Under the pieces are notes generated by a model that saw only the letters and a program-made list of their open reading frames with translations, ran no database searches and had not been told where the DNA came from. Below, in pieces: positions 1 to 64,000 of a stretch of DNA of 64,000 bases. Position numbers and translations under genes: made by a program. Positions within the stretch are counted from its first letter, which is position 1; each line of letters starts with the position of its first letter. The stretch is taken from contig JAOSJL010000001.1 of assembly GCA_027494115.1 (NCBI GenBank), positions 248,001-312,000 of the forward strand, read 5' to 3'. The stretch comes from Acidimicrobiia bacterium (GTDB lineage: Bacteria; Actinomycetota; Acidimicrobiia; IMCC26256; JAOSJL01).

Positions 1-1
1 A

Positions 2-94
2 GTTCTGATCCTGGTCACCGGCGCGGCTCTCCTTCCGGCGTTCCGTCGCTTCTCGGGCCGCCTCGAACCCGTCGTGATCCTCGAGCCTGCCTGA
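2..94 (+). CDS. C-terminal fragment of a membrane protein (partial at window edge)
   Basis: Frame 2 reads VLILVTGAALLPAFRRFSGRLEPVVILEPA* and ends just before the convergent histidine kinase stop; hydrophobic then basic, like a transporter C-terminus. Confidence 0.35.
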   Translation, partial: VLILVTGAALLPAFRRFSGRLEPVVILEPA

Positions 95-96
95 GG

Positions 97-2090
97 TCAG
101 GTTCGAGCGGGCGCGTCCTGATGCCCTGGCACACCTGTGGGTTCGGACGACCCGGCGGCGGGGAGAGTGAACGTGAACGTCGAACCCTCGCCGACGGTGC
201 TCTCCACACGGATCTCTCCACCCTGGGCTTCGACGTAGCGACGCGCGATCGCGAGCCCGACGCCCATTCCCCGGCGCGACGACCGCCTGCCCTCGGCGGA
301 CTGGAAGAAGCGTTCGAAGACTCTGTCGAGGTCGGCGGGTGGGATCCCCGACCCCTTGTCGGACACCGCGATCTCCACCATGTCACCGCGCACGGTGCCA
401 CTCGAACGCCGCGCTGACACGCGGATCGTCGTTCCGGCATCGGAGTACTTGGTGGCGTTCGTCAGCAGGTTGGACAACACGTGGGGAGAAGGCCTCGGGT
501 GCCGCGCGCACCTGCAGGGACGGGTCCACGTCGACGACGAGTTCGTGATCAGCCAGGAGTGGGGCGATCGGCCCGGTCACGTCGTCGATCAAAGACGACA
601 GGTTGCACGTCTCGGGCTCGACGTCCATCGCATCGTCCTCCAGCCGCACCGATGCCAGCAGTTGGTCGATGAGGCGGGTGAGTTCCTTGGCGTTGCCCGA
701 CGCGCGCCCGAGAAGCTCCTTGCGCTTCTCCTCGTCGAGCCGGTCCCATTGGAGGATCACCGTGTCCACGAATGCCGCGGCTGCAGTCAGCGGCGTTCGC
801 AGTTCGTGTGAGGCCATCGACATGAACTCGGCCTTCAACTCGTCGGCTTCCCGTAGACGCTGTGCGAGACGCTTCTCGTCCTCGAAGGCGCGGCGGAAGC
901 GCTCCTCTGATTCCCGCAGCTCGTCGGCGGTGGCGCGGATCTCGACGGTGGCCTCGTCCACCATGTCGAGAGCACGGTCACGGGCGCGCAACTGCGAGTA
1001 CACGAGCCCGAAGAGCAGGAAGCTCACGAGCAGGCCGGCGCCCAGCCAGAGCCACTGCTCACCCGTCTGGTCGTTCGTGAATCCGTCGAGCTCGCGGAAC
1101 GTGAAGGTCCACGGGGTTCCCAGCACGTCCACCGTCTCGACGCTCGAGAACCCCGATTTCACGATCTCGCTCGCGGGCACGTCCGGCTCCGTGACCAACA
1201 CCGTGTCTTCTGCCTCGACGAAATCGAGGATGGGGATCGTCTCCCCCACGATCTCGGAGGCCGACCCCGGATGTGCATCGACGATGGGGCTGACCAACGA
1301 GTCGAGATACACGACGACGGCGGCGACACCTCCGAGCGTGCCGTCGGGGTTGTTGATCGTGGTTCCGACGATGCCCAGCCACTGCTTCGTGTCGGTCGAG
1401 TCGGGAAGCTCTCCGTCCCCGAACGCTTCGATCAGCGCGTACTCGACGGCGCCGAACATCGTGGCGTCCGTACCCACATCGACCAGCGCGTCGTCGGCGA
1501 GAAGGATGCCGATGTCGAGTCCGACCGCATTTCCACGAGCTCCCTCCGGCGCTGAGTACAAGATCAGGTCGTGCTGCTCAGCATTGGGATCCAAGACCTC
1601 GGGTTGCCGAATTCCCCAGCTCTCTATCGGGCCGAAAGAACGAAGGCGCGCGGCGAAGTCGTCGAGATCCTCGTGGGGAACACGTTCGGTCACGACCGCC
1701 ACGTACGTGGCAGGCAGACGGGTGGCCACGAGCTCACCGTCGATGAACTTCACGAATTCCTCATGCGTGAAGCCACCCGCCTCCGTTCGCCGGGCCATTT
1801 CCTCGACGAACTCCGCGTACGGGGCAAGGCTCTTTTCGAACTCCGGGCCACTGACCTCGGCCACCGCATCGTCGAATCGCTTCTCGGGCGCACCTTCGAG
1901 GTTCGTGCGCCGTACGAAGAAGACCGCGAACGTGGCGGCCAGAAACACTGCGAGGAGGAGCCAGGCCCAGACGGTGGAGACCCGTCGTGGCCGCGACGAG
2001 GCCGACCCGTCGTGTCGGGTCACGTCGGGTGCGTTGCCCTCGGAGGTTTCGTCAGCCTCGATGCCCCGTCCTGTCACGCCACCATTCCCA
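97..2090 (-). CDS. Sensor histidine kinase with periplasmic CHASE-like sensor, HisKA and HATPase domains (frameshift near 480-490)
   Basis: FMSMASHELRTPLTAAAAFVDT (H-box) in ORF 383..2416; LSNLLTNATKYS / SDKGSGIPPADLDRVFERFF / GMGVGLAIARRYVEAQGGEIRVES (N/G boxes) in ORF 97..480; removing one C from the CCCC run joins the frames. Start approximate. Confidence 0.85.
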
Positions 2091-2179
2091 TCGACCGATC
2101 TCCGGTGTCGATGAGAACAACAAGGGCTCAATCGTAGGCTCGACAGAGGGGACATCCGAGCGCAGGCAACACCGGTAGC

Positions 2180-3476
2180 GTGCCCGGAGTGCCTCTGCCC
2201 CGATCCCTCGGCGCCTTCCGACACCGGCCTTTCGCCCTGTTGTGGTCGGGTGCCTTCGTGTCCAACATCGGCCGATGGATGGAGGCCGTCGCCGTCGGCG
2301 TTCTCGTCACCGAAACCACGAACCAGGCAGGATGGACAGGTCTGGTGGCCGTGGCGGCATTCGCCCCCAATGCCTTCCTGAGCCCACTGGGGGGTGCCCT
2401 CGCCGACCGCTACCACCGTCGGGCACTCCTGCTCGTGACGATGAGCGTGCAGTGCGTCTTGGCGGTGCTTCTCACGCTGTTGGCGATCGGCGGCACGCCG
2501 TCACCGGGTGCCGTGACGCTGATCGTGTTCGCCGCAGGTTGCGTCAGCGCGTTGGGTTTCCCCGCCTACCAGGCGATCCTCCCCGAACTGGTTCCCCGCG
2601 ACGACCTCCCCGGCGCCGTGGCACTCTCGTCGGCCCAGTGGAATCTCGGTCGCGTCATCGGGCCGGCGCTGGCCGGTGTGGCGATCAAGCTCGGCGGTTT
2701 CGGCTGGGCCTTCGGAATCAACGCCGCCAGCTACGCCGCTGTCATCACGGTCCTGGCGATCCTACCGTTGGCCCGACAGAAGCGGGTGCTCACGAACATC
2801 AGGAACTCGATCGTCGCGGGCTTTCGTTTCGTGAGGGATGAACCGGGAATCCGGGGTGTGGTCGTCTACATGTGCGCCACCATGTTCCTGGCAGCCCCGT
2901 TCATCGGGTTGATCCCCGCGATGGCGATCAAGGTCTTCGACTCGGGTGCCGGTGGCACCGCGGCCCTGGTCACCGCGCAGGGGGTCGGTGCCGTGCTCAC
3001 CGGCGTGATGTTCGGATCGATACAGGCTCGGCTCGGTTCTCGACGGACACTCGTGTACGCGGTGTGGCTCCTTTCGCCCGCACTGATCGCGTACGCGCTC
3101 GCGCCGACACTCGCGATGGCCGCGGTCGCCATCTTCGTGGTCGGAGCCGTGTATCTGGGGGCCCTTTCGAGTTTCACGACCATCGGTCAGCTGCGCGCCC
3201 GACGAGATGCGCGGGCGCGTGATGAGCGTACTGATGATGATTCTCGGCGGGCTGTTCCCCCTTGGTTCGCTCCTCCAGGGAGCCATCGGTGATCGGATCG
3301 GCCTCCGGTCCACCGTGGCGGGTGCCGCAGTGATCTATCTCGGCTTTCTCGTCATCGTCAGTCGCCGCCGGGCCCTGCTCGACGCTCTCGACCGACCGTC
3401 GGGCTACGAGACCTCGGACGCCGGACCGGCAGATGCGGACCCGGGGCCCACCGCGGCGTCGGACGACCTCCGGTAG
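2180..3476 (+). CDS. MFS transporter (MFS_3/EntS-like), frameshift near 3200
   Basis: ORF 2180..3292 LWSGAFVSNIGRWMEAVAVGVLVTE...GGALADRYHRR; continues in ORF 3207..3476 MRGRVMSVLMMILGGLFPLGSLLQGAIGDRIG. Confidence 0.8.
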
Positions 3477-3486
3477 CGTCGGTGGG

Positions 3487-4270
3487 ATGGACGACACGCA
3501 ACCATCCGTGGTGCTCGAGGAACGCAGGGGATCGACGGCTCTCGTCACGCTGAACCGGCCCGGAAGCGCGCAACGCGGTGAACCCGGCCATCACCGATGC
3601 CATGACGACGGTCCTCGACTCGCTGGCGGCCGACGGCGACGTTCGAGCGGTGGTTCTCACGGGTGCCGGTGAGGTGTTCTGTGCCGGCATGGACCTCAAG
3701 GCGGCCGCGGCCGGCAAGGCCCACGGCTCCAGTCACCCCGAGCACGGGTTCGGCAGCCTCACCACCCGCGACTTCCGGAAACCGATGGTCGCCGCCGTGA
3801 ACGGGGCTGCGCTGGCCGGCGGATTCGAGCTGGTGCTCGCGTGCGACCTCTGCGTGGCGTCGAGCGCGGCCCGTTTCGGGATCCCCGAGGTCCGCCGCGG
3901 GCTCATGGCCGTGGCCGGCGGGCTGATCCGCCTCCCCCGCCGGATACCCCGTGCCGTCGCGCTGGAGCTCGCCATGACGGGCGACGCCATCGACGCAGAG
4001 CGGGCCCGGGAACTCGGGCTCGTCAACCGGGTCGTCGACGCGGGATCGGTCGTGGACGAGGCGCTCCGTCTGGCCGAGCGGATCGCCGAGAACGCCCCCT
4101 TGGCGGTCCGCACCTCGCGCCGCATCATCCGCGAGTCCGCCGATCTCGACGAGTCCGCGGCGTGGGACCTCCAGGCCGAGCTCGCACGCGAGGTCTTCAC
4201 GCACGATGACGCTCGGGAGGGACCTCGTGCGTTCGCCGAGAAGCGCCCACCCCGTTGGACCAGTAGCTGA
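3487..4270 (+). CDS. Enoyl-CoA hydratase/isomerase (crotonase) family protein, frameshift near 3570
   Basis: VVLTGAGEVFCAGMDLKA, VAAVNGAALAGGFELVLACDLCVAS, FGIPEVRRGL motifs. Confidence 0.85.
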
Positions 4271-4346
4271 GAATGTTCCCTTTTCCTCGGCTCGGGCTGA
4301 CACCCGGAGCGAACATCGGGAGTAACTGCTCCTAGAATCGTTGCTC

Positions 4347-5125
4347 ATGACGTCGGGAGAGACCGGAGGTTGGAGGGTCGAGGAGCTCGCCCGCCGCGGC
4401 GACGTCTCGGTCGACACCGTCCGCTTCTACCAGAAGCGCCGCCTCCTTCCTCCGCCACGCCGGGAAGGACGCATCGCCTGGTACGGCCCCAGCCACCTCA
4501 CGCGACTCGGGCGCATCCGCGAACTCCAGGGTGAGGGTTTCCCACTCGCGGTCATCGGCCGCATCCTCGACGGAGAGATCGACGCCGCCGACGTCCCCCT
4601 CGCCGCCGCCGTCGCCCAGGCCGAGGACACCGCATCGGGAGACGAACCCCTCAGTGCCGCCGCTCTCTCGGAACGCGGGGCGTACCGCCTGCCATCGTGG
4701 AGGCGGTCGTGCGCGAGGGCCTCCTGGTCCCCCGACTGTCGGAGGGACAGCCGACCTTCACCGCCGCCGACGTGGACATCGTGCGCGCAGGGCTACGCCT
4801 TCTGGAGACGGGTCTTCCGCTACCGGAGCTCCTCTCGCTGGCTCGCCGCTACCACGAGTCGGTGCACGGTGTCGCCGAGGAAGCGGTAGCGCTCTTCGAC
4901 GAGCACGTGCGGGAACCACTGCGCGATGCAGGTCTGAGCGACGACGAGCGGGCCGAACGTCTGGTGGACGCTTTCCGAGTCCTGCTTCCCTCGGTGACGG
5001 CGCTCGTGGAACACCACTTCCGGCGAGTGCTCCTCCAGGTGGCACAGGAGCACCTCGCAGCCGTCGGAGAACCGGCCGAACTCGCTGCGGCCGACGCCGA
5101 GGCCGTGCGACTCGACATCTCGTGA
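4347..5125 (+). CDS. MerR family transcriptional regulator, frameshift near 4680
   Basis: WRVEELARRGDVSVDTVRFYQKRRLLPPPRREGRIAWYGPSHLTRLGRIRELQGEGF is a MerR HTH; ORF 4697..5125 supplies the C-terminal part. Confidence 0.8.
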
Positions 5126-5825
5126 CGCCTTCTGCTTCCCGGGACGCTGCGCTCCCGACAACCGACGAGAAGGCCGCCGTCGTCGAGGAGATGTTCGACC
5201 GGATCGCCCCGCGTTACGACCTGGTCAACAGGGTCATGACCGGTGGTCAGGACGAACACTGGCGGCGCTCCACGGTGGCGGCACTGGATCTCCCTGCGGG
5301 GTCGCTCGTGCTCGACATCGCCTGCGGGACGGGAGACCTCTGTCGCGCACTCGACAACCACCACCACCGTCCCGTCGGGATCGACTTCTCGACCGGAATG
5401 CTGAACGTTGCCCGGACGAGCGCACCGCTCGTCCGGGCAGACGCTCTCGCACTCCCTGTATCGACGGGCGCGGTCGACGGTGTCGTCTGTGGCTTCGGAC
5501 TGCGGAACTTTGCCGATGTCCGGACGTTCTTCGACGAAGCCCACCGCGCCCTCCGTGTGGGGGGCCGCGCCTGGTCCTGGAGACAGCCGTGCCGACGAAT
5601 GCCGCGCTGCGCGCCGGCCACGCCTTCTACTTCGGCCGCGTCGTGCCGCTGATCGGCGGATGGCTGTCCGATCCGACGGCCTACCACTACCTCCCCGCGT
5701 CGACCGACGCGCTCCCCGGCGGCGAGGTTCTCATGTCGCGCTTCGAGGCGGCGGGCTTCGAACAGGTGCGACGCCACAGCATGGGTCTCGGAGCTGTCCA
5801 GCTTCTCGTCGGAACCCGATCGTGA
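5122..5825 (+). CDS. ubiE/menG: Demethylmenaquinone methyltransferase, frameshift near 5570
   Basis: MFDRIAPRYDLVNRVMTGGQDEHWRR, DIACGTGDLCRAL, GFGLRNFADV motifs; GTG start overlaps the upstream stop; first gene of men cluster. Confidence 0.88.
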
Positions 5826-7105
5826 GCCGGGCATCCCCGACCGCTGCACCCGGCCAACCCGGAGATGCGCCGCGTAGGCGCCTGTCGGCCGTCACCCGCC
5901 CGATCGACGACCCGCCGATTCTCGGCGAACTGCTGCCCGGCCTCTCCGGCGACGACTTCGCGTGGCTCACGACGCGCGGAGGTTTCGTGGCACAGGGCGT
6001 GGCCACCGAAATCCCGGTGGGCGGTGCCGATGGGTTCCTGAACACCGTCGAGGTCGACGATCCCCTCGGAATGTGGGCGACGGGGGTGATCGCCTGTGGC
6101 GCCCTCCCGTTCGCGGGCGGTGACGACGCTGTCCTGCGGGTGCCGGCGTCCGTCATCGGGCACACCGAGGGAACCTGGTGGCACACGACGATCGGGGCGT
6201 CCGGCCGGCACCACACTCCGGATCCCCGTGTCACGTCGCCGTACATCGATACCGCGCAGCGTCGACCGGAGGTTCGAGGGATCTCGTCGTCGCCGGACCG
6301 GGATGGCTGGCGTGGCATGGTTCATGCCGCGCTCACGCAGATCCGACGCGGCGAGCTCGCCAAGGTCGTGCTGGCGCGCGAAGTGGCCGTCACGCTGGTG
6401 GACGCCCCACTGCCGGGCGACATCCTCCGACAACTGGTGGACGATGCCGCGGGCGCGTTCGTATTCGCCGCGCAGGGTTTCGTGGGCGCCTCTCCGGAGC
6501 TCCTCGTGCGCCGCGAGGGCGGGAACGTGTCCTCCCAGCCGATGGCGGGTTCTGTCGCGGTCTCGACCGATGACGCCACGACATCTGAGCGTCTCGACAC
6601 GCTCACGCGCTCAGGAAAGGACCGTGACGAACACCGCGTCGTCGTGGAAGCGGTGGCCGACGCGTTGGAGGCCTACACGACCGAACTCGACGTCCCGACG
6701 TCCCCCGATCTGGTACGGCTTCCGTCGGTGGCGCACCTGGCGACCCGCGTGACAGGTGTCCTCGACGATGACGCTCCCTCCGCACTCGGGCTGGCGCGTG
6801 CTCTACATCCGACGCCCGCGGTGGGAGGGACACCGCGTGACCGTGCCGTGGCGTTGATCGACGTCCTCGAGCCTTTCGACCGAGGACCCTACGCCGGTCC
6901 GGTGGGATGGGTGAACGCACGTGGGGACGGCGAGTGGGCGGTGGCGCTGCGTTGCGGCAGCGTCGAGGGACGGACGGTGCGGCTGTATGCGGGTGCCGGG
7001 ATCGTCAGCGGATCGGATCCCGACCGTGAATGGGACGAAACCGAGGCGAAGCTCCGGCCGATGCTCACCGCTCTCGGAATACAGCCTCGAGAACCACGTC
7101 CCTGA
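5822..7105 (+). CDS. menF: Isochorismate synthase
   Basis: Chorismate-binding family: GELAKVVLAREV, LHPTPAVGGTPRDRAVALIDVLEPFDRGPYAGPVGWV; located between ubiE and menD. Confidence 0.88.
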   Translation: MSRASPTAAPGQPGDAPRRRLSAVTRPIDDPPILGELLPGLSGDDFAWLTTRGGFVAQGVATEIPVGGADGFLNTVEVDDPLGMWATGVIACGALPFAGGDDAVLRVPASVIGHTEGTWWHTTIGASGRHHTPDPRVTSPYIDTAQRRPEVRGISSSPDRDGWRGMVHAALTQIRRGELAKVVLAREVAVTLVDAPLPGDILRQLVDDAAGAFVFAAQGFVGASPELLVRREGGNVSSQPMAGSVAVSTDDATTSERLDTLTRSGKDRDEHRVVVEAVADALEAYTTELDVPTSPDLVRLPSVAHLATRVTGVLDDDAPSALGLARALHPTPAVGGTPRDRAVALIDVLEPFDRGPYAGPVGWVNARGDGEWAVALRCGSVEGRTVRLYAGAGIVSGSDPDREWDETEAKLRPMLTALGIQPREPRP

Positions 7106-8900
7106 CGTACTCGTGCATCGCGACGTTCGTGGACCGGTCGCTCGGAACGATGATCATGCGCACCCCACCGGATTCGATGGCCTCGATCAGGGCCGGAGCC
7201 AACGCGTCAGCCGACTGCACCCGCTCGGCCGGAATGCCGTGGAGCTCCGCCAGGCCGGCCAGGTCGATTCCGTGTGGCGTACCGAACAGGTTCTCGAAGT
7301 GCCGCGCCTCGACCGCCTGAGGAAGATCGGCCTGGGGAAGGAACGAGAAGATCCCGCCACCGTCGTTGTCGACGACGACGAGCGCGAGGTCGACATCGCG
7401 CGTTGCTGCGCGAAGAAGACCATTGGAGTCGTGCAGGAGGCACAGGTCACCGAGCAACGCCACGGTCGGAGCCTCGGTGGCTGCCGCCACGCCGAGAGCT
7501 GTCGACACGAACCCGTCGATGCCGTTCGCTCCGCGGTTCGCGATCACCCGCAGGCCATGGCGGGGCACCGCGAACGCCTCGACGTCGCGCACGGGCATGC
7601 TCGATGCCACGACCAGTGTCGACCTGTCGGGTGGCGCGGCGACGACGTCACGGGCGATTCGACCCTCGAAGATGGCGCCGTCGAGGAGACCGTCTGCGCC
7701 GGCGGGCTGTCCGTCGAGAGCGGCGTCGAGTGCCTCCCGGGCGTCGCGTTCGACATCCAACCACTGGCCGAGCCAGCGGGGGTCGGGGGCCACCGCTCCC
7801 GCGAGTGACGTCGTCAGACGGGCGAGCAACCCGTCGGCGTCCCCGAGATGGGCGGCGTGTGCGGCGTGCCCGGGATCGGGCCAACTCCCGGCCGCGCCGA
7901 GAAGCACACGCATCGGCGCACGGTCCATCCACGGCCCCACGACCTTGGACGTGGGAACCGACCCGAGTTGGAGGACGACGTCGGGGGCGAGTGTCGTGGC
8001 GAGCACGTCGCTGCGCAGAAGTGTGTCGTAGGTGCTGACCGCATGAGGGCCGCTGCGCAGACCAGAGATCGGATCGGCGAGTACGGGCCAGCCGACGACG
8101 CCCGCGAACGCTTCCAGGGTGGCCGGATCGACGCCGGATCCCCACCCCGCCACGACCACGCCGCGCGTGGTGGCGCCGAGCGTGTCCCGTAACGCATCGA
8201 CCGCCGCCGCCCCGTGGCCGATCCCCGTGTCTGCTGTCGTCCACGGCCGACCGTCGGGACGGCCGGGCGCACCGATCAACGGAGCACCTGTGGGTACCAG
8301 AGGTTCGCGCAGCGGGAGGTTGAGATGCACCGGACCCGGCACGACGCCCGTCGCCTCGACGAACGCCCGCGCCGCGAACGACCGCCACTGTTCTCCCGCT
8401 CCCTGCGTGTCTGCAGGTGGGCCGGGGTCGGAGAACCACCGGACCGAGCGACCGTAGAGGTGGATCTGATCGATCGTCTGACCGGCGCCGACGTCGCGCA
8501 GCTCGGGTGGTCGATCCGCCGTGCAGACGATCATCGGCACGCGGCTGTGATGCGCCTCGACAACAGCGGGATGGAAGTTCACGGCGGCGGTGCCGGAGGT
8601 CGACAGGACAACCGCCGGCGCGTCCCCGCCTCGTGAACAACCGAGGGCGAAGAACGCCGCGGAGCGCTCGTCGAGGAACACGGCGAGTTCGACGCGGTCG
8701 TCGGCGGCGAGCGCCAGGGCGAGCGGCGTGGAGCGCGAGCCGGGGGCGAGCGCGGCGTGGCGTACTCCCGCCCGGACCCACTCGTCGACGAGCGTCCGCG
8801 CGAACGACGTCGTGACATCGCGGGTCATCCCATCACTCGTGTCACTGCTCACATCACTGCTCACATCACTGCTCACATCGCCGCTTCGATCCTCGGTCAT
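7065..8900 (-). CDS. menD: 2-succinyl-5-enolpyruvyl-6-hydroxy-3-cyclohexene-1-carboxylate synthase
   Basis: ThDP enzyme: LVDEWVRAGVRHAALAPGSRSTPLALALA, LDERSAAFFALG, TSGTAAVNFHPAV, LLGDLCLLHDSNGLL; 3' end overlaps menF convergently. Confidence 0.92.
   Translation of the reverse strand: MTEDRSGDVSSDVSSDVSSDTSDGMTRDVTTSFARTLVDEWVRAGVRHAALAPGSRSTPLALALAADDRVELAVFLDERSAAFFALGCSRGGDAPAVVLSTSGTAAVNFHPAVVEAHHSRVPMIVCTADRPPELRDVGAGQTIDQIHLYGRSVRWFSDPGPPADTQGAGEQWRSFAARAFVEATGVVPGPVHLNLPLREPLVPTGAPLIGAPGRPDGRPWTTADTGIGHGAAAVDALRDTLGATTRGVVVAGWGSGVDPATLEAFAGVVGWPVLADPISGLRSGPHAVSTYDTLLRSDVLATTLAPDVVLQLGSVPTSKVVGPWMDRAPMRVLLGAAGSWPDPGHAAHAAHLGDADGLLARLTTSLAGAVAPDPRWLGQWLDVERDAREALDAALDGQPAGADGLLDGAIFEGRIARDVVAAPPDRSTLVVASSMPVRDVEAFAVPRHGLRVIANRGANGIDGFVSTALGVAAATEAPTVALLGDLCLLHDSNGLLRAATRDVDLALVVVDNDGGGIFSFLPQADLPQAVEARHFENLFGTPHGIDLAGLAELHGIPAERVQSADALAPALIEAIESGGVRMIIVPSDRSTNVAMHEYVRDVVLEAVFRER
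8844..8879. repeat. 12-bp tandem repeat x3 at the 5' end of menD
   Basis: actgctcacatc repeated three times; encodes DVSS-DVSS-DVSS on the minus strand. Confidence 0.9.
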
Positions 8901-8956
8901 GTGGGAGCTCCCCGGGAGTTCGACCGGCGGGCGCCGCGACACTGCACAATGGGACC

Positions 8957-9733
8957 GTGCGAGTCGCACTGGTCCACGGGTTCACGCAGACGGCGGCATC
9001 GTGGCGTCCCGTGGCCGATGTACTGAGCGATTCCTTCGAGGTGCGAACCGTCGAATTGCCCGGCCACGGCGAACGTGCCGCAGAGTCGGCAACCTCGTTC
9101 GAAGCAGCAGCGACCGAGCTCGGCGATCTGGGGGGCGAGGCGGCCTACGTCGGCTACTCGATGGGCGGGCGTCTCGTTCTGCGACTGGCGCTCGACCGGC
9201 CCGATCTCGTGCGTGCCGCGGTTCTGATCGGGGCGTCGCCGGGTATCGACGATCCCACCGAGCGTTCCCGACGCCGAGACGCCGACGCCGAACTCGCCGA
9301 CACTCTCGAACGGATCGGCACCGAGGCCTTCCTCGAGGCGTGGCTCGCCCTGCCGCTCTTCGACACGCTGCCTTCGGACGCCGCGGGTCTGGCCGAACGC
9401 GCCGACAACGACGCCGAGGCGCTCGCGCGGACCTTGCGCGTTCTCGGCACCGGCTCCCAGGAACCCGTGTGGAAGCGTTTGGCGGATCTGGCACCACCGA
9501 CGCTGTTGATCGCAGGAGCACGCGACCAGAAGTTCGCGGTACTCGCCGGCCTCATGTCCGACGCGACCGGCGCTCACGTGATTCCCGCGCTGGTGGACGA
9601 TGCGGGCCACGCCGTTCACCTGGAGCGCCCGGACCTGGCCGCGGGCCTCATCGCCGATTTCCTCACAGCTGTCGACACGGGTCACGACCCGACCACCAAT
9701 CCCGCGGCGACGAGTACGGACCACAGAATCTGA
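8957..9733 (+). CDS. menH: Alpha/beta hydrolase, SHCHC synthase-like
   Basis: VALVHGFTQTAASW, YVGYSMGGRLVLRLAL, DDAGHAVHLERPD; embedded in men cluster. Confidence 0.85.
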   Translation: MRVALVHGFTQTAASWRPVADVLSDSFEVRTVELPGHGERAAESATSFEAAATELGDLGGEAAYVGYSMGGRLVLRLALDRPDLVRAAVLIGASPGIDDPTERSRRRDADAELADTLERIGTEAFLEAWLALPLFDTLPSDAAGLAERADNDAEALARTLRVLGTGSQEPVWKRLADLAPPTLLIAGARDQKFAVLAGLMSDATGAHVIPALVDDAGHAVHLERPDLAAGLIADFLTAVDTGHDPTTNPAATSTDHRI

Positions 9734-10581
9734 ATCCGGCCTGTGCCTGCGAGCGCCGGAATGAGCGCCGCGGGCTCCCGGGCACGAAGAACGACACGCG
9801 TGAGGACGGCCGCGGGCGCGACGGCGACCAGAGCGACGAGCGCCCATGCGCTGGTCCACGCAAGGGGTACCGCCATCAGGACACCTCCGACGGCCGCCGC
9901 GCCGTAGAGCACACGCGCGGTTCGATCACCGACCCGCACAGCGAGCGTCCGCTTCCCCACGGCGGCGTCGGTCACCCGGTCACGGATGTTGTTGACGAGG
10001 AGAAGTGCAGCCGCGAGAAGCCCGACGCCGGTTGCACCCCACCAAGCGGCGGCACTCAGATGCTCGGCCACGACGTAGGTGGTGCCGACCGTCGCCACGT
10101 ATCCGAAGAAGACCAGGACCATCAGCTCACCGAGTCCGGAGTACCCGTATGGGCGTGGGCCGCCCGTGTAGAGCACACCCGCAGCTATCGCCGCACCACC
10201 GACGAGAAACAACCACGGGCTGACGACGAGGCAGAGCACGCCGCCCGCCACCGCCGCGACGCCGAATGCGGTGATCGCCGCGGCGCGAACCGCCGAAGCC
10301 GGAGCAGCCCCGGTGGCGGTGAGTCTCAGCGGGCCGACGCGGCGGGTGTCGGTCCCCCGCACACCGTCGGAGTAGTCGTTGGCGTAGTTGACGCCCACCT
10401 GCAACGCCAGAGAGACCACCAGCGCCAGGGCCGCGCGCCACCAGACAGGGTTCGGGAGGCCCGCTGCCGCGGCGCCCCCTACGACCACGGGCGCCACCGC
10501 CGCACTCAACGTCCGCGGTCGGGCGCCGGCGACCCACAGCCGCCAGCCGGTCGGCACGGGCACAGCCGGCGCGGGGGTCAC
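9682..10581 (-). CDS. menA: 1,4-dihydroxy-2-naphthoate polyprenyltransferase
   Basis: [57 protein letters not shown] prenyltransferase motifs. Confidence 0.92.
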
Positions 10582-11432
10582 GGCCTCTTCGGGAACCGGT
10601 TGAAGTCGGGAGTGCGCTTGTTCACGTAAGCGTCGCGGCCTTCCTGGGCCTCTTCACTCATGTAGTAGAGCAGCGTCGAGTCACCCGCCAGTTGCTGGAT
10701 CCCGGCGAGACCGTCGTCGGCAGCGTTCAGTGACGCCTTCAACATCCGAAGCGACAGTGGGCTGTGCTGGAGCATCTTCCGGCACCACTCCACGGTGGTC
10801 ACCTCGAGATCGGCGAGCGGTGTCACGGTGTTGATCAGGCCCATGTCGAGTGCGGCCTGCGCGTCGTACTGCTCGCAGAGAAACCAGATCTCGCGGGCCT
10901 TCTTCTGGCCGACCATCCGAGCGAGCAGTCCCGACCCGTACCCGCCGTCGAACGAGCCGACCTTCGGGCCGGTCTGGCCGAAGCGGGCGTTGTCGGCGGC
11001 GATCGTCAGGTCGCAGACGACGTGCAGCACGTGACCACCACCGATGGCGTAGCCCGCCACCATCGCCACCACGGGTTTGGGGGTTCGCCGGATCTGGATC
11101 TGGAGGTCGAGGACGTTGAGCCTCCCGATCCCCTGTTCGTCCTTGTATCCGTCATCACCGCGGACACGCTGGTCACCGCCCGAGCAGAACGCGTCGGGTC
11201 CCTCTCCGGTGAGCACGATGACGCCCGTCTCGGGGTCGTCACGGGCGACGTCGAAGGCGTCGCGTAACTCGAAGAGTGTCGTCGGCCGAAAGGCGTTGCG
11301 CACCTCGGGACGGTTGATCGTGATCTTGGCAATGCCGTCGGCCGCCTCGTGGCGGATGTCGACGTAGGCATCCCGACCGCGGGCGGCGACGGGGCGCCAG
11401 TCGGCACCGGGGCGGATGGGGGGCGAATCCAT
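10578..11432 (-). CDS. menB: 1,4-dihydroxy-2-naphthoyl-CoA synthase
   Basis: [95 protein letters not shown]; 4-bp overlap with menA. Confidence 0.95.
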
Positions 11433-12776
11433 GGGCGTCCTCACTCTGGGAGCGATCACTCCGACGGTTACCCTAGCCGTGTGCGCAGACCGGTTTCCCA
11501 TCCCCCTCGACGAACCCATGAGCCGCAACCTCGTGGCGATCCTGGGGACCCGGGCCACGACGGCGGGGGCTGTCGAGCGCGCCTGGGACGACGGTGACGC
11601 GGTGGTGGTGCTCGATCCCGGCGCCCCGCCCGCCGTGATCCGATCGCGTCTCGACGCGCTCGCCCCCACCCACATCGTCGACGACAACCGCCACCGGCGA
11701 GCGGACGGAATCCCCGTCGACGACGACGTGGCGGCGGTCGTCATGACCTCGGGGACGTCGAGCGTCCCACGCGCGGTCACTCTCACTTGGGAAGGAATGC
11801 GCGCGATGGCACGCGGCGTATCGAGCGCGCTCGATACGGGCAACGGTGACACATGGCTCTGCTGTCTGCCGCTCCACCACGTGGCAGGGCTCGCTGTCCT
11901 GGCACGCCACCGCCTGAACGACGAGGGTCTCGTTCTCCACGAGAACTTCGACATCGATGCCGTGTCGCAAGCCCCCGCGATGTCGGTGCGTCGATCGTGT
12001 CGCTCGTTCCGACAATGCTCCAGCGGATTCTCGACGCGGGCGCACCCGTCGACGGATACCGCGTCCTGCTCCTGGGGGGCGCAGCGCTACCGGCCGGCCT
12101 GCGCGAGCGTGCCCACGCGGTTGGCGGGCATGTGGTCGCGAGCTATGGCATGACCGAAACCTGGGGTGGATGCGTCCACGACGGCGTGGTGGACGAGGGT
12201 GTCACCTTGCGCATCGCGGACGATCGAGAGATCCAGGTTCGCGGCGCCGTGGTGATGCCTCGGTACCACCGCGATCCGGACCGCACACGGGTGGCGTTCA
12301 CCGACGACGGCTGGTTCCGCACCGGCGACCTCGGAACACTCCACGAAGAAACTCTCGACGGCAAACCTCTCGACGGCAAGGCACCCGATGGATCCCGACC
12401 ACGGCTGCGGGTCACCGACCGGCGGGACGACATGATCATCTCGGGCGGCGTCAACGTGAGTCCGACCCAGGTGGAGGCGGCGCTTTCGGCACACCCGGGA
12501 GTCGACGACGTCGGGGTGACCGGCACCCCCGACGAAGAGTGGGGCGAGCGCGTCGTCGCCCACGTCGTACCGAGAGATCCCGAGAACCCTCCGACACTGG
12601 CGGATCTACGCGAGTTCGGATCCGAACGGCTCAGCGCTGCGTCGTTACCCCGTGAGATCCATCCGGTTCGCGAGATCCCGCGGACCCCGAGCGGCAAGAT
12701 CAGGCGAGGCAGCCTGCGCTCCTCGTGCGGCCCAACTGCAACAGGAGGAAGGGCCGTCACTCCTCGACCACGGTAA
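11416..12776 (+). CDS. menE: o-succinylbenzoate-CoA ligase (AMP-forming), frameshift near 11975
   Basis: [84 protein letters not shown] across ORFs 11416..12153 and 11853..12776. Confidence 0.88.
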
Positions 12777-12960
12777 TGGCGTCCTCGGGACAGTTCTCCG
12801 CTCCCACGCGTGCCTGTGTCTCGTGTTCGGGCGGCACCCGCGTCTCGGGGATGACGCAGTGGCCGTACTCGTCGGCGTCGTAGACCTCGGGAGCCAGCGT
12901 GTAGCACCGGCCGTGACCGACGCAGAGGTCGGTGTCGACTCGGACCCGGAGTGGACTCAT
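12757..12960 (-). CDS. Small ferredoxin (CXXHXXC...CP type) paired with P450
   Basis: MSPLRVRVDTDLCVGHGRCYTLAPEVYDADEYGHCVIPE...[14 protein letters not shown]; overlaps the P450 stop by 4 bp. Confidence 0.88.
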   Translation of the reverse strand: MSPLRVRVDTDLCVGHGRCYTLAPEVYDADEYGHCVIPETRVPPEHETQARVGAENCPEDAITVVEE

Positions 12961-14192
12961 CCGGCACGTACACCGGGCGTGAAGAGGAGCGGCAGGTACT
13001 CGACCTCGCGGATCCCCATGCCGTAGCGGGGAGCCTCGCCATCTGCCAGCGCGTAGTCGCCGATGCGACGGTGTAATGCCTCCAGAGCCACTCGCATCTC
13101 GAGGCGGGCGAGATGCGAGCCGAGGCAGCGGTGCACACCGGCTCCGAACGTGAGGTGCTTGTTCGCTTCGCGCTCGAAGTCCACGTCCTCCGGGTTGTCG
13201 AAGTACCCCTCGTCGGTATTGGCCGAGGCGAGCAGACACATCACCGTCTCGCCTGCGTGCAGCACCTCGCCGTCGACCTCGGTGTCCTCCATCACCATGC
13301 GTGGGACGGCGGGGACCGGCGTCTCCCAGCGGAGGAGCTCCTCGATGGCACCGGGAATGAGCGACGGGTCTTCAACCAGGGCGTCGCGGCGGTCGGGGTG
13401 CTGGGCCAGGTACGACATCGCACAACCGAGCGAGGCCGTCACGGTGTCGAGGCCGGCCAGGAGGAACAGGTAGCAGATGTCGAGCACGTCGTTGCGGCTG
13501 AGACTGTGTCCGTCCACCTCGGCCGAGAGGAACCCCGAGATGAGGTCGTCGCGGGGCTCCCGCTCCCGCTCGTCGATGACCTTCTCGAAGTAGGCGTAGA
13601 TCTCCTGGCCGGTGGCGTTGCGGATCACCTGCTGCGCTTCGAGATCCCCGGCCTTGGGACGGATGATTTTGTTCTTGAAGCGCAGGAACAGGTCGAGATC
13701 CTCGTGGGGAAGTCCCATCAGACGGAGAAACACTGTGCACGGGAAAGGAATGGCGAATTGGGTGTCGAACTCGCAGCGCCCGTCCTCGATGAAATCGTCG
13801 ATGAGATCGTCGGCAAGACGACGGACATCGCCCTCCAGACCGGCGACCTCACGCGGCGCGAACAGCGGATCGAGAAGTCGCCGGTACTTCACATGGTCGG
13901 GTGGATCGATCTGAAGGGGAATCAGGGGCCTGACCTGGCCGATCTGGATCGCGTCGAACTGCGACGAGAACACCTCCGGGGAACGTAATGCTCCGTGGAC
14001 GTCTTCGTGGCGGGTCAGCAGCGCCATGTCCTCGAGACGCGTGACCGGCGATGCCTCGCGCATCGGCCCGTGGAACTGCTGAGGGTTGGCGGCAACCTCC
14101 GGATCGAACACTCCCGGTTCGGTGCCCGAAGCGTTGGATTCAGGGGTCTCCGGCTTCTCGCCCATGGGGCTCTCCACGTCTCGCTTCGTCAT
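12957..14192 (-). CDS. Cytochrome P450
   Basis: AGLDTVTAS, EELLRWETP (ExxR), FGAGVHRCLGSHLARLEMRVAL heme-Cys loop. Confidence 0.95.
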   Translation of the reverse strand: MTKRDVESPMGEKPETPESNASGTEPGVFDPEVAANPQQFHGPMREASPVTRLEDMALLTRHEDVHGALRSPEVFSSQFDAIQIGQVRPLIPLQIDPPDHVKYRRLLDPLFAPREVAGLEGDVRRLADDLIDDFIEDGRCEFDTQFAIPFPCTVFLRLMGLPHEDLDLFLRFKNKIIRPKAGDLEAQQVIRNATGQEIYAYFEKVIDEREREPRDDLISGFLSAEVDGHSLSRNDVLDICYLFLLAGLDTVTASLGCAMSYLAQHPDRRDALVEDPSLIPGAIEELLRWETPVPAVPRMVMEDTEVDGEVLHAGETVMCLLASANTDEGYFDNPEDVDFEREANKHLTFGAGVHRCLGSHLARLEMRVALEALHRRIGDYALADGEAPRYGMGIREVEYLPLLFTPGVRAG

Positions 14193-14251
14193 CAGTATCT
14201 ACCTGACGCGAGTGTCACCATACTGCGGCCCCGACGGGTACCGTGCCCGTC

Positions 14252-15715
14252 ATGGACGACACCGCTTTCCTCGATGCCACCGCCCAGGCCGAGCTCGTCC
14301 GCTCGGGCGACGCCACGCCCGTCGAGCTCGTCGAAGCGGCGATCGCCCGTGTCGAGGAGCTGAACGGCGAGCTCAACGCCGTCATCCATCCCCTGTTCGA
14401 CAAGGCTCTCGACGCCGCACGTGCTGCCTCGCGTGCTGGAACACAGGCCGACGTGCCCGACGGACCGTTCCGGGGAGTCCCCATCGTTCTGAAGGACCAC
14501 GACGGTGAGTCTGCCGGTGATCCGGTGTGCCACGGCATGCAACTCCTCAAGGACGTCGGCCTGACGGGCGAGCGCGATTCCTTCCTGTTCCAGCGCCTCC
14601 GCAGCGCGGGCTTCATCCCTGTGGGCAAGACCAACACGCCCGAACTCGGCCTCATGCCCACGACCGAACCCCGCGCCTTCGGGCCGACCCGCAACCCGTG
14701 GAACACCGGGCACACACCCGGCGGCTCCAGCGGTGGCTCCGCCGCGGCCGTGGCTTCGGGAATGGTCCCCGTGGGTCACGCCGGTGACGGTGGTGGCTCG
14801 ATTCGGATCCCCTCGAGTGCCTGCGGACTGTTCGGCCTGAAGCCCACCCGCGGCCGGACCTCGATGGGTCCCGACGAGCAGAACCCGTGGCAGGGACTCG
14901 TGGTTCGTCACGTCCTGACGCGTACGGTTCGCGACTCGGCTGCAGTTCTCGACACGATCGCGGGGTCCGAGCCCGGTGATCCCTACCGGGAGCCGTTACC
15001 AGAGCGTCCCTTCGTCGACGAAGTCGGCGCCGACCCAGGAACACTCCGAGTGGGGCTCCTCACGACCAGTCCCCTCTCCGAGACCGACCCGGAATGTGTC
15101 GCTGCCGCTGAGGAAACCGGTGCGTTGCTCGAGTCTCTCGGACACCACGTCGAGCCGGCTGTCTCCGACGCGTTGACCGACGCGTCGGTCCTCGAGCACT
15201 TCGTCGTCATCATCTCGTCGTGGGTCCGGGCGGATCTCGACGCGCTGGGCGAACGGATCGGTTATGCGATCACGGCGGACGACGTGGAGCCGATGACGGG
15301 CTTCTACGCCGACAACGCCGCCAACTACTCCGCCGCCCAGTACATCACCGGGATCGAAGCGCTCCACGAGTGGTCGCGGCGGGTCCTCGCGTGGTGGGCG
15401 AGCGGCTTCGATCTCCTGCTCACGCCCACGCTGGCGATCCCGCCACCGAAGATCGGCGAGTTGATCCCTCCCGAGGACAATCCGCTCGACGGGCTCGTGC
15501 GTCAGAGCGCGATGGCGGCATACACCGGCCCCTTCAACATGACGGGTCAGCCGGCCGCCTCTCTGCCTCTCTCGTGGACCGACGACGGACTGCCGGTCGG
15601 ATCGCAACTCGTGGCTGCCACCGGACGCGAGGACCTGCTCGTGCGCGTCTCCTCCCAGCTCGAGGAGGCACGACCGTGGGCCGACCTTCGGCCTCCGGTC
15701 GCCGCCGGATCCTGA
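14252..15715 (+). CDS. Amidase signature family protein
   Basis: [57 protein letters not shown]; full-length ORF. Confidence 0.92.
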
Positions 15716-15753
15716 CCGGAATCCCCGCCGAGGTCGGGGGTTATCGTCCGTGC

Positions 15754-17170
15754 GTGGGTCACGACCGGTACGACCTCGTCATCGTGGGGATGGGCTCGGG
15801 CGGTTCCACCGCGGCTGAATTCGCCCGCGACCTGGGCCTCAGGGTGGCAGCGGTCGAACGTGACCGCCTGGGTGGCGACTGCCTCTGGACCGGCTGCGTA
15901 CCGAGCAAGTCCCTCATCGCGTCGGCACGAGCGGCACACGCAATGAGCACGGCCGATCGTCTCGGCATCCCGGCTGTGGATCCCGATGTCGACCTCCGCT
16001 CCGTGTGGAAACGGATCCACGCCGTCCAGCGCGAAGTGGAGGACGCCGACGACAACGCAGCGCGTTGGGAGCGGCTCGGTGTCGATCTCTTCTTCGGTGA
16101 CGCCCGCCTGGCGGATCCGCACACGGTGGTCGTGGGCGACCGACGCCTCCACACGCGCTTCGTTCTTCTCGCCACGGGGAGCACACCCCGGATTCCGCCG
16201 ATCGACGGTCTGGACGAGACCGGTTTCCTCACCACGGACGATCTGTTCGGTCTGGACGACCCACCGAACAGCCTGGTGTGTATAGGTGGCGGACCGATCG
16301 CCATCGAGATCGCCCAGGCCGTGAACCGTCTCGGCGTCGACACCCAGGTCATCGAGATCGCGCCACGGCCACTGGGACGGGAGGACCCCCTTCTCGCCGG
16401 AAAGCTCCTCGCAGTGCTTCGGGCCGAGGGGGTGCTCATCGATGCCGGTGTGACCCCCGAGCGCGTCGAGGAAATCGGTGCCGGAAAGGTTCTCCACGCC
16501 GGATCGGCCGACGGGCCCCCTACGCTACGAGGCCGAACAGATTCTCGTGGCGACCGGGCGACGGCCGAGCGTCGACAGCCTCGGTCTCGAAGAGGTCGGC
16601 GTGGAGGTCGGCGACAGCGGCATCCGAACCGACGACAGGCTCCGCACGGCGATCGAATCGATCTACGCCATCGGCGACGTCGCGGGGCGCCATCAGTTCA
16701 CGCACTCTGCGAGTTACGAAGGCGCCATGGCCGTACGGAACATGTTCCTTCCCCTCCGCCAGCGCGCGAACGCGGTTGTGCCGTGGTGCACGTTCACCGA
16801 TCCCGAACTGGCCCACGCCGGACTGACCGAGGAAGAGGCCCGTGAGCGTCGCGGACGTTCCGTTCGCGTCTACGAGTCGGATCTCGGTGCGTCGGACCGT
16901 GCCCGCGCCGACGCCACGACCGGCTGGGTTCGACTCGTGTGCGCGCGTCGGCGACTCATCGGTGCCCACATCCTGGCGCCCGGTGCGGGAGAGCTGATCT
17001 CGGAGCTGACGCTCGCCATCGAAGGCGGAATGAAGGTGAACGAGCTCGCGACGATGGTCCACGTCTACCCGACCTACGCCGCGGCCGTGCAGACGGCCGC
17101 CACCGGTGCCCTCCGCCAGAGGCTCCGGAAGTACTCGTGGCTGGCCCGCCTCGGGCGATTCGGTCGCTGA
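15754..17170 (+). CDS. Pyridine nucleotide-disulfide oxidoreductase (mercuric reductase/lipoamide dehydrogenase superfamily), frameshift near 16520
   Basis: DLVIVGMGSGGSTAAEFARDLG, GGDCLWTGCVPSKSLI redox-active CxxxxC, ILVATGRRPSVDSLGLE, IYAIGDVAGRHQFTHSA, HVYPTYAAAVQTAA. Confidence 0.88.
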
Positions 17171-17201
17171 CCCCATGACCGCCGCCTTCGGGCGGGTCGT
17201 C

Positions 17202-18650
17202 TCAGCGTGGGCGCAGATCCAGCGCCGAGAGGGCGGGATGCCACCCTCCGGCACGTTCCACAGCCTCTCGCCACCGCTCGCGCTCGGGCACCCGCGCGGG
17301 TTCGTAGCGGGCCCGCGGTGCCCACGTGTCAGCGAGCGCGGGGAATCCACTCCATGCGCCACTCGCGATGCCGGCGACGAACGCGCCGCCGAGCGACGTC
17401 GCTTCCCGCATGGGCGCGACCTCGACCGGTCGCTCTGTCGTATCAGCCAGAGCCTGAGCGAAGACAGCGTTCTCCGCCATTCCTCCGTCGATGCGCAGAA
17501 CGTCGATGGCGAGATCGGCATCCGCTGTTGCCGCGTCCACGAGATCTGCTCCGCGGTGAGCCACGCCCTCGAGCACGGCCCGAACCATCTCGGGAGCCTC
17601 CGTGCCACGGGTGAGGCCCACGAAAGTGCCGCGGGCGCCGAAGTCCCACTCGGGAGTCCCCAGCCCGAGGAGAGCGGGCACGAACCAGACATCGCCGGTG
17701 TCCTCACACGCCCCCGCCACCTCCGACGAGTCGGCAACGGAGTCGATGATCCCGAGTCCGTCACGCAGCCACTCCACATTCGTACCGGCTGCCAACATGA
17801 TCGCCTCGAGGCCCCACATGTCCTCGCCGGCGTCACGCCACGCAACAATCGGGTAGCCGCCGTTCTCGGTCACACCTTCGCTCGGCCGCTCGGCGCCGAC
17901 CACGACATCCAGCATGCCGCCTGTTCCGAAGGTGATCTTGGCGTCGCCGCGGCGCACACACCCCTGCCCGATGAGCGACGCCTGCTGGTCGCCGGCGATT
18001 CCGGCGATCGGGGGAGAGCCCGGCAGCGCCGTCGCGGAGCCGACGACGCCGGCCGTGTCGACGATCCGTCCCAGCATCGCGTCAGGGATCCCGAGACGTT
18101 CCGTACGCCGGGAGTCCCAACTCTTCCCGTCGTCGGCCACGAGACCGGTGACCGCAGCGTTCGTGGCGTCGGTGACGTGGGTAGCGCCGCGGGTGAGATT
18201 CCAGATCAACCACGTGTCCACCGTCCCGGCCAGGAGCGTGCCCGGATCGTGATCGCCGGCTGTCAGGAGCAACGCCTCGATCTTGGTCGCCGTCTGGTTC
18301 GGAGCCAGGTGGAGACCCTCGGCCCCCAGCTCCAGGCATCGACCCACCGTGCGGAGATCCTGCCAGCCGAGACCCGGTGCCACGGGCCGACCGGTCGCGC
18401 TCTCCCATACGACGGTGGACCCGCGCTGATTCACGATCGCCATGGCGTCGACGGGTCCCACCTCGCCGAGCGCCTCTGATGCCGCGTCGACCGCAGCCTT
18501 CGCCATGGCGGCGGCGTCGAACTCGACGAGGCCGTCGGCCGGCGAGGCCGGTAGCTGGGGGCGAACGTGCTCGCTGAGTGTCCGCAGTGTCGAGTCGATC
18601 ACGCTGGCCCGCAACGAACTCGTCCCGGCGTCGACGACGAGGAACTTCAC
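17202..18650 (-). CDS. glpK: FGGY carbohydrate kinase, glycerol kinase-like
   Basis: VVDAGTSSLRASVID, IVNQRGSTVVWE, AGIAGDQQASLIGQGC, KITFGTGGMLDV, RIDGGMAENAVFAQALAD; overlaps glpD by 4 bp. Confidence 0.82.
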   Translation of the reverse strand: MKFLVVDAGTSSLRASVIDSTLRTLSEHVRPQLPASPADGLVEFDAAAMAKAAVDAASEALGEVGPVDAMAIVNQRGSTVVWESATGRPVAPGLGWQDLRTVGRCLELGAEGLHLAPNQTATKIEALLLTAGDHDPGTLLAGTVDTWLIWNLTRGATHVTDATNAAVTGLVADDGKSWDSRRTERLGIPDAMLGRIVDTAGVVGSATALPGSPPIAGIAGDQQASLIGQGCVRRGDAKITFGTGGMLDVVVGAERPSEGVTENGGYPIVAWRDAGEDMWGLEAIMLAAGTNVEWLRDGLGIIDSVADSSEVAGACEDTGDVWFVPALLGLGTPEWDFGARGTFVGLTRGTEAPEMVRAVLEGVAHRGADLVDAATADADLAIDVLRIDGGMAENAVFAQALADTTERPVEVAPMREATSLGGAFVAGIASGAWSGFPALADTWAPRARYEPARVPERERWREAVERAGGWHPALSALDLRPR

Positions 18651-20293
18651 GATGCCGCGTCACCGGACGGAGCAGGGGCGGCGAGGGTCTCGGGCAAACC
18701 CGCCGCCTCACGTTCCGCCGTCACCGAGGCCCGGTAGCCCTTGACCTCCGCGGACGTCGTGGCGGAGTCCCAACCCAGTTCCGCGGCCAGAATCTGTGCC
18801 ACGTCGGCGGCCGCCCCCGCGGATGCATCGCGGGCCAACAACCGTGCCCGCGTCCGACGGGAGAGCACGTCGTCGAGCGTGCAGGCGCTCTCGTGGCGCA
18901 CCGCGTGCACGGCTTCCGCCCGCAGATAGGGCAGGCCGGGAACGAGAGGGCCACCGAGAGACGGGTCCTGCGCGATGAGCCCGGTCAGCGACGACGCACG
19001 GGACCCGTAACGCCCGGCGAGATGGTCGGCGACGCCCGGCTCGGGGCCGGGCACACCACGCGCCACCGCCTCCGCACCGACGAGCGGGAGACGCTGCGTG
19101 CGACAGCGGACCCGCCGGCCGAGGCGGGACACCACACGGTCGACGACGTCGCGCGCCATCCGCCGGTACGTGGTGAGTTTGCCGCCGGTCACGCTGATCA
19201 TGCCGCCCTCGGAGGTCGTCACCGAGTGTCGGCGCGACAGGTCCGCCGTGCGCTCCGAGCCCGTTCCCCGCAGTAGCGGACGCAGGCCCGCCCACGAGCC
19301 GACGACGTCGCCGCGATCGAGACTGACGTCGAGGAGGCCGTTCGCGCCGTCGATCAGGTAGTCGACGTCCTCTGGCGTGCACTGCGGTGAGTCGAGTGGT
19401 CCGTCGTAGTCGGTGTCGGTGGTGCCGAAGTACGCGACGTCGCCCCATGGAGCCACGAAGATGGATCGCCGGTCGCCGCTCACGGGAAGGATCGATCCGA
19501 CGGTGTTGCGGATCCGTTGCCAGGGCACAGCGATGTGGATCCCCTTCGCCGGCCGCAGATCGTTCGCGTCCGGTCCTTCCAGCGAACGAATGCGGTCGCT
19601 CCACACACCCCCGGCGTTGACGACCACCGTCGCGTCCACTGCCATCTCGTGGCCGTCGGCGACAACATCGGCCCCCACGATCCGTCCGCCCGTTGTGCGC
19701 AGCCCTCGGACCTCGGTGTGGTTCGCCACGGCCGCTCCCATCTCCGCCGCCGTCATGGCGACCGTCAGGGTGAGGCGGGCGTCGTCGGCCTGTGCGTCGT
19801 AGTAGAGGTAGGAGGGAGCGAGGCCTTCGCTGCGTAGAGCGGGCACGAGTGCCCGAGCTTCGTCGGAATCGATGCGTTGATGACGACGACCGATGCGTGC
19901 GCCGCCGGTGAGGTCGTAGAGCCACATCGCCGAACCGAGCGCGCGACTGAGCTTCTTCGGGACGACGCCGCCACGGGCGTACACCGGGAGCACGAAGGGC
20001 AGCACCTTCACGAGATGGGGGGCGTTGCGGAGCAGAATCTGACGTTCCGCCAGCGCCTCGTAGACGAGACGGAACTCGCGCTGTTCGAGATAGCGGACAC
20101 CGCCGTGCACGAATTTGGAGGACTTCGACGATGTCCCGGACGCGAAGTCGTCCCGCTCGACGAGAGCCGTGCGAAGGCCGCGTGACGCGGCGTCGAGAGC
20201 GATCCCCACTCCGGTGATCCCGCCCCCGATGACGAGGACGTCGAAGCGCTCGTCGGCCAGCCGGGCGAGCGCGAGGTCGCGCGACCCGCTCAT
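18647..20293 (-). CDS. glpD: Glycerol-3-phosphate dehydrogenase
   Basis: DVLVIGGGITGVGIALDAASRGLRTALVERDDFASGTSSKSSKFVHGGVRYLEQREFRLV; TDTDYDGPLDSPQCTPEDVDYLIDGANG; VTGGKLTTYRRMARDVVDRV. Confidence 0.95.
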   Translation of the reverse strand: MSGSRDLALARLADERFDVLVIGGGITGVGIALDAASRGLRTALVERDDFASGTSSKSSKFVHGGVRYLEQREFRLVYEALAERQILLRNAPHLVKVLPFVLPVYARGGVVPKKLSRALGSAMWLYDLTGGARIGRRHQRIDSDEARALVPALRSEGLAPSYLYYDAQADDARLTLTVAMTAAEMGAAVANHTEVRGLRTTGGRIVGADVVADGHEMAVDATVVVNAGGVWSDRIRSLEGPDANDLRPAKGIHIAVPWQRIRNTVGSILPVSGDRRSIFVAPWGDVAYFGTTDTDYDGPLDSPQCTPEDVDYLIDGANGLLDVSLDRGDVVGSWAGLRPLLRGTGSERTADLSRRHSVTTSEGGMISVTGGKLTTYRRMARDVVDRVVSRLGRRVRCRTQRLPLVGAEAVARGVPGPEPGVADHLAGRYGSRASSLTGLIAQDPSLGGPLVPGLPYLRAEAVHAVRHESACTLDDVLSRRTRARLLARDASAGAAADVAQILAAELGWDSATTSAEVKGYRASVTAEREAAGLPETLAAPAPSGDAAS

Positions 20294-20432
20294 ACGGTCA
20301 CCGCAGCCTTTCGAGCGGTCGTGGGCTCAGACGACATTGGTGTTCATCGTAGGACCACCACGCCTGCGGCGATGTGCTCGGGTGATGGCGTACGTTGAGG
20401 GCGGTGAAAGACGAATCGGCGGGCACTCCTCC

Positions 20433-21843
20433 ATGACGCGCACGCCCGGAATTCCCGACCCCGGGTCGCTTCCCGGGGCTTTCCGTCGCTGGGACGTTTC
20501 GGTCGGCGAGCACCCGGCCGAGCCGCGCGTCCTCACCGTCAGCTTCGACAGTACGGTGCTCGAACGGCGCACCGAGTGCATGGTCTGGGTGCCCGACCAC
20601 TACTCGACATCGGATGAACCGCTGCCCGTGTGCTGGTTCCTGCACGGCACGGTGACGCCGTACACCCATCCCGCAGTCAAACGCCTGGCCGCGCTGGCCG
20701 AGGACAGCGGCCGCACTCCTCCCGTGTCATCAGGTCGACGTCGTGTGATCCAACCTCAGACCATGGGGTTCGACGAACTTCTCGATGACGCCCGCTTCCT
20801 CGTCGTCGCCCCGGATGCCGGAGAGCCCCCCTGGTGCCCGTCGTGCAACTGGGTCAACGGTCTCCGCACACAGGGACTGGCGGCCGAGACCCATCTCTAC
20901 GAGGAGGCGGTACCGCTGATCGAGGCGCTGTTCCACGTTCGGACCGACAGGAGCGGGCGTGCTCTCACGGGCCACTCGATGGGCGGCGGCGGCGCCATGA
21001 TCCAGGGCTTCCGCCATCCCGACCGTTTCGGATTCGTCGGCTGTTCCAGCGGTGTGCTGAGCCTGATGCAGGACCACCTCTCGCGGCGGCGCATCCGGTG
21101 GGTCCTGTACAACCGCAGCCAGGGATTCCGACCTCTGCCCGCCGACGAGATCCACTACCGGAACAACAACCTGCTCGACCTCGCGCCGAACGTCGTGGGA
21201 ACCGGCGCGGAGATCGTGGTCGTCGTCGGGACGGGCACACCGAGCGGTGAGGAGTACCTGCCCTACGCGCCCGAAGACATCGGCTCGCGCTCTGACGTGA
21301 CCATGGAGACGGTGCAGCGCCGCGTCAACGACGAGATCGCTCACCGGCTCACCGCTGCCGGCGTCCCGTTCACCTACGTGACGCGCACCGGCTACCACTC
21401 CATCGGGCGGTCGACCTTCCAGCGTTTCTTCCGCGAGAGGATGGAGCGGGTGTTCGACAAGGGCATTCCCGAACCGGTCACCTTCTCCTACAAGAATGCT
21501 GACCCGAGTTTCTCGGCGTGGGGTTACAACTTGGACGTCACGCGATCGAACACCGAGTTCCTCCACCTGCTCCGCACGCACCGACGGGCGCGACTTCACG
21601 CTCGCCGGAACCGGAAGGGTCCACGTGGCGACACCTGCGCGGTTCGAACCAGGCTCCCCCGTGACGCTGATCCGGAGCTCGGGTGGGGACGTCCCGGTGA
21701 GAGAGCCACTCACGGCTGGAGCGGATGGCCGCGTGGAGATGGATCTGGACCTCGGACCCACCCGCGACGCCGACGAGACCACGCGGGCCGTCGCCAAGGG
21801 CGCATTCCCCTTCCCGCACACCCGTGTGGAGATCGTCGACTGA
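20433..21843 (+). CDS. Alpha/beta hydrolase (esterase-like), frameshift near 21570
   Basis: VCWFLHGTVTPYTH, ALTGHSMGGGGAMIQGFRHPDRFGFVGCSSGVLS (GHSMGG nucleophile elbow); C-terminal ORF 21496..21843. Confidence 0.78.
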
Positions 21844-21881
21844 GCGCATCGAGCGGCGGGTCACGCCACGCTCGTCGTGGG
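21801..21881. repeat. 81-bp direct repeat, copy 1
   Basis: cgcattccccttcccgcacacccgtgtggagatcgtcgactgagcgcatcgagcggcgggtcacgccacgctcgtcgtggg; 3 mismatches in 81 to copy 2. Confidence 0.97.
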
Positions 21882-21965
21882 CCCAGAAACTCGGCTCGGC
21901 GCGCCTCGCGACGAGGCTGTACATTTCCGCCGTCCCACGAGAGCTGACACGGAACGGGGGAGATC

Positions 21966-22478
21966 ATGAGAGGCGAGTTCGGCTACGACGCGATGCTCCT
22001 GTTGCACATCCTGGGGACGATCGTGGGATTCGGAGCGGTCTTCCTCAACGGCCTCTACGGCGCGCAGGCCAAGCAGCGGCCCGGCCCGGGAGGCGCCGCC
22101 ATCGGCGAGGCGAATCTCGCGGTGTCGGGAGTGGCGGAGTACGTGATCTACACCGTGCCCGTCACCGGCATCATCCTCGTGATGATGAGCGATGCCTGGA
22201 GCTTCTCCCAGACGTGGGTGTGGCTGTCCGTCGTGATCTTCGTCGTGGCCCTCGGCATCTCCCACGGCAGCCAGATTCCGGCCTCGAAACGGATGAACGA
22301 GCTGGCCAAGGAGCTGGCCGCGGCTGGCCCGCCGCCGGAGGGAACGGCCCCGTCGGGTCCCCCACCGCAGGTGATCGAGATGGAAGCGCTCGGCAAGCGT
22401 CTGGCTGGTGGCGGTGCCGTACTGAACCTGTTGCTCGTCGTTCTCCTCGTCCTGATGATCTGGAAACCCGGAGTCTGA
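21966..22478 (+). CDS. Small integral membrane protein (about 4 TM segments)
   Basis: MRGEFGYDAMLLLHILGTIVGFGAVFLNGLYGAQAKQ... multiple hydrophobic segments; good GC-rich coding frame; ATG with aacgggggagatc upstream. Confidence 0.75.
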   Translation: MRGEFGYDAMLLLHILGTIVGFGAVFLNGLYGAQAKQRPGPGGAAIGEANLAVSGVAEYVIYTVPVTGIILVMMSDAWSFSQTWVWLSVVIFVVALGISHGSQIPASKRMNELAKELAAAGPPPEGTAPSGPPPQVIEMEALGKRLAGGGAVLNLLLVVLLVLMIWKPGV

Positions 22479-22487
22479 CGCCGGGGA

Positions 22488-22568
22488 CGCGTTCCCCTTC
22501 CCGCACACCCGTGTGGAGATCGTCGACTGAGCGCATCGAGCGGCGCGTCACCCCACGCTCGTCGTGGG
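22488..22568. repeat. 81-bp direct repeat, copy 2
   Basis: cgcgttccccttcccgcacacccgtgtggagatcgtcgactgagcgcatcgagcggcgcgtcaccccacgctcgtcgtggg. Confidence 0.97.
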
Positions 22569-23660
22569 ATCCACGAGCAGGTGCGCGGCGGCGAGGACCG
22601 TTTCGAATACGCAGGCAAGGGCTGCCGGAGTGGTCACGGCATTCGGCAGGTCGTCGGGCGAATGGAAACCTTCGAAGCCCCCGCTCAGAGACAACAGCGG
22701 CACTCCGAACCGTCGCCACTCCTCCCCCTCGCCGCCCCACGTCGCGGGTCCGGGGATCGCCGTGATCCGGACGCGGGCAAGGATCTCGGCGAGACGGTCG
22801 AGACGGCCGGGCTCGACATTGGTCATCGCGATGCGAGCCTCCGACAGCTCACAGACTCCGTTCGTCACGACACCGGCTGCGAGCGAGGCACCGCAGTGCA
22901 ACACGACCCGCGGCTCCACCGGATCCGCACGCAACCAGGCCTTGGCCCCGAGGTGCCCGAGCTCGTGTCCTGTCGTCGCCACCACGAGAACCGACAGACC
23001 GGCGGCAGCGAGCTCCGTTGCCGTTTCGAGAGCGACCGCGATCCCTGTGGCCCGCTCACCCGCACACGTGAACCACCCCGACAGGGGAGTCGTCACGACC
23101 ACCGGCGGCGTGCCGTCTGCTCCGAACCACCCGAGGACGGTCTCACTGTGCCCGGGTACCACACGCGCCACCATCTCCACGGTGGTCGGGCCTTCGGCGA
23201 CACGCGCGCAATCGGAGCCCGCGACGAGAACCGTCAGGGGCCCCGCATCCGCCTCCGGGACGACGTTCTCGGCGACGAGCCGCCCCTCACCATCACCGGT
23301 CGCGAGAACGGCCACCTCAGCGCCGGCGGTGCGCGCGTCCGCCCGGCGTTCGGCCAGATCGAGAGCAGCGACTCCTCCCAGCATCTCGAGAGCCGCGACG
23401 TACGGAGCGGCGGTCGTCACGGATCCCGATCCTGAGTAGAACAAGGGGACACATCCGACGTTCCGGTCGCCGACCGTCACCGTGGCCGTCGCGTCATACC
23501 GATCGAACTCGTAGGACGCGCGGGTGACCGTGGCACCCCGGCGTTCGAGTTCTGCGGCAACCAGTTCGCGAGTGGCCTCGTCGACCGCCGTCCCCGTGCG
23601 GTGTTCTCCCAGCGCCGAATAGCGCTCGACGAAGGCGTACAGGTCGCCTCCCGACGTCAT
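22548..23660 (-). CDS. M28-like zinc aminopeptidase family protein
   Basis: LSVLVVATTGHELGHLGAKAWL, LVDPTTSVG* C-terminus; PA-like insert and family layout by pattern recognition. Confidence 0.65.
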   Translation of the reverse strand: MTSGGDLYAFVERYSALGEHRTGTAVDEATRELVAAELERRGATVTRASYEFDRYDATATVTVGDRNVGCVPLFYSGSGSVTTAAPYVAALEMLGGVAALDLAERRADARTAGAEVAVLATGDGEGRLVAENVVPEADAGPLTVLVAGSDCARVAEGPTTVEMVARVVPGHSETVLGWFGADGTPPVVVTTPLSGWFTCAGERATGIAVALETATELAAAGLSVLVVATTGHELGHLGAKAWLRADPVEPRVVLHCGASLAAGVVTNGVCELSEARIAMTNVEPGRLDRLAEILARVRITAIPGPATWGGEGEEWRRFGVPLLSLSGGFEGFHSPDDLPNAVTTPAALACVFETVLAAAHLLVDPTTSVG

Positions 23661-23697
23661 GTCGCCCCTCCCCTGTGGCGCGAAGAGCGCCTCCGAA

Positions 23698-25101
23698 TCA
23701 GACGGCCGTCGAATCCGTTGTGAGCGGGTCCGCCGAATCGCTCTCGATGCCCGAGAGGGGCGCGTGGCGCCGCCACGGTCGCAGCTCCTCGAGCTGTCTG
23801 GCCACCGACAGGATCAGCGCCTCGCCGCCGTCGGGAGCGATGAGCTGCACGGCCAGCGGGACGCCGCACGGGTGCACACCGGCCGGCACGGACATCGCCG
23901 GATATCCCGCCAGGTTCCAACGCCCCGTGAACGGCATGAACGTGGCCATCCGACTGTTCGCGAGAACGGAGCGTCGGGACCAGCCCTCGGCGGCTATGGG
24001 CGGCGCGGCCAGAGTCGGCGTGAGCAGCAGATCCACACCGCGGAAGAAACCGTCGAGTTCCTCCCGCCACCGGTCCCGTTGCCCGTCTCGGACGAGCCCG
24101 AACCGGTCGACCAGGCGACCGGCACGCACGAAGGCGCGTGTCCGGCGTTCGAGAAGACCGATCGGGAGATCCCGTGCCGATTCCGCGATCCCCGCCATCG
24201 CCCGCACGCCCGAGCCCAGCAGCTCGCGGTTCTCGGGGGTCCGCCTGGAACACCTCGTGGCCGGCACCCCGCATCAGATCCACGGTTTCCGCCACGACCG
24301 CCTCGATGACCGGGTCCAGTGTCTTCCCCGGTGCCGGAATCGCCACCGACCACGCGATCCGCAACGTGTCGCTCGGCGTGGAGCACTCGGCCAGTTCCGG
24401 GCGGTCCGCCATGACGGCGAGCATCGTGGACAGATCGTCGACGGTCGTGGCGAGCGGACCGTCAGAGGACAGGCCGCGCCACCCGCCCCCTTCGATGGCG
24501 CTGGGGACGACTCCCGGGCCCGGCTTGATACCGACGAGTCCGCAGCACGCCGACGGGATGCGGATGGACCCGCCTCCGTCGCTCCCGTGTGCCACCGGTA
24601 CGAGGCCCGCGGACACCGCGGCAGCGCTGCCGCCGGACGATCCGCCCGGCGTCCGGTCGAGGTCCCAGGGATTGCGGGACACGCCGAACGCCGAATCGGT
24701 CCACCCCCAGGCGCAGAGCTCGGGAACCTTGGTCTTGCCCATCACGACGCCACCCGCGGACCGGATCCTCCGCACGATCTCGTCATCCTGTGTCGAGGAT
24801 TCGCGGGACGTGGCGAGTGACCCGAGGCGCAGGGGGAGCCCTTCGACCTCGATCGTGTCCTTGATGGCCACGGGGACCCCGGCCAGGGGGAGTCGATCGA
24901 GGTCGTCGTGCGCGTCGAGTGCCGTGGCGTCAGCGAGCGCGCTCTCTGCGGCGACGAGCTGGAAGGCCCCCACCATCGAATCAAGAGCGCCGATCTGCTC
25001 GAGGTGCCCACGTACGACATCGACGGCCGAGACGTCCCGCTTCTGAACGCGCGCGCGATCTCGGTGGCGCTACGCCCCACGTATGTTCGGGCCTGTTCCA
25101 T
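23698..25101 (-). CDS. Amidase signature family protein, frameshifts near 24260 and 25040
   Basis: [67 protein letters not shown]-term in ORF 23698..24267; N-term MEQARTYVGRSATEIARAF in ORF 24742..25101. Confidence 0.88.
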
Positions 25102-26889
25102 CTACCCACCCATCATGTCGGGAAGCACCGCCATGGCCGCGGTCAATCGCTCAGCGCCGAGATCCTCCGCCGCGGGCTGTACCGGCAGGATCACCCGTGA
25201 CGGGTGCTCGGGATCGTGCAGGATCGTCTGCTCGGCGATGATCCCCTCGGCGTCCTCGTGGATCGGATTGCCCGTGTTCATGTTGCGCGCAAAGTGCGGG
25301 AACGCGGACGACGTCACCTGGAGACGAAGACGGGCACCCGGCTCCCCGCGGTAGGCGGTCTGACCGAGACTGATCGTGAACTCGTAGGGGGTACCCGGCT
25401 CCATGAGCTCGGGAGTTCGCCAGTCGTCACGCACACGGGCCCGGAGGTATCCATCCGCAAGATTGGTCGACAGTCCGTTGCGGTCCACGACGCAGAGCTT
25501 GACGATCCAGTCGGTGTCGACCGCGCTCGACGCGGCCCAGAGATGCAGCACGACATCGCCGGCGATCTCGAAAGGTGCGGTGTACTCGTCCGTCGTATAG
25601 CAGAGGACGTCGTGGCGCCGCTCCACCCGCGTCTGCTCGTAGGGGCCGTTGACGACCGTCCCGCCCGTGTACATGACCCGAAAGCCCCACGCGGGCACGG
25701 GGTCCATCGGGTCGTAGCGGTACGTGTCAGGCCGCTCGCCGGCAGTCGGCGCTTCTCGCTCGAGCCGTCCATCGCCGTCCGCCCCGTTGGCTCCACCACC
25801 GGAACGAAGGTGCAAGGCCTGAGAATCCGTACCCGGGATCGGCCAGTCGTCGGCTGTCTTCCAGACGTTGCTCCCCATCACGAAGTAGCGCACGACAGGG
25901 ATGTCGACGTCCTCGCCTCGGAGGTGGCGCGAGAAGAACTTCAGGTGCGACGACGGCACACCACCTCCCGCCGCGGAGCCCATTCCTCCCACGCCGAACT
26001 GCCCGACGAAGTCGAGCGCGTAGTTGTGGGTCCAAGGACCGATGATCATCCGGCTCTCGGTGCGGGCCACCTCCGTGCCGGCCTCACGCCCCATCTGCTC
26101 GAACATCTCGGTACCGCCCGCGTTGTCGTACCAACCGAAGCACCACAGGGCGGGCACGGTGAACTTGTCGAAGCTCGAACCGATCTCGCTGTTGGCGTGG
26201 ACGAGCATCTCGTCCACCTCCGAATACGACGGGTTGCCCGGCGTCTGGAGATTCAGGAGGTCTGACAGCGGGAGGGTCTCGGACGGCCGCGCCGGATCCA
26301 CGATGGCCTCGACGAGCTTCTCCAGATCGGACGGATCCGCCTCGCCCGTCTCCATCTTCTTCATGACGTTGTCGATCCCGAGCCCGGCCATCCAGCCGAC
26401 GGTCATCGACTCCAACGGGAGGCTGTGTCCCATCGCCCGGTCGGCCGGCATCCCGAGCAGCCACGGCGCGATGGCCCTGAGGGATCGGGGCTGGCCGGCC
26501 GCCGCCGCCAATTGCGTCACCCCGACATACGAGCCACCCATCATGCCGACGTTGCCGTCGCACCACGGCTCGGAGGCCACCCACTCGACGCAGTCTCCAC
26601 CGTCGTCGACGTTGGCGGCGTGAAGATGAACGATGTCCCACTCGCCCTCCGAGGCGTAGCGACCTCGGATGTCCTGCACGACGACGGCGAACCCTGCTTC
26701 GCACGCAGTGAGGGGTGGCAGGTACCGCGTCTGGTTGATGGCCGTGTTGCCCTTCTCGTAGGGCGTGCGCATCACGATGGCCGGCACCTTCGCCGAGATC
26801 TCGGGACGATAGACGTCGGCGCTCAGCACCACGCCGTCGCGTGTCGTCATTTCCTGATCGCGGTCGATGCGGACGCTCGGTGCGGCCAT
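25102..26889 (-). CDS. CocE/NonD family hydrolase (X-Pro dipeptidyl-peptidase fold)
   Basis: MTTRDGVVLSADVYRPE, IVMRTPYEKGNTAIN, VVVQDIRGRYASEGEWD, NVGMMGGSYVGVTQLAAAAGQP; C-terminal jelly-roll region; TAG immediately followed by ATG of the amidase. Confidence 0.9.
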   Translation of the reverse strand: MAAPSVRIDRDQEMTTRDGVVLSADVYRPEISAKVPAIVMRTPYEKGNTAINQTRYLPPLTACEAGFAVVVQDIRGRYASEGEWDIVHLHAANVDDGGDCVEWVASEPWCDGNVGMMGGSYVGVTQLAAAAGQPRSLRAIAPWLLGMPADRAMGHSLPLESMTVGWMAGLGIDNVMKKMETGEADPSDLEKLVEAIVDPARPSETLPLSDLLNLQTPGNPSYSEVDEMLVHANSEIGSSFDKFTVPALWCFGWYDNAGGTEMFEQMGREAGTEVARTESRMIIGPWTHNYALDFVGQFGVGGMGSAAGGGVPSSHLKFFSRHLRGEDVDIPVVRYFVMGSNVWKTADDWPIPGTDSQALHLRSGGGANGADGDGRLEREAPTAGERPDTYRYDPMDPVPAWGFRVMYTGGTVVNGPYEQTRVERRHDVLCYTTDEYTAPFEIAGDVVLHLWAASSAVDTDWIVKLCVVDRNGLSTNLADGYLRARVRDDWRTPELMEPGTPYEFTISLGQTAYRGEPGARLRLQVTSSAFPHFARNMNTGNPIHEDAEGIIAEQTILHDPEHPSRVILPVQPAAEDLGAERLTAAMAVLPDMMGG

Positions 26890-26903
26890 ACGGACACCTC
26901 CGT

Positions 26904-26919
26904 GTGAACGATCGTTCAC
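26904..26919. promoter_or_regulatory. 16-bp perfect palindrome, TetR-type operator candidate
   Basis: gtgaacgatcgttcac in the 46-bp divergent intergenic region between the CocE-like gene and the MFS gene. Confidence 0.6.
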
Positions 26920-26935
26920 GATAGCGTGCGTCGGG

Positions 26936-28353
26936 ATGGCCGACTCAGTGAGCTCTCGCGACACCGCGGCGCTCGAGCAGCAGGTGGCCTCGTTGCGGGC
27001 GCGTCTTCCCCGCTATCCCCTGACCTTCCTCGGCGTGATCATGATCGTCGGCGCCATCGACTTCGCCGACCGCTCGGTGTTGGCGGTCGTCTTCGAGGAC
27101 ATCAAGGAGGAGTTCGGGGTCAGTGACACCGCACTCGGCTCCCTCGTCGCTGCGTACACGGTCGTGGCGACGCTCTCGGTCATTCCGTGCGGGATCCTGG
27201 CCGACCGGTGGCGACGTGTCTGGCTCATCGCGCTCGGCTTCCTGCCGTGGGCCTTCGCCATGTTCTGGCAGGGCGCCGCGACCTCGTTCGCCATGCTGTT
27301 CGTCGCCCGGATCTTCCTCGGTTCGATCGAGGCGACCAACGGGCCCAGCTCACTCTCGCTCGTGGGCGACTGGTATCCGTTCGAACGACGCAGCCGCATC
27401 ATGGGCATCTGGCGGACGTTCGAACTGCTCGGTACCGCGATCGGGGCCGGCCTCGCCGGCGTGATCGCGACCGCGATGGGATGGCGCGCGCCGTTCTTCG
27501 TGTTCGGCGCCCTGGGCCTCCTGAGCGCCGCCGTCGTTCTCCGCGTCCTGGAGGAGCCCGAGCGCGGCATCCCCGACGCCCTGCACGAGGCGGAGCAGCG
27601 CCTGGCGCGAGCCCGCGGGAGACCACCGACTTCGAGGCGAAACGGTCCGAGGGACCCACGGTCGCGCCGGTGGACTACGGGAACGTGTCGTGGCGTGTCG
27701 CCGCGGGCCGCATCGCACGCACACCCACCGCGTGGATCATGGCGATCGCGGCGTCGGTCGGGCTCTTCGCGTCCACGGGGCTCGCGGCATGGGTCGCCAC
27801 GTTCTTCCGGCGATTTCACGCCATGAACGCCGCCCAGGCCGGCGCCGTCACCGTGGTCTTCGGAATCGTCTCCTTGACCGGCCTGCTCGTCGGCTCGCGC
27901 ATCGGTGACCGACTGATGCGCGACGGCAGAGGACGCGACCGCGTGAAGCTGGCGGCGCTCTGCTACGCGGCGGGATGGGCGTTCGCCATGCCCGGCTTCG
28001 CCCTGAACAGCACACCGGCGTCGATCGCTCTCCTGTCGATCGCCGGTTTCCTCATCTCGATTCCGATCGCTCCCCTGTGGGCGATGTGGCTCGACATTCT
28101 CGTACCGCAACTCCGCGGACGGGCCGACGCCTTCTTCTCGATCATCCGCGTGATCGCGATCTCGACGGCACCGCTCGTGATCGGAGCCGTCTCCGACGCC
28201 GCCGATCTGCGGATCGCCTTTCTCGTGGCGATGCCCGTCATACTCCTGAACGCGGGCATCATCCTGCTCGCTCTCAACAGTTACCCCCGCGATGCCGCGC
28301 GCGCCCAGGCTGACGCACTGGCACAGGCGGATTTCAGGACGCCGGCGAGCTGA
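26936..28353 (+). CDS. MFS transporter, frameshift near 27620
   Basis: FLGVIMIVGAIDFADRSVLAVVFEDIKEEFGVSDTALGSLVAAYTVVATLSVIPCGILADRWRRVWLIALG; continues in ORF 27187..28353. Confidence 0.88.
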
Positions 28354-28365
28354 TCCCGAACCACG

Positions 28366-29466
28366 TCAAGCGAAGGTGTGTGCTTCGTACTCCGTGCGGT
28401 CGGGCGGTCCCGGCGCGAGGTGCAATACGGGGTCCTCCGCCAACTCCATGATCACGGACGCGAAGGTCATGAAATCTCCCTCGCCCGACGGAACCACACT
28501 CACCGGGGCCGATCGGTCCGAGAGGATCTCTTGCAGCCTCGCGACGGTGAGGGGATCCTCACGCCCCACGACACCCGCAGCGAGGACGTCGTAGCGCTCG
28601 CGGGTGGTGGAGGGCGGGCGTTGTGTTCTCTGCGTGGCGGCCCGCACCTCCGGACGGTCGGTTGCCACGTCGTCGTTCGCCAACGGATGGTTCGTGTGGA
28701 CGATCCGATGGGCCGCCGGCTCGACGCTTCGGATCTGACGGGCGGAGCATTCCCGATCGAGGAGTCCCTCCGGGGCGCCCACGAGATAGTTCTGGCCCGA
28801 CGCGTGTACGACGGCCTCCAGGAACTCGGAGGCCGCAGCGAGCGAGCGACAGGCGAGCAGGCCGCGGATCACGAAGGCCACGGGCAGGCCCGACGGTGAC
28901 GGCGCGAGCTGAGCCAACGTATTGACGCAGACGCCCACACCGGAACTGTTGAGCCCCGTCAACCCGATCATCCCGGCGGTGGTCAGTACGAGTGAGTCCG
29001 GCGTGTTCCCCTCCGGTCGCGATCGCAGCAGCACCTGAGAGCCGTCGTGAAACGCCTCGATGTCCATGTTCTGGGCGATCACGGTACCTGTGCCCCCGCG
29101 CGATCCCCCGGCCGAACTGCACCGCTCAGCAGCGGAACCATGGCCGAGATGACGCTCGCGGTACCACCATTCCTCGTCGAGGAGCTGCCACGCCATGCAT
29201 ACCGATTCGGACAGTCCGGCGCCCTCGGCGATGCCACCGACCTCGTCGAGCAGGTCGGGCGTCCATCGACGAACCGCCGTGGCAAAGTCGGTGGCCGCGA
29301 GGAACGCGTCCAGGTAGCCGTCGACACCCCGACCGATGTCGAGCGCGATGTCGTCGTGCCAGCGTCCGATGACAGTATGCACGGGTTCGCGGGCCTCCTC
29401 TCCGTGGGCGCGCCCTCTCTCGCGGGGCGATCCGGAGGCCTCGACGACGAGCAGCTCGCCGCTCAC
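28366..29466 (-). CDS. C45-family autoproteolytic acyltransferase/hydrolase (Ntn hydrolase)
   Basis: SGSPRERGRAHGEEAREPV, RCSSAGGSRGGTGTVIAQNMDIEAF (candidate autoproteolytic Cys), LTTAGMIGLTGLNSSGVGVCVNTL. Confidence 0.82.
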   Translation of the reverse strand: MSGELLVVEASGSPRERGRAHGEEAREPVHTVIGRWHDDIALDIGRGVDGYLDAFLAATDFATAVRRWTPDLLDEVGGIAEGAGLSESVCMAWQLLDEEWWYRERHLGHGSAAERCSSAGGSRGGTGTVIAQNMDIEAFHDGSQVLLRSRPEGNTPDSLVLTTAGMIGLTGLNSSGVGVCVNTLAQLAPSPSGLPVAFVIRGLLACRSLAAASEFLEAVVHASGQNYLVGAPEGLLDRECSARQIRSVEPAAHRIVHTNHPLANDDVATDRPEVRAATQRTQRPPSTTRERYDVLAAGVVGREDPLTVARLQEILSDRSAPVSVVPSGEGDFMTFASVIMELAEDPVLHLAPGPPDRTEYEAHTFA

Positions 29467-30943
29467 AGGCCGACAGCCACGTACTTGGTCTCGAGGAACT
29501 CGTCGATACCGACCCGTCCACCCTCGCGACCCAGTCCCGACTCCTTGACACCGCCGAACGGCGCAGCCGGGTTCGACACCATCCCGCGGTTCAACCCGAC
29601 CATCCCCGTCTCCAGCGCCTCGCTCACGCGTACCGCACGCGTCACATCCTGCGTGTAGACGTAGGCGACAAGCCCGTACTCGGTACCGTTGGCCAGTGAC
29701 ACCGCCTCCTCCTCGTCCGAGAATCGAGTGACGGGAGCGACCGGGCCGAAGATCTCCTCGCGGGCCACCCGGGCGTCGGCTGGGACGTCGGTGAGCACCG
29801 TGGGCGGGTAGAAGTATCCGGGACCCGCGATCGGCTCACCGCCGGTGACGACACCCGCTCCGCGCTCGAGGGCGTCGGTGACGAGCCCGTGGACCTTCTC
29901 GCGCGCCGCGTGCTCGACCAGCGGACCGAGATCGACGCCTTCGTCCGTGCCGCGACCGACCCGTTGCGCGCTCATCCGTTCAGCAAGCCTGTCCGTGAAC
30001 TCGTCGGCGACCGGATCGGCCACGAGGAAGCGGTTGGCAGCCGTACAGGCCTCGCCGATGTTCCGCATCTTCGCGATCATCGCTCCGTCGACCGCTCCCT
30101 CGACGTCCGCATCGTCGAAAACGATGAACGGAGCGTTCCCCCCAGTTCCAGGGACACGCGCAGAACGTGCGTGGACGCCTCGGCCAGTAGATGGCGACCG
30201 ACGGCCGTCGATCCGGTGAAGGACATCTTTCGCAACCGTGTGTCGCCGAACAACGGCCCGATCGTGCCGGAGGCATCGGACGTCGTCACGACGTTGAGCA
30301 CACCGGGTGGAAGACCGGCCGCTTCCAGAATCCCGGCGAGAGCGAGCGCAGACAGCGGCGTCTGAGGTGCCGGTTTCCACACGATGGTGCACCCAGCTGC
30401 CAGGGCCGGGCCGACCTTGCGCGCACCCATCGCCAGAGGAAAGTTCCACGGCGTGATGAGCAGGCTCGGGCCGACAGGCTGGTGCATGACGAGCATTCGC
30501 CCCACGCCGTCGGGCATCACGGCGTAGTCGCCACCGATCCGGACAGCCTCCTCGGCGAACCAGCGGAGGAACTCGGCGGCGTAGGCGACCTCGCCGCGCG
30601 ACTCGGGAAGTGCCTTCCCCATCTCGAGTGTCGTGAGGAGCGCCAACTCCTCCGACCGGTCGGTCAGCGCCTGGAAGCCACGGTGCAGAATCTCGCTGCG
30701 CAACCGCGGCGGGTGCCGTGCCCACTCGGAGCGGACCGCTGTCGCGGCATCGAGGGCCGCAACGGCGTCCGCCGGGGTGGCATCCGCGACCGTCGTGAGA
30801 ATTTCGGCTGTGGAGGGGTCTTCCACCACCATGGTCCGACCACCGTCGGCTGCCCGCCACTGTCCACCCACGTAAAGCCCGTCCGGGACGTTCTCCACGA
30901 CGGAGCGCTCGTCGACCGTCGGTTCCGGTTGTTCAGCCACTGA
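29463..30943 (-). CDS. Aldehyde dehydrogenase, succinate-semialdehyde dehydrogenase-like, frameshift near 30140
   Basis: LLITPWNFPLAMGARKVGPALAAGCTIVWKPAPQTPL, MSFTGSTAVGRHL, SLELGG, RNIGEACTAANRFLV (catalytic Cys), EEIFGPVAPVTRF, PFGGVKESGLGREGG. Confidence 0.9.
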
Positions 30944-31000
30944 GCATCGTCTCCGGCCCTGCTCCATTCCCTGACGCCATCTTGCGTGCGTCCTGTGAAC

Positions 31001-31025
31001 CGAGATTAACTCGCAACGAATCTCG
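31001..31025. promoter_or_regulatory. Inverted repeat CGAGATT-N11-AATCTCG upstream of aminotransferase
   Basis: cgagattaactcgcaacgaatctcg in the divergent ALDH/aminotransferase intergenic region, abutting gaggagg. Confidence 0.45.
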
Positions 31026-31031
31026 AGGAGG

Positions 31032-32257
31032 ATGTCCGTGCCGCCCGCGTTTCTTCACCCGTTCGCCCCACCCTCGTCCGACGACTTCACGACCATCGTG
31101 CGCGGCGAGGGTGCCGCTGTGTTCGACGCCGACGGCCGCCGCTACGTCGACGCCCTGGCCTCACTGTGGTACTGCAACGTCGGTCACGCGCAGCCACAGA
31201 TGATCGACGCGATCACCGCACAACTGGAGATGCTCGAGGCGTTCCACACCTTCGAGCGATACACGAACGAGCCCGCAGAACGCCTCACCACCGAGCTCGC
31301 GGAACTCGCTCCGATGCCCGACGCCCGGGTGTTTCTCGTCAACTCGGGCTCCGAAGCCGTCGACTCCGCCATCAAGCTCGCACGCATCGCTCACAACCTC
31401 GGTGGCGAAGCCGACCGCACGCTGATCATCAGCCGCCGTCACGCCTATCACGGCGTGACCCTCGGGGAACGTCGGCTCAGGGCCTACCCGGGAACCGCGA
31501 GGGGTTCGGCCCGCTGCTGCCACGCGCCGAGATCGCCCATGACGATTTCGCGCATGCGGAGCAGGTGCTCGCCGAACACGGCGACCGGGTGGCGATCGTT
31601 CTGGCCGAGCCCGTCATCGGCGCCGGCGGCGTCCGTCCACCCGCTCCGGGCTACCTCGCGGGGCTGCGCCGACTCTGCGACGAACATGGCGCGTTCCTCT
31701 GCTTCGACGAGGTCGTCTGCGGTTTCGGTCGACTCGGTGCGTGGTGGGGCGCCGAGAAGTACGGCGTCGTCCCGGATCTCGTGACCTTTGCCAAGGGGGT
31801 GACGTCCGGCTACGTGCCCCTCGGCGGGCTGCTCGTCGGGCCGGCGGTCCGCGAGCGCCTCGAGGCCGATCCCGATTTCGTGCTCCGCCACGGGCACACC
31901 TACAGCGGCCATCCGACAGCGTGCGCGGCGGCGGTCGCCGCGCTCGAGATCACTCGTGCACAAGGGCTGTTGGAGCGAGCTGTCGCGGTCGGAGACCGCC
32001 TCGAAGAGGGCCTCGAATCGCTGATCGAAGCTGAGCGCATCGTCTCGACACGAGGAGAGGCAGCGCTACGGGCCGTGGAACTCGCTCCGGGGCTCGACCT
32101 CGCGGCGGTTCGGGATGCGATGCGTGACAGAGGGGTGATCGCGCGCGGGATCCCGCCGTCGACGATCGCGTTCTGCCCTCCGCTGGTCATCGGCGACGAG
32201 GACCTCGATCTCTGCGTCAGTGCCCTCGGCGACGCGGTCAGAGCCGTGAGTTCGTGA
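31032..32257 (+). CDS. Class III (PLP) aminotransferase, frameshift near 31490
   Basis: FLVNSGSEAVDSAIKLARI, ISRRHAYHGVTLG, LCFDEVVCGFGRLGAWWGAEKYGVVPDLVTFAKGVTSGYVPLGGLLV (PLP Lys), HGHTYSGHPTACAAAVAAL. Start could be GTG at 31038. Confidence 0.9.
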
Positions 32258-32276
32258 GATGGACGCCACCACTATC

Positions 32277-33095
32277 TCACGCAGTGAGATAGACGGCCCC
32301 GACCGTCTCGGCGCCCATGTGGGCTCCGATCGACGGACCCACGAGGTAGCGCACGACCTCGGTGACCCCCGGGGCATCCGTCATGTGATCTTCCAGGGCC
32401 TGTGCCAAGTCCGGCACCACGGCGTCACCCACGCCGATCCGCGCGGGGCGCCCGGCCGTGGCGGTCCGGATATGGCCGGCCATGGCCACCACGGCTTCTT
32501 CCACCGACGACACCTGCTCGACGGTCACGAGCTCCGATCCCTCGAGAGCGAGCACGGTCGTGCCCGCCGCCACGTCGTCGCTGACGGGCACACGACCACC
32601 GGCGCACCAGGTCGGTCGCCCCGACGACGAACACACTTCCTACCCGTTCAGCCGCGTCGCGAGCGGCGGTTGCCGCGGTCGCGGAATCGGAGCCGGCGAC
32701 GAGCGCATCGTGTGCCGCCCACACGCACATCGTCACCGGGAACGACGCCGAACCGGTGTCGACCAACTCGACGGGCACCGGGCTTTCGTCTGCGGCGATG
32801 CTTGCAGCGTTCAGGGTTCCTGAGAACTGCGAACCCGTGTGGACCGAGACGATCTCCGTTGCTCCCGATCCGGCAACTGTCCGGTACGCCTCGAGAAACA
32901 GCCCGGGGAAGGGGCGCTGGTCGACACCTCAGCACCCGCTTGGAGTCGCCGGTAGAACGTCGAGGCTGTGAGGTCGACGCCCTCGAGCAGGGCTTCACCA
33001 TCCAGGACGACCGTCAGCGGCACCACCCCGACATCGAGACGGTGCACGAGCCCTGGCGTGATCTGGGATCCGGAATCGGTCACCAGCGCGATCAC
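32277..33095 (-). CDS. DegV family (fatty-acid-binding, FakB-like) protein, two frameshifts
   Basis: VIALVTDSGSQITPGLVHRLDVGVVPLTVVLDGEALLEGVDLTASTFYRRLQAGAEVSTSAPSPG (ORF 32811..33545), VELVDTGSASFPVTMCVWAAHDAL (ORF 32425..32778), GPSIGAHMGAETVGAVYLTA* (ORF 32277..32636). Confidence 0.85.
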
Positions 33096-33727
33096 GACGC
33101 TCTGGCCTGCGGATCGACCTGCCTTCGTGCAGCGCGGAACTTCGCGAGAATCATCGCACTCCCCGCAGCCGAGAAGGCCACGAGCCCCGGTCCGGGCCGC
33201 GGACCCCACGCGTTGGGAAGACGTGCCCGCCACCACAGCACCGAGGTGAGCGTCCACACGGCCGCGTTGATCTGGACAGTACGTTCGGCGTGCTGTAGTC
33301 CGGCGGCGCCCGCGCCGGCCACAGCGGCGTCGATGGGAAAGAACGCAGGAAAAACCGCCAGGCAGGCACCAGCGGAGGTGGCAACGCCCTTGCCGCCGCG
33401 GAAACGGCTCCACGGCGGAGCGATATGACCTGCGATCGCCCCTGTCGCGGCCGCGTACGCTCCCCGGTCGCCTCCGATCCGTCGACCGACGAAGCCGGCG
33501 AACGCTCCCTTGGCCACGTCGGCGACGATGACGCCGAGCCCCCACTTCCTTCCGAGCACGGCCGCTGCGTTCACGCCTCCGGGGTTGCCGCTCCCCTTCT
33601 CGCGCAGGTCGGTCTCTCCGCCGTGGGCGAGTCGGGCCGCCACATCGGCCGAGGGAACCGATCCGAGCAGGTAGCCGGCGGCACCGGCCACAAGGGTCCG
33701 CGCCACTCCGGCCCGAGGTCCTTCCAC
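33092..33727 (-). CDS. plsY: Acyl-phosphate:glycerol-3-phosphate acyltransferase
   Basis: GYLLGSVPSADVAARL, DLREKGSGNPGGVNAAAVLGRKWG, PPWSRFRGGKGVATSAGACLAV. Confidence 0.93.
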   Translation of the reverse strand: MEGPRAGVARTLVAGAAGYLLGSVPSADVAARLAHGGETDLREKGSGNPGGVNAAAVLGRKWGLGVIVADVAKGAFAGFVGRRIGGDRGAYAAATGAIAGHIAPPWSRFRGGKGVATSAGACLAVFPAFFPIDAAVAGAGAAGLQHAERTVQINAAVWTLTSVLWWRARLPNAWGPRPGPGLVAFSAAGSAMILAKFRAARRQVDPQARAS

Positions 33728-33728
33728 G

Positions 33729-34838
33729 TCAGCGCTCCGCGCTCGGCAACCAGTGTCGAAGCGCCCACGACGAAACCGATCCCAGTCCTTTGAGCTTGTG
33801 ATCCTTGGTACGCGTCACGAAGAACGTCTCCGTCGTGTCAGCCTCGATACCTTCGGCAACCCCCCGGTCCACGAGAATCGTCCCGGGATATGCCAGGTCG
33901 ACGAGCCGGGCGGCACGGTTCACCGTGGAGCCGTAGTAGTCGCCTTGTCGAGCGAGCACGGGCCCACGGGCAAGGGCCACGCGCAGGTCCGCCCCCAGGT
34001 CGGACCGGCTCATGTCGATGAGCTCCAACGCCGCGGACGCCGCCGATTCCACAGTCGGCATCACGAACATGACCTCATCGCCGATGGACTTCACGACGCG
34101 TCCGTTGTTGCGCGACACGACGTCGGTGGCCATCGCCTCGAAACGCTCCACGAGTCGTCCGAGATCCACGGCACTGAGAACGAGGGTCGACGCCGTGAAC
34201 CCGACGATGTCGGCGAAGCCCACGGTGTACTGCGCGTCCGAATCAGGATCGACGGTGCCCATCAGCAGTGCGCGCCGCACCGCGTCGAGCAGGTGACGGC
34301 GGAACTGGTACCGAACGAGTTCCTCCATCAGAGGCACTGTGGCAGCCGACGCCTGAACCAGCAGTTCGCTGTCTTCGGGGAGGTCGGGGTCGACCGCGCG
34401 GGCCGCCTGGATCTGTTCGATCAGCGCGGAGGTATGGCTCTCCGCAATCCGGGCCATCGACTGGCCGATCACGCGTGCCTCGCGGAAGACCGTTTCCTCG
34501 TCCACGGTGCCCTCCACCAGCATGCGTTCTGCGGTTTCGAGAGCGCGGAGGTCGTCGCCGTGCAGGCGGCGCTGGTCCTCAGGGATCCCGGCGAAGCCGA
34601 GTGCTCGCCACAGACGCCGCACGTGTTCCGGATCTGTCTGGACCTGGTCGAAGATCTCAGCAGGTGTCAGCCAGTCGGCGTTCGGAAAGAGAGCGTGTTC
34701 GGCGGCCAGGAGGGCGAGGGCCCGAGGCCCCTCCGATCGCGCCTCGCCGATGGCCTCGTCGGACACGCCGAGCGAGCGCAGCAGGGCGTCGGAATCGAGC
34801 GCGGGATCGAGGGCGTGGGGAAGCGCGTCGTCACTCAT
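33729..34838 (-). CDS. Class III adenylate cyclase with N-terminal regulatory domain (Rv1264-like architecture)
   Basis: VGFADIVGFTASTL, NNGRVVKSIGDEVMFVMPT, GDYYGSTVNRAARLVDLAYPGTILVD catalytic motifs; about 200-aa helical N-terminal region. Confidence 0.88.
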   Translation of the reverse strand: MSDDALPHALDPALDSDALLRSLGVSDEAIGEARSEGPRALALLAAEHALFPNADWLTPAEIFDQVQTDPEHVRRLWRALGFAGIPEDQRRLHGDDLRALETAERMLVEGTVDEETVFREARVIGQSMARIAESHTSALIEQIQAARAVDPDLPEDSELLVQASAATVPLMEELVRYQFRRHLLDAVRRALLMGTVDPDSDAQYTVGFADIVGFTASTLVLSAVDLGRLVERFEAMATDVVSRNNGRVVKSIGDEVMFVMPTVESAASAALELIDMSRSDLGADLRVALARGPVLARQGDYYGSTVNRAARLVDLAYPGTILVDRGVAEGIEADTTETFFVTRTKDHKLKGLGSVSSWALRHWLPSAER

Positions 34839-34860
34839 CTGGATCCCCGCCCGGCCTCGA

Positions 34861-34883
34861 GCGCCGCAGGATACCTGCGGCGC
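34861..34883. repeat. REP-like palindrome, locus 1 (23-bp stem-loop)
   Basis: GCGCCGCAGG-ATA-CCTGCGGCGC perfect 10-bp arms; followed by TGATCCTCGACTC flank; lies between ilvC stop and adenylate cyclase start. Confidence 0.93.
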
Positions 34884-34894
34884 TGATCCTCGAC

Positions 34895-35920
34895 TCAGCC
34901 GGAGACTTCGTCGGGACGGGCCTTGCCGGCGCCGATCCAGGGCATCATCGAACGCAGGCGCTCCCCGACCTCCTCGATCGGGTGCTCCGCCGACCGTCGC
35001 TGGAGAGCGTTGTACGTAGGTCGGCCTGCCCGGTTCTCGTTGATCCACTCGCTCGCGAAACGTCCTGTCTGGATCTCGTCGAGGATCCGCCGCATCTCGG
35101 CGCGTGTGTCCTCCGTGATGATGCGGGGACCGCGGGTCATGTCGCCGTACTCGGCCGTGTCGGAGATCGAGTACCGCATGTTGGTGATCCCGCCTTCGTA
35201 GATCAGATCCACGATGAGCTTCACCTCGTGCAGGGTCTCGAAGTAGGCAGACTCGGGTTGGTAGCCGGCGTCGACGAGCGTGTCGAAGCCCGCCTTGATC
35301 AGCTCCACGACCCCGCCGCACAGAACCGTCTGTTCGCCGAACAGATCGGTCTCGGTCTCCTCTTCGAAGGTGGTGTCGAGAACGCCGGCGCGGGTGGCCC
35401 CGATCGCCCGTGCATACGCCAACGCCGTTTCCTTGGCCTTTCCGGATTCGTCGGCGTGGACCGCCACGAGCGCCGGCACACCTCCGCCGTCCTCGAAGGT
35501 CCGGCGCACGAGATGGCCCGGTCCCTTCGGGGCGATCATCCACACGTCGACGCCACGGGGCGGCTTGATCTGGTCGAAATGAATGTTGAAACCGTGGGCG
35601 AACACGAGAGCGTCACGCTCGTCGAGGTTCGGGGCGATGTCGCTCTCGTAGACCGCGGCCTGCTCGGTGTCGGGCAGGAGCACCATGATCACGTCAGCCT
35701 CGCGGCACGCTTCGGCGATCGTCAGAACCCGGAGGCCGGCGGCCTCGGCCTTGGCCCGGGAACTCGACCCCTCGCGCAGGCCCACTCGAACGTCAACGCC
35801 CGACTCCTTGAGATTCAGGGCGTGCGCGTGGCCCTGGGACCCGTATCCGAGCACGGCGACCTTGCGGTTCTCGATGAGCGCCGGGTCCGCGTCGGCGTCG
35901 TAGTAGATCGTTGCGGGCAT
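34895..35920 (-). CDS. ilvC: Ketol-acid reductoisomerase
   Basis: [116 protein letters not shown]. Confidence 0.97.
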
Positions 35921-35955
35921 CGTGTCTCCTCCTCGAAGGAATCCGAATCCGGCGG

Positions 35956-36483
35956 TCAGCCGGTCTGGTTCTTGACGGCATGCAGCGTCGAAGCTTCACG
36001 TACCAGCCTCGGCAGGGCGATCCGCCCGGTGCGCTGGAGCTCCACGATCCCGAACGGCTCGAGCAGGTCGGTGAGTGCGTCGAGCTTGTCGGGATCGCCC
36101 GCGACCATGATCGTGAGCGCGTCGTGCCCGACGTCGCTGATCTTGGCCTCGAAGATCGAGGCCAGCTCCGTGGCGTGACCGCGCGACTCGGCGGCGGCTT
36201 TCACCGTGACGAGCATCAGTTCCCGTTCCACCGCGTCGCTCGGCGCGAGCTCGACGATCTTGATCACGGGAATCAGCTTGTTGAGCTGCTTGGTGATCTG
36301 TTCGAGCGGGGTGGAGGCGACGTCGACGACGATCGTCATTCGGCTGACACGGTCGTCCTCGGTCGGGCTGACCGCAAGCGAGAAGATGTTGAAACCCCGG
36401 CGCGAGAAGAGGCCCGCCACGCGCGACAGCACGCCCGGCTTGTTCTCCACCAGGACACTCAGGATGTGGTGTTGATCGCCCAT
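35956..36483 (-). CDS. ilvN: Acetolactate synthase small subunit
   Basis: [57 protein letters not shown] domain; start overlaps ilvB stop. Confidence 0.96.
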
Positions 36484-38205
36484 CAGTGTCCACCCTCGCC
36501 TTCGCTCGGTCCCAGAATGATGTCGTCGTTCGATCCACCGGCCGGAACCATCGGATACACCTTCTCGGTGTAGTCGACACGAAAGTCGATGACGACCGGG
36601 CGGTCGTTGATCGCGTTGGCCTTCTCGATCGTCGGGGCGACGTCGGCCGCGTTGTCCACGCGAAAGCCCACACATCCCATCGCCTCGGCCCACATGACGT
36701 AGTCGGGCAGATCAGGCGAGAGGTACACCTCGCTGTAGCGCTCCTCGTAGAAGAGCTCCTGCCACTGGCGCACCATGCCCAGATAGGCATTGTTGAGGAT
36801 CGCGATCTTGACGGGAATCTGTTCGGCAGCTGCGGTCACGAGCTCCTGGGCGGTCATCTGGAAGCAACCGTCACCGTCGACCGCCCACACCGTGCGCTCG
36901 GGCATACCCGCCTTCGCTCCGATAGCGGCCGGCACCGCGAAGCCCATCGTGCCCAGGCCCCCGGAGTTCACGAAGGTGTAGGGCTGCGTGAACTGCCAGT
37001 ACTGACTGGTCCACATCTGGTGCTGGCCGACACCCGCCACGACGATCGTGCCGTCGGGCGCCTGGTCACGCAGTTGCTCGAGGCAGTACTGGGGCTTCAG
37101 GGGGCCACCTTCCACCTGCTCGTAGCGAAGAGGAAAGTCTCTCTTCCATCCGTCGATCTGCGCGTCCCACGAGGATCGGTCGTGCAGAGACTCGTTCGCC
37201 AACAGCTTCTTCGTCTCGGCCACGATCCCCTCGATGACCTGGCGGGCATCGCCGACGATCGGCACGTCGGGACGCCGCACCTTGCCGATCTCGGCGGGAT
37301 CGATGTCGACGTGGACGACGTTCGCGTCGGGAGCGAACGCGTCGATCTTTCCTGTCACGCGATCATCGAAACGAGAACCGAGTGCCAGGAGCAGATCGCA
37401 CTTCTGGATCGCCGTCACCGCGGTGTAGTTGCCGTGCATACCGGGCATCCCGAGTGCCAGGTCGTGATCGTCGGGAAACGCGCCGCGGGCCGTCAGCGTG
37501 GTGACGACATGGATATCGGTGAGCTCGGCGAGCTCGCGCAGAGCCTCGGCGGCGCGGGCCTTGAGGATCCCACCTCCGGCGTAGATGACGGGCCGCTGCG
37601 CGTCCACGATGAGGCGCGCCGCCTCCTTGATCATGCGCGGGTGACCTCGGGTCGTCGGGCTGTATCCGGGCATGTCGACGTCGTCGGGCCAGAACCACTC
37701 CATCATCTGATTACTGATGTCTTTCGGGAAGTCGATGAGCACCGGACCGGGTCGACCGGTCGTAGCGACGTGGAACGCCTCCCGCACGACAGTCGGGATG
37801 TCGGCGGCATCGGTGATCAACCAGTTGTGCTTCGTCACCGGCATCGTGATGCCGGTGGTGTCCACATTCCTGGAAGGCATCGGAACCGATCGCCGAGGTC
37901 GCCACCTGGCCCGTCACCACCACCAGGGGGACGGAATCGAGCATGGCATTCGCGAGCGGCGTCACGATGTTGGTGGCGGCGGGGCCGCTCGTCACCATGG
38001 CCACGCCCGGGCGGCCCGTCGCCTGGGCGTAGCCCTCGGCCATGTGACCGGCTCCCTGCTCATGGCGCACGAGCACGTGGCGGATCGACGACTCGATCAG
38101 CGGGTCGTACACCGGCAGGATCGCCCCGCCGGGAATACCGAACATGACCTCGACGTCCATCATTTCGAGGCTTCTGATGAGGGCCTGGGCTCCGGTGAGT
38201 TGCAT
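36483..38205 (-). CDS. ilvB: Acetolactate synthase large subunit, frameshift near 37870
   Basis: [49 protein letters not shown] (ORF 37711..38205) and [11 protein letters not shown]...[32 protein letters not shown] (ORF 36483..37880). Confidence 0.95.
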
Positions 38206-38268
38206 GTCGTCTTCCTTGTCCTTGTTCAGAGATCGACATCGGTGGTCGTGGTGACGGAATCGGGAACG

Positions 38269-38293
38269 AAAAACCCCCCGCCGGAGCGAGGGG
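38269..38293 (-). terminator. Intrinsic terminator (attenuator) in ilvB leader
   Basis: Minus strand CCCCTCGC-TCCG-GCGGGGGG followed by TTTTT; 8-bp stem (one G-U), tetraloop. Confidence 0.88.
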
Positions 38294-38299
38294 TGAATC

Positions 38300-38331
38300 A
38301 GCGTACGGACGCGTCGGGGCGCCCGTACGCT
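38300..38331 (-). promoter_or_regulatory. Upstream hairpin of ilvB attenuator, overlapping leader-peptide stop codon
   Basis: Minus strand AGCGTACGG-N14-CCGTACGCT, perfect 9-bp arms. Confidence 0.75.
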
Positions 38332-38407
38332 ACGGAACTACGAGAAGCGCTGTGGCCGGTGCGCTCCAGGTCGGTGCGCTGAAGAAGGCAGGGCGTGCTC
38401 GGTCCAT
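38330..38407 (-). CDS. ilvB leader peptide (25 aa) [25 protein letters not shown]
   Basis: ATG..TAG ORF ending in consecutive Leu-Leu-Val-Val codons directly before hairpin plus terminator and ilvB start. Confidence 0.72.
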
Positions 38408-38508
38408 GGAGCCTTCATTCTTCACGATTCGGCGTTCTCCCGCAAGTCCATTCAGTTCCGGGGCGATACGGCCGATCAGAACCCACAGCGCCAGCGATCG
38501 GAGGAACG

Positions 38509-39873
38509 GTGTCCGACACCGGAACGGACCGAACCGCGCGCGATCCCGATGTCGCCGCGACGGCTCAGGACGAGGAGGCCGCACGCGCCGTCGTCGTCTC
38601 GATGTTCCACCGCGCTCTCGCGCTCTCGGTCGTGCTCATGGGCACCGTCTGTGTGGTCGCCGGGCTCCTCGCGCACCAGTTGTTTCCAAACGTCGAGGCG
38701 GGAGCGGGAACGGCTCTCATCACCGCGGCATTCCTCGTGGCGATCGTGGTCCCGGTGTCAGTCGTCCTGGAACACCGTGTCGTCCTGCATCGGGCCATCA
38801 GCCTGCGGGCGCGGACACTCGCCCGTGAGCGCGAGATGCGCCGCGCGGCGGAGCAGCGCGAACTGGAAGCACGACTGTCGCGGGGCTTCGAGATGGCCGA
38901 TACCCAGGCCGACGCGGTTCGGGTCATTCGCCGAGCGATGGAGCTGATGCTCCCCGACAGGCCCAGCGAGCTCCTGCTCGCCGACAACAGCCATGCCCAC
39001 CTCGAGCGCGTCATCCACGCGGCCCCGAACGGCCGGAGCGCGGCGTGCCCCGTCCAGTCACCGAGCGGCTGCGTGGCGGCGCGACGCTCGCAACCCGTGT
39101 CGTTCCCGAGTGGCGAGGACCTCGCCTCGTGCCCCCATCTGAGGGGGCGACCCGAGGGTGACGTCTCTGCCTGCTGCGTCCCCGTGTCCATCATGGGTCG
39201 CTCGGTCGGGGTCCTCCACTCGACAGGACCGGCGGGCTCGGAGGTCGACCCCGATGTCGTGGAACGCCTCCAGGTCCTCGCCAACCAGGCTGGGAGTCGC
39301 CTCGGGCTGCTCCGCGTCATGGAGGAAACGAGCCTCCAGGCCACCACCGACGAGCTGACCGGGCTCCTCAACCGCCGGAGCATGGACGACCGGCTGGGCG
39401 CGCTCTACGCCGCGCGGCACGGATTCGCACTGGCACTCTGCGGAATCGACAGCTTCGAGGATCTGCACCGCGACCGCGGCACCGAGGCCGCCGATCGCGT
39501 CTTGCGCGCCTTCGCCGGAATCCTCCGGGCGGAGCTCCGGCCCGACGACCTGCTCGGTCGTCGCAACGGTGGAGAGTTCGTGATCGCTCTCCCCGACGCC
39601 GACGTCGAGGAGACGGTCGCCGTGTTCGAACGCATTCGGGAGCGGGTGAGCGTCCGCCCCGACGATGGCGAAGGTCCCCACGTCACGATGAGCTGCGGCG
39701 TCGTCACCTCCGCCGACGCCCTGGACGTGGCGGATCTCATGGCGCGGGCCGAGAGTGCCCTGATGACCGCGCACGAGTCGGGCCACAACAGAGTCGTCGC
39801 CGGCACGGTGCTTCCGGAACTGTCCGAGACCGGGGCGGTCGACGAAACGAGCGAAGCCGAAGGGGTCCCGTGA
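38509..39873 (+). CDS. Membrane GGDEF-family protein with degenerate active site (paralog A) and Cys-containing GAF-like domain
   Basis: Two hydrophobic helices, then ACPVQSPSGCVAAR...SCPHL...ACCVPVSIMGRSVGVLHSTG, then [18 protein letters not shown] ... RRNGGEFVIALP. Confidence 0.85.
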   Translation: MSDTGTDRTARDPDVAATAQDEEAARAVVVSMFHRALALSVVLMGTVCVVAGLLAHQLFPNVEAGAGTALITAAFLVAIVVPVSVVLEHRVVLHRAISLRARTLAREREMRRAAEQRELEARLSRGFEMADTQADAVRVIRRAMELMLPDRPSELLLADNSHAHLERVIHAAPNGRSAACPVQSPSGCVAARRSQPVSFPSGEDLASCPHLRGRPEGDVSACCVPVSIMGRSVGVLHSTGPAGSEVDPDVVERLQVLANQAGSRLGLLRVMEETSLQATTDELTGLLNRRSMDDRLGALYAARHGFALALCGIDSFEDLHRDRGTEAADRVLRAFAGILRAELRPDDLLGRRNGGEFVIALPDADVEETVAVFERIRERVSVRPDDGEGPHVTMSCGVVTSADALDVADLMARAESALMTAHESGHNRVVAGTVLPELSETGAVDETSEAEGVP

Positions 39874-41183
39874 GCCGCGAGAGCCCCTACGCCTCGATCG
39901 TTCGCCAGTACATCCCTGCCGTCGCGATCTTCGTCGGGTCATTCGTCTCCGTGCTGGTGATCAACGAAGCCGTCGGGGGACCGGAGGGAATCGCGCGGGC
40001 ACTGCTCGTCGGCGTCGCCGGCTCCGTCATCGGAGTGACCATCGCCGGCGTGGTGATCGTCCGCCCGTACGAAGTTCGGATGATCGAGCGCCGGCGCCGG
40101 GCCGCGCGCGAGGAGAGGCTCTACCGAATCGGAGCATCTCGGCGCGAATTCGAGACGAACCTGGGGATCGCTCTCGAAATGACCGAGACGGAAGAGGACG
40201 CTCTCGAATTGGCGGAACGCGCGCTGAGAACCGCCGCTCCCGACACTTGGGCGGAGGTCCTCGCGGCCGACAAGGGCACAGAGGACCTCCGGCGAGTGGC
40301 GGTGTGCTCGGTGGACGGGGAACCCCCGATGTGCTCCGTCGAGTCACCCGACCGGTGCCCCGCCGCGCGGAACTCTCGGACCCTCACGTTCTCCGACAGT
40401 GATTCCATCGACGCGTGTCCCCGGCTTGCGGACCGGCCACAGGGTCGCTGCTCGGCGACGTGTGTTCCCCTGTCGATCATGGGCCAGACCGTGGGAGTGG
40501 TCCACGTGACCGGCGAACCGGGTTCGTCGATCGACGATCGCGTCACGGAGGATCTCGAAACGCTGGCCCTCCACCTGGGTCAGCGACTGGGAATGCTGCG
40601 GGTCATGGCCGAGACGCAGCTCGAGGCCTCCACCGACGGTCTCACGGGGCTTCTGAACCGACGGAGTCTCGAAAGCAGGATCCGGGTCCTCAGGAACCAG
40701 GGGACGCCGTTCGTCTTCGCCATGGCGGATCTGGACCATTTCAAGAGGCTCAACGACACACACGGCCACGAAGCCGGCGACCGGGCACTACGCCTGTTCG
40801 CGAACGTGCTACGGCGCAGCGTGCGACCGGTCGATCTCGTGTGCCGCTACGGCGGGGAGGAGTTCGCGATCGTGCTGGCCGAGAGCACTCTCGACGAGGC
40901 GACGCGGACGATGGAGCGGCTGCGGGAGCACCTCGCTCTTGCGCTCCACCGGGGAAGCGTGCCGCGCTTCACCGTCAGCATCGGTCTGGCCGAACAGGGA
41001 CCCGATGAGGACCTGGCAGATCTGGCACGACGCGCGGACACCGCGCTCTACGCGGCAAAGGACGCGGGCCGTAACCGTGTCGTCGCCGCCCCGATCGCAG
41101 GGCTGGAGGTCGAAGACACGGCGATCGCCGAGGCAGAAGTCGCGGACTCAGGGCGTGGTGATGGCGCCGTCCTGGGCACCTGA
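39870..41183 (+). CDS. Diguanylate cyclase (GGEEF) with membrane anchor and Cys-containing GAF-like domain (paralog B)
   Basis: [67 protein letters not shown] overlap with paralog A. Confidence 0.92.
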
Positions 41184-42874
41184 CGCGAGCTTGGCGTACT
41201 TGGCCAGAAAACCCGAGGTGTAGCGCGGTTCGGGGCGTTTCCAGTCGGCACGTCGCCGCTCGAGCTCCTCCGGTTCGACCACCAGCTCGATCGTGTGTTC
41301 CTCGGCGTCGATGAGGATCCGGTCTCCGTCGGCGACGAGAGCTATCGGGCCTCCCTCGACCGCTTCGGGCGCCACGTGACCGACGCAGTACCCGTGGGTT
41401 CCCCCGAGAATCGACCGTCGGTGATCAGAGCCGCGTCGGCTCCGCGCCCCGCACCCTTCATCGCTCCGGTGACGGCGAGCATCTCGCGCATACCGGGCCC
41501 GCCCTTCGGTCCTTCGTAGCGGATCACGACGACGTCGCCCGCCTCGACACGTCCGGCGAGGATCGCCTCCATGGCGAGTTCCTCACCGTCGAAGACTTTC
41601 GCCGTTCCCTCGAAACGCAGTTCGTCGATCCCGGCGACCTTCACCACAGCACCCTCGGGAGCGAGCGACCCACGCAGCACCGAGATACCTCCCATGGCGT
41701 GGATCGGCTCGGTGAGCCGATGGAGGACCTCGCCATCGGGTTCCGGCGGCGCGTCCGCCTCGAGATTCTCGGCCACCGTGCGACCGGTGACGGTCAGAGC
41801 GTCGCCGTGGAGCAGTCCCGCATCGAGAAGCTCGCGCATCACGACCGGGACCCCGCCCACGCGGTCGATGTCGGTCATGTGGTACTGCCCGTGCGGTTTC
41901 GTGTCGGCGATGTGTGGCACCCGCGAGCCGATCCGGTTGAAGTCGTCGAGGTCGAGCTCGACACGTGCTTCGCGCGCGATGGCCAACAGGTGGAGCACGG
42001 CGTTGGTCGAGCCACCCAGCGCCATCGTGACCGCGATCGCGTTCTCGAAGGCTTCCCGCGTGAGAATCGCGCGGGGCCGAATGTCTTCCTCGAGCAGCCG
42101 GACCACGGCCTCACCGCTGGCAAACGCGGCGTCGTCGCGCCGACGGTCGACCGCCGGCGGAGTGGCCGAACCGGGAAGGCTCATCCCGAGCGCTTCGGCG
42201 ATCGAGGCCATCGTGTTGGCCGTGAACATCCCGGCGCACGAACCCTCGGTGGGACACGCACGGCGCTCGATCTCGTCGAGCTCGTCGCCGGACATCGTTC
42301 CTGCGGCACACGAGCCCACGGCCTCGAAGACACTCACGATGTCGAGCGTCTCGTCGCGCAGGTGTCCCGGCAGGATCGAGCCTCCGTAGAGGAACGTGGA
42401 AGGAACGTTGCACCGCGCGGCGGCCATGAGCATTCCGGGGAGGCTCTTGTCGCACCCGGCGAATGTGACAAGAGCGTCGAAGCGCTCCGCGTGCATCATG
42501 CACTCGACCGAGTCGGCGATCAGCTCACGGCTGACGAGCGAACCACGCATTCCCTCGTGTCCCATTGCGATGCCGTCGGAAACCGCGATCGTGACGAACT
42601 CGATCGGGAAGGCGCCCGCGGCGCGGATTCCGTCCTTCGCCCGCTTGGCCAACCGGTCCAGCGGGAGGTTGCACGGCGTCACCTCGTTCCAGGACGATGC
42701 GACCGCTACCTGTGCCTTCGGGAAATCCTCGTCGGTCATTCCGATCGCCCGGAGCATCGCCCGGGCAGGAGCGCGCTCCATGCCGTCGGTGACCTCGAAG
42801 CTGTGGATCTTGACGCCGTGAGCGCGCTCCGGCTGATCGCCCCGGTCGCCCTCGCTACGCTGGTCGTTTTCCAT
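41148..42874 (-). CDS. ilvD: Dihydroxy-acid dehydratase, frameshift near 41390
   Basis: [111 protein letters not shown]-term in ORF 41148..41375. Confidence 0.96.
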
Positions 42875-42970
42875 GGGGTCAGCGTATCCGGGCCTCACCG
42901 AAGATCATGATGCGTCTGTGGCGCGCGCTATGCGGACCTGAGGGACGCATCAAACGGGAGGAACGGTCAG

Positions 42971-43984
42971 ATGAAGGTCGATTCCGCGCTGGTGGAGGGA
43001 CTCGGTGACGTCCCCGACAAGGCACGCGCCACGGAAGCGCTCGGCTACGACGGTCTGTTCACCTTCGAAGGACCCCATGATCCGTTCTTTCCGCTCGTGC
43101 TCGCCGCCGAGTACACCGAACGGATCGAGCTTTCGACCGCCATCGCCGTGGCCTTCGCCCGCAACCCCATGCTTCTCGCCAATATCGGTTTCGACCTTCA
43201 GAGCACATCGCAGGGACGATTCGTGCTCGGTCTGGGATCACAGATCCGTCCCCACATCCAAAAGCGTTTCTCGATGCCCTGGTCGAAGCCGGCGGCAAGG
43301 ATGCGGGAGATGGTGCTCGCCGTGCGTGCGATCTGGGACTGCTGGCAAGAAGGAGCCGATCTCGATTTCGAGGGCGAGTTCTACACGCACACGCTCATGA
43401 CGCCGTTCTTCAACCCCGGCCCGAACCCGTTCGGTCTCCCGCGGATCGCCGTGGCGGGCGTCGGACCCGCCATGACCCGGGTCGCCGGGGAAGTGGCCGA
43501 CACGTTCCTCGTACACCCGTTCACCACCGAGCGCTTCCTACGGGACCACACGATGCCTGCACTGGAAGAGGGTTTCGCGCGGGGCGGCCGCAGCCGGGAC
43601 GACTTCGAGATCTCCTGGCCGTTGTTCGTCGTGTCGGGTGACACCGAAGAGCAGCGTGCGGCTTCCGCTGTCGGTGCCCGCCGGCAGATGGCGTTCTACG
43701 GTTCGACGCCGGCCTACCGCCCCGTGCTCGAGGCCCACGGGTGGGGTGAACTCCAGACCGAGCTCAACGCCATGTCGAAGCAGGGCCAATGGGCGGAGAT
43801 GGGCGACCTGATCGACGACGAGATACTCGAGACCGTGGCGGTGGTCGGCACACCCGAAGATCTCCCGGCCCTCATCTGCGAGCGGTACGGCGACATCATC
43901 GATCGGATCGCGCTCCACGCCCCCGGAGGTGTCGACGACGAACGGTGGCGCGCGATCCTCGAGGACTTCCAGAAGCGAGGCTGA
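42971..43984 (+). CDS. LLM-class (luciferase-like, probably F420-dependent) oxidoreductase
   Basis: ALGYDGLFTFEGPHDPFFPLVLAAEYTERIELSTAIAVAFARNPMLLANIGFDLQSTSQGRFVLGLGSQIRPHIQKRFSMPWSKPAARMREMVLAVRAIW. Confidence 0.9.
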   Translation: MKVDSALVEGLGDVPDKARATEALGYDGLFTFEGPHDPFFPLVLAAEYTERIELSTAIAVAFARNPMLLANIGFDLQSTSQGRFVLGLGSQIRPHIQKRFSMPWSKPAARMREMVLAVRAIWDCWQEGADLDFEGEFYTHTLMTPFFNPGPNPFGLPRIAVAGVGPAMTRVAGEVADTFLVHPFTTERFLRDHTMPALEEGFARGGRSRDDFEISWPLFVVSGDTEEQRAASAVGARRQMAFYGSTPAYRPVLEAHGWGELQTELNAMSKQGQWAEMGDLIDDEILETVAVVGTPEDLPALICERYGDIIDRIALHAPGGVDDERWRAILEDFQKRG

Positions 43985-44004
43985 TTCCCGTTTCCTCGTC
44001 TCGG

Positions 44005-44027
44005 GCGGCGCAGGATACCCGCGCCGC
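44005..44027. repeat. REP-like palindrome, locus 2
   Basis: GCGGCGCAGG-ATA-CCCGCGCCGC with TTTCCTCGTCTCGGGC upstream and TAACCCTCGCCTCGGGC downstream; between convergent LLM and gatB 3' ends. Confidence 0.9.
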
Positions 44028-45493
44028 TAACCCTCGCCTCGGGCTTCGAGCCGTTCGTCCAGCAACCTGTTCAGCAGTTGGGGGTTGCCCTGACCCTTGG
44101 TCGCCTTCATCGCCTGGCCCATGAAGAAACCCCGGAGCTTCTTGCGGGTCTTGTCGTCACCCTCCCGGTAACGGGAGACCTCGTCGGGATTCTCCGTGAT
44201 CAATGCGTCGAGAACGGTCACCAGTTCACCCTCGTCGCTCACCTGGGCGAGGGAACGGTCCGCCACGATCCGCTCGGGTCGCTTTCCGTCGGTGAGCGCC
44301 TCGGCGAGCACGTCCTGGGCCAGATTGCGCGAGAGCGTGCCGTCGGCGACGAGCCCGACGAGTTCCGCCAGCCCGTCGGGGGCGAGGGGCAGCACCTCGG
44401 CGGAGAGGCCCGTCTCGTTCAGGTGCGCGAGCACATCGCCCGTCGACCAGTTGACGACATCGCGAGCTGAACCGCCTTCGAGTGCGGCGACCGCACGCTC
44501 CGCGTAGTCGGCCAACGCCGGGTTGCCCACCAGGACCTGCGCGTCGTGATCGGTGATGCCCCAGTCCTCCACGAGCCGTCGGTGTCGTGCCGCCGGGAGC
44601 TCGGGCATGGCCTCGCGAACCGCGTCGCGCATCCCCGCGTCGGGTGACACCGGAACCAGGTCGGGTTCCGGGAAGTAGCGATAGTCGAACGCTTCCTCCT
44701 TGGAACGCATGCCGTGCGTTCGGCCGTCGTCCTCGTCCCAGTGGCGCGTTTCCTGGACGATGCGTTCCCCCCGTTCCCACGCGTCGGATTGGCGCTGGAT
44801 CTCGAAGTCGATCGCCCGCGTGAGCGAGCGAAGCGAGTTCATGTTCTTGACCTCGACCTTGGTGCCGAGCTCCGACGATCCCTCGGGACGCACCGAGACG
44901 TTGGCATCGATGCGCATCGACCCTTCCTCCATCTTCACGTCGGAGACACCGATCGCCGTGAGCACCGCGCGGAGTTGCTCGGCGTACCCACGTGCCTGTT
45001 CCGCACTGCGGATGTCGGGGCGGCTGACGATCTCGAGTAGCGGTACGCCGGCCCGGTTGTAGTCGATGAGCGAATGGCGGGCGTCGTGGATCCGCCCTCC
45101 TCCCCCGACGTGGGTCGTCTTGCCGGTGTCTTCCTCGATGTGGGCGCGCTCCACCCCGATGCGGGCTCCGTCGACGTCCAGGTAGCCGTCGACACAGATC
45201 GGGTCCTCGTACTGACTGATCTGGAAGTCCTTGGGCATGTCGGGATAGAAGTAGTTCTTCCTCGCAAAGATCGACTCTTCGGGCACGGTGAAGTGCATCG
45301 CTTCACCCACCCGCAGCGCGTACTCGACGACCTTCTCGTTGAGGACTGGCAGTGATCCGGGGAGGCCGAGGCACACCGGGCACACGTTGGTGTTGGCCTC
45401 GGCGCCGAACTCGTTGGGGCAGCCGCAGAAGAGCTTGGTGGCCGTCGCCAGCTCGGCATGGACCTCGAGGCCGATGACGGGTTCGACGCTCAC
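44027..45493 (-). CDS. gatB: Aspartyl/glutamyl-tRNA(Asn/Gln) amidotransferase subunit B
   Basis: [78 protein letters not shown]. Confidence 0.97.
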
Positions 45494-46935
45494 GAGCTCA
45501 CGCCTTCGAGCGCTGCCAACTCGATCGCCCGCGCGACTCGGAACATCACGGGCTCGCCCAGAGCGGGAGCGAGAACCTGGACGCCGATCGGCAATCCGGC
45601 TGCGTCGGTTCCGAACGGAACGTTCATCGCCGGGTGTCCCGAGAGATTCGACGGGACGGTGCACACGTCGCTGAGGTACATCGCGAGCGGATCGTCGACA
45701 CGCTCGCCGAGAGCAAAAGCGGTCGTGGGTGACGTGGGTGACAGCAGGACGTCGTGGTCGCGGTACACGTCGTCGAAGTCCCGGATCACCAGCGTTCTGA
45801 CCCGTTGGGCCGTCCCGTAGTACGCGTCGTAGTAGCCCGCGGAGAGAGCGTACGTCCCGAGCATGATCCGACGCTTGACCTCCGCACCGAAACCGGCCGC
45901 GCGCGTCGCAGCCATCATGGACTCGACGTCGTCACCGTCGACGCGCAACCCGTACCGCACGCCGTCGAAGCGCGCGAGGTTGCTGGACGCCTCGGCGGGC
46001 GCGAGGAGGTAGTAGGCCGACAGCGCCTCGGCCGCGCTCGGCACGGAGACCTCGTCGACGATCGCACCTGCAGCTTCCAGGGCTGTGGCGGCCGACGACG
46101 TCGCCTGCGCGACCTCGGGCTGGAGGCCGTCGACACCGGTCAGCTCCCGGACCAGTCCCACACGCAGTCCCTCCACGCCCTCGTCGAGCCGCGGAGTGAC
46201 GGCCGGAGCGTCTCCGTGGATGGACGTGCTGTCGGCCGGGTCGTGGCCGGCCACCACCTCGAGCCCGACCGCCGCGTCGCGAACGCTGCGGCCGAACGGC
46301 CCGATCTGGTCGAGGCTGCTGGCGAACGCCACGAGCCCGTAGCGCGACACGAGCCCGTAGGTGGGCTTCACCCCCACGACACCACAGAACGAGGCCGGCT
46401 GGCGGATGGACCCGCCCGTGTCGGACCCGAAGGAGAGTGGAACGAGATCGGCACCCACCGCCGCGGCGCTCCCCCCGCTCGATCCGCCCGGGACACGTGC
46501 GGGATCGTGCGGATTGTGGGTGGCCCCGAACGCCGAGTTCTCGGTGGAACTACCCATGGCGAACTCGTCGAGGTTGGTCTTGCCGACGATGACCGCGCCG
46601 GCGTCGACCAGACGACGCACGACCGTCGCGCTGTAAGGGGGCCGCCACCCGTCGAGGATCTTCGACCCGCAGGTGGTCGGGACACCCCGTGTGCAGAAGT
46701 TGTCCTTGAGCGCCACCGGAACGCCGGCCAGCGGGCCCGGATCGTCCCCGGCACGCACCATGGCGTCGACACGATCAGCGGCGGCGCGCGCCTCGTCAGC
46801 CATGACGCGCAGGAACGCGGCCAGGTCGGGGTTTCGGTCCTCGATGGCGCCGAGCGACTCCTCCACGACCTCCCGACCGCTGCGCGCTCCCGATCGAACC
46901 TCGGAAGCGAGCGCCTCCACACCGCCCGCGCTCAC
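45490..46935 (-). CDS. gatA: Amidotransferase subunit A
   Basis: [94 protein letters not shown]. Confidence 0.97.
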
Positions 46936-47237
46936 TGCTCCTCCCCGAAAATCCGGGGAACCCGGATCCGGTCGTCCTCGGCCTCGGGAGCCTGCGCCAG
47001 GACTTCGCCCCGATCCAACGTCGGGCCGACCTGGTCGGGGCGCAGGACGTTCCGCAGGGGAAGGGGGTGCGTGCTCGGCGGAACGCCCTCGGTGGGAAGG
47101 GCCGAGACCCGCGCTGCGTGTTCGAGGATCACCGACAACTGCTCGGAGAACAGAGCCACCTCGTCATCGGTCAGAGCGAGCCGCGCCAGGCGGGCCACGT
47201 GCTCCACATCGTCACGGGTGATCCGCTCGCCGGTCAT
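46932..47237 (-). CDS. gatC: Amidotransferase subunit C
   Basis: [40 protein letters not shown]; overlaps gatA. Confidence 0.93.
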
Positions 47238-47357
47238 GGCCCGGATCGTACCGGCGCGACCGGCGCACCCCGTATCCCGGCCGGTCGACGGCTGCCGAGC
47301 GCGTCAGCTGACGAAATGAGGCGCGTAAGATGTGGAGCCCGAGACCGCGGAGGCGCA

Positions 47358-47774
47358 GTGGCAACGTACCCGTTTCTGTCGGACGACTGGTTCGAGGCCG
47401 TCCACGAGGTCCTCGTCACCCACTCCGAGGTTTCGAACGCGTCGGGAACGACCGTCACCGATGTGGTGATGAACCTCACCGTCACCGAAACGCCGTTCGA
47501 CAACCCTCGCGAACTCCACGTGGGCTCACTCGAGGGAACCCCGCTGTGGGGCCGTGAGCACCACAGCGACGCCCACCTCACGATCACCGTCGACTACGTG
47601 ACAGCCAAAGAGGTCTTCGTGTCGGGCGACGCACAGGCCGCTCTGTCGGCGTTCATGGCCGGCAAGGTCACGGTGCAGGGCGACCTCACACGGCTGATGG
47701 CCCTGATGCAGAACGGCGACGGCGGTCCCTCGCCGGGTGGCCTCGCCGAAACCCTCCAGACGATCACGGAGTAG
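47358..47774 (+). CDS. SCP2-like sterol-binding domain protein
   Basis: AHLTITVDYVTAKEVFVSGDAQAALSAFMAGKVTVQGDLTRLMALMQ. Confidence 0.78.
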   Translation: MATYPFLSDDWFEAVHEVLVTHSEVSNASGTTVTDVVMNLTVTETPFDNPRELHVGSLEGTPLWGREHHSDAHLTITVDYVTAKEVFVSGDAQAALSAFMAGKVTVQGDLTRLMALMQNGDGGPSPGGLAETLQTITE

Positions 47775-47793
47775 CTCTCGTCGCTCTCCACGA

Positions 47794-49278
47794 TCAGGGG
47801 ACAGCGGCGGGGGAACGATCGGCTGAGCGCACGAATCCGGCCGCCGCGACCGCCACCGCCGCGACCGCTGCACCCACGAGGTAAGCACGCACGAACGAGC
47901 TCGGCTCGTCCCCGCCACCCTGCACCGTGGCCAGAACCTGGATCCCCGCCACGAGGCCCAGTTGGCCCACCATCTGCTGCGCCGCGCCCGCGATCCCCTG
48001 GCGGGACAAGTCGACGGAGTTGGCGACCGAGCTGATGAGGCTCGGCGACGAGATACCCAGGCCGAGGCCCGACGCCACGAGTCCGAGCACGACCAGCCAG
48101 ACCGAGCCGGCGGCGGCTCCGGCGGCGAAGACGACCATCGAGACACCGATGCACAGCGTCCCCGTGAGCGCGGCCGTCCGTTCACCGACGCGCACGGCCA
48201 CGTATCCGGCGGGCGGCGCTGACAGGCTGTAGGAGAGCGGCCGGCTCAACATGACCAGCCCGGTCAGTGACAGCGAGTAGCCGAACACCCCCTCCATCAA
48301 GAGTGGCGTGATGATGAACCCGCCCATGTACGCGAACTGGGTGGCGCTGAGGGCCACAAGTGGTGCCGTGAAGTTTCGGCGGGCGAAGAACTCGAGAGGG
48401 AGTATCGGATCAGCCGCCGTGGCTTCGACGTGCACGAAGCCCCAGGCGCAGATCGGCCCCAGCGCGAAGAGAGTGAGCGCGAGCGGCGAGGTCCAACCCT
48501 GTGCGGCGCCGACGTTGAGTGCCAGGAGCGGAGGGATGACGGTCGCTGCGAGTAGCAGCGCGCCGCGCACGTCGATGGACACGTCGTCGCGGCGCGGGGT
48601 CTCGTGGAGCACGATCGACGAGATCAACCAGGCGATCGCCACCAGGGGCAACTGCGCCAGGAACAGCACACGCCAACCGACGGCCTCGACGAGTGGACCC
48701 CCGACGACTATCCCGATCACCGGTGCGCCGGCACCGACGAGAGCCCACCAGCCCATGGCTCTCACACGGTCGGCGGGTCCGAACGCGTGCATGATCAGCG
48801 CCATCGACGCCGGCCCGGTGGCCGCGCCCTCGAAACCACCGATGATCCGAAGCACGATCAGAGCCCCCGCACTCCACGCGAAGGCGGTGAGCCCGGTGAA
48901 GATCGCGAACAGGCCGAGGCCGATCAGGTAGACGCGACGGTGACCCGACCGGTCGCCGAGACGGCCCATCAGAGGCATCCCGAGTGCGTGAGCGAGGAAC
49001 GGCCCGGTCACCACCCAGGTGAGGGTCGTTTCGCTTGCTCCGAGGTCGTCGGCGATCTCCGGGATCGCGACGGCCAGGACGGTGATCGTGAAGCCCGTAG
49101 CGAAGACGCCGGTGAGCACCGAACACAGGACCCACCAGCGGTAGCGGTCGCTCCCCGCCACTCGTCGCCGCGCCCGCTCCCGCCAGAGAACGGGCCATGC
49201 GACACCGGGGACCTCTTCGGTACCCGGGAATTCGCCGAGCAGGGGTGCGCCCTCGGGCGCACCCCGCTCACGGCTCAT
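47794..49278 (-). CDS. MFS transporter (DHA2-like)
   Basis: VLTGVFATGFTITVLAVAIPEIADDLGASETTLTWVVTGPFLAHALGMPLMGRLGDRSGHRRVYLIGLGLFAIFT. Confidence 0.9.
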   Translation of the reverse strand: MSRERGAPEGAPLLGEFPGTEEVPGVAWPVLWRERARRRVAGSDRYRWWVLCSVLTGVFATGFTITVLAVAIPEIADDLGASETTLTWVVTGPFLAHALGMPLMGRLGDRSGHRRVYLIGLGLFAIFTGLTAFAWSAGALIVLRIIGGFEGAATGPASMALIMHAFGPADRVRAMGWWALVGAGAPVIGIVVGGPLVEAVGWRVLFLAQLPLVAIAWLISSIVLHETPRRDDVSIDVRGALLLAATVIPPLLALNVGAAQGWTSPLALTLFALGPICAWGFVHVEATAADPILPLEFFARRNFTAPLVALSATQFAYMGGFIITPLLMEGVFGYSLSLTGLVMLSRPLSYSLSAPPAGYVAVRVGERTAALTGTLCIGVSMVVFAAGAAAGSVWLVVLGLVASGLGLGISSPSLISSVANSVDLSRQGIAGAAQQMVGQLGLVAGIQVLATVQGGGDEPSSFVRAYLVGAAVAAVAVAAAGFVRSADRSPAAVP

Positions 49279-51359
49279 TCGAGACCTGCGGTCTCCGATC
49301 CACCGATGTAGGCGAGCATCCGACTGTCGACGTAGCCGGACCACAACGTGGAGAGAGAGCCGAACTTGTCGGAGACGTCTCCCTCACGATCGACGCGGCC
49401 GCTCTCGTACGAGCCGACCGCAGCCACCGGTTCGACATCCCCGGCGCGAAGCGAGGTCACCGCGCCGGCGAGTTGCTCCTCGGCGAGGTCGAGCGCCGAG
49501 ATCAGCGCACGTTCGTTGTCCACCCCGACGACGTTGAGCCCATCGTCGAGCTGCGCGCCGAGTGAGTAGAACTGTGCCAGCAGGGAGCTGCTGAGCGTGT
49601 AGACGCGGAGGGCACCACCGAGCTTCGCGTACGCCGACGTGTCGGCGTCGGTGAAGTACTCGTCGAGTCCCCCGATGAGGTTCAACCCGGAGGTCGCGAG
49701 CGCGTAGTCGACGAAGTTCTCCGCGAAGGTGGCACGGACGGCGTCGGCGTTCACACCGGCCGCCGCCGCCTCCTCGCTGATGACCACCGTGTCGAAGGCG
49801 TTGAGGTTCGCCTCGGCCGCACGACGGAAGAAGTCGGCGATCGCCGTGAGGTCGACGTCCTCGTCGATCGACTCGCCTCCGAGACCGCGGCTGAACTCGA
49901 GCTGGTCGTCGGCGCTCTCGATGAGCACGTCGTTGAACTCGAAGTAGACGGCGGCCAACAGCAGATCCCTGAGAGCCTCTTCCGAGGTCTCGACAGGTCG
50001 TGTGAGCAGGTCGTCGCCGATGAAGCAGAGACTCAGCGCGTCGACGGCGTTCGTGTAGGCGGCGATGAGCCCCGACGCGTCACTCACGGTCTCGGGTGAC
50101 ACCGTGCCCAGGCTGTCGACGAGCGCGTCGACCTCCGTGCAGACAGCGGAACGACTGTCGAGATCCGCTTGCCACTCGTCGGGCCCGAGCTCCCAGCCTG
50201 TCCCGACAGCGACCGCCGCCGCCGAGAGAGCGGCCGCCTCGAGGGCCGAAGAATACGCGCCGGCCTGAAGGCCCTGATCGGAGAGGTCCTGTGCCGTGAC
50301 GGCGGCTGCGTCGGCCTCGTCGACGAAGCCCGAATCGAATGCGAACTGCTGACCCTCGGGAGTCAGCGCGCCGACCGCGTTGATCGACTCCTGATACCGG
50401 CCGATCCACTTCTGTACCGTGGCCTCGATGCGGTCGTTGGCCTCGGAGTCGAGGTCGGTGTCGGACGTGTCCTCGAAACGCGGAAGTGTTTCGCCGGTGA
50501 ACTCCTCGTAGGCCTCGTACACGTCGGCCACTTCCTTCACCTCGATGCCGGAACGGCGACCGAGGTCGATCACGTCGACGTTCTCGCCCGTGGCGAGATC
50601 GGCGGAGGTGCCCTGGCCCGCGGGGATCAGCATCGTGACGTCGCTACTCGAGCCGCTCTCGCCACCGGTGCGGACGGCCGCGTCGATGACCCCGAGCGAC
50701 TCCTCGTCGCTCGTCTCCTCGGTGGTCTCGGTCGTCTCGTCGGGGTCCGCTCCGACGCTGGAGGCCTTCCCCTCGCTGACCGCCACCGCGCCGTCGACCT
50801 TCTGCGGGATCCCACCGACGGGTCCGATCGTGCCGTCGGGGTTGATCGTGCCGGTCATGACGACGTTCGGGTTCAGCTCGTCACCACGGAAGGCCGCGAT
50901 CGTTCCGACCGTGAGCGCGCCACCGGCGCTCGGCCCGTCGATCTTGCCCTTGACGTCGTAAGTGACCTCACGCCCGGTGATCTGCCCACCGGTGATGATC
51001 GTGCTGACGGTTGCGGCCTCCCAGCCTGCCGCACGCCACTGGTCACCCGTGCCGGCGACCTCGTCCTCGGTGAAACCGACGCGGAACTCCTCGCCGTCGA
51101 CATCGTTGACGCGGATCCGTACGGGGTTGGCGCCACCGCCGTAGGTCCCGTCCCCGAATTCCTGGAAGAAGAGCGCGTTCAGCTCGACGGTGCCGTCACC
51201 GCCGCCACCGTTTTCGCCGCTCGTCGTCGAACCGTCGCCGCTGCTGTCGCCACCGCCGCCGCAGGCGGCGCCCAGAAGTGCGAGTGCCAGCAGAACCGCC
51301 AGCAGTCGGAACCCTCGTGTGGTGGTTGTGCGCCCCGTCATCGTCGCTCCCTTGACCAT
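49275..51359 (-). CDS. Secreted lipoprotein with Lon-type (S16) protease domain and long C-terminal helical region (start may be 51341)
   Basis: Lipobox LLALALLGAAC; DGPSAGGALTVGTIAAF and VVMTGTINPDGTIGPVGGIPQKVDGAV match Lon Ser-Lys dyad motifs. Confidence 0.82.
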   Translation of the reverse strand: MVKGATMTGRTTTTRGFRLLAVLLALALLGAACGGGGDSSGDGSTTSGENGGGGDGTVELNALFFQEFGDGTYGGGANPVRIRVNDVDGEEFRVGFTEDEVAGTGDQWRAAGWEAATVSTIITGGQITGREVTYDVKGKIDGPSAGGALTVGTIAAFRGDELNPNVVMTGTINPDGTIGPVGGIPQKVDGAVAVSEGKASSVGADPDETTETTEETSDEESLGVIDAAVRTGGESGSSSDVTMLIPAGQGTSADLATGENVDVIDLGRRSGIEVKEVADVYEAYEEFTGETLPRFEDTSDTDLDSEANDRIEATVQKWIGRYQESINAVGALTPEGQQFAFDSGFVDEADAAAVTAQDLSDQGLQAGAYSSALEAAALSAAAVAVGTGWELGPDEWQADLDSRSAVCTEVDALVDSLGTVSPETVSDASGLIAAYTNAVDALSLCFIGDDLLTRPVETSEEALRDLLLAAVYFEFNDVLIESADDQLEFSRGLGGESIDEDVDLTAIADFFRRAAEANLNAFDTVVISEEAAAAGVNADAVRATFAENFVDYALATSGLNLIGGLDEYFTDADTSAYAKLGGALRVYTLSSSLLAQFYSLGAQLDDGLNVVGVDNERALISALDLAEEQLAGAVTSLRAGDVEPVAAVGSYESGRVDREGDVSDKFGSLSTLWSGYVDSRMLAYIGGSETAGLE

Positions 51360-51526
51360 CGGTCGACCTACATCGCCGGACCGGCGGCTCGGGCCGGTTC
51401 CTGAGGATGACGCACGTTAGCGGTATTGCGCAGTGAAAGCACCGATCGGCCAAGCCGTCGTCGCTGCGGGGCCGACCTCGCGAGATGGACGCCTCGAGGT
51501 GGACCCAAGGATTCCCGTCGACCGGC

Positions 51527-53738
51527 CTACTCGAAGCGGGTGGCCACCACGTCCACGAGGCGGCGTCCGGCGTCGACCGGCGAGGTCGCGCTGCGCTCGA
51601 GCGTGATACCCGCACCCAGGAGAAAGGCCCCACCCAGTGCCAGCCACATCCAGGTCGGAACACCGGCTGCCGCGCCGAGGGACTCGTAGACAGTGACAGC
51701 GATGAGGAGTCCCGTCCCGATGAAAAGCGGAGCGGCGAGGCGACGCCAACCGCCGACAGCGACAGCGACGACGCCGACAGCCCCCGCAACAACTGCGTGC
51801 CAACCCGCTCCCCCGGAGATCCGCTCGATACACGCGCTCGCTCCGAGCAGGGCGAGGGCCGGGCCGTACGCGACCCACGAGGACGGAATCGCGGTCGTCG
51901 GCTGATCGTCACTCGTGTACTCGCCCACGATCTCGTCGACCCGCGCGTGACGCGCCCACGCGCCGGCGATCAGGAGCTGCAGGGCGACCGGAGCCGCGTA
52001 CGCCTCCGTACTCATCACTGCCGCGGCGTCGAGCACGGTCCACAAACCGATCGTCGCCACGACGCCTCCGGCGTGGGCAACCGGCACCCAGTGGAAGAAG
52101 ACGCCGGTGCCGACGACGAGCCCTCCGGCGATGATGGTCGCAACACCGAAGGCGGTCTGATCGCCGCTCGTGAGAACGAGCCCGGTGGTGAGAACAGCCA
52201 CCGCCGCCGCGAAGAAGGAGGACCTCCACTCGCGGGGCACGAGGACTGCCAGAGCAGCCCAGACGGCCGCTGACGACGCCAGGGCGAGCCCGAGAGTGGT
52301 CGAGTCCAGCCCCACCACGTCTCCGACGCCTGTCGACGCTCCCACAACGAACACGCCTGCTGCGATCGACGACGTGATGCGCATCCACGTCCGCGTCGCG
52401 GTCTCGGCCGCCACCGCGGCGGCCAGCACCGCGGCGAGCGACCCGATGGATGTCCGCGCCCCGGCAGCCGGCCAGGCAACGACGAGCGCAAAACTCGAGG
52501 CGGCCAGCACACCCAGTCCCGCCCGCGCCCGTCCGATGAGCAGTGTCGCCGCAGCGACGCCGAGTGAGGCGAAGGCGACGGCCACGGGATCTCCGCTGGC
52601 GGACGCGACGGCACCGAACGCACAGATCCCCGCCGCGACACCGAAGACCACTCTGAGATCCTTCAGGACCCTCGGGCGAGCGACCATCCATCCGACGGCC
52701 AACAGCCCGAACGCGAGGCCGAGAGTGGTGTCGGGGAAGACCGGCTCCCACAACTCGTCCGGGAACGCCACGAGGAGCGTGATGGCTCCCGCTGCCAGAA
52801 CACCGATACCGGCGGCAACCTCGGCAGCGACGGCAGCGACGGCCATCGGCCGCGCGAAGAGCGGATCATCGGCAGCCAGAAGTGCCACGACCTCGATGAC
52901 CACGAACGCGCCCGCGAGCAGAACAAGTGTCGTATCGCCGTCCGGGCGCCGCCGCGGCAAGGCCGGCGATCAGCGGCACCGAAATCCCGGCGAGGGCGAG
53001 CCACGCCCAGCGCCCGTCGGCACGGCGGCGCGCCGCCCGCAGCAATGTCGCACCGACCACGGGGCCTGTGGCTGCAAGGGCGATCGACTCCCCGACCGTC
53101 AGAGGGCCGCGCGCACCCACGTCGGCGGCGTAGGGGATTGCGACGGCGATCGCGGGAGCGACGCCGGCCACGATCGCCCAGACGTCGCCGATCTCGGGGC
53201 GGCGCGCCGGAAGTGACCCCGACACGATGCCGATCAGCGACCAGACCAGCGCGACCGCGGCGAGCGCCAGCGGTGCCGGAACGGGGCTCAGGCCGCCCAG
53301 ACCGGTGGCGGCCACGATGACGGACGCCACCGCGACCCACCGCAGCACGACGGAGCCCGACCACGCAGCGAGAGCTCCGTAGAAGACGCCCCCCGCCACG
53401 CCGAGGATGAGTGCCATGGCGGCCCAGCCGAACCCGATCTTGGTGTCCGTGGCGGCGGCGGCGACGGGGGCGAGAAACGCTCCGAGGTGGAACAGAACCG
53501 ACCCCGTAGCGGGAATCCGGTGCCGGAGTCGGCGACCGGCTATGAGGAAGGCGCCCGAGAGGCCCGCGACGATCGCAAGCTTGACCTCGTCGGGAAGAGT
53601 GTCCCAGCGCACCGCCACGAAGAGCGTGGCGGCCGCAACGAGGAGAAACGCTCCTGTCCCCGAGATCCAGACAGCGGCGCTCCGTCGCGTCTGATCGTTG
53701 CCGATATTGCTGTCGATGGTGTTCGTGTTGGTGTCCAT
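51527..53738 (-). CDS. Large polytopic membrane protein of unknown function, frameshift near 52950
   Basis: ORFs 52866..53774 and 51527..52960 both consist of serial hydrophobic helices in abutting frames; MDTNTNTIDSNIGNDQTRRSAAVWISGTGAFLLVAAATLFVAVRW. Confidence 0.7.
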
Positions 53739-53844
53739 GCACCGATCGTGAGCGACCGGTACGCCCGGCACCATCCGTGCTCGCCCTCAACGGCTCCTGG
53801 GGTCACCCCAGGGGTGTCCCGGGGGTTGCGCGGCCCGGGTTCGG

Positions 53845-54069
53845 TCAGCGGTGCAGTGCGGACCGTTCTCCGGCGGTGAGGTCGATCGCCCGGCGATCCT
53901 CGAACAGTGCGTCGAAGTCGCGAACGGAGGCGAGGGAACGGCGCCAGGCCAGGGCCTCACGATTCCAGGCCAGGGCCGGACCGGAACGGCTCGGGCGTCC
54001 GTAGCCGTTCCCCGGGCGGGACACGGGAGGCGCCTTGGTGGCGCCCTGCGAGAACCGTCGAACGATCAT
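53845..54069 (-). CDS. Small hypothetical protein (74 aa)
   Basis: MIVRRFSQGATKAPPVSRPGNGYGRPSRSGPALAWNREALAWRRSLASVRDFDALFEDRRAIDLTAGERSALHR*; no recognised family. Confidence 0.3.
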   Translation of the reverse strand: MIVRRFSQGATKAPPVSRPGNGYGRPSRSGPALAWNREALAWRRSLASVRDFDALFEDRRAIDLTAGERSALHR

Positions 54070-54342
54070 GACTGCGACCCTGGCATTCCGACCCCTTGTG
54101 ACCACTTTCTGCGATATCTGCCGTCTGGCCCGCTCGCCCCCCATGTCGGCTATGTGCCGTAGGACGAATGACCAAGCGGCGTGTTTCGAGCACGCACAGA
54201 AGAACATTGGCCTGTGGAGAGGTCAACCCCATGGACGCATAGCTAGATCGGGCTATGACCTCTCACACGCGGGCTCCACGACTCCCCCGTCCACAAGGCC
54301 TCGCGTTCGTCACTGTGCGCGCGCGGGCGGTCCTGAGACTCT

Positions 54343-54403
54343 CAAAAAAAGAAAATCGTGGCTCTCCGTGGGCCGCCGGTCAAAAGCCCACGAGAGGGAC
54401 GAT
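54343..54403 (-). terminator. Intrinsic terminator downstream of the PASTA kinase
   Basis: Minus strand hairpin ATCGT-[gg]-CTCTc-CGTGGGC / GCCCACG-AGAG-[gg]-ACGAT (about 16 bp, 12-nt loop) followed by TTTTCTTTTTTT. Confidence 0.85.
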
Positions 54404-54441
54404 CGTGCGGGCTAGTCCCACGCCGACACGCGGGCCATGGT

Positions 54442-56316
54442 TCAAAAAGCGATCGTGACGGTGGCGCCGCGCTTGACCTTCGTGTCGGGCGCGGGACTCT
54501 GGGTCACCACGGGCGCTCCGGGCGTGAAGTTGGTGGTGTCGACGTCGAAGGCCAGACCCTTCGCCTCGAGCGCCGCCGTGGCAGCGTCGATGCCGAGACC
54601 GCGGACATCGGGAACGGGCACGAGATCAGGACCCTTGCTCACCCGGACCGTCACGGTCGATCCCCGTTCCGCCGGCTCCCCGGCCGCGGGCGTGGTGCCG
54701 ATCACCTGTCCCGACGGCACGTCATCGCTGAACTCGTCCGCGCGCTCGGGCACCAGCCCGATTCCCTCCAGGGCGGCCGCCGCCTCGTCGTAGCCGGAAC
54801 CGGCCAGATCCTGGACGGTGCGCAGCGGTGGGCCGTCGCTGATGAGGATGTTGATCTTCGAACCGCTCGCCACCTCTTCCCCGGCCGGGGGATCCTGGCT
54901 GATGACCACGTCGGCAGGAACGTCCTCGGATGGTTCGCGCGCCTGTTCCCCTACGAGGAATCCCGCGTCCTCGAGTTCGCGGATCGCCTCCTCCACAGCG
55001 AGCCCCGTCACGGTCGGAATCGCGACCGGCGGCGGCCCGCTCGACACCGTGAGGCTCACGGTGCCGTCGTCGTTCATGAACGCTCCCGCAGCGGGTCGCT
55101 GCTCCAGGATCGTGCCCGCGGGCTCCGCAGCCTCGATCTCCTCGACGACGTCGATCGACACCCCGACCTCATCGGCCACCTGACCGGCCGCGTCTGTGGT
55201 GAGACCGACGAGCTGGGGAGCGGGGACGGTGGCTGCCGGTGTCTGGAACAGGGCGAACGCGGCCGCGCCCAGCGCGGCGAGGATGACGGCTCCGACGATC
55301 CAGGGCGTGAGCCGACGGCCGGTGGACGCTTCCTCGAGCTGGTCGTCGACACCCATCGGCTCGGCGTCGGCGTCCTGGTCGAACACGGTCGAGGCGGCCT
55401 CCGAAGCCGTGCCCGAGCGCATCTGGGTGGGGTTGGCGTCCTCGGCCACCGCGCCCGCCACCACCAAGGTGAGCGGCGCCGGCGGGGGAAGAGCCTCCGC
55501 TGCATCTTCGAGGGCCGACCTCATCGTCGTGGCATCGGGATAGCGCTCGTCGGGTTCGGCCCGCCCGGCCCGTTCCACGACCGCGCTCAACGGACCCATC
55601 TCCTCGGGTGCGACCACCGAGCGCCGGGCTCGTCCGGCCAACGTTCCGATGGGCGTGTCCGCGACCCCGGGAACCCGTCCCGTCACCGACTCCACCAGGA
55701 CGAGCGAGAGGGCGTAGAGGTCGGCGCGTCCGTCGAGAGGTGTCCCGAGACCCTGTTCGGGCGCGGCGTAACGCGCGGTGCCGAGGACCGCGCCGGCCGG
55801 TTCGGTCCAGCTCGCTTCAGCGAGCGCGCGAGCCAGCCCGAAGTCGGCAACCCGCACGATGCCGTGTTCGTCGAACAGCAGATTCGCCGGCTTGATGTCG
55901 CGGTGGACGAGCCCGCGCTCCTGCGCATGTTCGAGTGCCGCGCTGACTTCACGCCCCACGTGCGCTGCCTGCGCCGGCGAAAGGCGGACGCCGCCGTCGA
56001 GCATGCTGCGCAGGCTGCCTCCGGCGAGGTACTCCAGAACCATGAACGGGAGCCCGTCGTTGCCCCAGTCGTAAACGGCCATGATGTTGGGGTGGTGGAG
56101 AGACGCGGCGAGCTGTGCCTCGGCGCGGAAACGCCGCAGGAATCCCGCGTCCTCGGCCAGGGCGGCGTGCAGGACCTTCACCGCCACCCGACGCCGGAGC
56201 CGGATGTCGTCGGCGAGGTAGACCCGACCGCCACCACCTGTCCCGATCGGGACGCGCAATCGATACCGGTCGGCCAGTACGGTCCCGACCAGGTCTGAGA
56301 CTCCACTCATGGTCAT
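54442..56316 (-). CDS. pknB-like: Serine/threonine protein kinase with four C-terminal PASTA repeats (PknB-like)
   Basis: YRLRVPIGTGGGGRVYLADD, VAVKVL, GLVHRDIKPANLLFD, VADFGLARA, GTARYAAPEQ, TM helix WIVGAVILAALGAAAFALF, then PASTA repeats ending VKRGATVTIAF. Confidence 0.95.
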   Translation of the reverse strand: MTMSGVSDLVGTVLADRYRLRVPIGTGGGGRVYLADDIRLRRRVAVKVLHAALAEDAGFLRRFRAEAQLAASLHHPNIMAVYDWGNDGLPFMVLEYLAGGSLRSMLDGGVRLSPAQAAHVGREVSAALEHAQERGLVHRDIKPANLLFDEHGIVRVADFGLARALAEASWTEPAGAVLGTARYAAPEQGLGTPLDGRADLYALSLVLVESVTGRVPGVADTPIGTLAGRARRSVVAPEEMGPLSAVVERAGRAEPDERYPDATTMRSALEDAAEALPPPAPLTLVVAGAVAEDANPTQMRSGTASEAASTVFDQDADAEPMGVDDQLEEASTGRRLTPWIVGAVILAALGAAAFALFQTPAATVPAPQLVGLTTDAAGQVADEVGVSIDVVEEIEAAEPAGTILEQRPAAGAFMNDDGTVSLTVSSGPPPVAIPTVTGLAVEEAIRELEDAGFLVGEQAREPSEDVPADVVISQDPPAGEEVASGSKINILISDGPPLRTVQDLAGSGYDEAAAALEGIGLVPERADEFSDDVPSGQVIGTTPAAGEPAERGSTVTVRVSKGPDLVPVPDVRGLGIDAATAALEAKGLAFDVDTTNFTPGAPVVTQSPAPDTKVKRGATVTIAF

Positions 56317-56380
56317 GGCTCGATCAACGGTACCGGCCCCGTTGGTCGGGGACGCGGCAACGCCGGGTACCGTCGCTGAT

Positions 56381-56809
56381 GTGGTGAAGACACGCACTCA
56401 GCGGAATCCGTGGCGCGTCGTGATCGTCGTCACCGGACTACTCCTCGCCGCGAATCTCCTGATCTGGGCAGGGTTGGCCACCCAACAGGGCGACGAACGG
56501 GCGCCACTTCCGGGAGCGATCGAGTCGATCGTTCCTGTCGAAGGCGGCCTCACGAGCTCCAACAGCAGCGTCCAGGTCGACCTGCGCGACGACATGACCG
56601 GCGTTCTCGTGATCGACGGCCACGAGATACCCGAGGACCAGATCACGGGAACCGCCGACCTCGGGGTCTTCGAGTTCCGACCGGGTACCGACCAGGAAAT
56701 CTCCCGTTTCGAGCCCGGGACCCACAGCGCGACCGTCGTCTACTGGCCGCGCACGGGCACCCGCGCCGATGCCGAGTCGTTCACCTGGGACTTCCGCGTC
56801 GGCGGTTGA
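56381..56809 (+). CDS. Hypothetical membrane-anchored protein with extracytoplasmic domain
   Basis: NPWRVVIVVTGLLLAANLLIWAGLA TM helix followed by beta-rich SSVQVDLRDDMTGVLVIDGHEIPEDQ...; divergent from kinase. Confidence 0.65.
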   Translation: MVKTRTQRNPWRVVIVVTGLLLAANLLIWAGLATQQGDERAPLPGAIESIVPVEGGLTSSNSSVQVDLRDDMTGVLVIDGHEIPEDQITGTADLGVFEFRPGTDQEISRFEPGTHSATVVYWPRTGTRADAESFTWDFRVGG

Positions 56810-56812
56810 ACC

Positions 56813-59602
56813 TCAGACGCTCGAACTCCGTCGGGCTCGCACTGTGCCGAGGAGTACCACGCCACCCGCGAGTAGCGCGATGCCGAGGGGCAGAAGCCAG
56901 CCTCCGAGTGCTCCGGTGAAGGGCAGTTCGCCGCCGGTCGGATTGGAGCCTTCCGTAACCGTCGTGCCTTCCACCTCCGGCGGAGCGGTGGTGGGCGGTT
57001 CGGTACCGGGAGGCCCGGTCGTCGAAGGCCCGGTCGTCGGGGGCTCCGTCGTCGAGGGTGGCTCATCATCGGCAGCGGCCGTGAAGCGGCATTCCGCGTC
57101 GTCGCCCGCGCCCAGTTCCAGTGTCGCCGTGCCTGCCGTCACGTCGACAACGGGGTCGGGCCCATCACCGGTCACCGCGCAGACCAGATCACTCATCGTC
57201 CAGCCGTCGGGCGCCGTGGTGGCGATCGTGTGCACTCCCGGCGCCAACTCGTCCAGCGTCACGGTTCCGCCGTGGTCGAGCGTGAACGGGTCGGTGTCGT
57301 CGAGGGAGAACTCGAAGCCCGTCCCGCCGGCGGGCTCGGTGATCTGGAGCACCGTCAGCGACGCAGTGGTCGGCGGCTCGGCGCGGAAGCGGTCGCGAAG
57401 CCAGATGTCGAACTCGGTCATCGGTGGACCGGTCAGGAACGAGAGGTGAGTCGAGATGATGCTGAACAGACCCGGATCGATCTGGAACGCCCCCTGGCCG
57501 TCGGCCGGACGATCGGGTTGCGGCAGTGGATCCGGCAGCCACGGGATCGCGTACTGCTGGAGTCCGTGGAGCGGGAGATCCGCCAAGGCGATCAGACGCT
57601 CACTGGCGAAGTTCGGAACAGTCTCGTCCCCGTGCGCGTAGACGAGTTCGACGGGTTGCGCGTGGTCGGCGAGTCGGTGCGCCACGTTCGTACCATCACC
57701 ACCGTCGACCAGCTGCTGGGCGATCGCCAGCAACGCCGCCGAGTCTCCGGGAGACGCGTTTTCGGCCACGATCCCGCCGAACGCCTGACCCTCCTTGGTC
57801 CAGTAGTTCGACTCGTTGAGGACGTGCGTGACGCCGAGACCCGCCACCTGGAGGAATGCTGCATCGATGCGCGGGCTCATCGCCACGAACGGGACGCCGA
57901 GGACGCCACCGAGCGACGTGCCTTCGTAGATGATGCGCTCCGTGTCGATGTCGGGCGTGCCGTCGCCGTTCTCACCGAAGAGAGAGAAAGGAGCGACGTC
58001 GAGATCGGCAAGCTCTGTCTCCACCGCCTTGAGCAGCGACGCGTGGTCCACGACCGACTGCGCGGGGATCGAGACTGCCCGCCCGGTGTCGTCGGGCGAC
58101 AGCAGATCGAAGATCTGCTGCTTGTTGGGGTCTCCCGGCACCACTCGTTCGCCGTGGTTCGGTTGGTCGATGCTGATCGTGGCGACCCCCGTGGGCCGTT
58201 GGCGATCACGGCGGCGAGGAAGGTCTCCTTGTAGAAGCCGAGGCCGTGGCCGTAGATCGCGATCGGAACGGAGCGACCGGCGGGAACCCTCGGGAGGGCG
58301 AGCAGGAACGGCACGACCTGGGACTTCCCCTGGTCGCCGGCCTGGTAGTGGAGCTCACCGTTGCTGTCACGGAAGTCGGTGAGGTCGACAGTGCCGCGCA
58401 CGATCGAGTCGACACCGGGAAGCAGGAAGTTCCAGTCGACCGACTGGATCGCGACGGCGTGGGGCTGCGCGTCGACGGTGGCGACCATCGCCTCCACGTC
58501 GCCGACGGCGTCAGCCTCCGAACGGATGGTGAAGTCGGTCAGGGACAGAACATCGTCACGGGAGAACTCAGCATCGACGGGAGCCAACAGCGCGTCGTAG
58601 TGGTCTCCGAGCGGTGTACCCGTACCACCGAGCGCCTCGTCGACACCGGGAGTGCGCGCGAACGGAGTACCGGCCGAACCGAGCGAGTCGGTGATCACCG
58701 CCACGTAGGTGTGCCCGAACTCGAAGCGGACGCGCGGCCACGCACGAATGATCGTGTTCGGAGCACCGCGGAGGGCGGCGTCGGGATCGAGGTCGACAAT
58801 GACCGGGACCCGCGCGTCGGTCGATGTGTCGTACACAGCGAAGGCGTCGCCGCCATCGGCGGGAACCGTGGCAGGGTCGATCGGCTGGTCGAGCTCGAAG
58901 AGAACCGGACTCAGGGCCGGGTATCCGTCGGATCCGTTCAGCACACTCGACGGCGCGAGCGAGGCCGGGTACTCCGCGACCGTGGCGGAGTCGAGGATGC
59001 TGTCGGGCACCTCGAGCAGGCCGGCGGCCGTGCGGAACAGGTCGCTCGGCCACGGCACGGCGCACGAACCACCTCCGGATGCGGAGGTGTCACCGAACCC
59101 GAGGGGATTGCACGTCAGCGCGTCGAGTGACGACACCACCAGGGGCGCCGCAGGTGCCTCGGTGGGCTCGAGCGCGTCGGGCCCCGCCGTGTCGGGTGCG
59201 TTCGGCACATCCGGACCAGGTGCGGCGTTCGCTGCGCTGGCGATCTCCGCCAGACGGGCAGTGGCTGCCGCGCTCAACGCGTCGATGAGGCTCTGGAGCC
59301 ACGCCGGTGTCCGGTCACCGGGAGCGGAAGGTGATCCGGGCGTGCTCTGCCCGCCGTCGCCGGACTCCAGCCGTTCCGTCCGTGGGCCCGGTGTCGGCGG
59401 GAGGGACGCCGGGCGATCCTGCAACGGGCGGTGCTGCGCCGGAGGTGCCTGATCCGGCGCCCCCGTGTCCTCCACCCGCAGGTCCTCCACCTCCCTGGCC
59501 CGGTGGGACGCATGCAACGGCCGCGAAAGCCACGACCGCGAGACCCACCATGATCCGCCGCACGCGTGCTCCCGTTCGCCCCGGCCTGCGCTGTCCACCC
59601 AT
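56813..59602 (-). CDS. Secreted alpha/beta-hydrolase-like cell-surface protein with LPXTG-type anchor; frameshifts near 58190 and 59420
   Basis: N-term MGGQRRPGRTGARVRRIMVGLAVVAFAAVAC (ORF 59315..59602); IAIYGHGLGFYKETFLAAV; IYEGTSLGGVLGVPFVAMSP; C-term GELPFTGALGGWLLPLGIALLAGGVVLLGTVRARRSSSV. Confidence 0.78.
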
Positions 59603-59619
59603 GAAGGGAGCGCGGCCTA

Positions 59620-61773
<2,154 letters not shown>

Positions 61774-62300
61774 TCAGAGCGTGGTGGTTGTCGTCGTCGA
61801 CGTCGAGGTGGACGTAGACGTCGGTGGAAGCGTGGTCGTGGTCGTGGCCGGTGGCGCGGTTGTCGTCGGCGCCTCGGTGGGAGGCGGTGTGGTCGTCGTC
61901 TCCTGCTCGGTTGTGGTGGTCGACGACGTCGAGCTCGTGGGCTCGTCTTTCTTGTCGCCGCCTGAATCGCCGAGCAGCAGAATCAGGAGCACGACGATCG
62001 CGGCGGCGGCGACGATCGCACCCGCGATCACGGCCGGCCGCTTCCATCCGCCGGGATCCTCGGCATCATCGGGGGGCCGTCGGGAGGGCCTCCGGGAGGT
62101 TCGTCGCCCGCACCGCCGCCACCTGTGGGCATGGCCGCCGTCGGGTCGGCCGGAACGGCCTGCGTGGGGTCCCCGCCGGGAGCCGACGGGGTCGGGCTGT
62201 CCGCGGGCGGGGTCGTCGCGTCGGCAGGTACCGCTGTGAGGGGTTCGTCGTTCGGAGATCCGCCGCTGGCCGGCCCCGAGTTCCCGCGATCGTCAGCCAT
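61774..62300 (-). CDS. Pro-rich single-TM protein with Thr/Ser-rich tail, frameshift near 62030
   Basis: ORF 62028..62300 (Pro/Gly-rich) abuts ORF 61774..62031 (AVIAGAIVAAAAIVVLLILLLG then TTTT/STSTST tail). Confidence 0.6.
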
Positions 62301-62432
62301 GAACGCCTTTCGTCCGGTCCGCGCGTGCGACCGGCTCGCCTCTCCGGATCACCGACCGGCGAGGGCGCCGTCGGTTCACCGGCTCCGTAGTATACGAACC
62401 GTCCCGTCTCCCGAGGAAGGTTCTCCCCACCG

Positions 62433-63305
62433 GTGATCTGGCCGTTGCGCGTGCTGTGGGCGGCAATGCCCGTTACAGCGGGAGCCGTGATCGCCGATGC
62501 GGTCTCCGACTGGTCGCCGGGAACACGTGTGGTCGCCATCGCTCTGGCCTGGATCGGATGGGGTGCCGTCATCCTCGGACTGTTCATCGTCCGTCCCCCC
62601 TCGCTGACAGCCACGCGGATCGGCGCTCCGGTCGCCGTGGCGGTCACCGTCGTCGTCGCCCTCACAGACGATTCATCCGCCGCACTCATCGGCGTGACAC
62701 TCGTGCAGGCACTGGCCACCACAGCGCTGGCGTGGTCGGTGCCGTTTTCTCTGCTGTGCGCCCAGTCCGTCGCATACGGCGACGAGCGGCGTTTTCCGCT
62801 TCGAACACCGCCTGGCCTGTTCGTGGGCCCGATCCCCATAGCGGTCGCCCTCGTGGGAGTCGGCGTCGCGGCGGGTCCTCTGATGCTCGGCGACCGACGG
62901 TGGCTGCTCGGGTCGTGCGTCACCGTCGTCGGCGTCGCTCTCGCCGCGGCCGCGACGAGATCGCTGCACGTCCTCGCGACGCGTTGGATCGTTCTCGTGC
63001 CCGCCGGGGTCGTCGTCGTCGACCCGATGACGCTGGCCGAACCGGTTCTCCTCACTCACGGCTCTCTGGCGTCTCTCACTCCTGCACCGCCTCGCGCCGA
63101 TCCCGGTGTCGACATCGTCGACCTCCGTCTCGGTGCCGTCGCGCGGTCTCTTCGAATCGACCTGAGTTCTCCCGCAGCACTCGCCCGCCGTCCACGGCGA
63201 CATCGACCACTCACGACCACCGACGTGACCGCGCTGCTCGTGGCACCCGTCCGACCCGACGCGCTGTGCGACACCTACACCCAACGCCGACCGGGACGGG
63301 TGTAG
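62433..63305 (+). CDS. Hypothetical polytopic membrane protein
   Basis: MIWPLRVLWAAMPVTAGAVIADAV... several hydrophobic segments then soluble C-terminal part. Confidence 0.7.
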   Translation: MIWPLRVLWAAMPVTAGAVIADAVSDWSPGTRVVAIALAWIGWGAVILGLFIVRPPSLTATRIGAPVAVAVTVVVALTDDSSAALIGVTLVQALATTALAWSVPFSLLCAQSVAYGDERRFPLRTPPGLFVGPIPIAVALVGVGVAAGPLMLGDRRWLLGSCVTVVGVALAAAATRSLHVLATRWIVLVPAGVVVVDPMTLAEPVLLTHGSLASLTPAPPRADPGVDIVDLRLGAVARSLRIDLSSPAALARRPRRHRPLTTTDVTALLVAPVRPDALCDTYTQRRPGRV

Positions 63306-63317
63306 CCACCTGTTCAC

Positions 63318-63334
63318 GCGGCGAGAGCGCCGCC
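63318..63334. repeat. 17-bp direct repeat gcggcgagagcgccgcc, copy 1 (flanks REP array)
   Basis: Identical to 63526-63542, which encodes the mnmA C-terminus. Confidence 0.9.
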
Positions 63335-63480
63335 GGCCCGAGACGAGGAATAGTGGCACCCGAGGCGAGGAATAGCGCCGCAGGTAACCTGCGGCGCCCG
63401 AGACGAGGAATAGCGCCGCAGGTATCCTGCGGCGCCCGAGACCCGAAACGAGGATCAGCAGCGCAGGTATCCTGCGCTGC
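63335..63480. repeat. REP-like palindrome array, locus 3: vestigial unit plus three stems
   Basis: Stems at 63375-63397, 63413-63435, 63458-63480 separated by cccgagacgaggaatag-type linkers; a linker pair with deleted stem at about 63337-63374. Confidence 0.93.
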
Positions 63481-63521
63481 CCGAGTTGAGGCGACGGGAA
63501 GAGGCAAGAGGACGAAGCTTC

Positions 63522-64000
63522 TCAGGCGGCGAGAGCGCCGCCGAGAAGCCTCGTACCCTCGTAGAACGCCACGACCTGGCCCGGGGCGACGCGGGGCTGG
63601 GGCACGACGAAGCGGACACGTTCGGCCTCCACGACCCCACGAACCACGTCGCCGTGCGCACGCGTCTGCACGTCGACCTCGGTGCCCGGCGGCACAGGAC
63701 CGTCGACGAAGCACGGGTCGCGCAGATCCGCGTGGTCGCGCAAGAGCTGGTCCCGTTCTCCGATCGTGACCGTGGACGTGGTCGCGTCGACGTCGACGAC
63801 GTAACGCCGTTCCCCGAGCGCCACGCCGAGCCCGCGCCGTTGACCGATCGTGAAGGCGGCCACGCCTTCGTGCCTCGTGACCCGCCTTCCGTCCGCGTCG
63901 ACCACCCATCCGGGTCGCGGTGCGGTCCTCTCGTCGAGGAAGTCGACCCGCTGCCCCGCACGGATGAAGCAGACGTCCATGCTCTCGGCCTTCGTCGCGG
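63522..64000 (-). CDS. mnmA: tRNA-specific 2-thiouridylase, C-terminal part (continues past window)
   Basis: MDVCFIRAG...ERTAPRPGWVVDADGRRVTRHEGVAAFTIGQRRGLGVALGERRYVVDVD... Confidence 0.93.
   Translation of the reverse strand, partial: ATKAESMDVCFIRAGQRVDFLDERTAPRPGWVVDADGRRVTRHEGVAAFTIGQRRGLGVALGERRYVVDVDATTSTVTIGERDQLLRDHADLRDPCFVDGPVPPGTEVDVQTRAHGDVVRGVVEAERVRFVVPQPRVAPGQVVAFYEGTRLLGGALAA

Follow-up and report, generated by a model that had tools for sequence, protein, structure and literature searches.

The window, that is, the whole 64,000-nucleotide stretch of DNA analyzed here, carries near its right end a tandem array of stem-loops. The array lies between a plus-strand gene without an NCBIfam match (62433..63305), whose 3' end faces it in the sense orientation, and the 3' part of mnmA (63522..63998, minus strand), which is convergent with it. 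An earlier note on this DNA had described three 23-nt stem-loops in tandem with common linkers, plus a vestigial unit, in the gap between these two genes, and both the parts and their location were confirmed in the sequence. The array runs on the plus strand and begins with the vestigial half unit (63336..63353), which consists of the left linker GCCCGAGACGAGGAATAG and lacks a hairpin. It continues with unit 1 (63358..63410; hairpin 63375-63397, GCGCCGCAGG-TAA-CCTGCGGCGC), unit 2 (63396..63440; hairpin 63413-63435, GCGCCGCAGG-TAT-CCTGCGGCGC) and unit 3 (63441..63499; hairpin 63458-63480, GCAGCGCAGG-TAT-CCTGCGCTGC). The stem of unit 3 contains two compensated pairs, in which arm positions 3 and 4 change from G,C to A,G and their partners to T and C, as the note had also observed. 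Scoring with R1, a covariance model built from an alignment of 30 copies, gave 67.5 bits for unit 1, 74.3 bits for unit 2 (match G000:C1:311396-311454 in contig coordinates) and 75.0 bits for unit 3. The folding z-scores of units 1 and 3 were -3.7 and -3.8.

Two single units were also found in the window, both on the minus strand and in different settings. The first (34842..34900; R1 64.8 bits) closes the gap between ilvC and the co-directional gene that follows, which starts 4 nt past the end of the unit; the ilvC stop codon TGA falls within the unit's first 6 nt. The second (43986..44044; R1 76.3 bits) lies at the 3' end of gatB, whose stop codon TAG it holds.

A direct repeat of 22 nt (TCAnGCGGCGAGAGCGCCGCCG; copies 95% identical) brackets the array at 63314-63335 and 63522-63543. 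Its right copy coincides with the 3' terminus of mnmA, stop codon included, and its 18-nt core had no other occurrence among the loci analyzed. This repeat may be a duplication from the time the array arose.

Size and distribution of the family

Within the window, the linker pattern matched 9 times with up to 3 mismatches compared with 2.4 expected, and the core palindrome matched 8 times compared with 0.95 expected; neither count was reached in any of 100 shuffles. Genome-wide, the linker gave 19+16 matches versus 3+2 for a reversed control pattern. The covariance-model search proposed in the earlier note revealed 48 copies at E<1e-4 (E-values being rough) at 36 sites in the 3.17 Mb metagenome-assembled genome (MAG) that contains the window (85.6% complete). 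Seven clusters were identified in this genome, each with its copies on the same strand and head-to-tail.

Further R1 copies were detected in 12 of 60 relatives from the order and class. With a second covariance model, R2, the copy numbers were 72 for G030 and 47 for G042, two relatives belonging to one genus. With strict filters, under which weak matches are lost, R2 matched 24 of 396 genomes of the class, and among 398 genomes sampled across the phylum it matched only the window's own genome. Exact matches in named records came from Actinomycetota MAGs. Viral carriage received no support, as two exact patterns gave no match in IMG/VR contigs. Rfam yielded no match at the gathering score, and permissive thresholds gave only chance matches of the miRNA type and similar. 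Overall, the family has a patchy distribution in one order and is almost missing from the remainder of the phylum.

RNA fold and covariation

A longer form of ~89 nt, seen in the relatives and in some copies of the window's own genome, comprises a left arm, hairpin 1, CCCGAGCCGGGGCCCGAGCGGCC, hairpin 2 and GAGAGCGGGAA. The linkers on the two sides pair with each other (G-C, N-N, C-G, tandem G.A/A.G, GG-CC); the linker is a paired arm, not a spacer, and the whole unit covaries as a single fold. Full Watson-Crick pairing takes the place of the tandem GA in copies with GGCTACC/GGTAGCC or GGTGAGC/GCTCACC, and this exchange supports the helix directly. Since both linkers are arms that pair within one fold, the repeat unit is larger than the earlier note stated: its hairpins stand as described, and its extent has to be revised to ~59 nt in the window and 89 nt in the full form.

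Conservation of structure over sequence, also claimed in the note, was strongly supported by covariation. In alignment A6 (109 distinct copies), 92% of cells were paired, 22 of 26 pairs showed double changes, and covariation was 0.247 compared with 0.086±0.004 in shuffles. For the copies of the window's own genome, linker pairs included, the value was 0.192 versus 0.090. A5 and A6 are model-fitted alignments and lean toward structure; the MAFFT alignments A1 and A3, which are free of this bias, agreed, with covariation above every shuffle and every slid register; the signal was even stronger in the larger model-fitted sets. G.T cells outnumbered A.C cells by about 2:1 (60:30 and 23:9), indicating that the folding strand is the sense strand. 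The near-invariant parts were the core GGGGCCCGAGCGGCC and the 3' segment GAGCGGGAA; for the former, which forms the middle segment, two alternative pairings were indistinguishable by covariation. For one sequence a third, outer stem between the two ends was predicted, but it was unsupported across copies. Two loci (L098 and L099, from G029 and G034) carry ~40 extra nt in the loop of the first hairpin, with the stem foot and all linkers conserved.

Placement at stop and start codons

Genes around the copies were called with a home-made codon-usage finder written for this analysis. In G030 and G042, 61 of 87 clean sites lay between two same-sense genes, and at a further 16 the copy immediately preceded a sense gene whose neighbor was divergent; antisense placements were few. 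The called downstream gene was in the sense orientation at 77 of 85 sites (P=3e-15). Here the most frequent end point of the upstream stop was position +6 of the element (the TGA of nnnTGAGGCGAG); the start of the downstream gene mostly lay 0-16 nt beyond the 3' end, most commonly at 2-4 nt. In the window's own genome, the upstream gene was sense at 27 of 36 sites (P=0.004), often with its stop codon in the first six nucleotides of the element (TGACCCGAG, ACCTGAGACG), and downstream orientation was random (sense at 17 of 36). In their placement, copies in this genome follow stop codons and 3' ends rather than downstream starts. The two single units in the window illustrate both kinds of placement. 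The earlier description of a structured multi-copy element near gene 3' ends is strongly supported.

Strong hairpins at the 3' ends of genes in the window's own genome would also be expected of ordinary transcription terminators whose common sequence is coincidental. We regard this explanation as very unlikely: the stems are followed by a purine tail (AAAGGGAA) and not by a T-run, no terminator-like site was called at the array, the linker and loop sequences are conserved, and copies in the relatives sit between co-directional genes. A two-stem RNA fold just 5' of start codons likewise recalls a metabolite riboswitch or another leader RNA of a regulon. However, the downstream genes are unrelated housekeeping genes (priA, sufD, rpsE, ilvD, ndk, rplF, sucC, trmD, dnaJ, pheT, purQ and others), and a riboswitch regulon was rejected on their identities. 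The lack of an Rfam match, the very high copy number and the tandem arrays also argue against such a leader, and we give it a negligible chance.

Filled and empty junctions in related species

Comparison of G030 with G042 revealed different insertions among the same genes: at about 12 orthologous junctions only one of the two species carries the element, and at five both do. In the ribosomal-protein operon, the element was found before rpsE and rpmD in G030 only, and before rpsC, rplF and rplO in G042 only; similar differences were observed at purQ, ctaG and other genes. The names rpsE, rplF, ctaG and purQ were assigned by NCBIfam (ctaG with a match below the curated cut-off), and the genes that we take to be rpmD, rpsC, rplO and smc were named from their translated starts. 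At the rplO junction, the empty site reads ...GGCATGACC and the filled site ...GGTATGA[element]ATGACC; at the purQ junction, the empty site reads ...ACATGAGCGC and the filled site ...ACATGA[element]GTGAGCGC. The element is accordingly flanked by ATGA...ATGA at rplO and by ATGA...GTGA at purQ, compared with a single ATGA in the empty site. Duplicated RTGA flanks were present at some sites, and the duplication was clean at few junctions. From the dispersal of the element and its flanks, we infer that the filled and empty states reflect insertions rather than precise losses.

Where RTGA-like motifs flanked an element, they were most often 86 nt apart; 12 of 17 such spacings equaled 2 modulo 3, so that an open frame connects one motif to the other. 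Among G030 and G042 copies, 30 of the 76 frames with a 5' start codon ended at the downstream start, versus 24 of the 227 other frames (P=9e-8), an excess that is not independent proof of selection because the modal length explains part of it. A small open reading frame (ORF) joining stop to start was found in 30 of 101 copies (~30%).

Sense orientation, a covarying RNA fold and exact stop-start placement could also mark a domesticated cis-acting mRNA element, such as an intercistronic stabilizer, a processing site or a translation-reinitiation module, that is under selection and was mobile only in the past. The near-invariant core and 3' segment fit such an element, as do sites common to both species, for example smc, where the sequence has diverged and the fold is kept. 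However, the orthologous junctions that are empty in the congener, including those of ribosomal-protein genes, indicate that the element is dispensable at most sites, and the downstream genes have no common function. We consider domestication rather improbable, though the least so of the alternatives weighed here.

Search for a mobilizing enzyme

The earlier note had assigned the array to the REP/BIME type and suggested looking for a RAYT-type (Y1 HUH) transposase. The copies are indeed palindromic, extragenic, multi-copy and clustered, and often lie beside stop codons or supply them, as REPs also do (PMC3733652). REP palindromes carry a GTAG or CGTC tetranucleotide at one end (PMC3733652), and their doublets are inverted repeats (PMC3116915). 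In contrast, the present stems have no such tag at their foot and are preceded by a variable ANNAG (TCAG, GAAG, TGAG, ATAG) or CCG, and the clusters are head-to-tail. Y1_Tnp (PF01797) was absent from the window's own genome and from every carrier among 61 genomes, including G030, G011 and G042 (96-100% complete), while control genomes gave matches. The assignment to REP/BIME in the strict sense therefore had to be abandoned, and REP, BIME or REPIN elements moved by a RAYT are an unlikely source of the array. The own genome (85.6% complete) also gave no match to DEDD_Tnp_IS110 or RVT_1. RAYT/IS200-605, IS110 and reverse transcriptase were rejected as mobilizer, since none was present in all carriers and none in the own genome.

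Comparison with MIRU and proposed mechanism

The family shares with REP, BIME and REPIN elements its short palindromic extragenic repeats, their high number, their clustering and their capacity to supply stop codons; it differs from them in lacking the GTAG/CGTC tag and a RAYT, in its head-to-tail arrangement and in its sense orientation relative to genes. Its placement, orientation, coupled ORFs and RTGA duplications resemble the mycobacterial interspersed repetitive units (MIRU) more closely than REP. MIRU elements (Supply et al. 1997, as described in PMC12548453 and PMC2734929) are 40-100 bp long, occupy ~41 loci, are mobile, insert at start codons and carry a coupled internal ORF. The copies studied here are comparable, with 59-89 nt, 36 sites in the own genome and 47-72 copies in the relatives, and tandem arrays at some loci. 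They are intercistronic and apparently mobile, with filled/empty variation between species. Start-codon insertion in the sense orientation between co-directional genes applies to G030 and G042, whereas copies in the own genome follow stops (upstream gene sense at 27/36, downstream gene at 17/36), and small internal ORFs with coupling to the gene that follows, although enriched in G030 and G042, occur in only a minority of copies. The original MIRU paper reportedly gives DTGA as the target, which the RTGA-like duplication recalls. The present family differs in folding into a covarying two-stem RNA that contains a tandem G.A motif, and in belonging to another actinobacterial lineage. By analogy with the published descriptions, and with no homology claimed, the family would work like MIRU. 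Most work on MIRU has concerned its use in typing, and we know of no explanation of the mechanism of its mobility.

Taken together, these data make it probable that the family is a MIRU-like short mobile element with a strongly conserved two-stem RNA fold, stop/start insertion and sense orientation. On this explanation as a whole, the array in the window would probably consist of an interspersed mobile element of short length (59-89 nt), repeated three to four times in tandem. The element would insert in fixed orientation at TGA-containing stop/start junctions, with the sense strand folding as RNA. Its 5' end abuts or supplies the stop codon of the preceding gene and, in the related species, its 3' end falls just before the next start. 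An open frame that crosses the element often links both, and insertion would thereby leave translation of the operon intact. Movement would be by true transposition. The sense orientation may result from target choice together with selection to keep translation, and the fold may be needed for recognition by a mobilizing enzyme, for tolerated reinitiation, or for both. The coupling part is inapplicable to the window array, because the array sits between convergent genes and the copies of its own genome are not tied to starts.

We also put forward, tentatively, a stronger reading, in which the family would represent a type of mobile element not described before, conserved in the RNA fold of the element itself. 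Such an element would be moved by a mobilizing enzyme and would spread through essential operons, including ribosomal-protein genes, by stop/start insertion, serving there as a relay for translation from a stop through a structured spacer or mini-ORF to a new start. The MIRU-like element favored above would represent an independent family of higher copy number than MIRU in another actinobacterial group, with filled and empty sites, a defined fold and insertions in ribosomal-protein operons, and the target rule, the coupled-translation effect and the search for a mobilizing enzyme become directly testable.

Two genes elsewhere in the window showed irregular reading frames. The NCBIfam match of ligA (59617-61719, minus strand) stops at residue 625 of a 700-aa frame (profile ~621 of 664) and its C-terminal 75 residues appear out of frame, which suggests either an assembly error or that the BRCT domain carries a frameshift. 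On the same strand, the overlapping long frames 56813-58144 and 57877-59598 (56813-59598 overall) look like one gene for a secreted protein broken by a frameshift.
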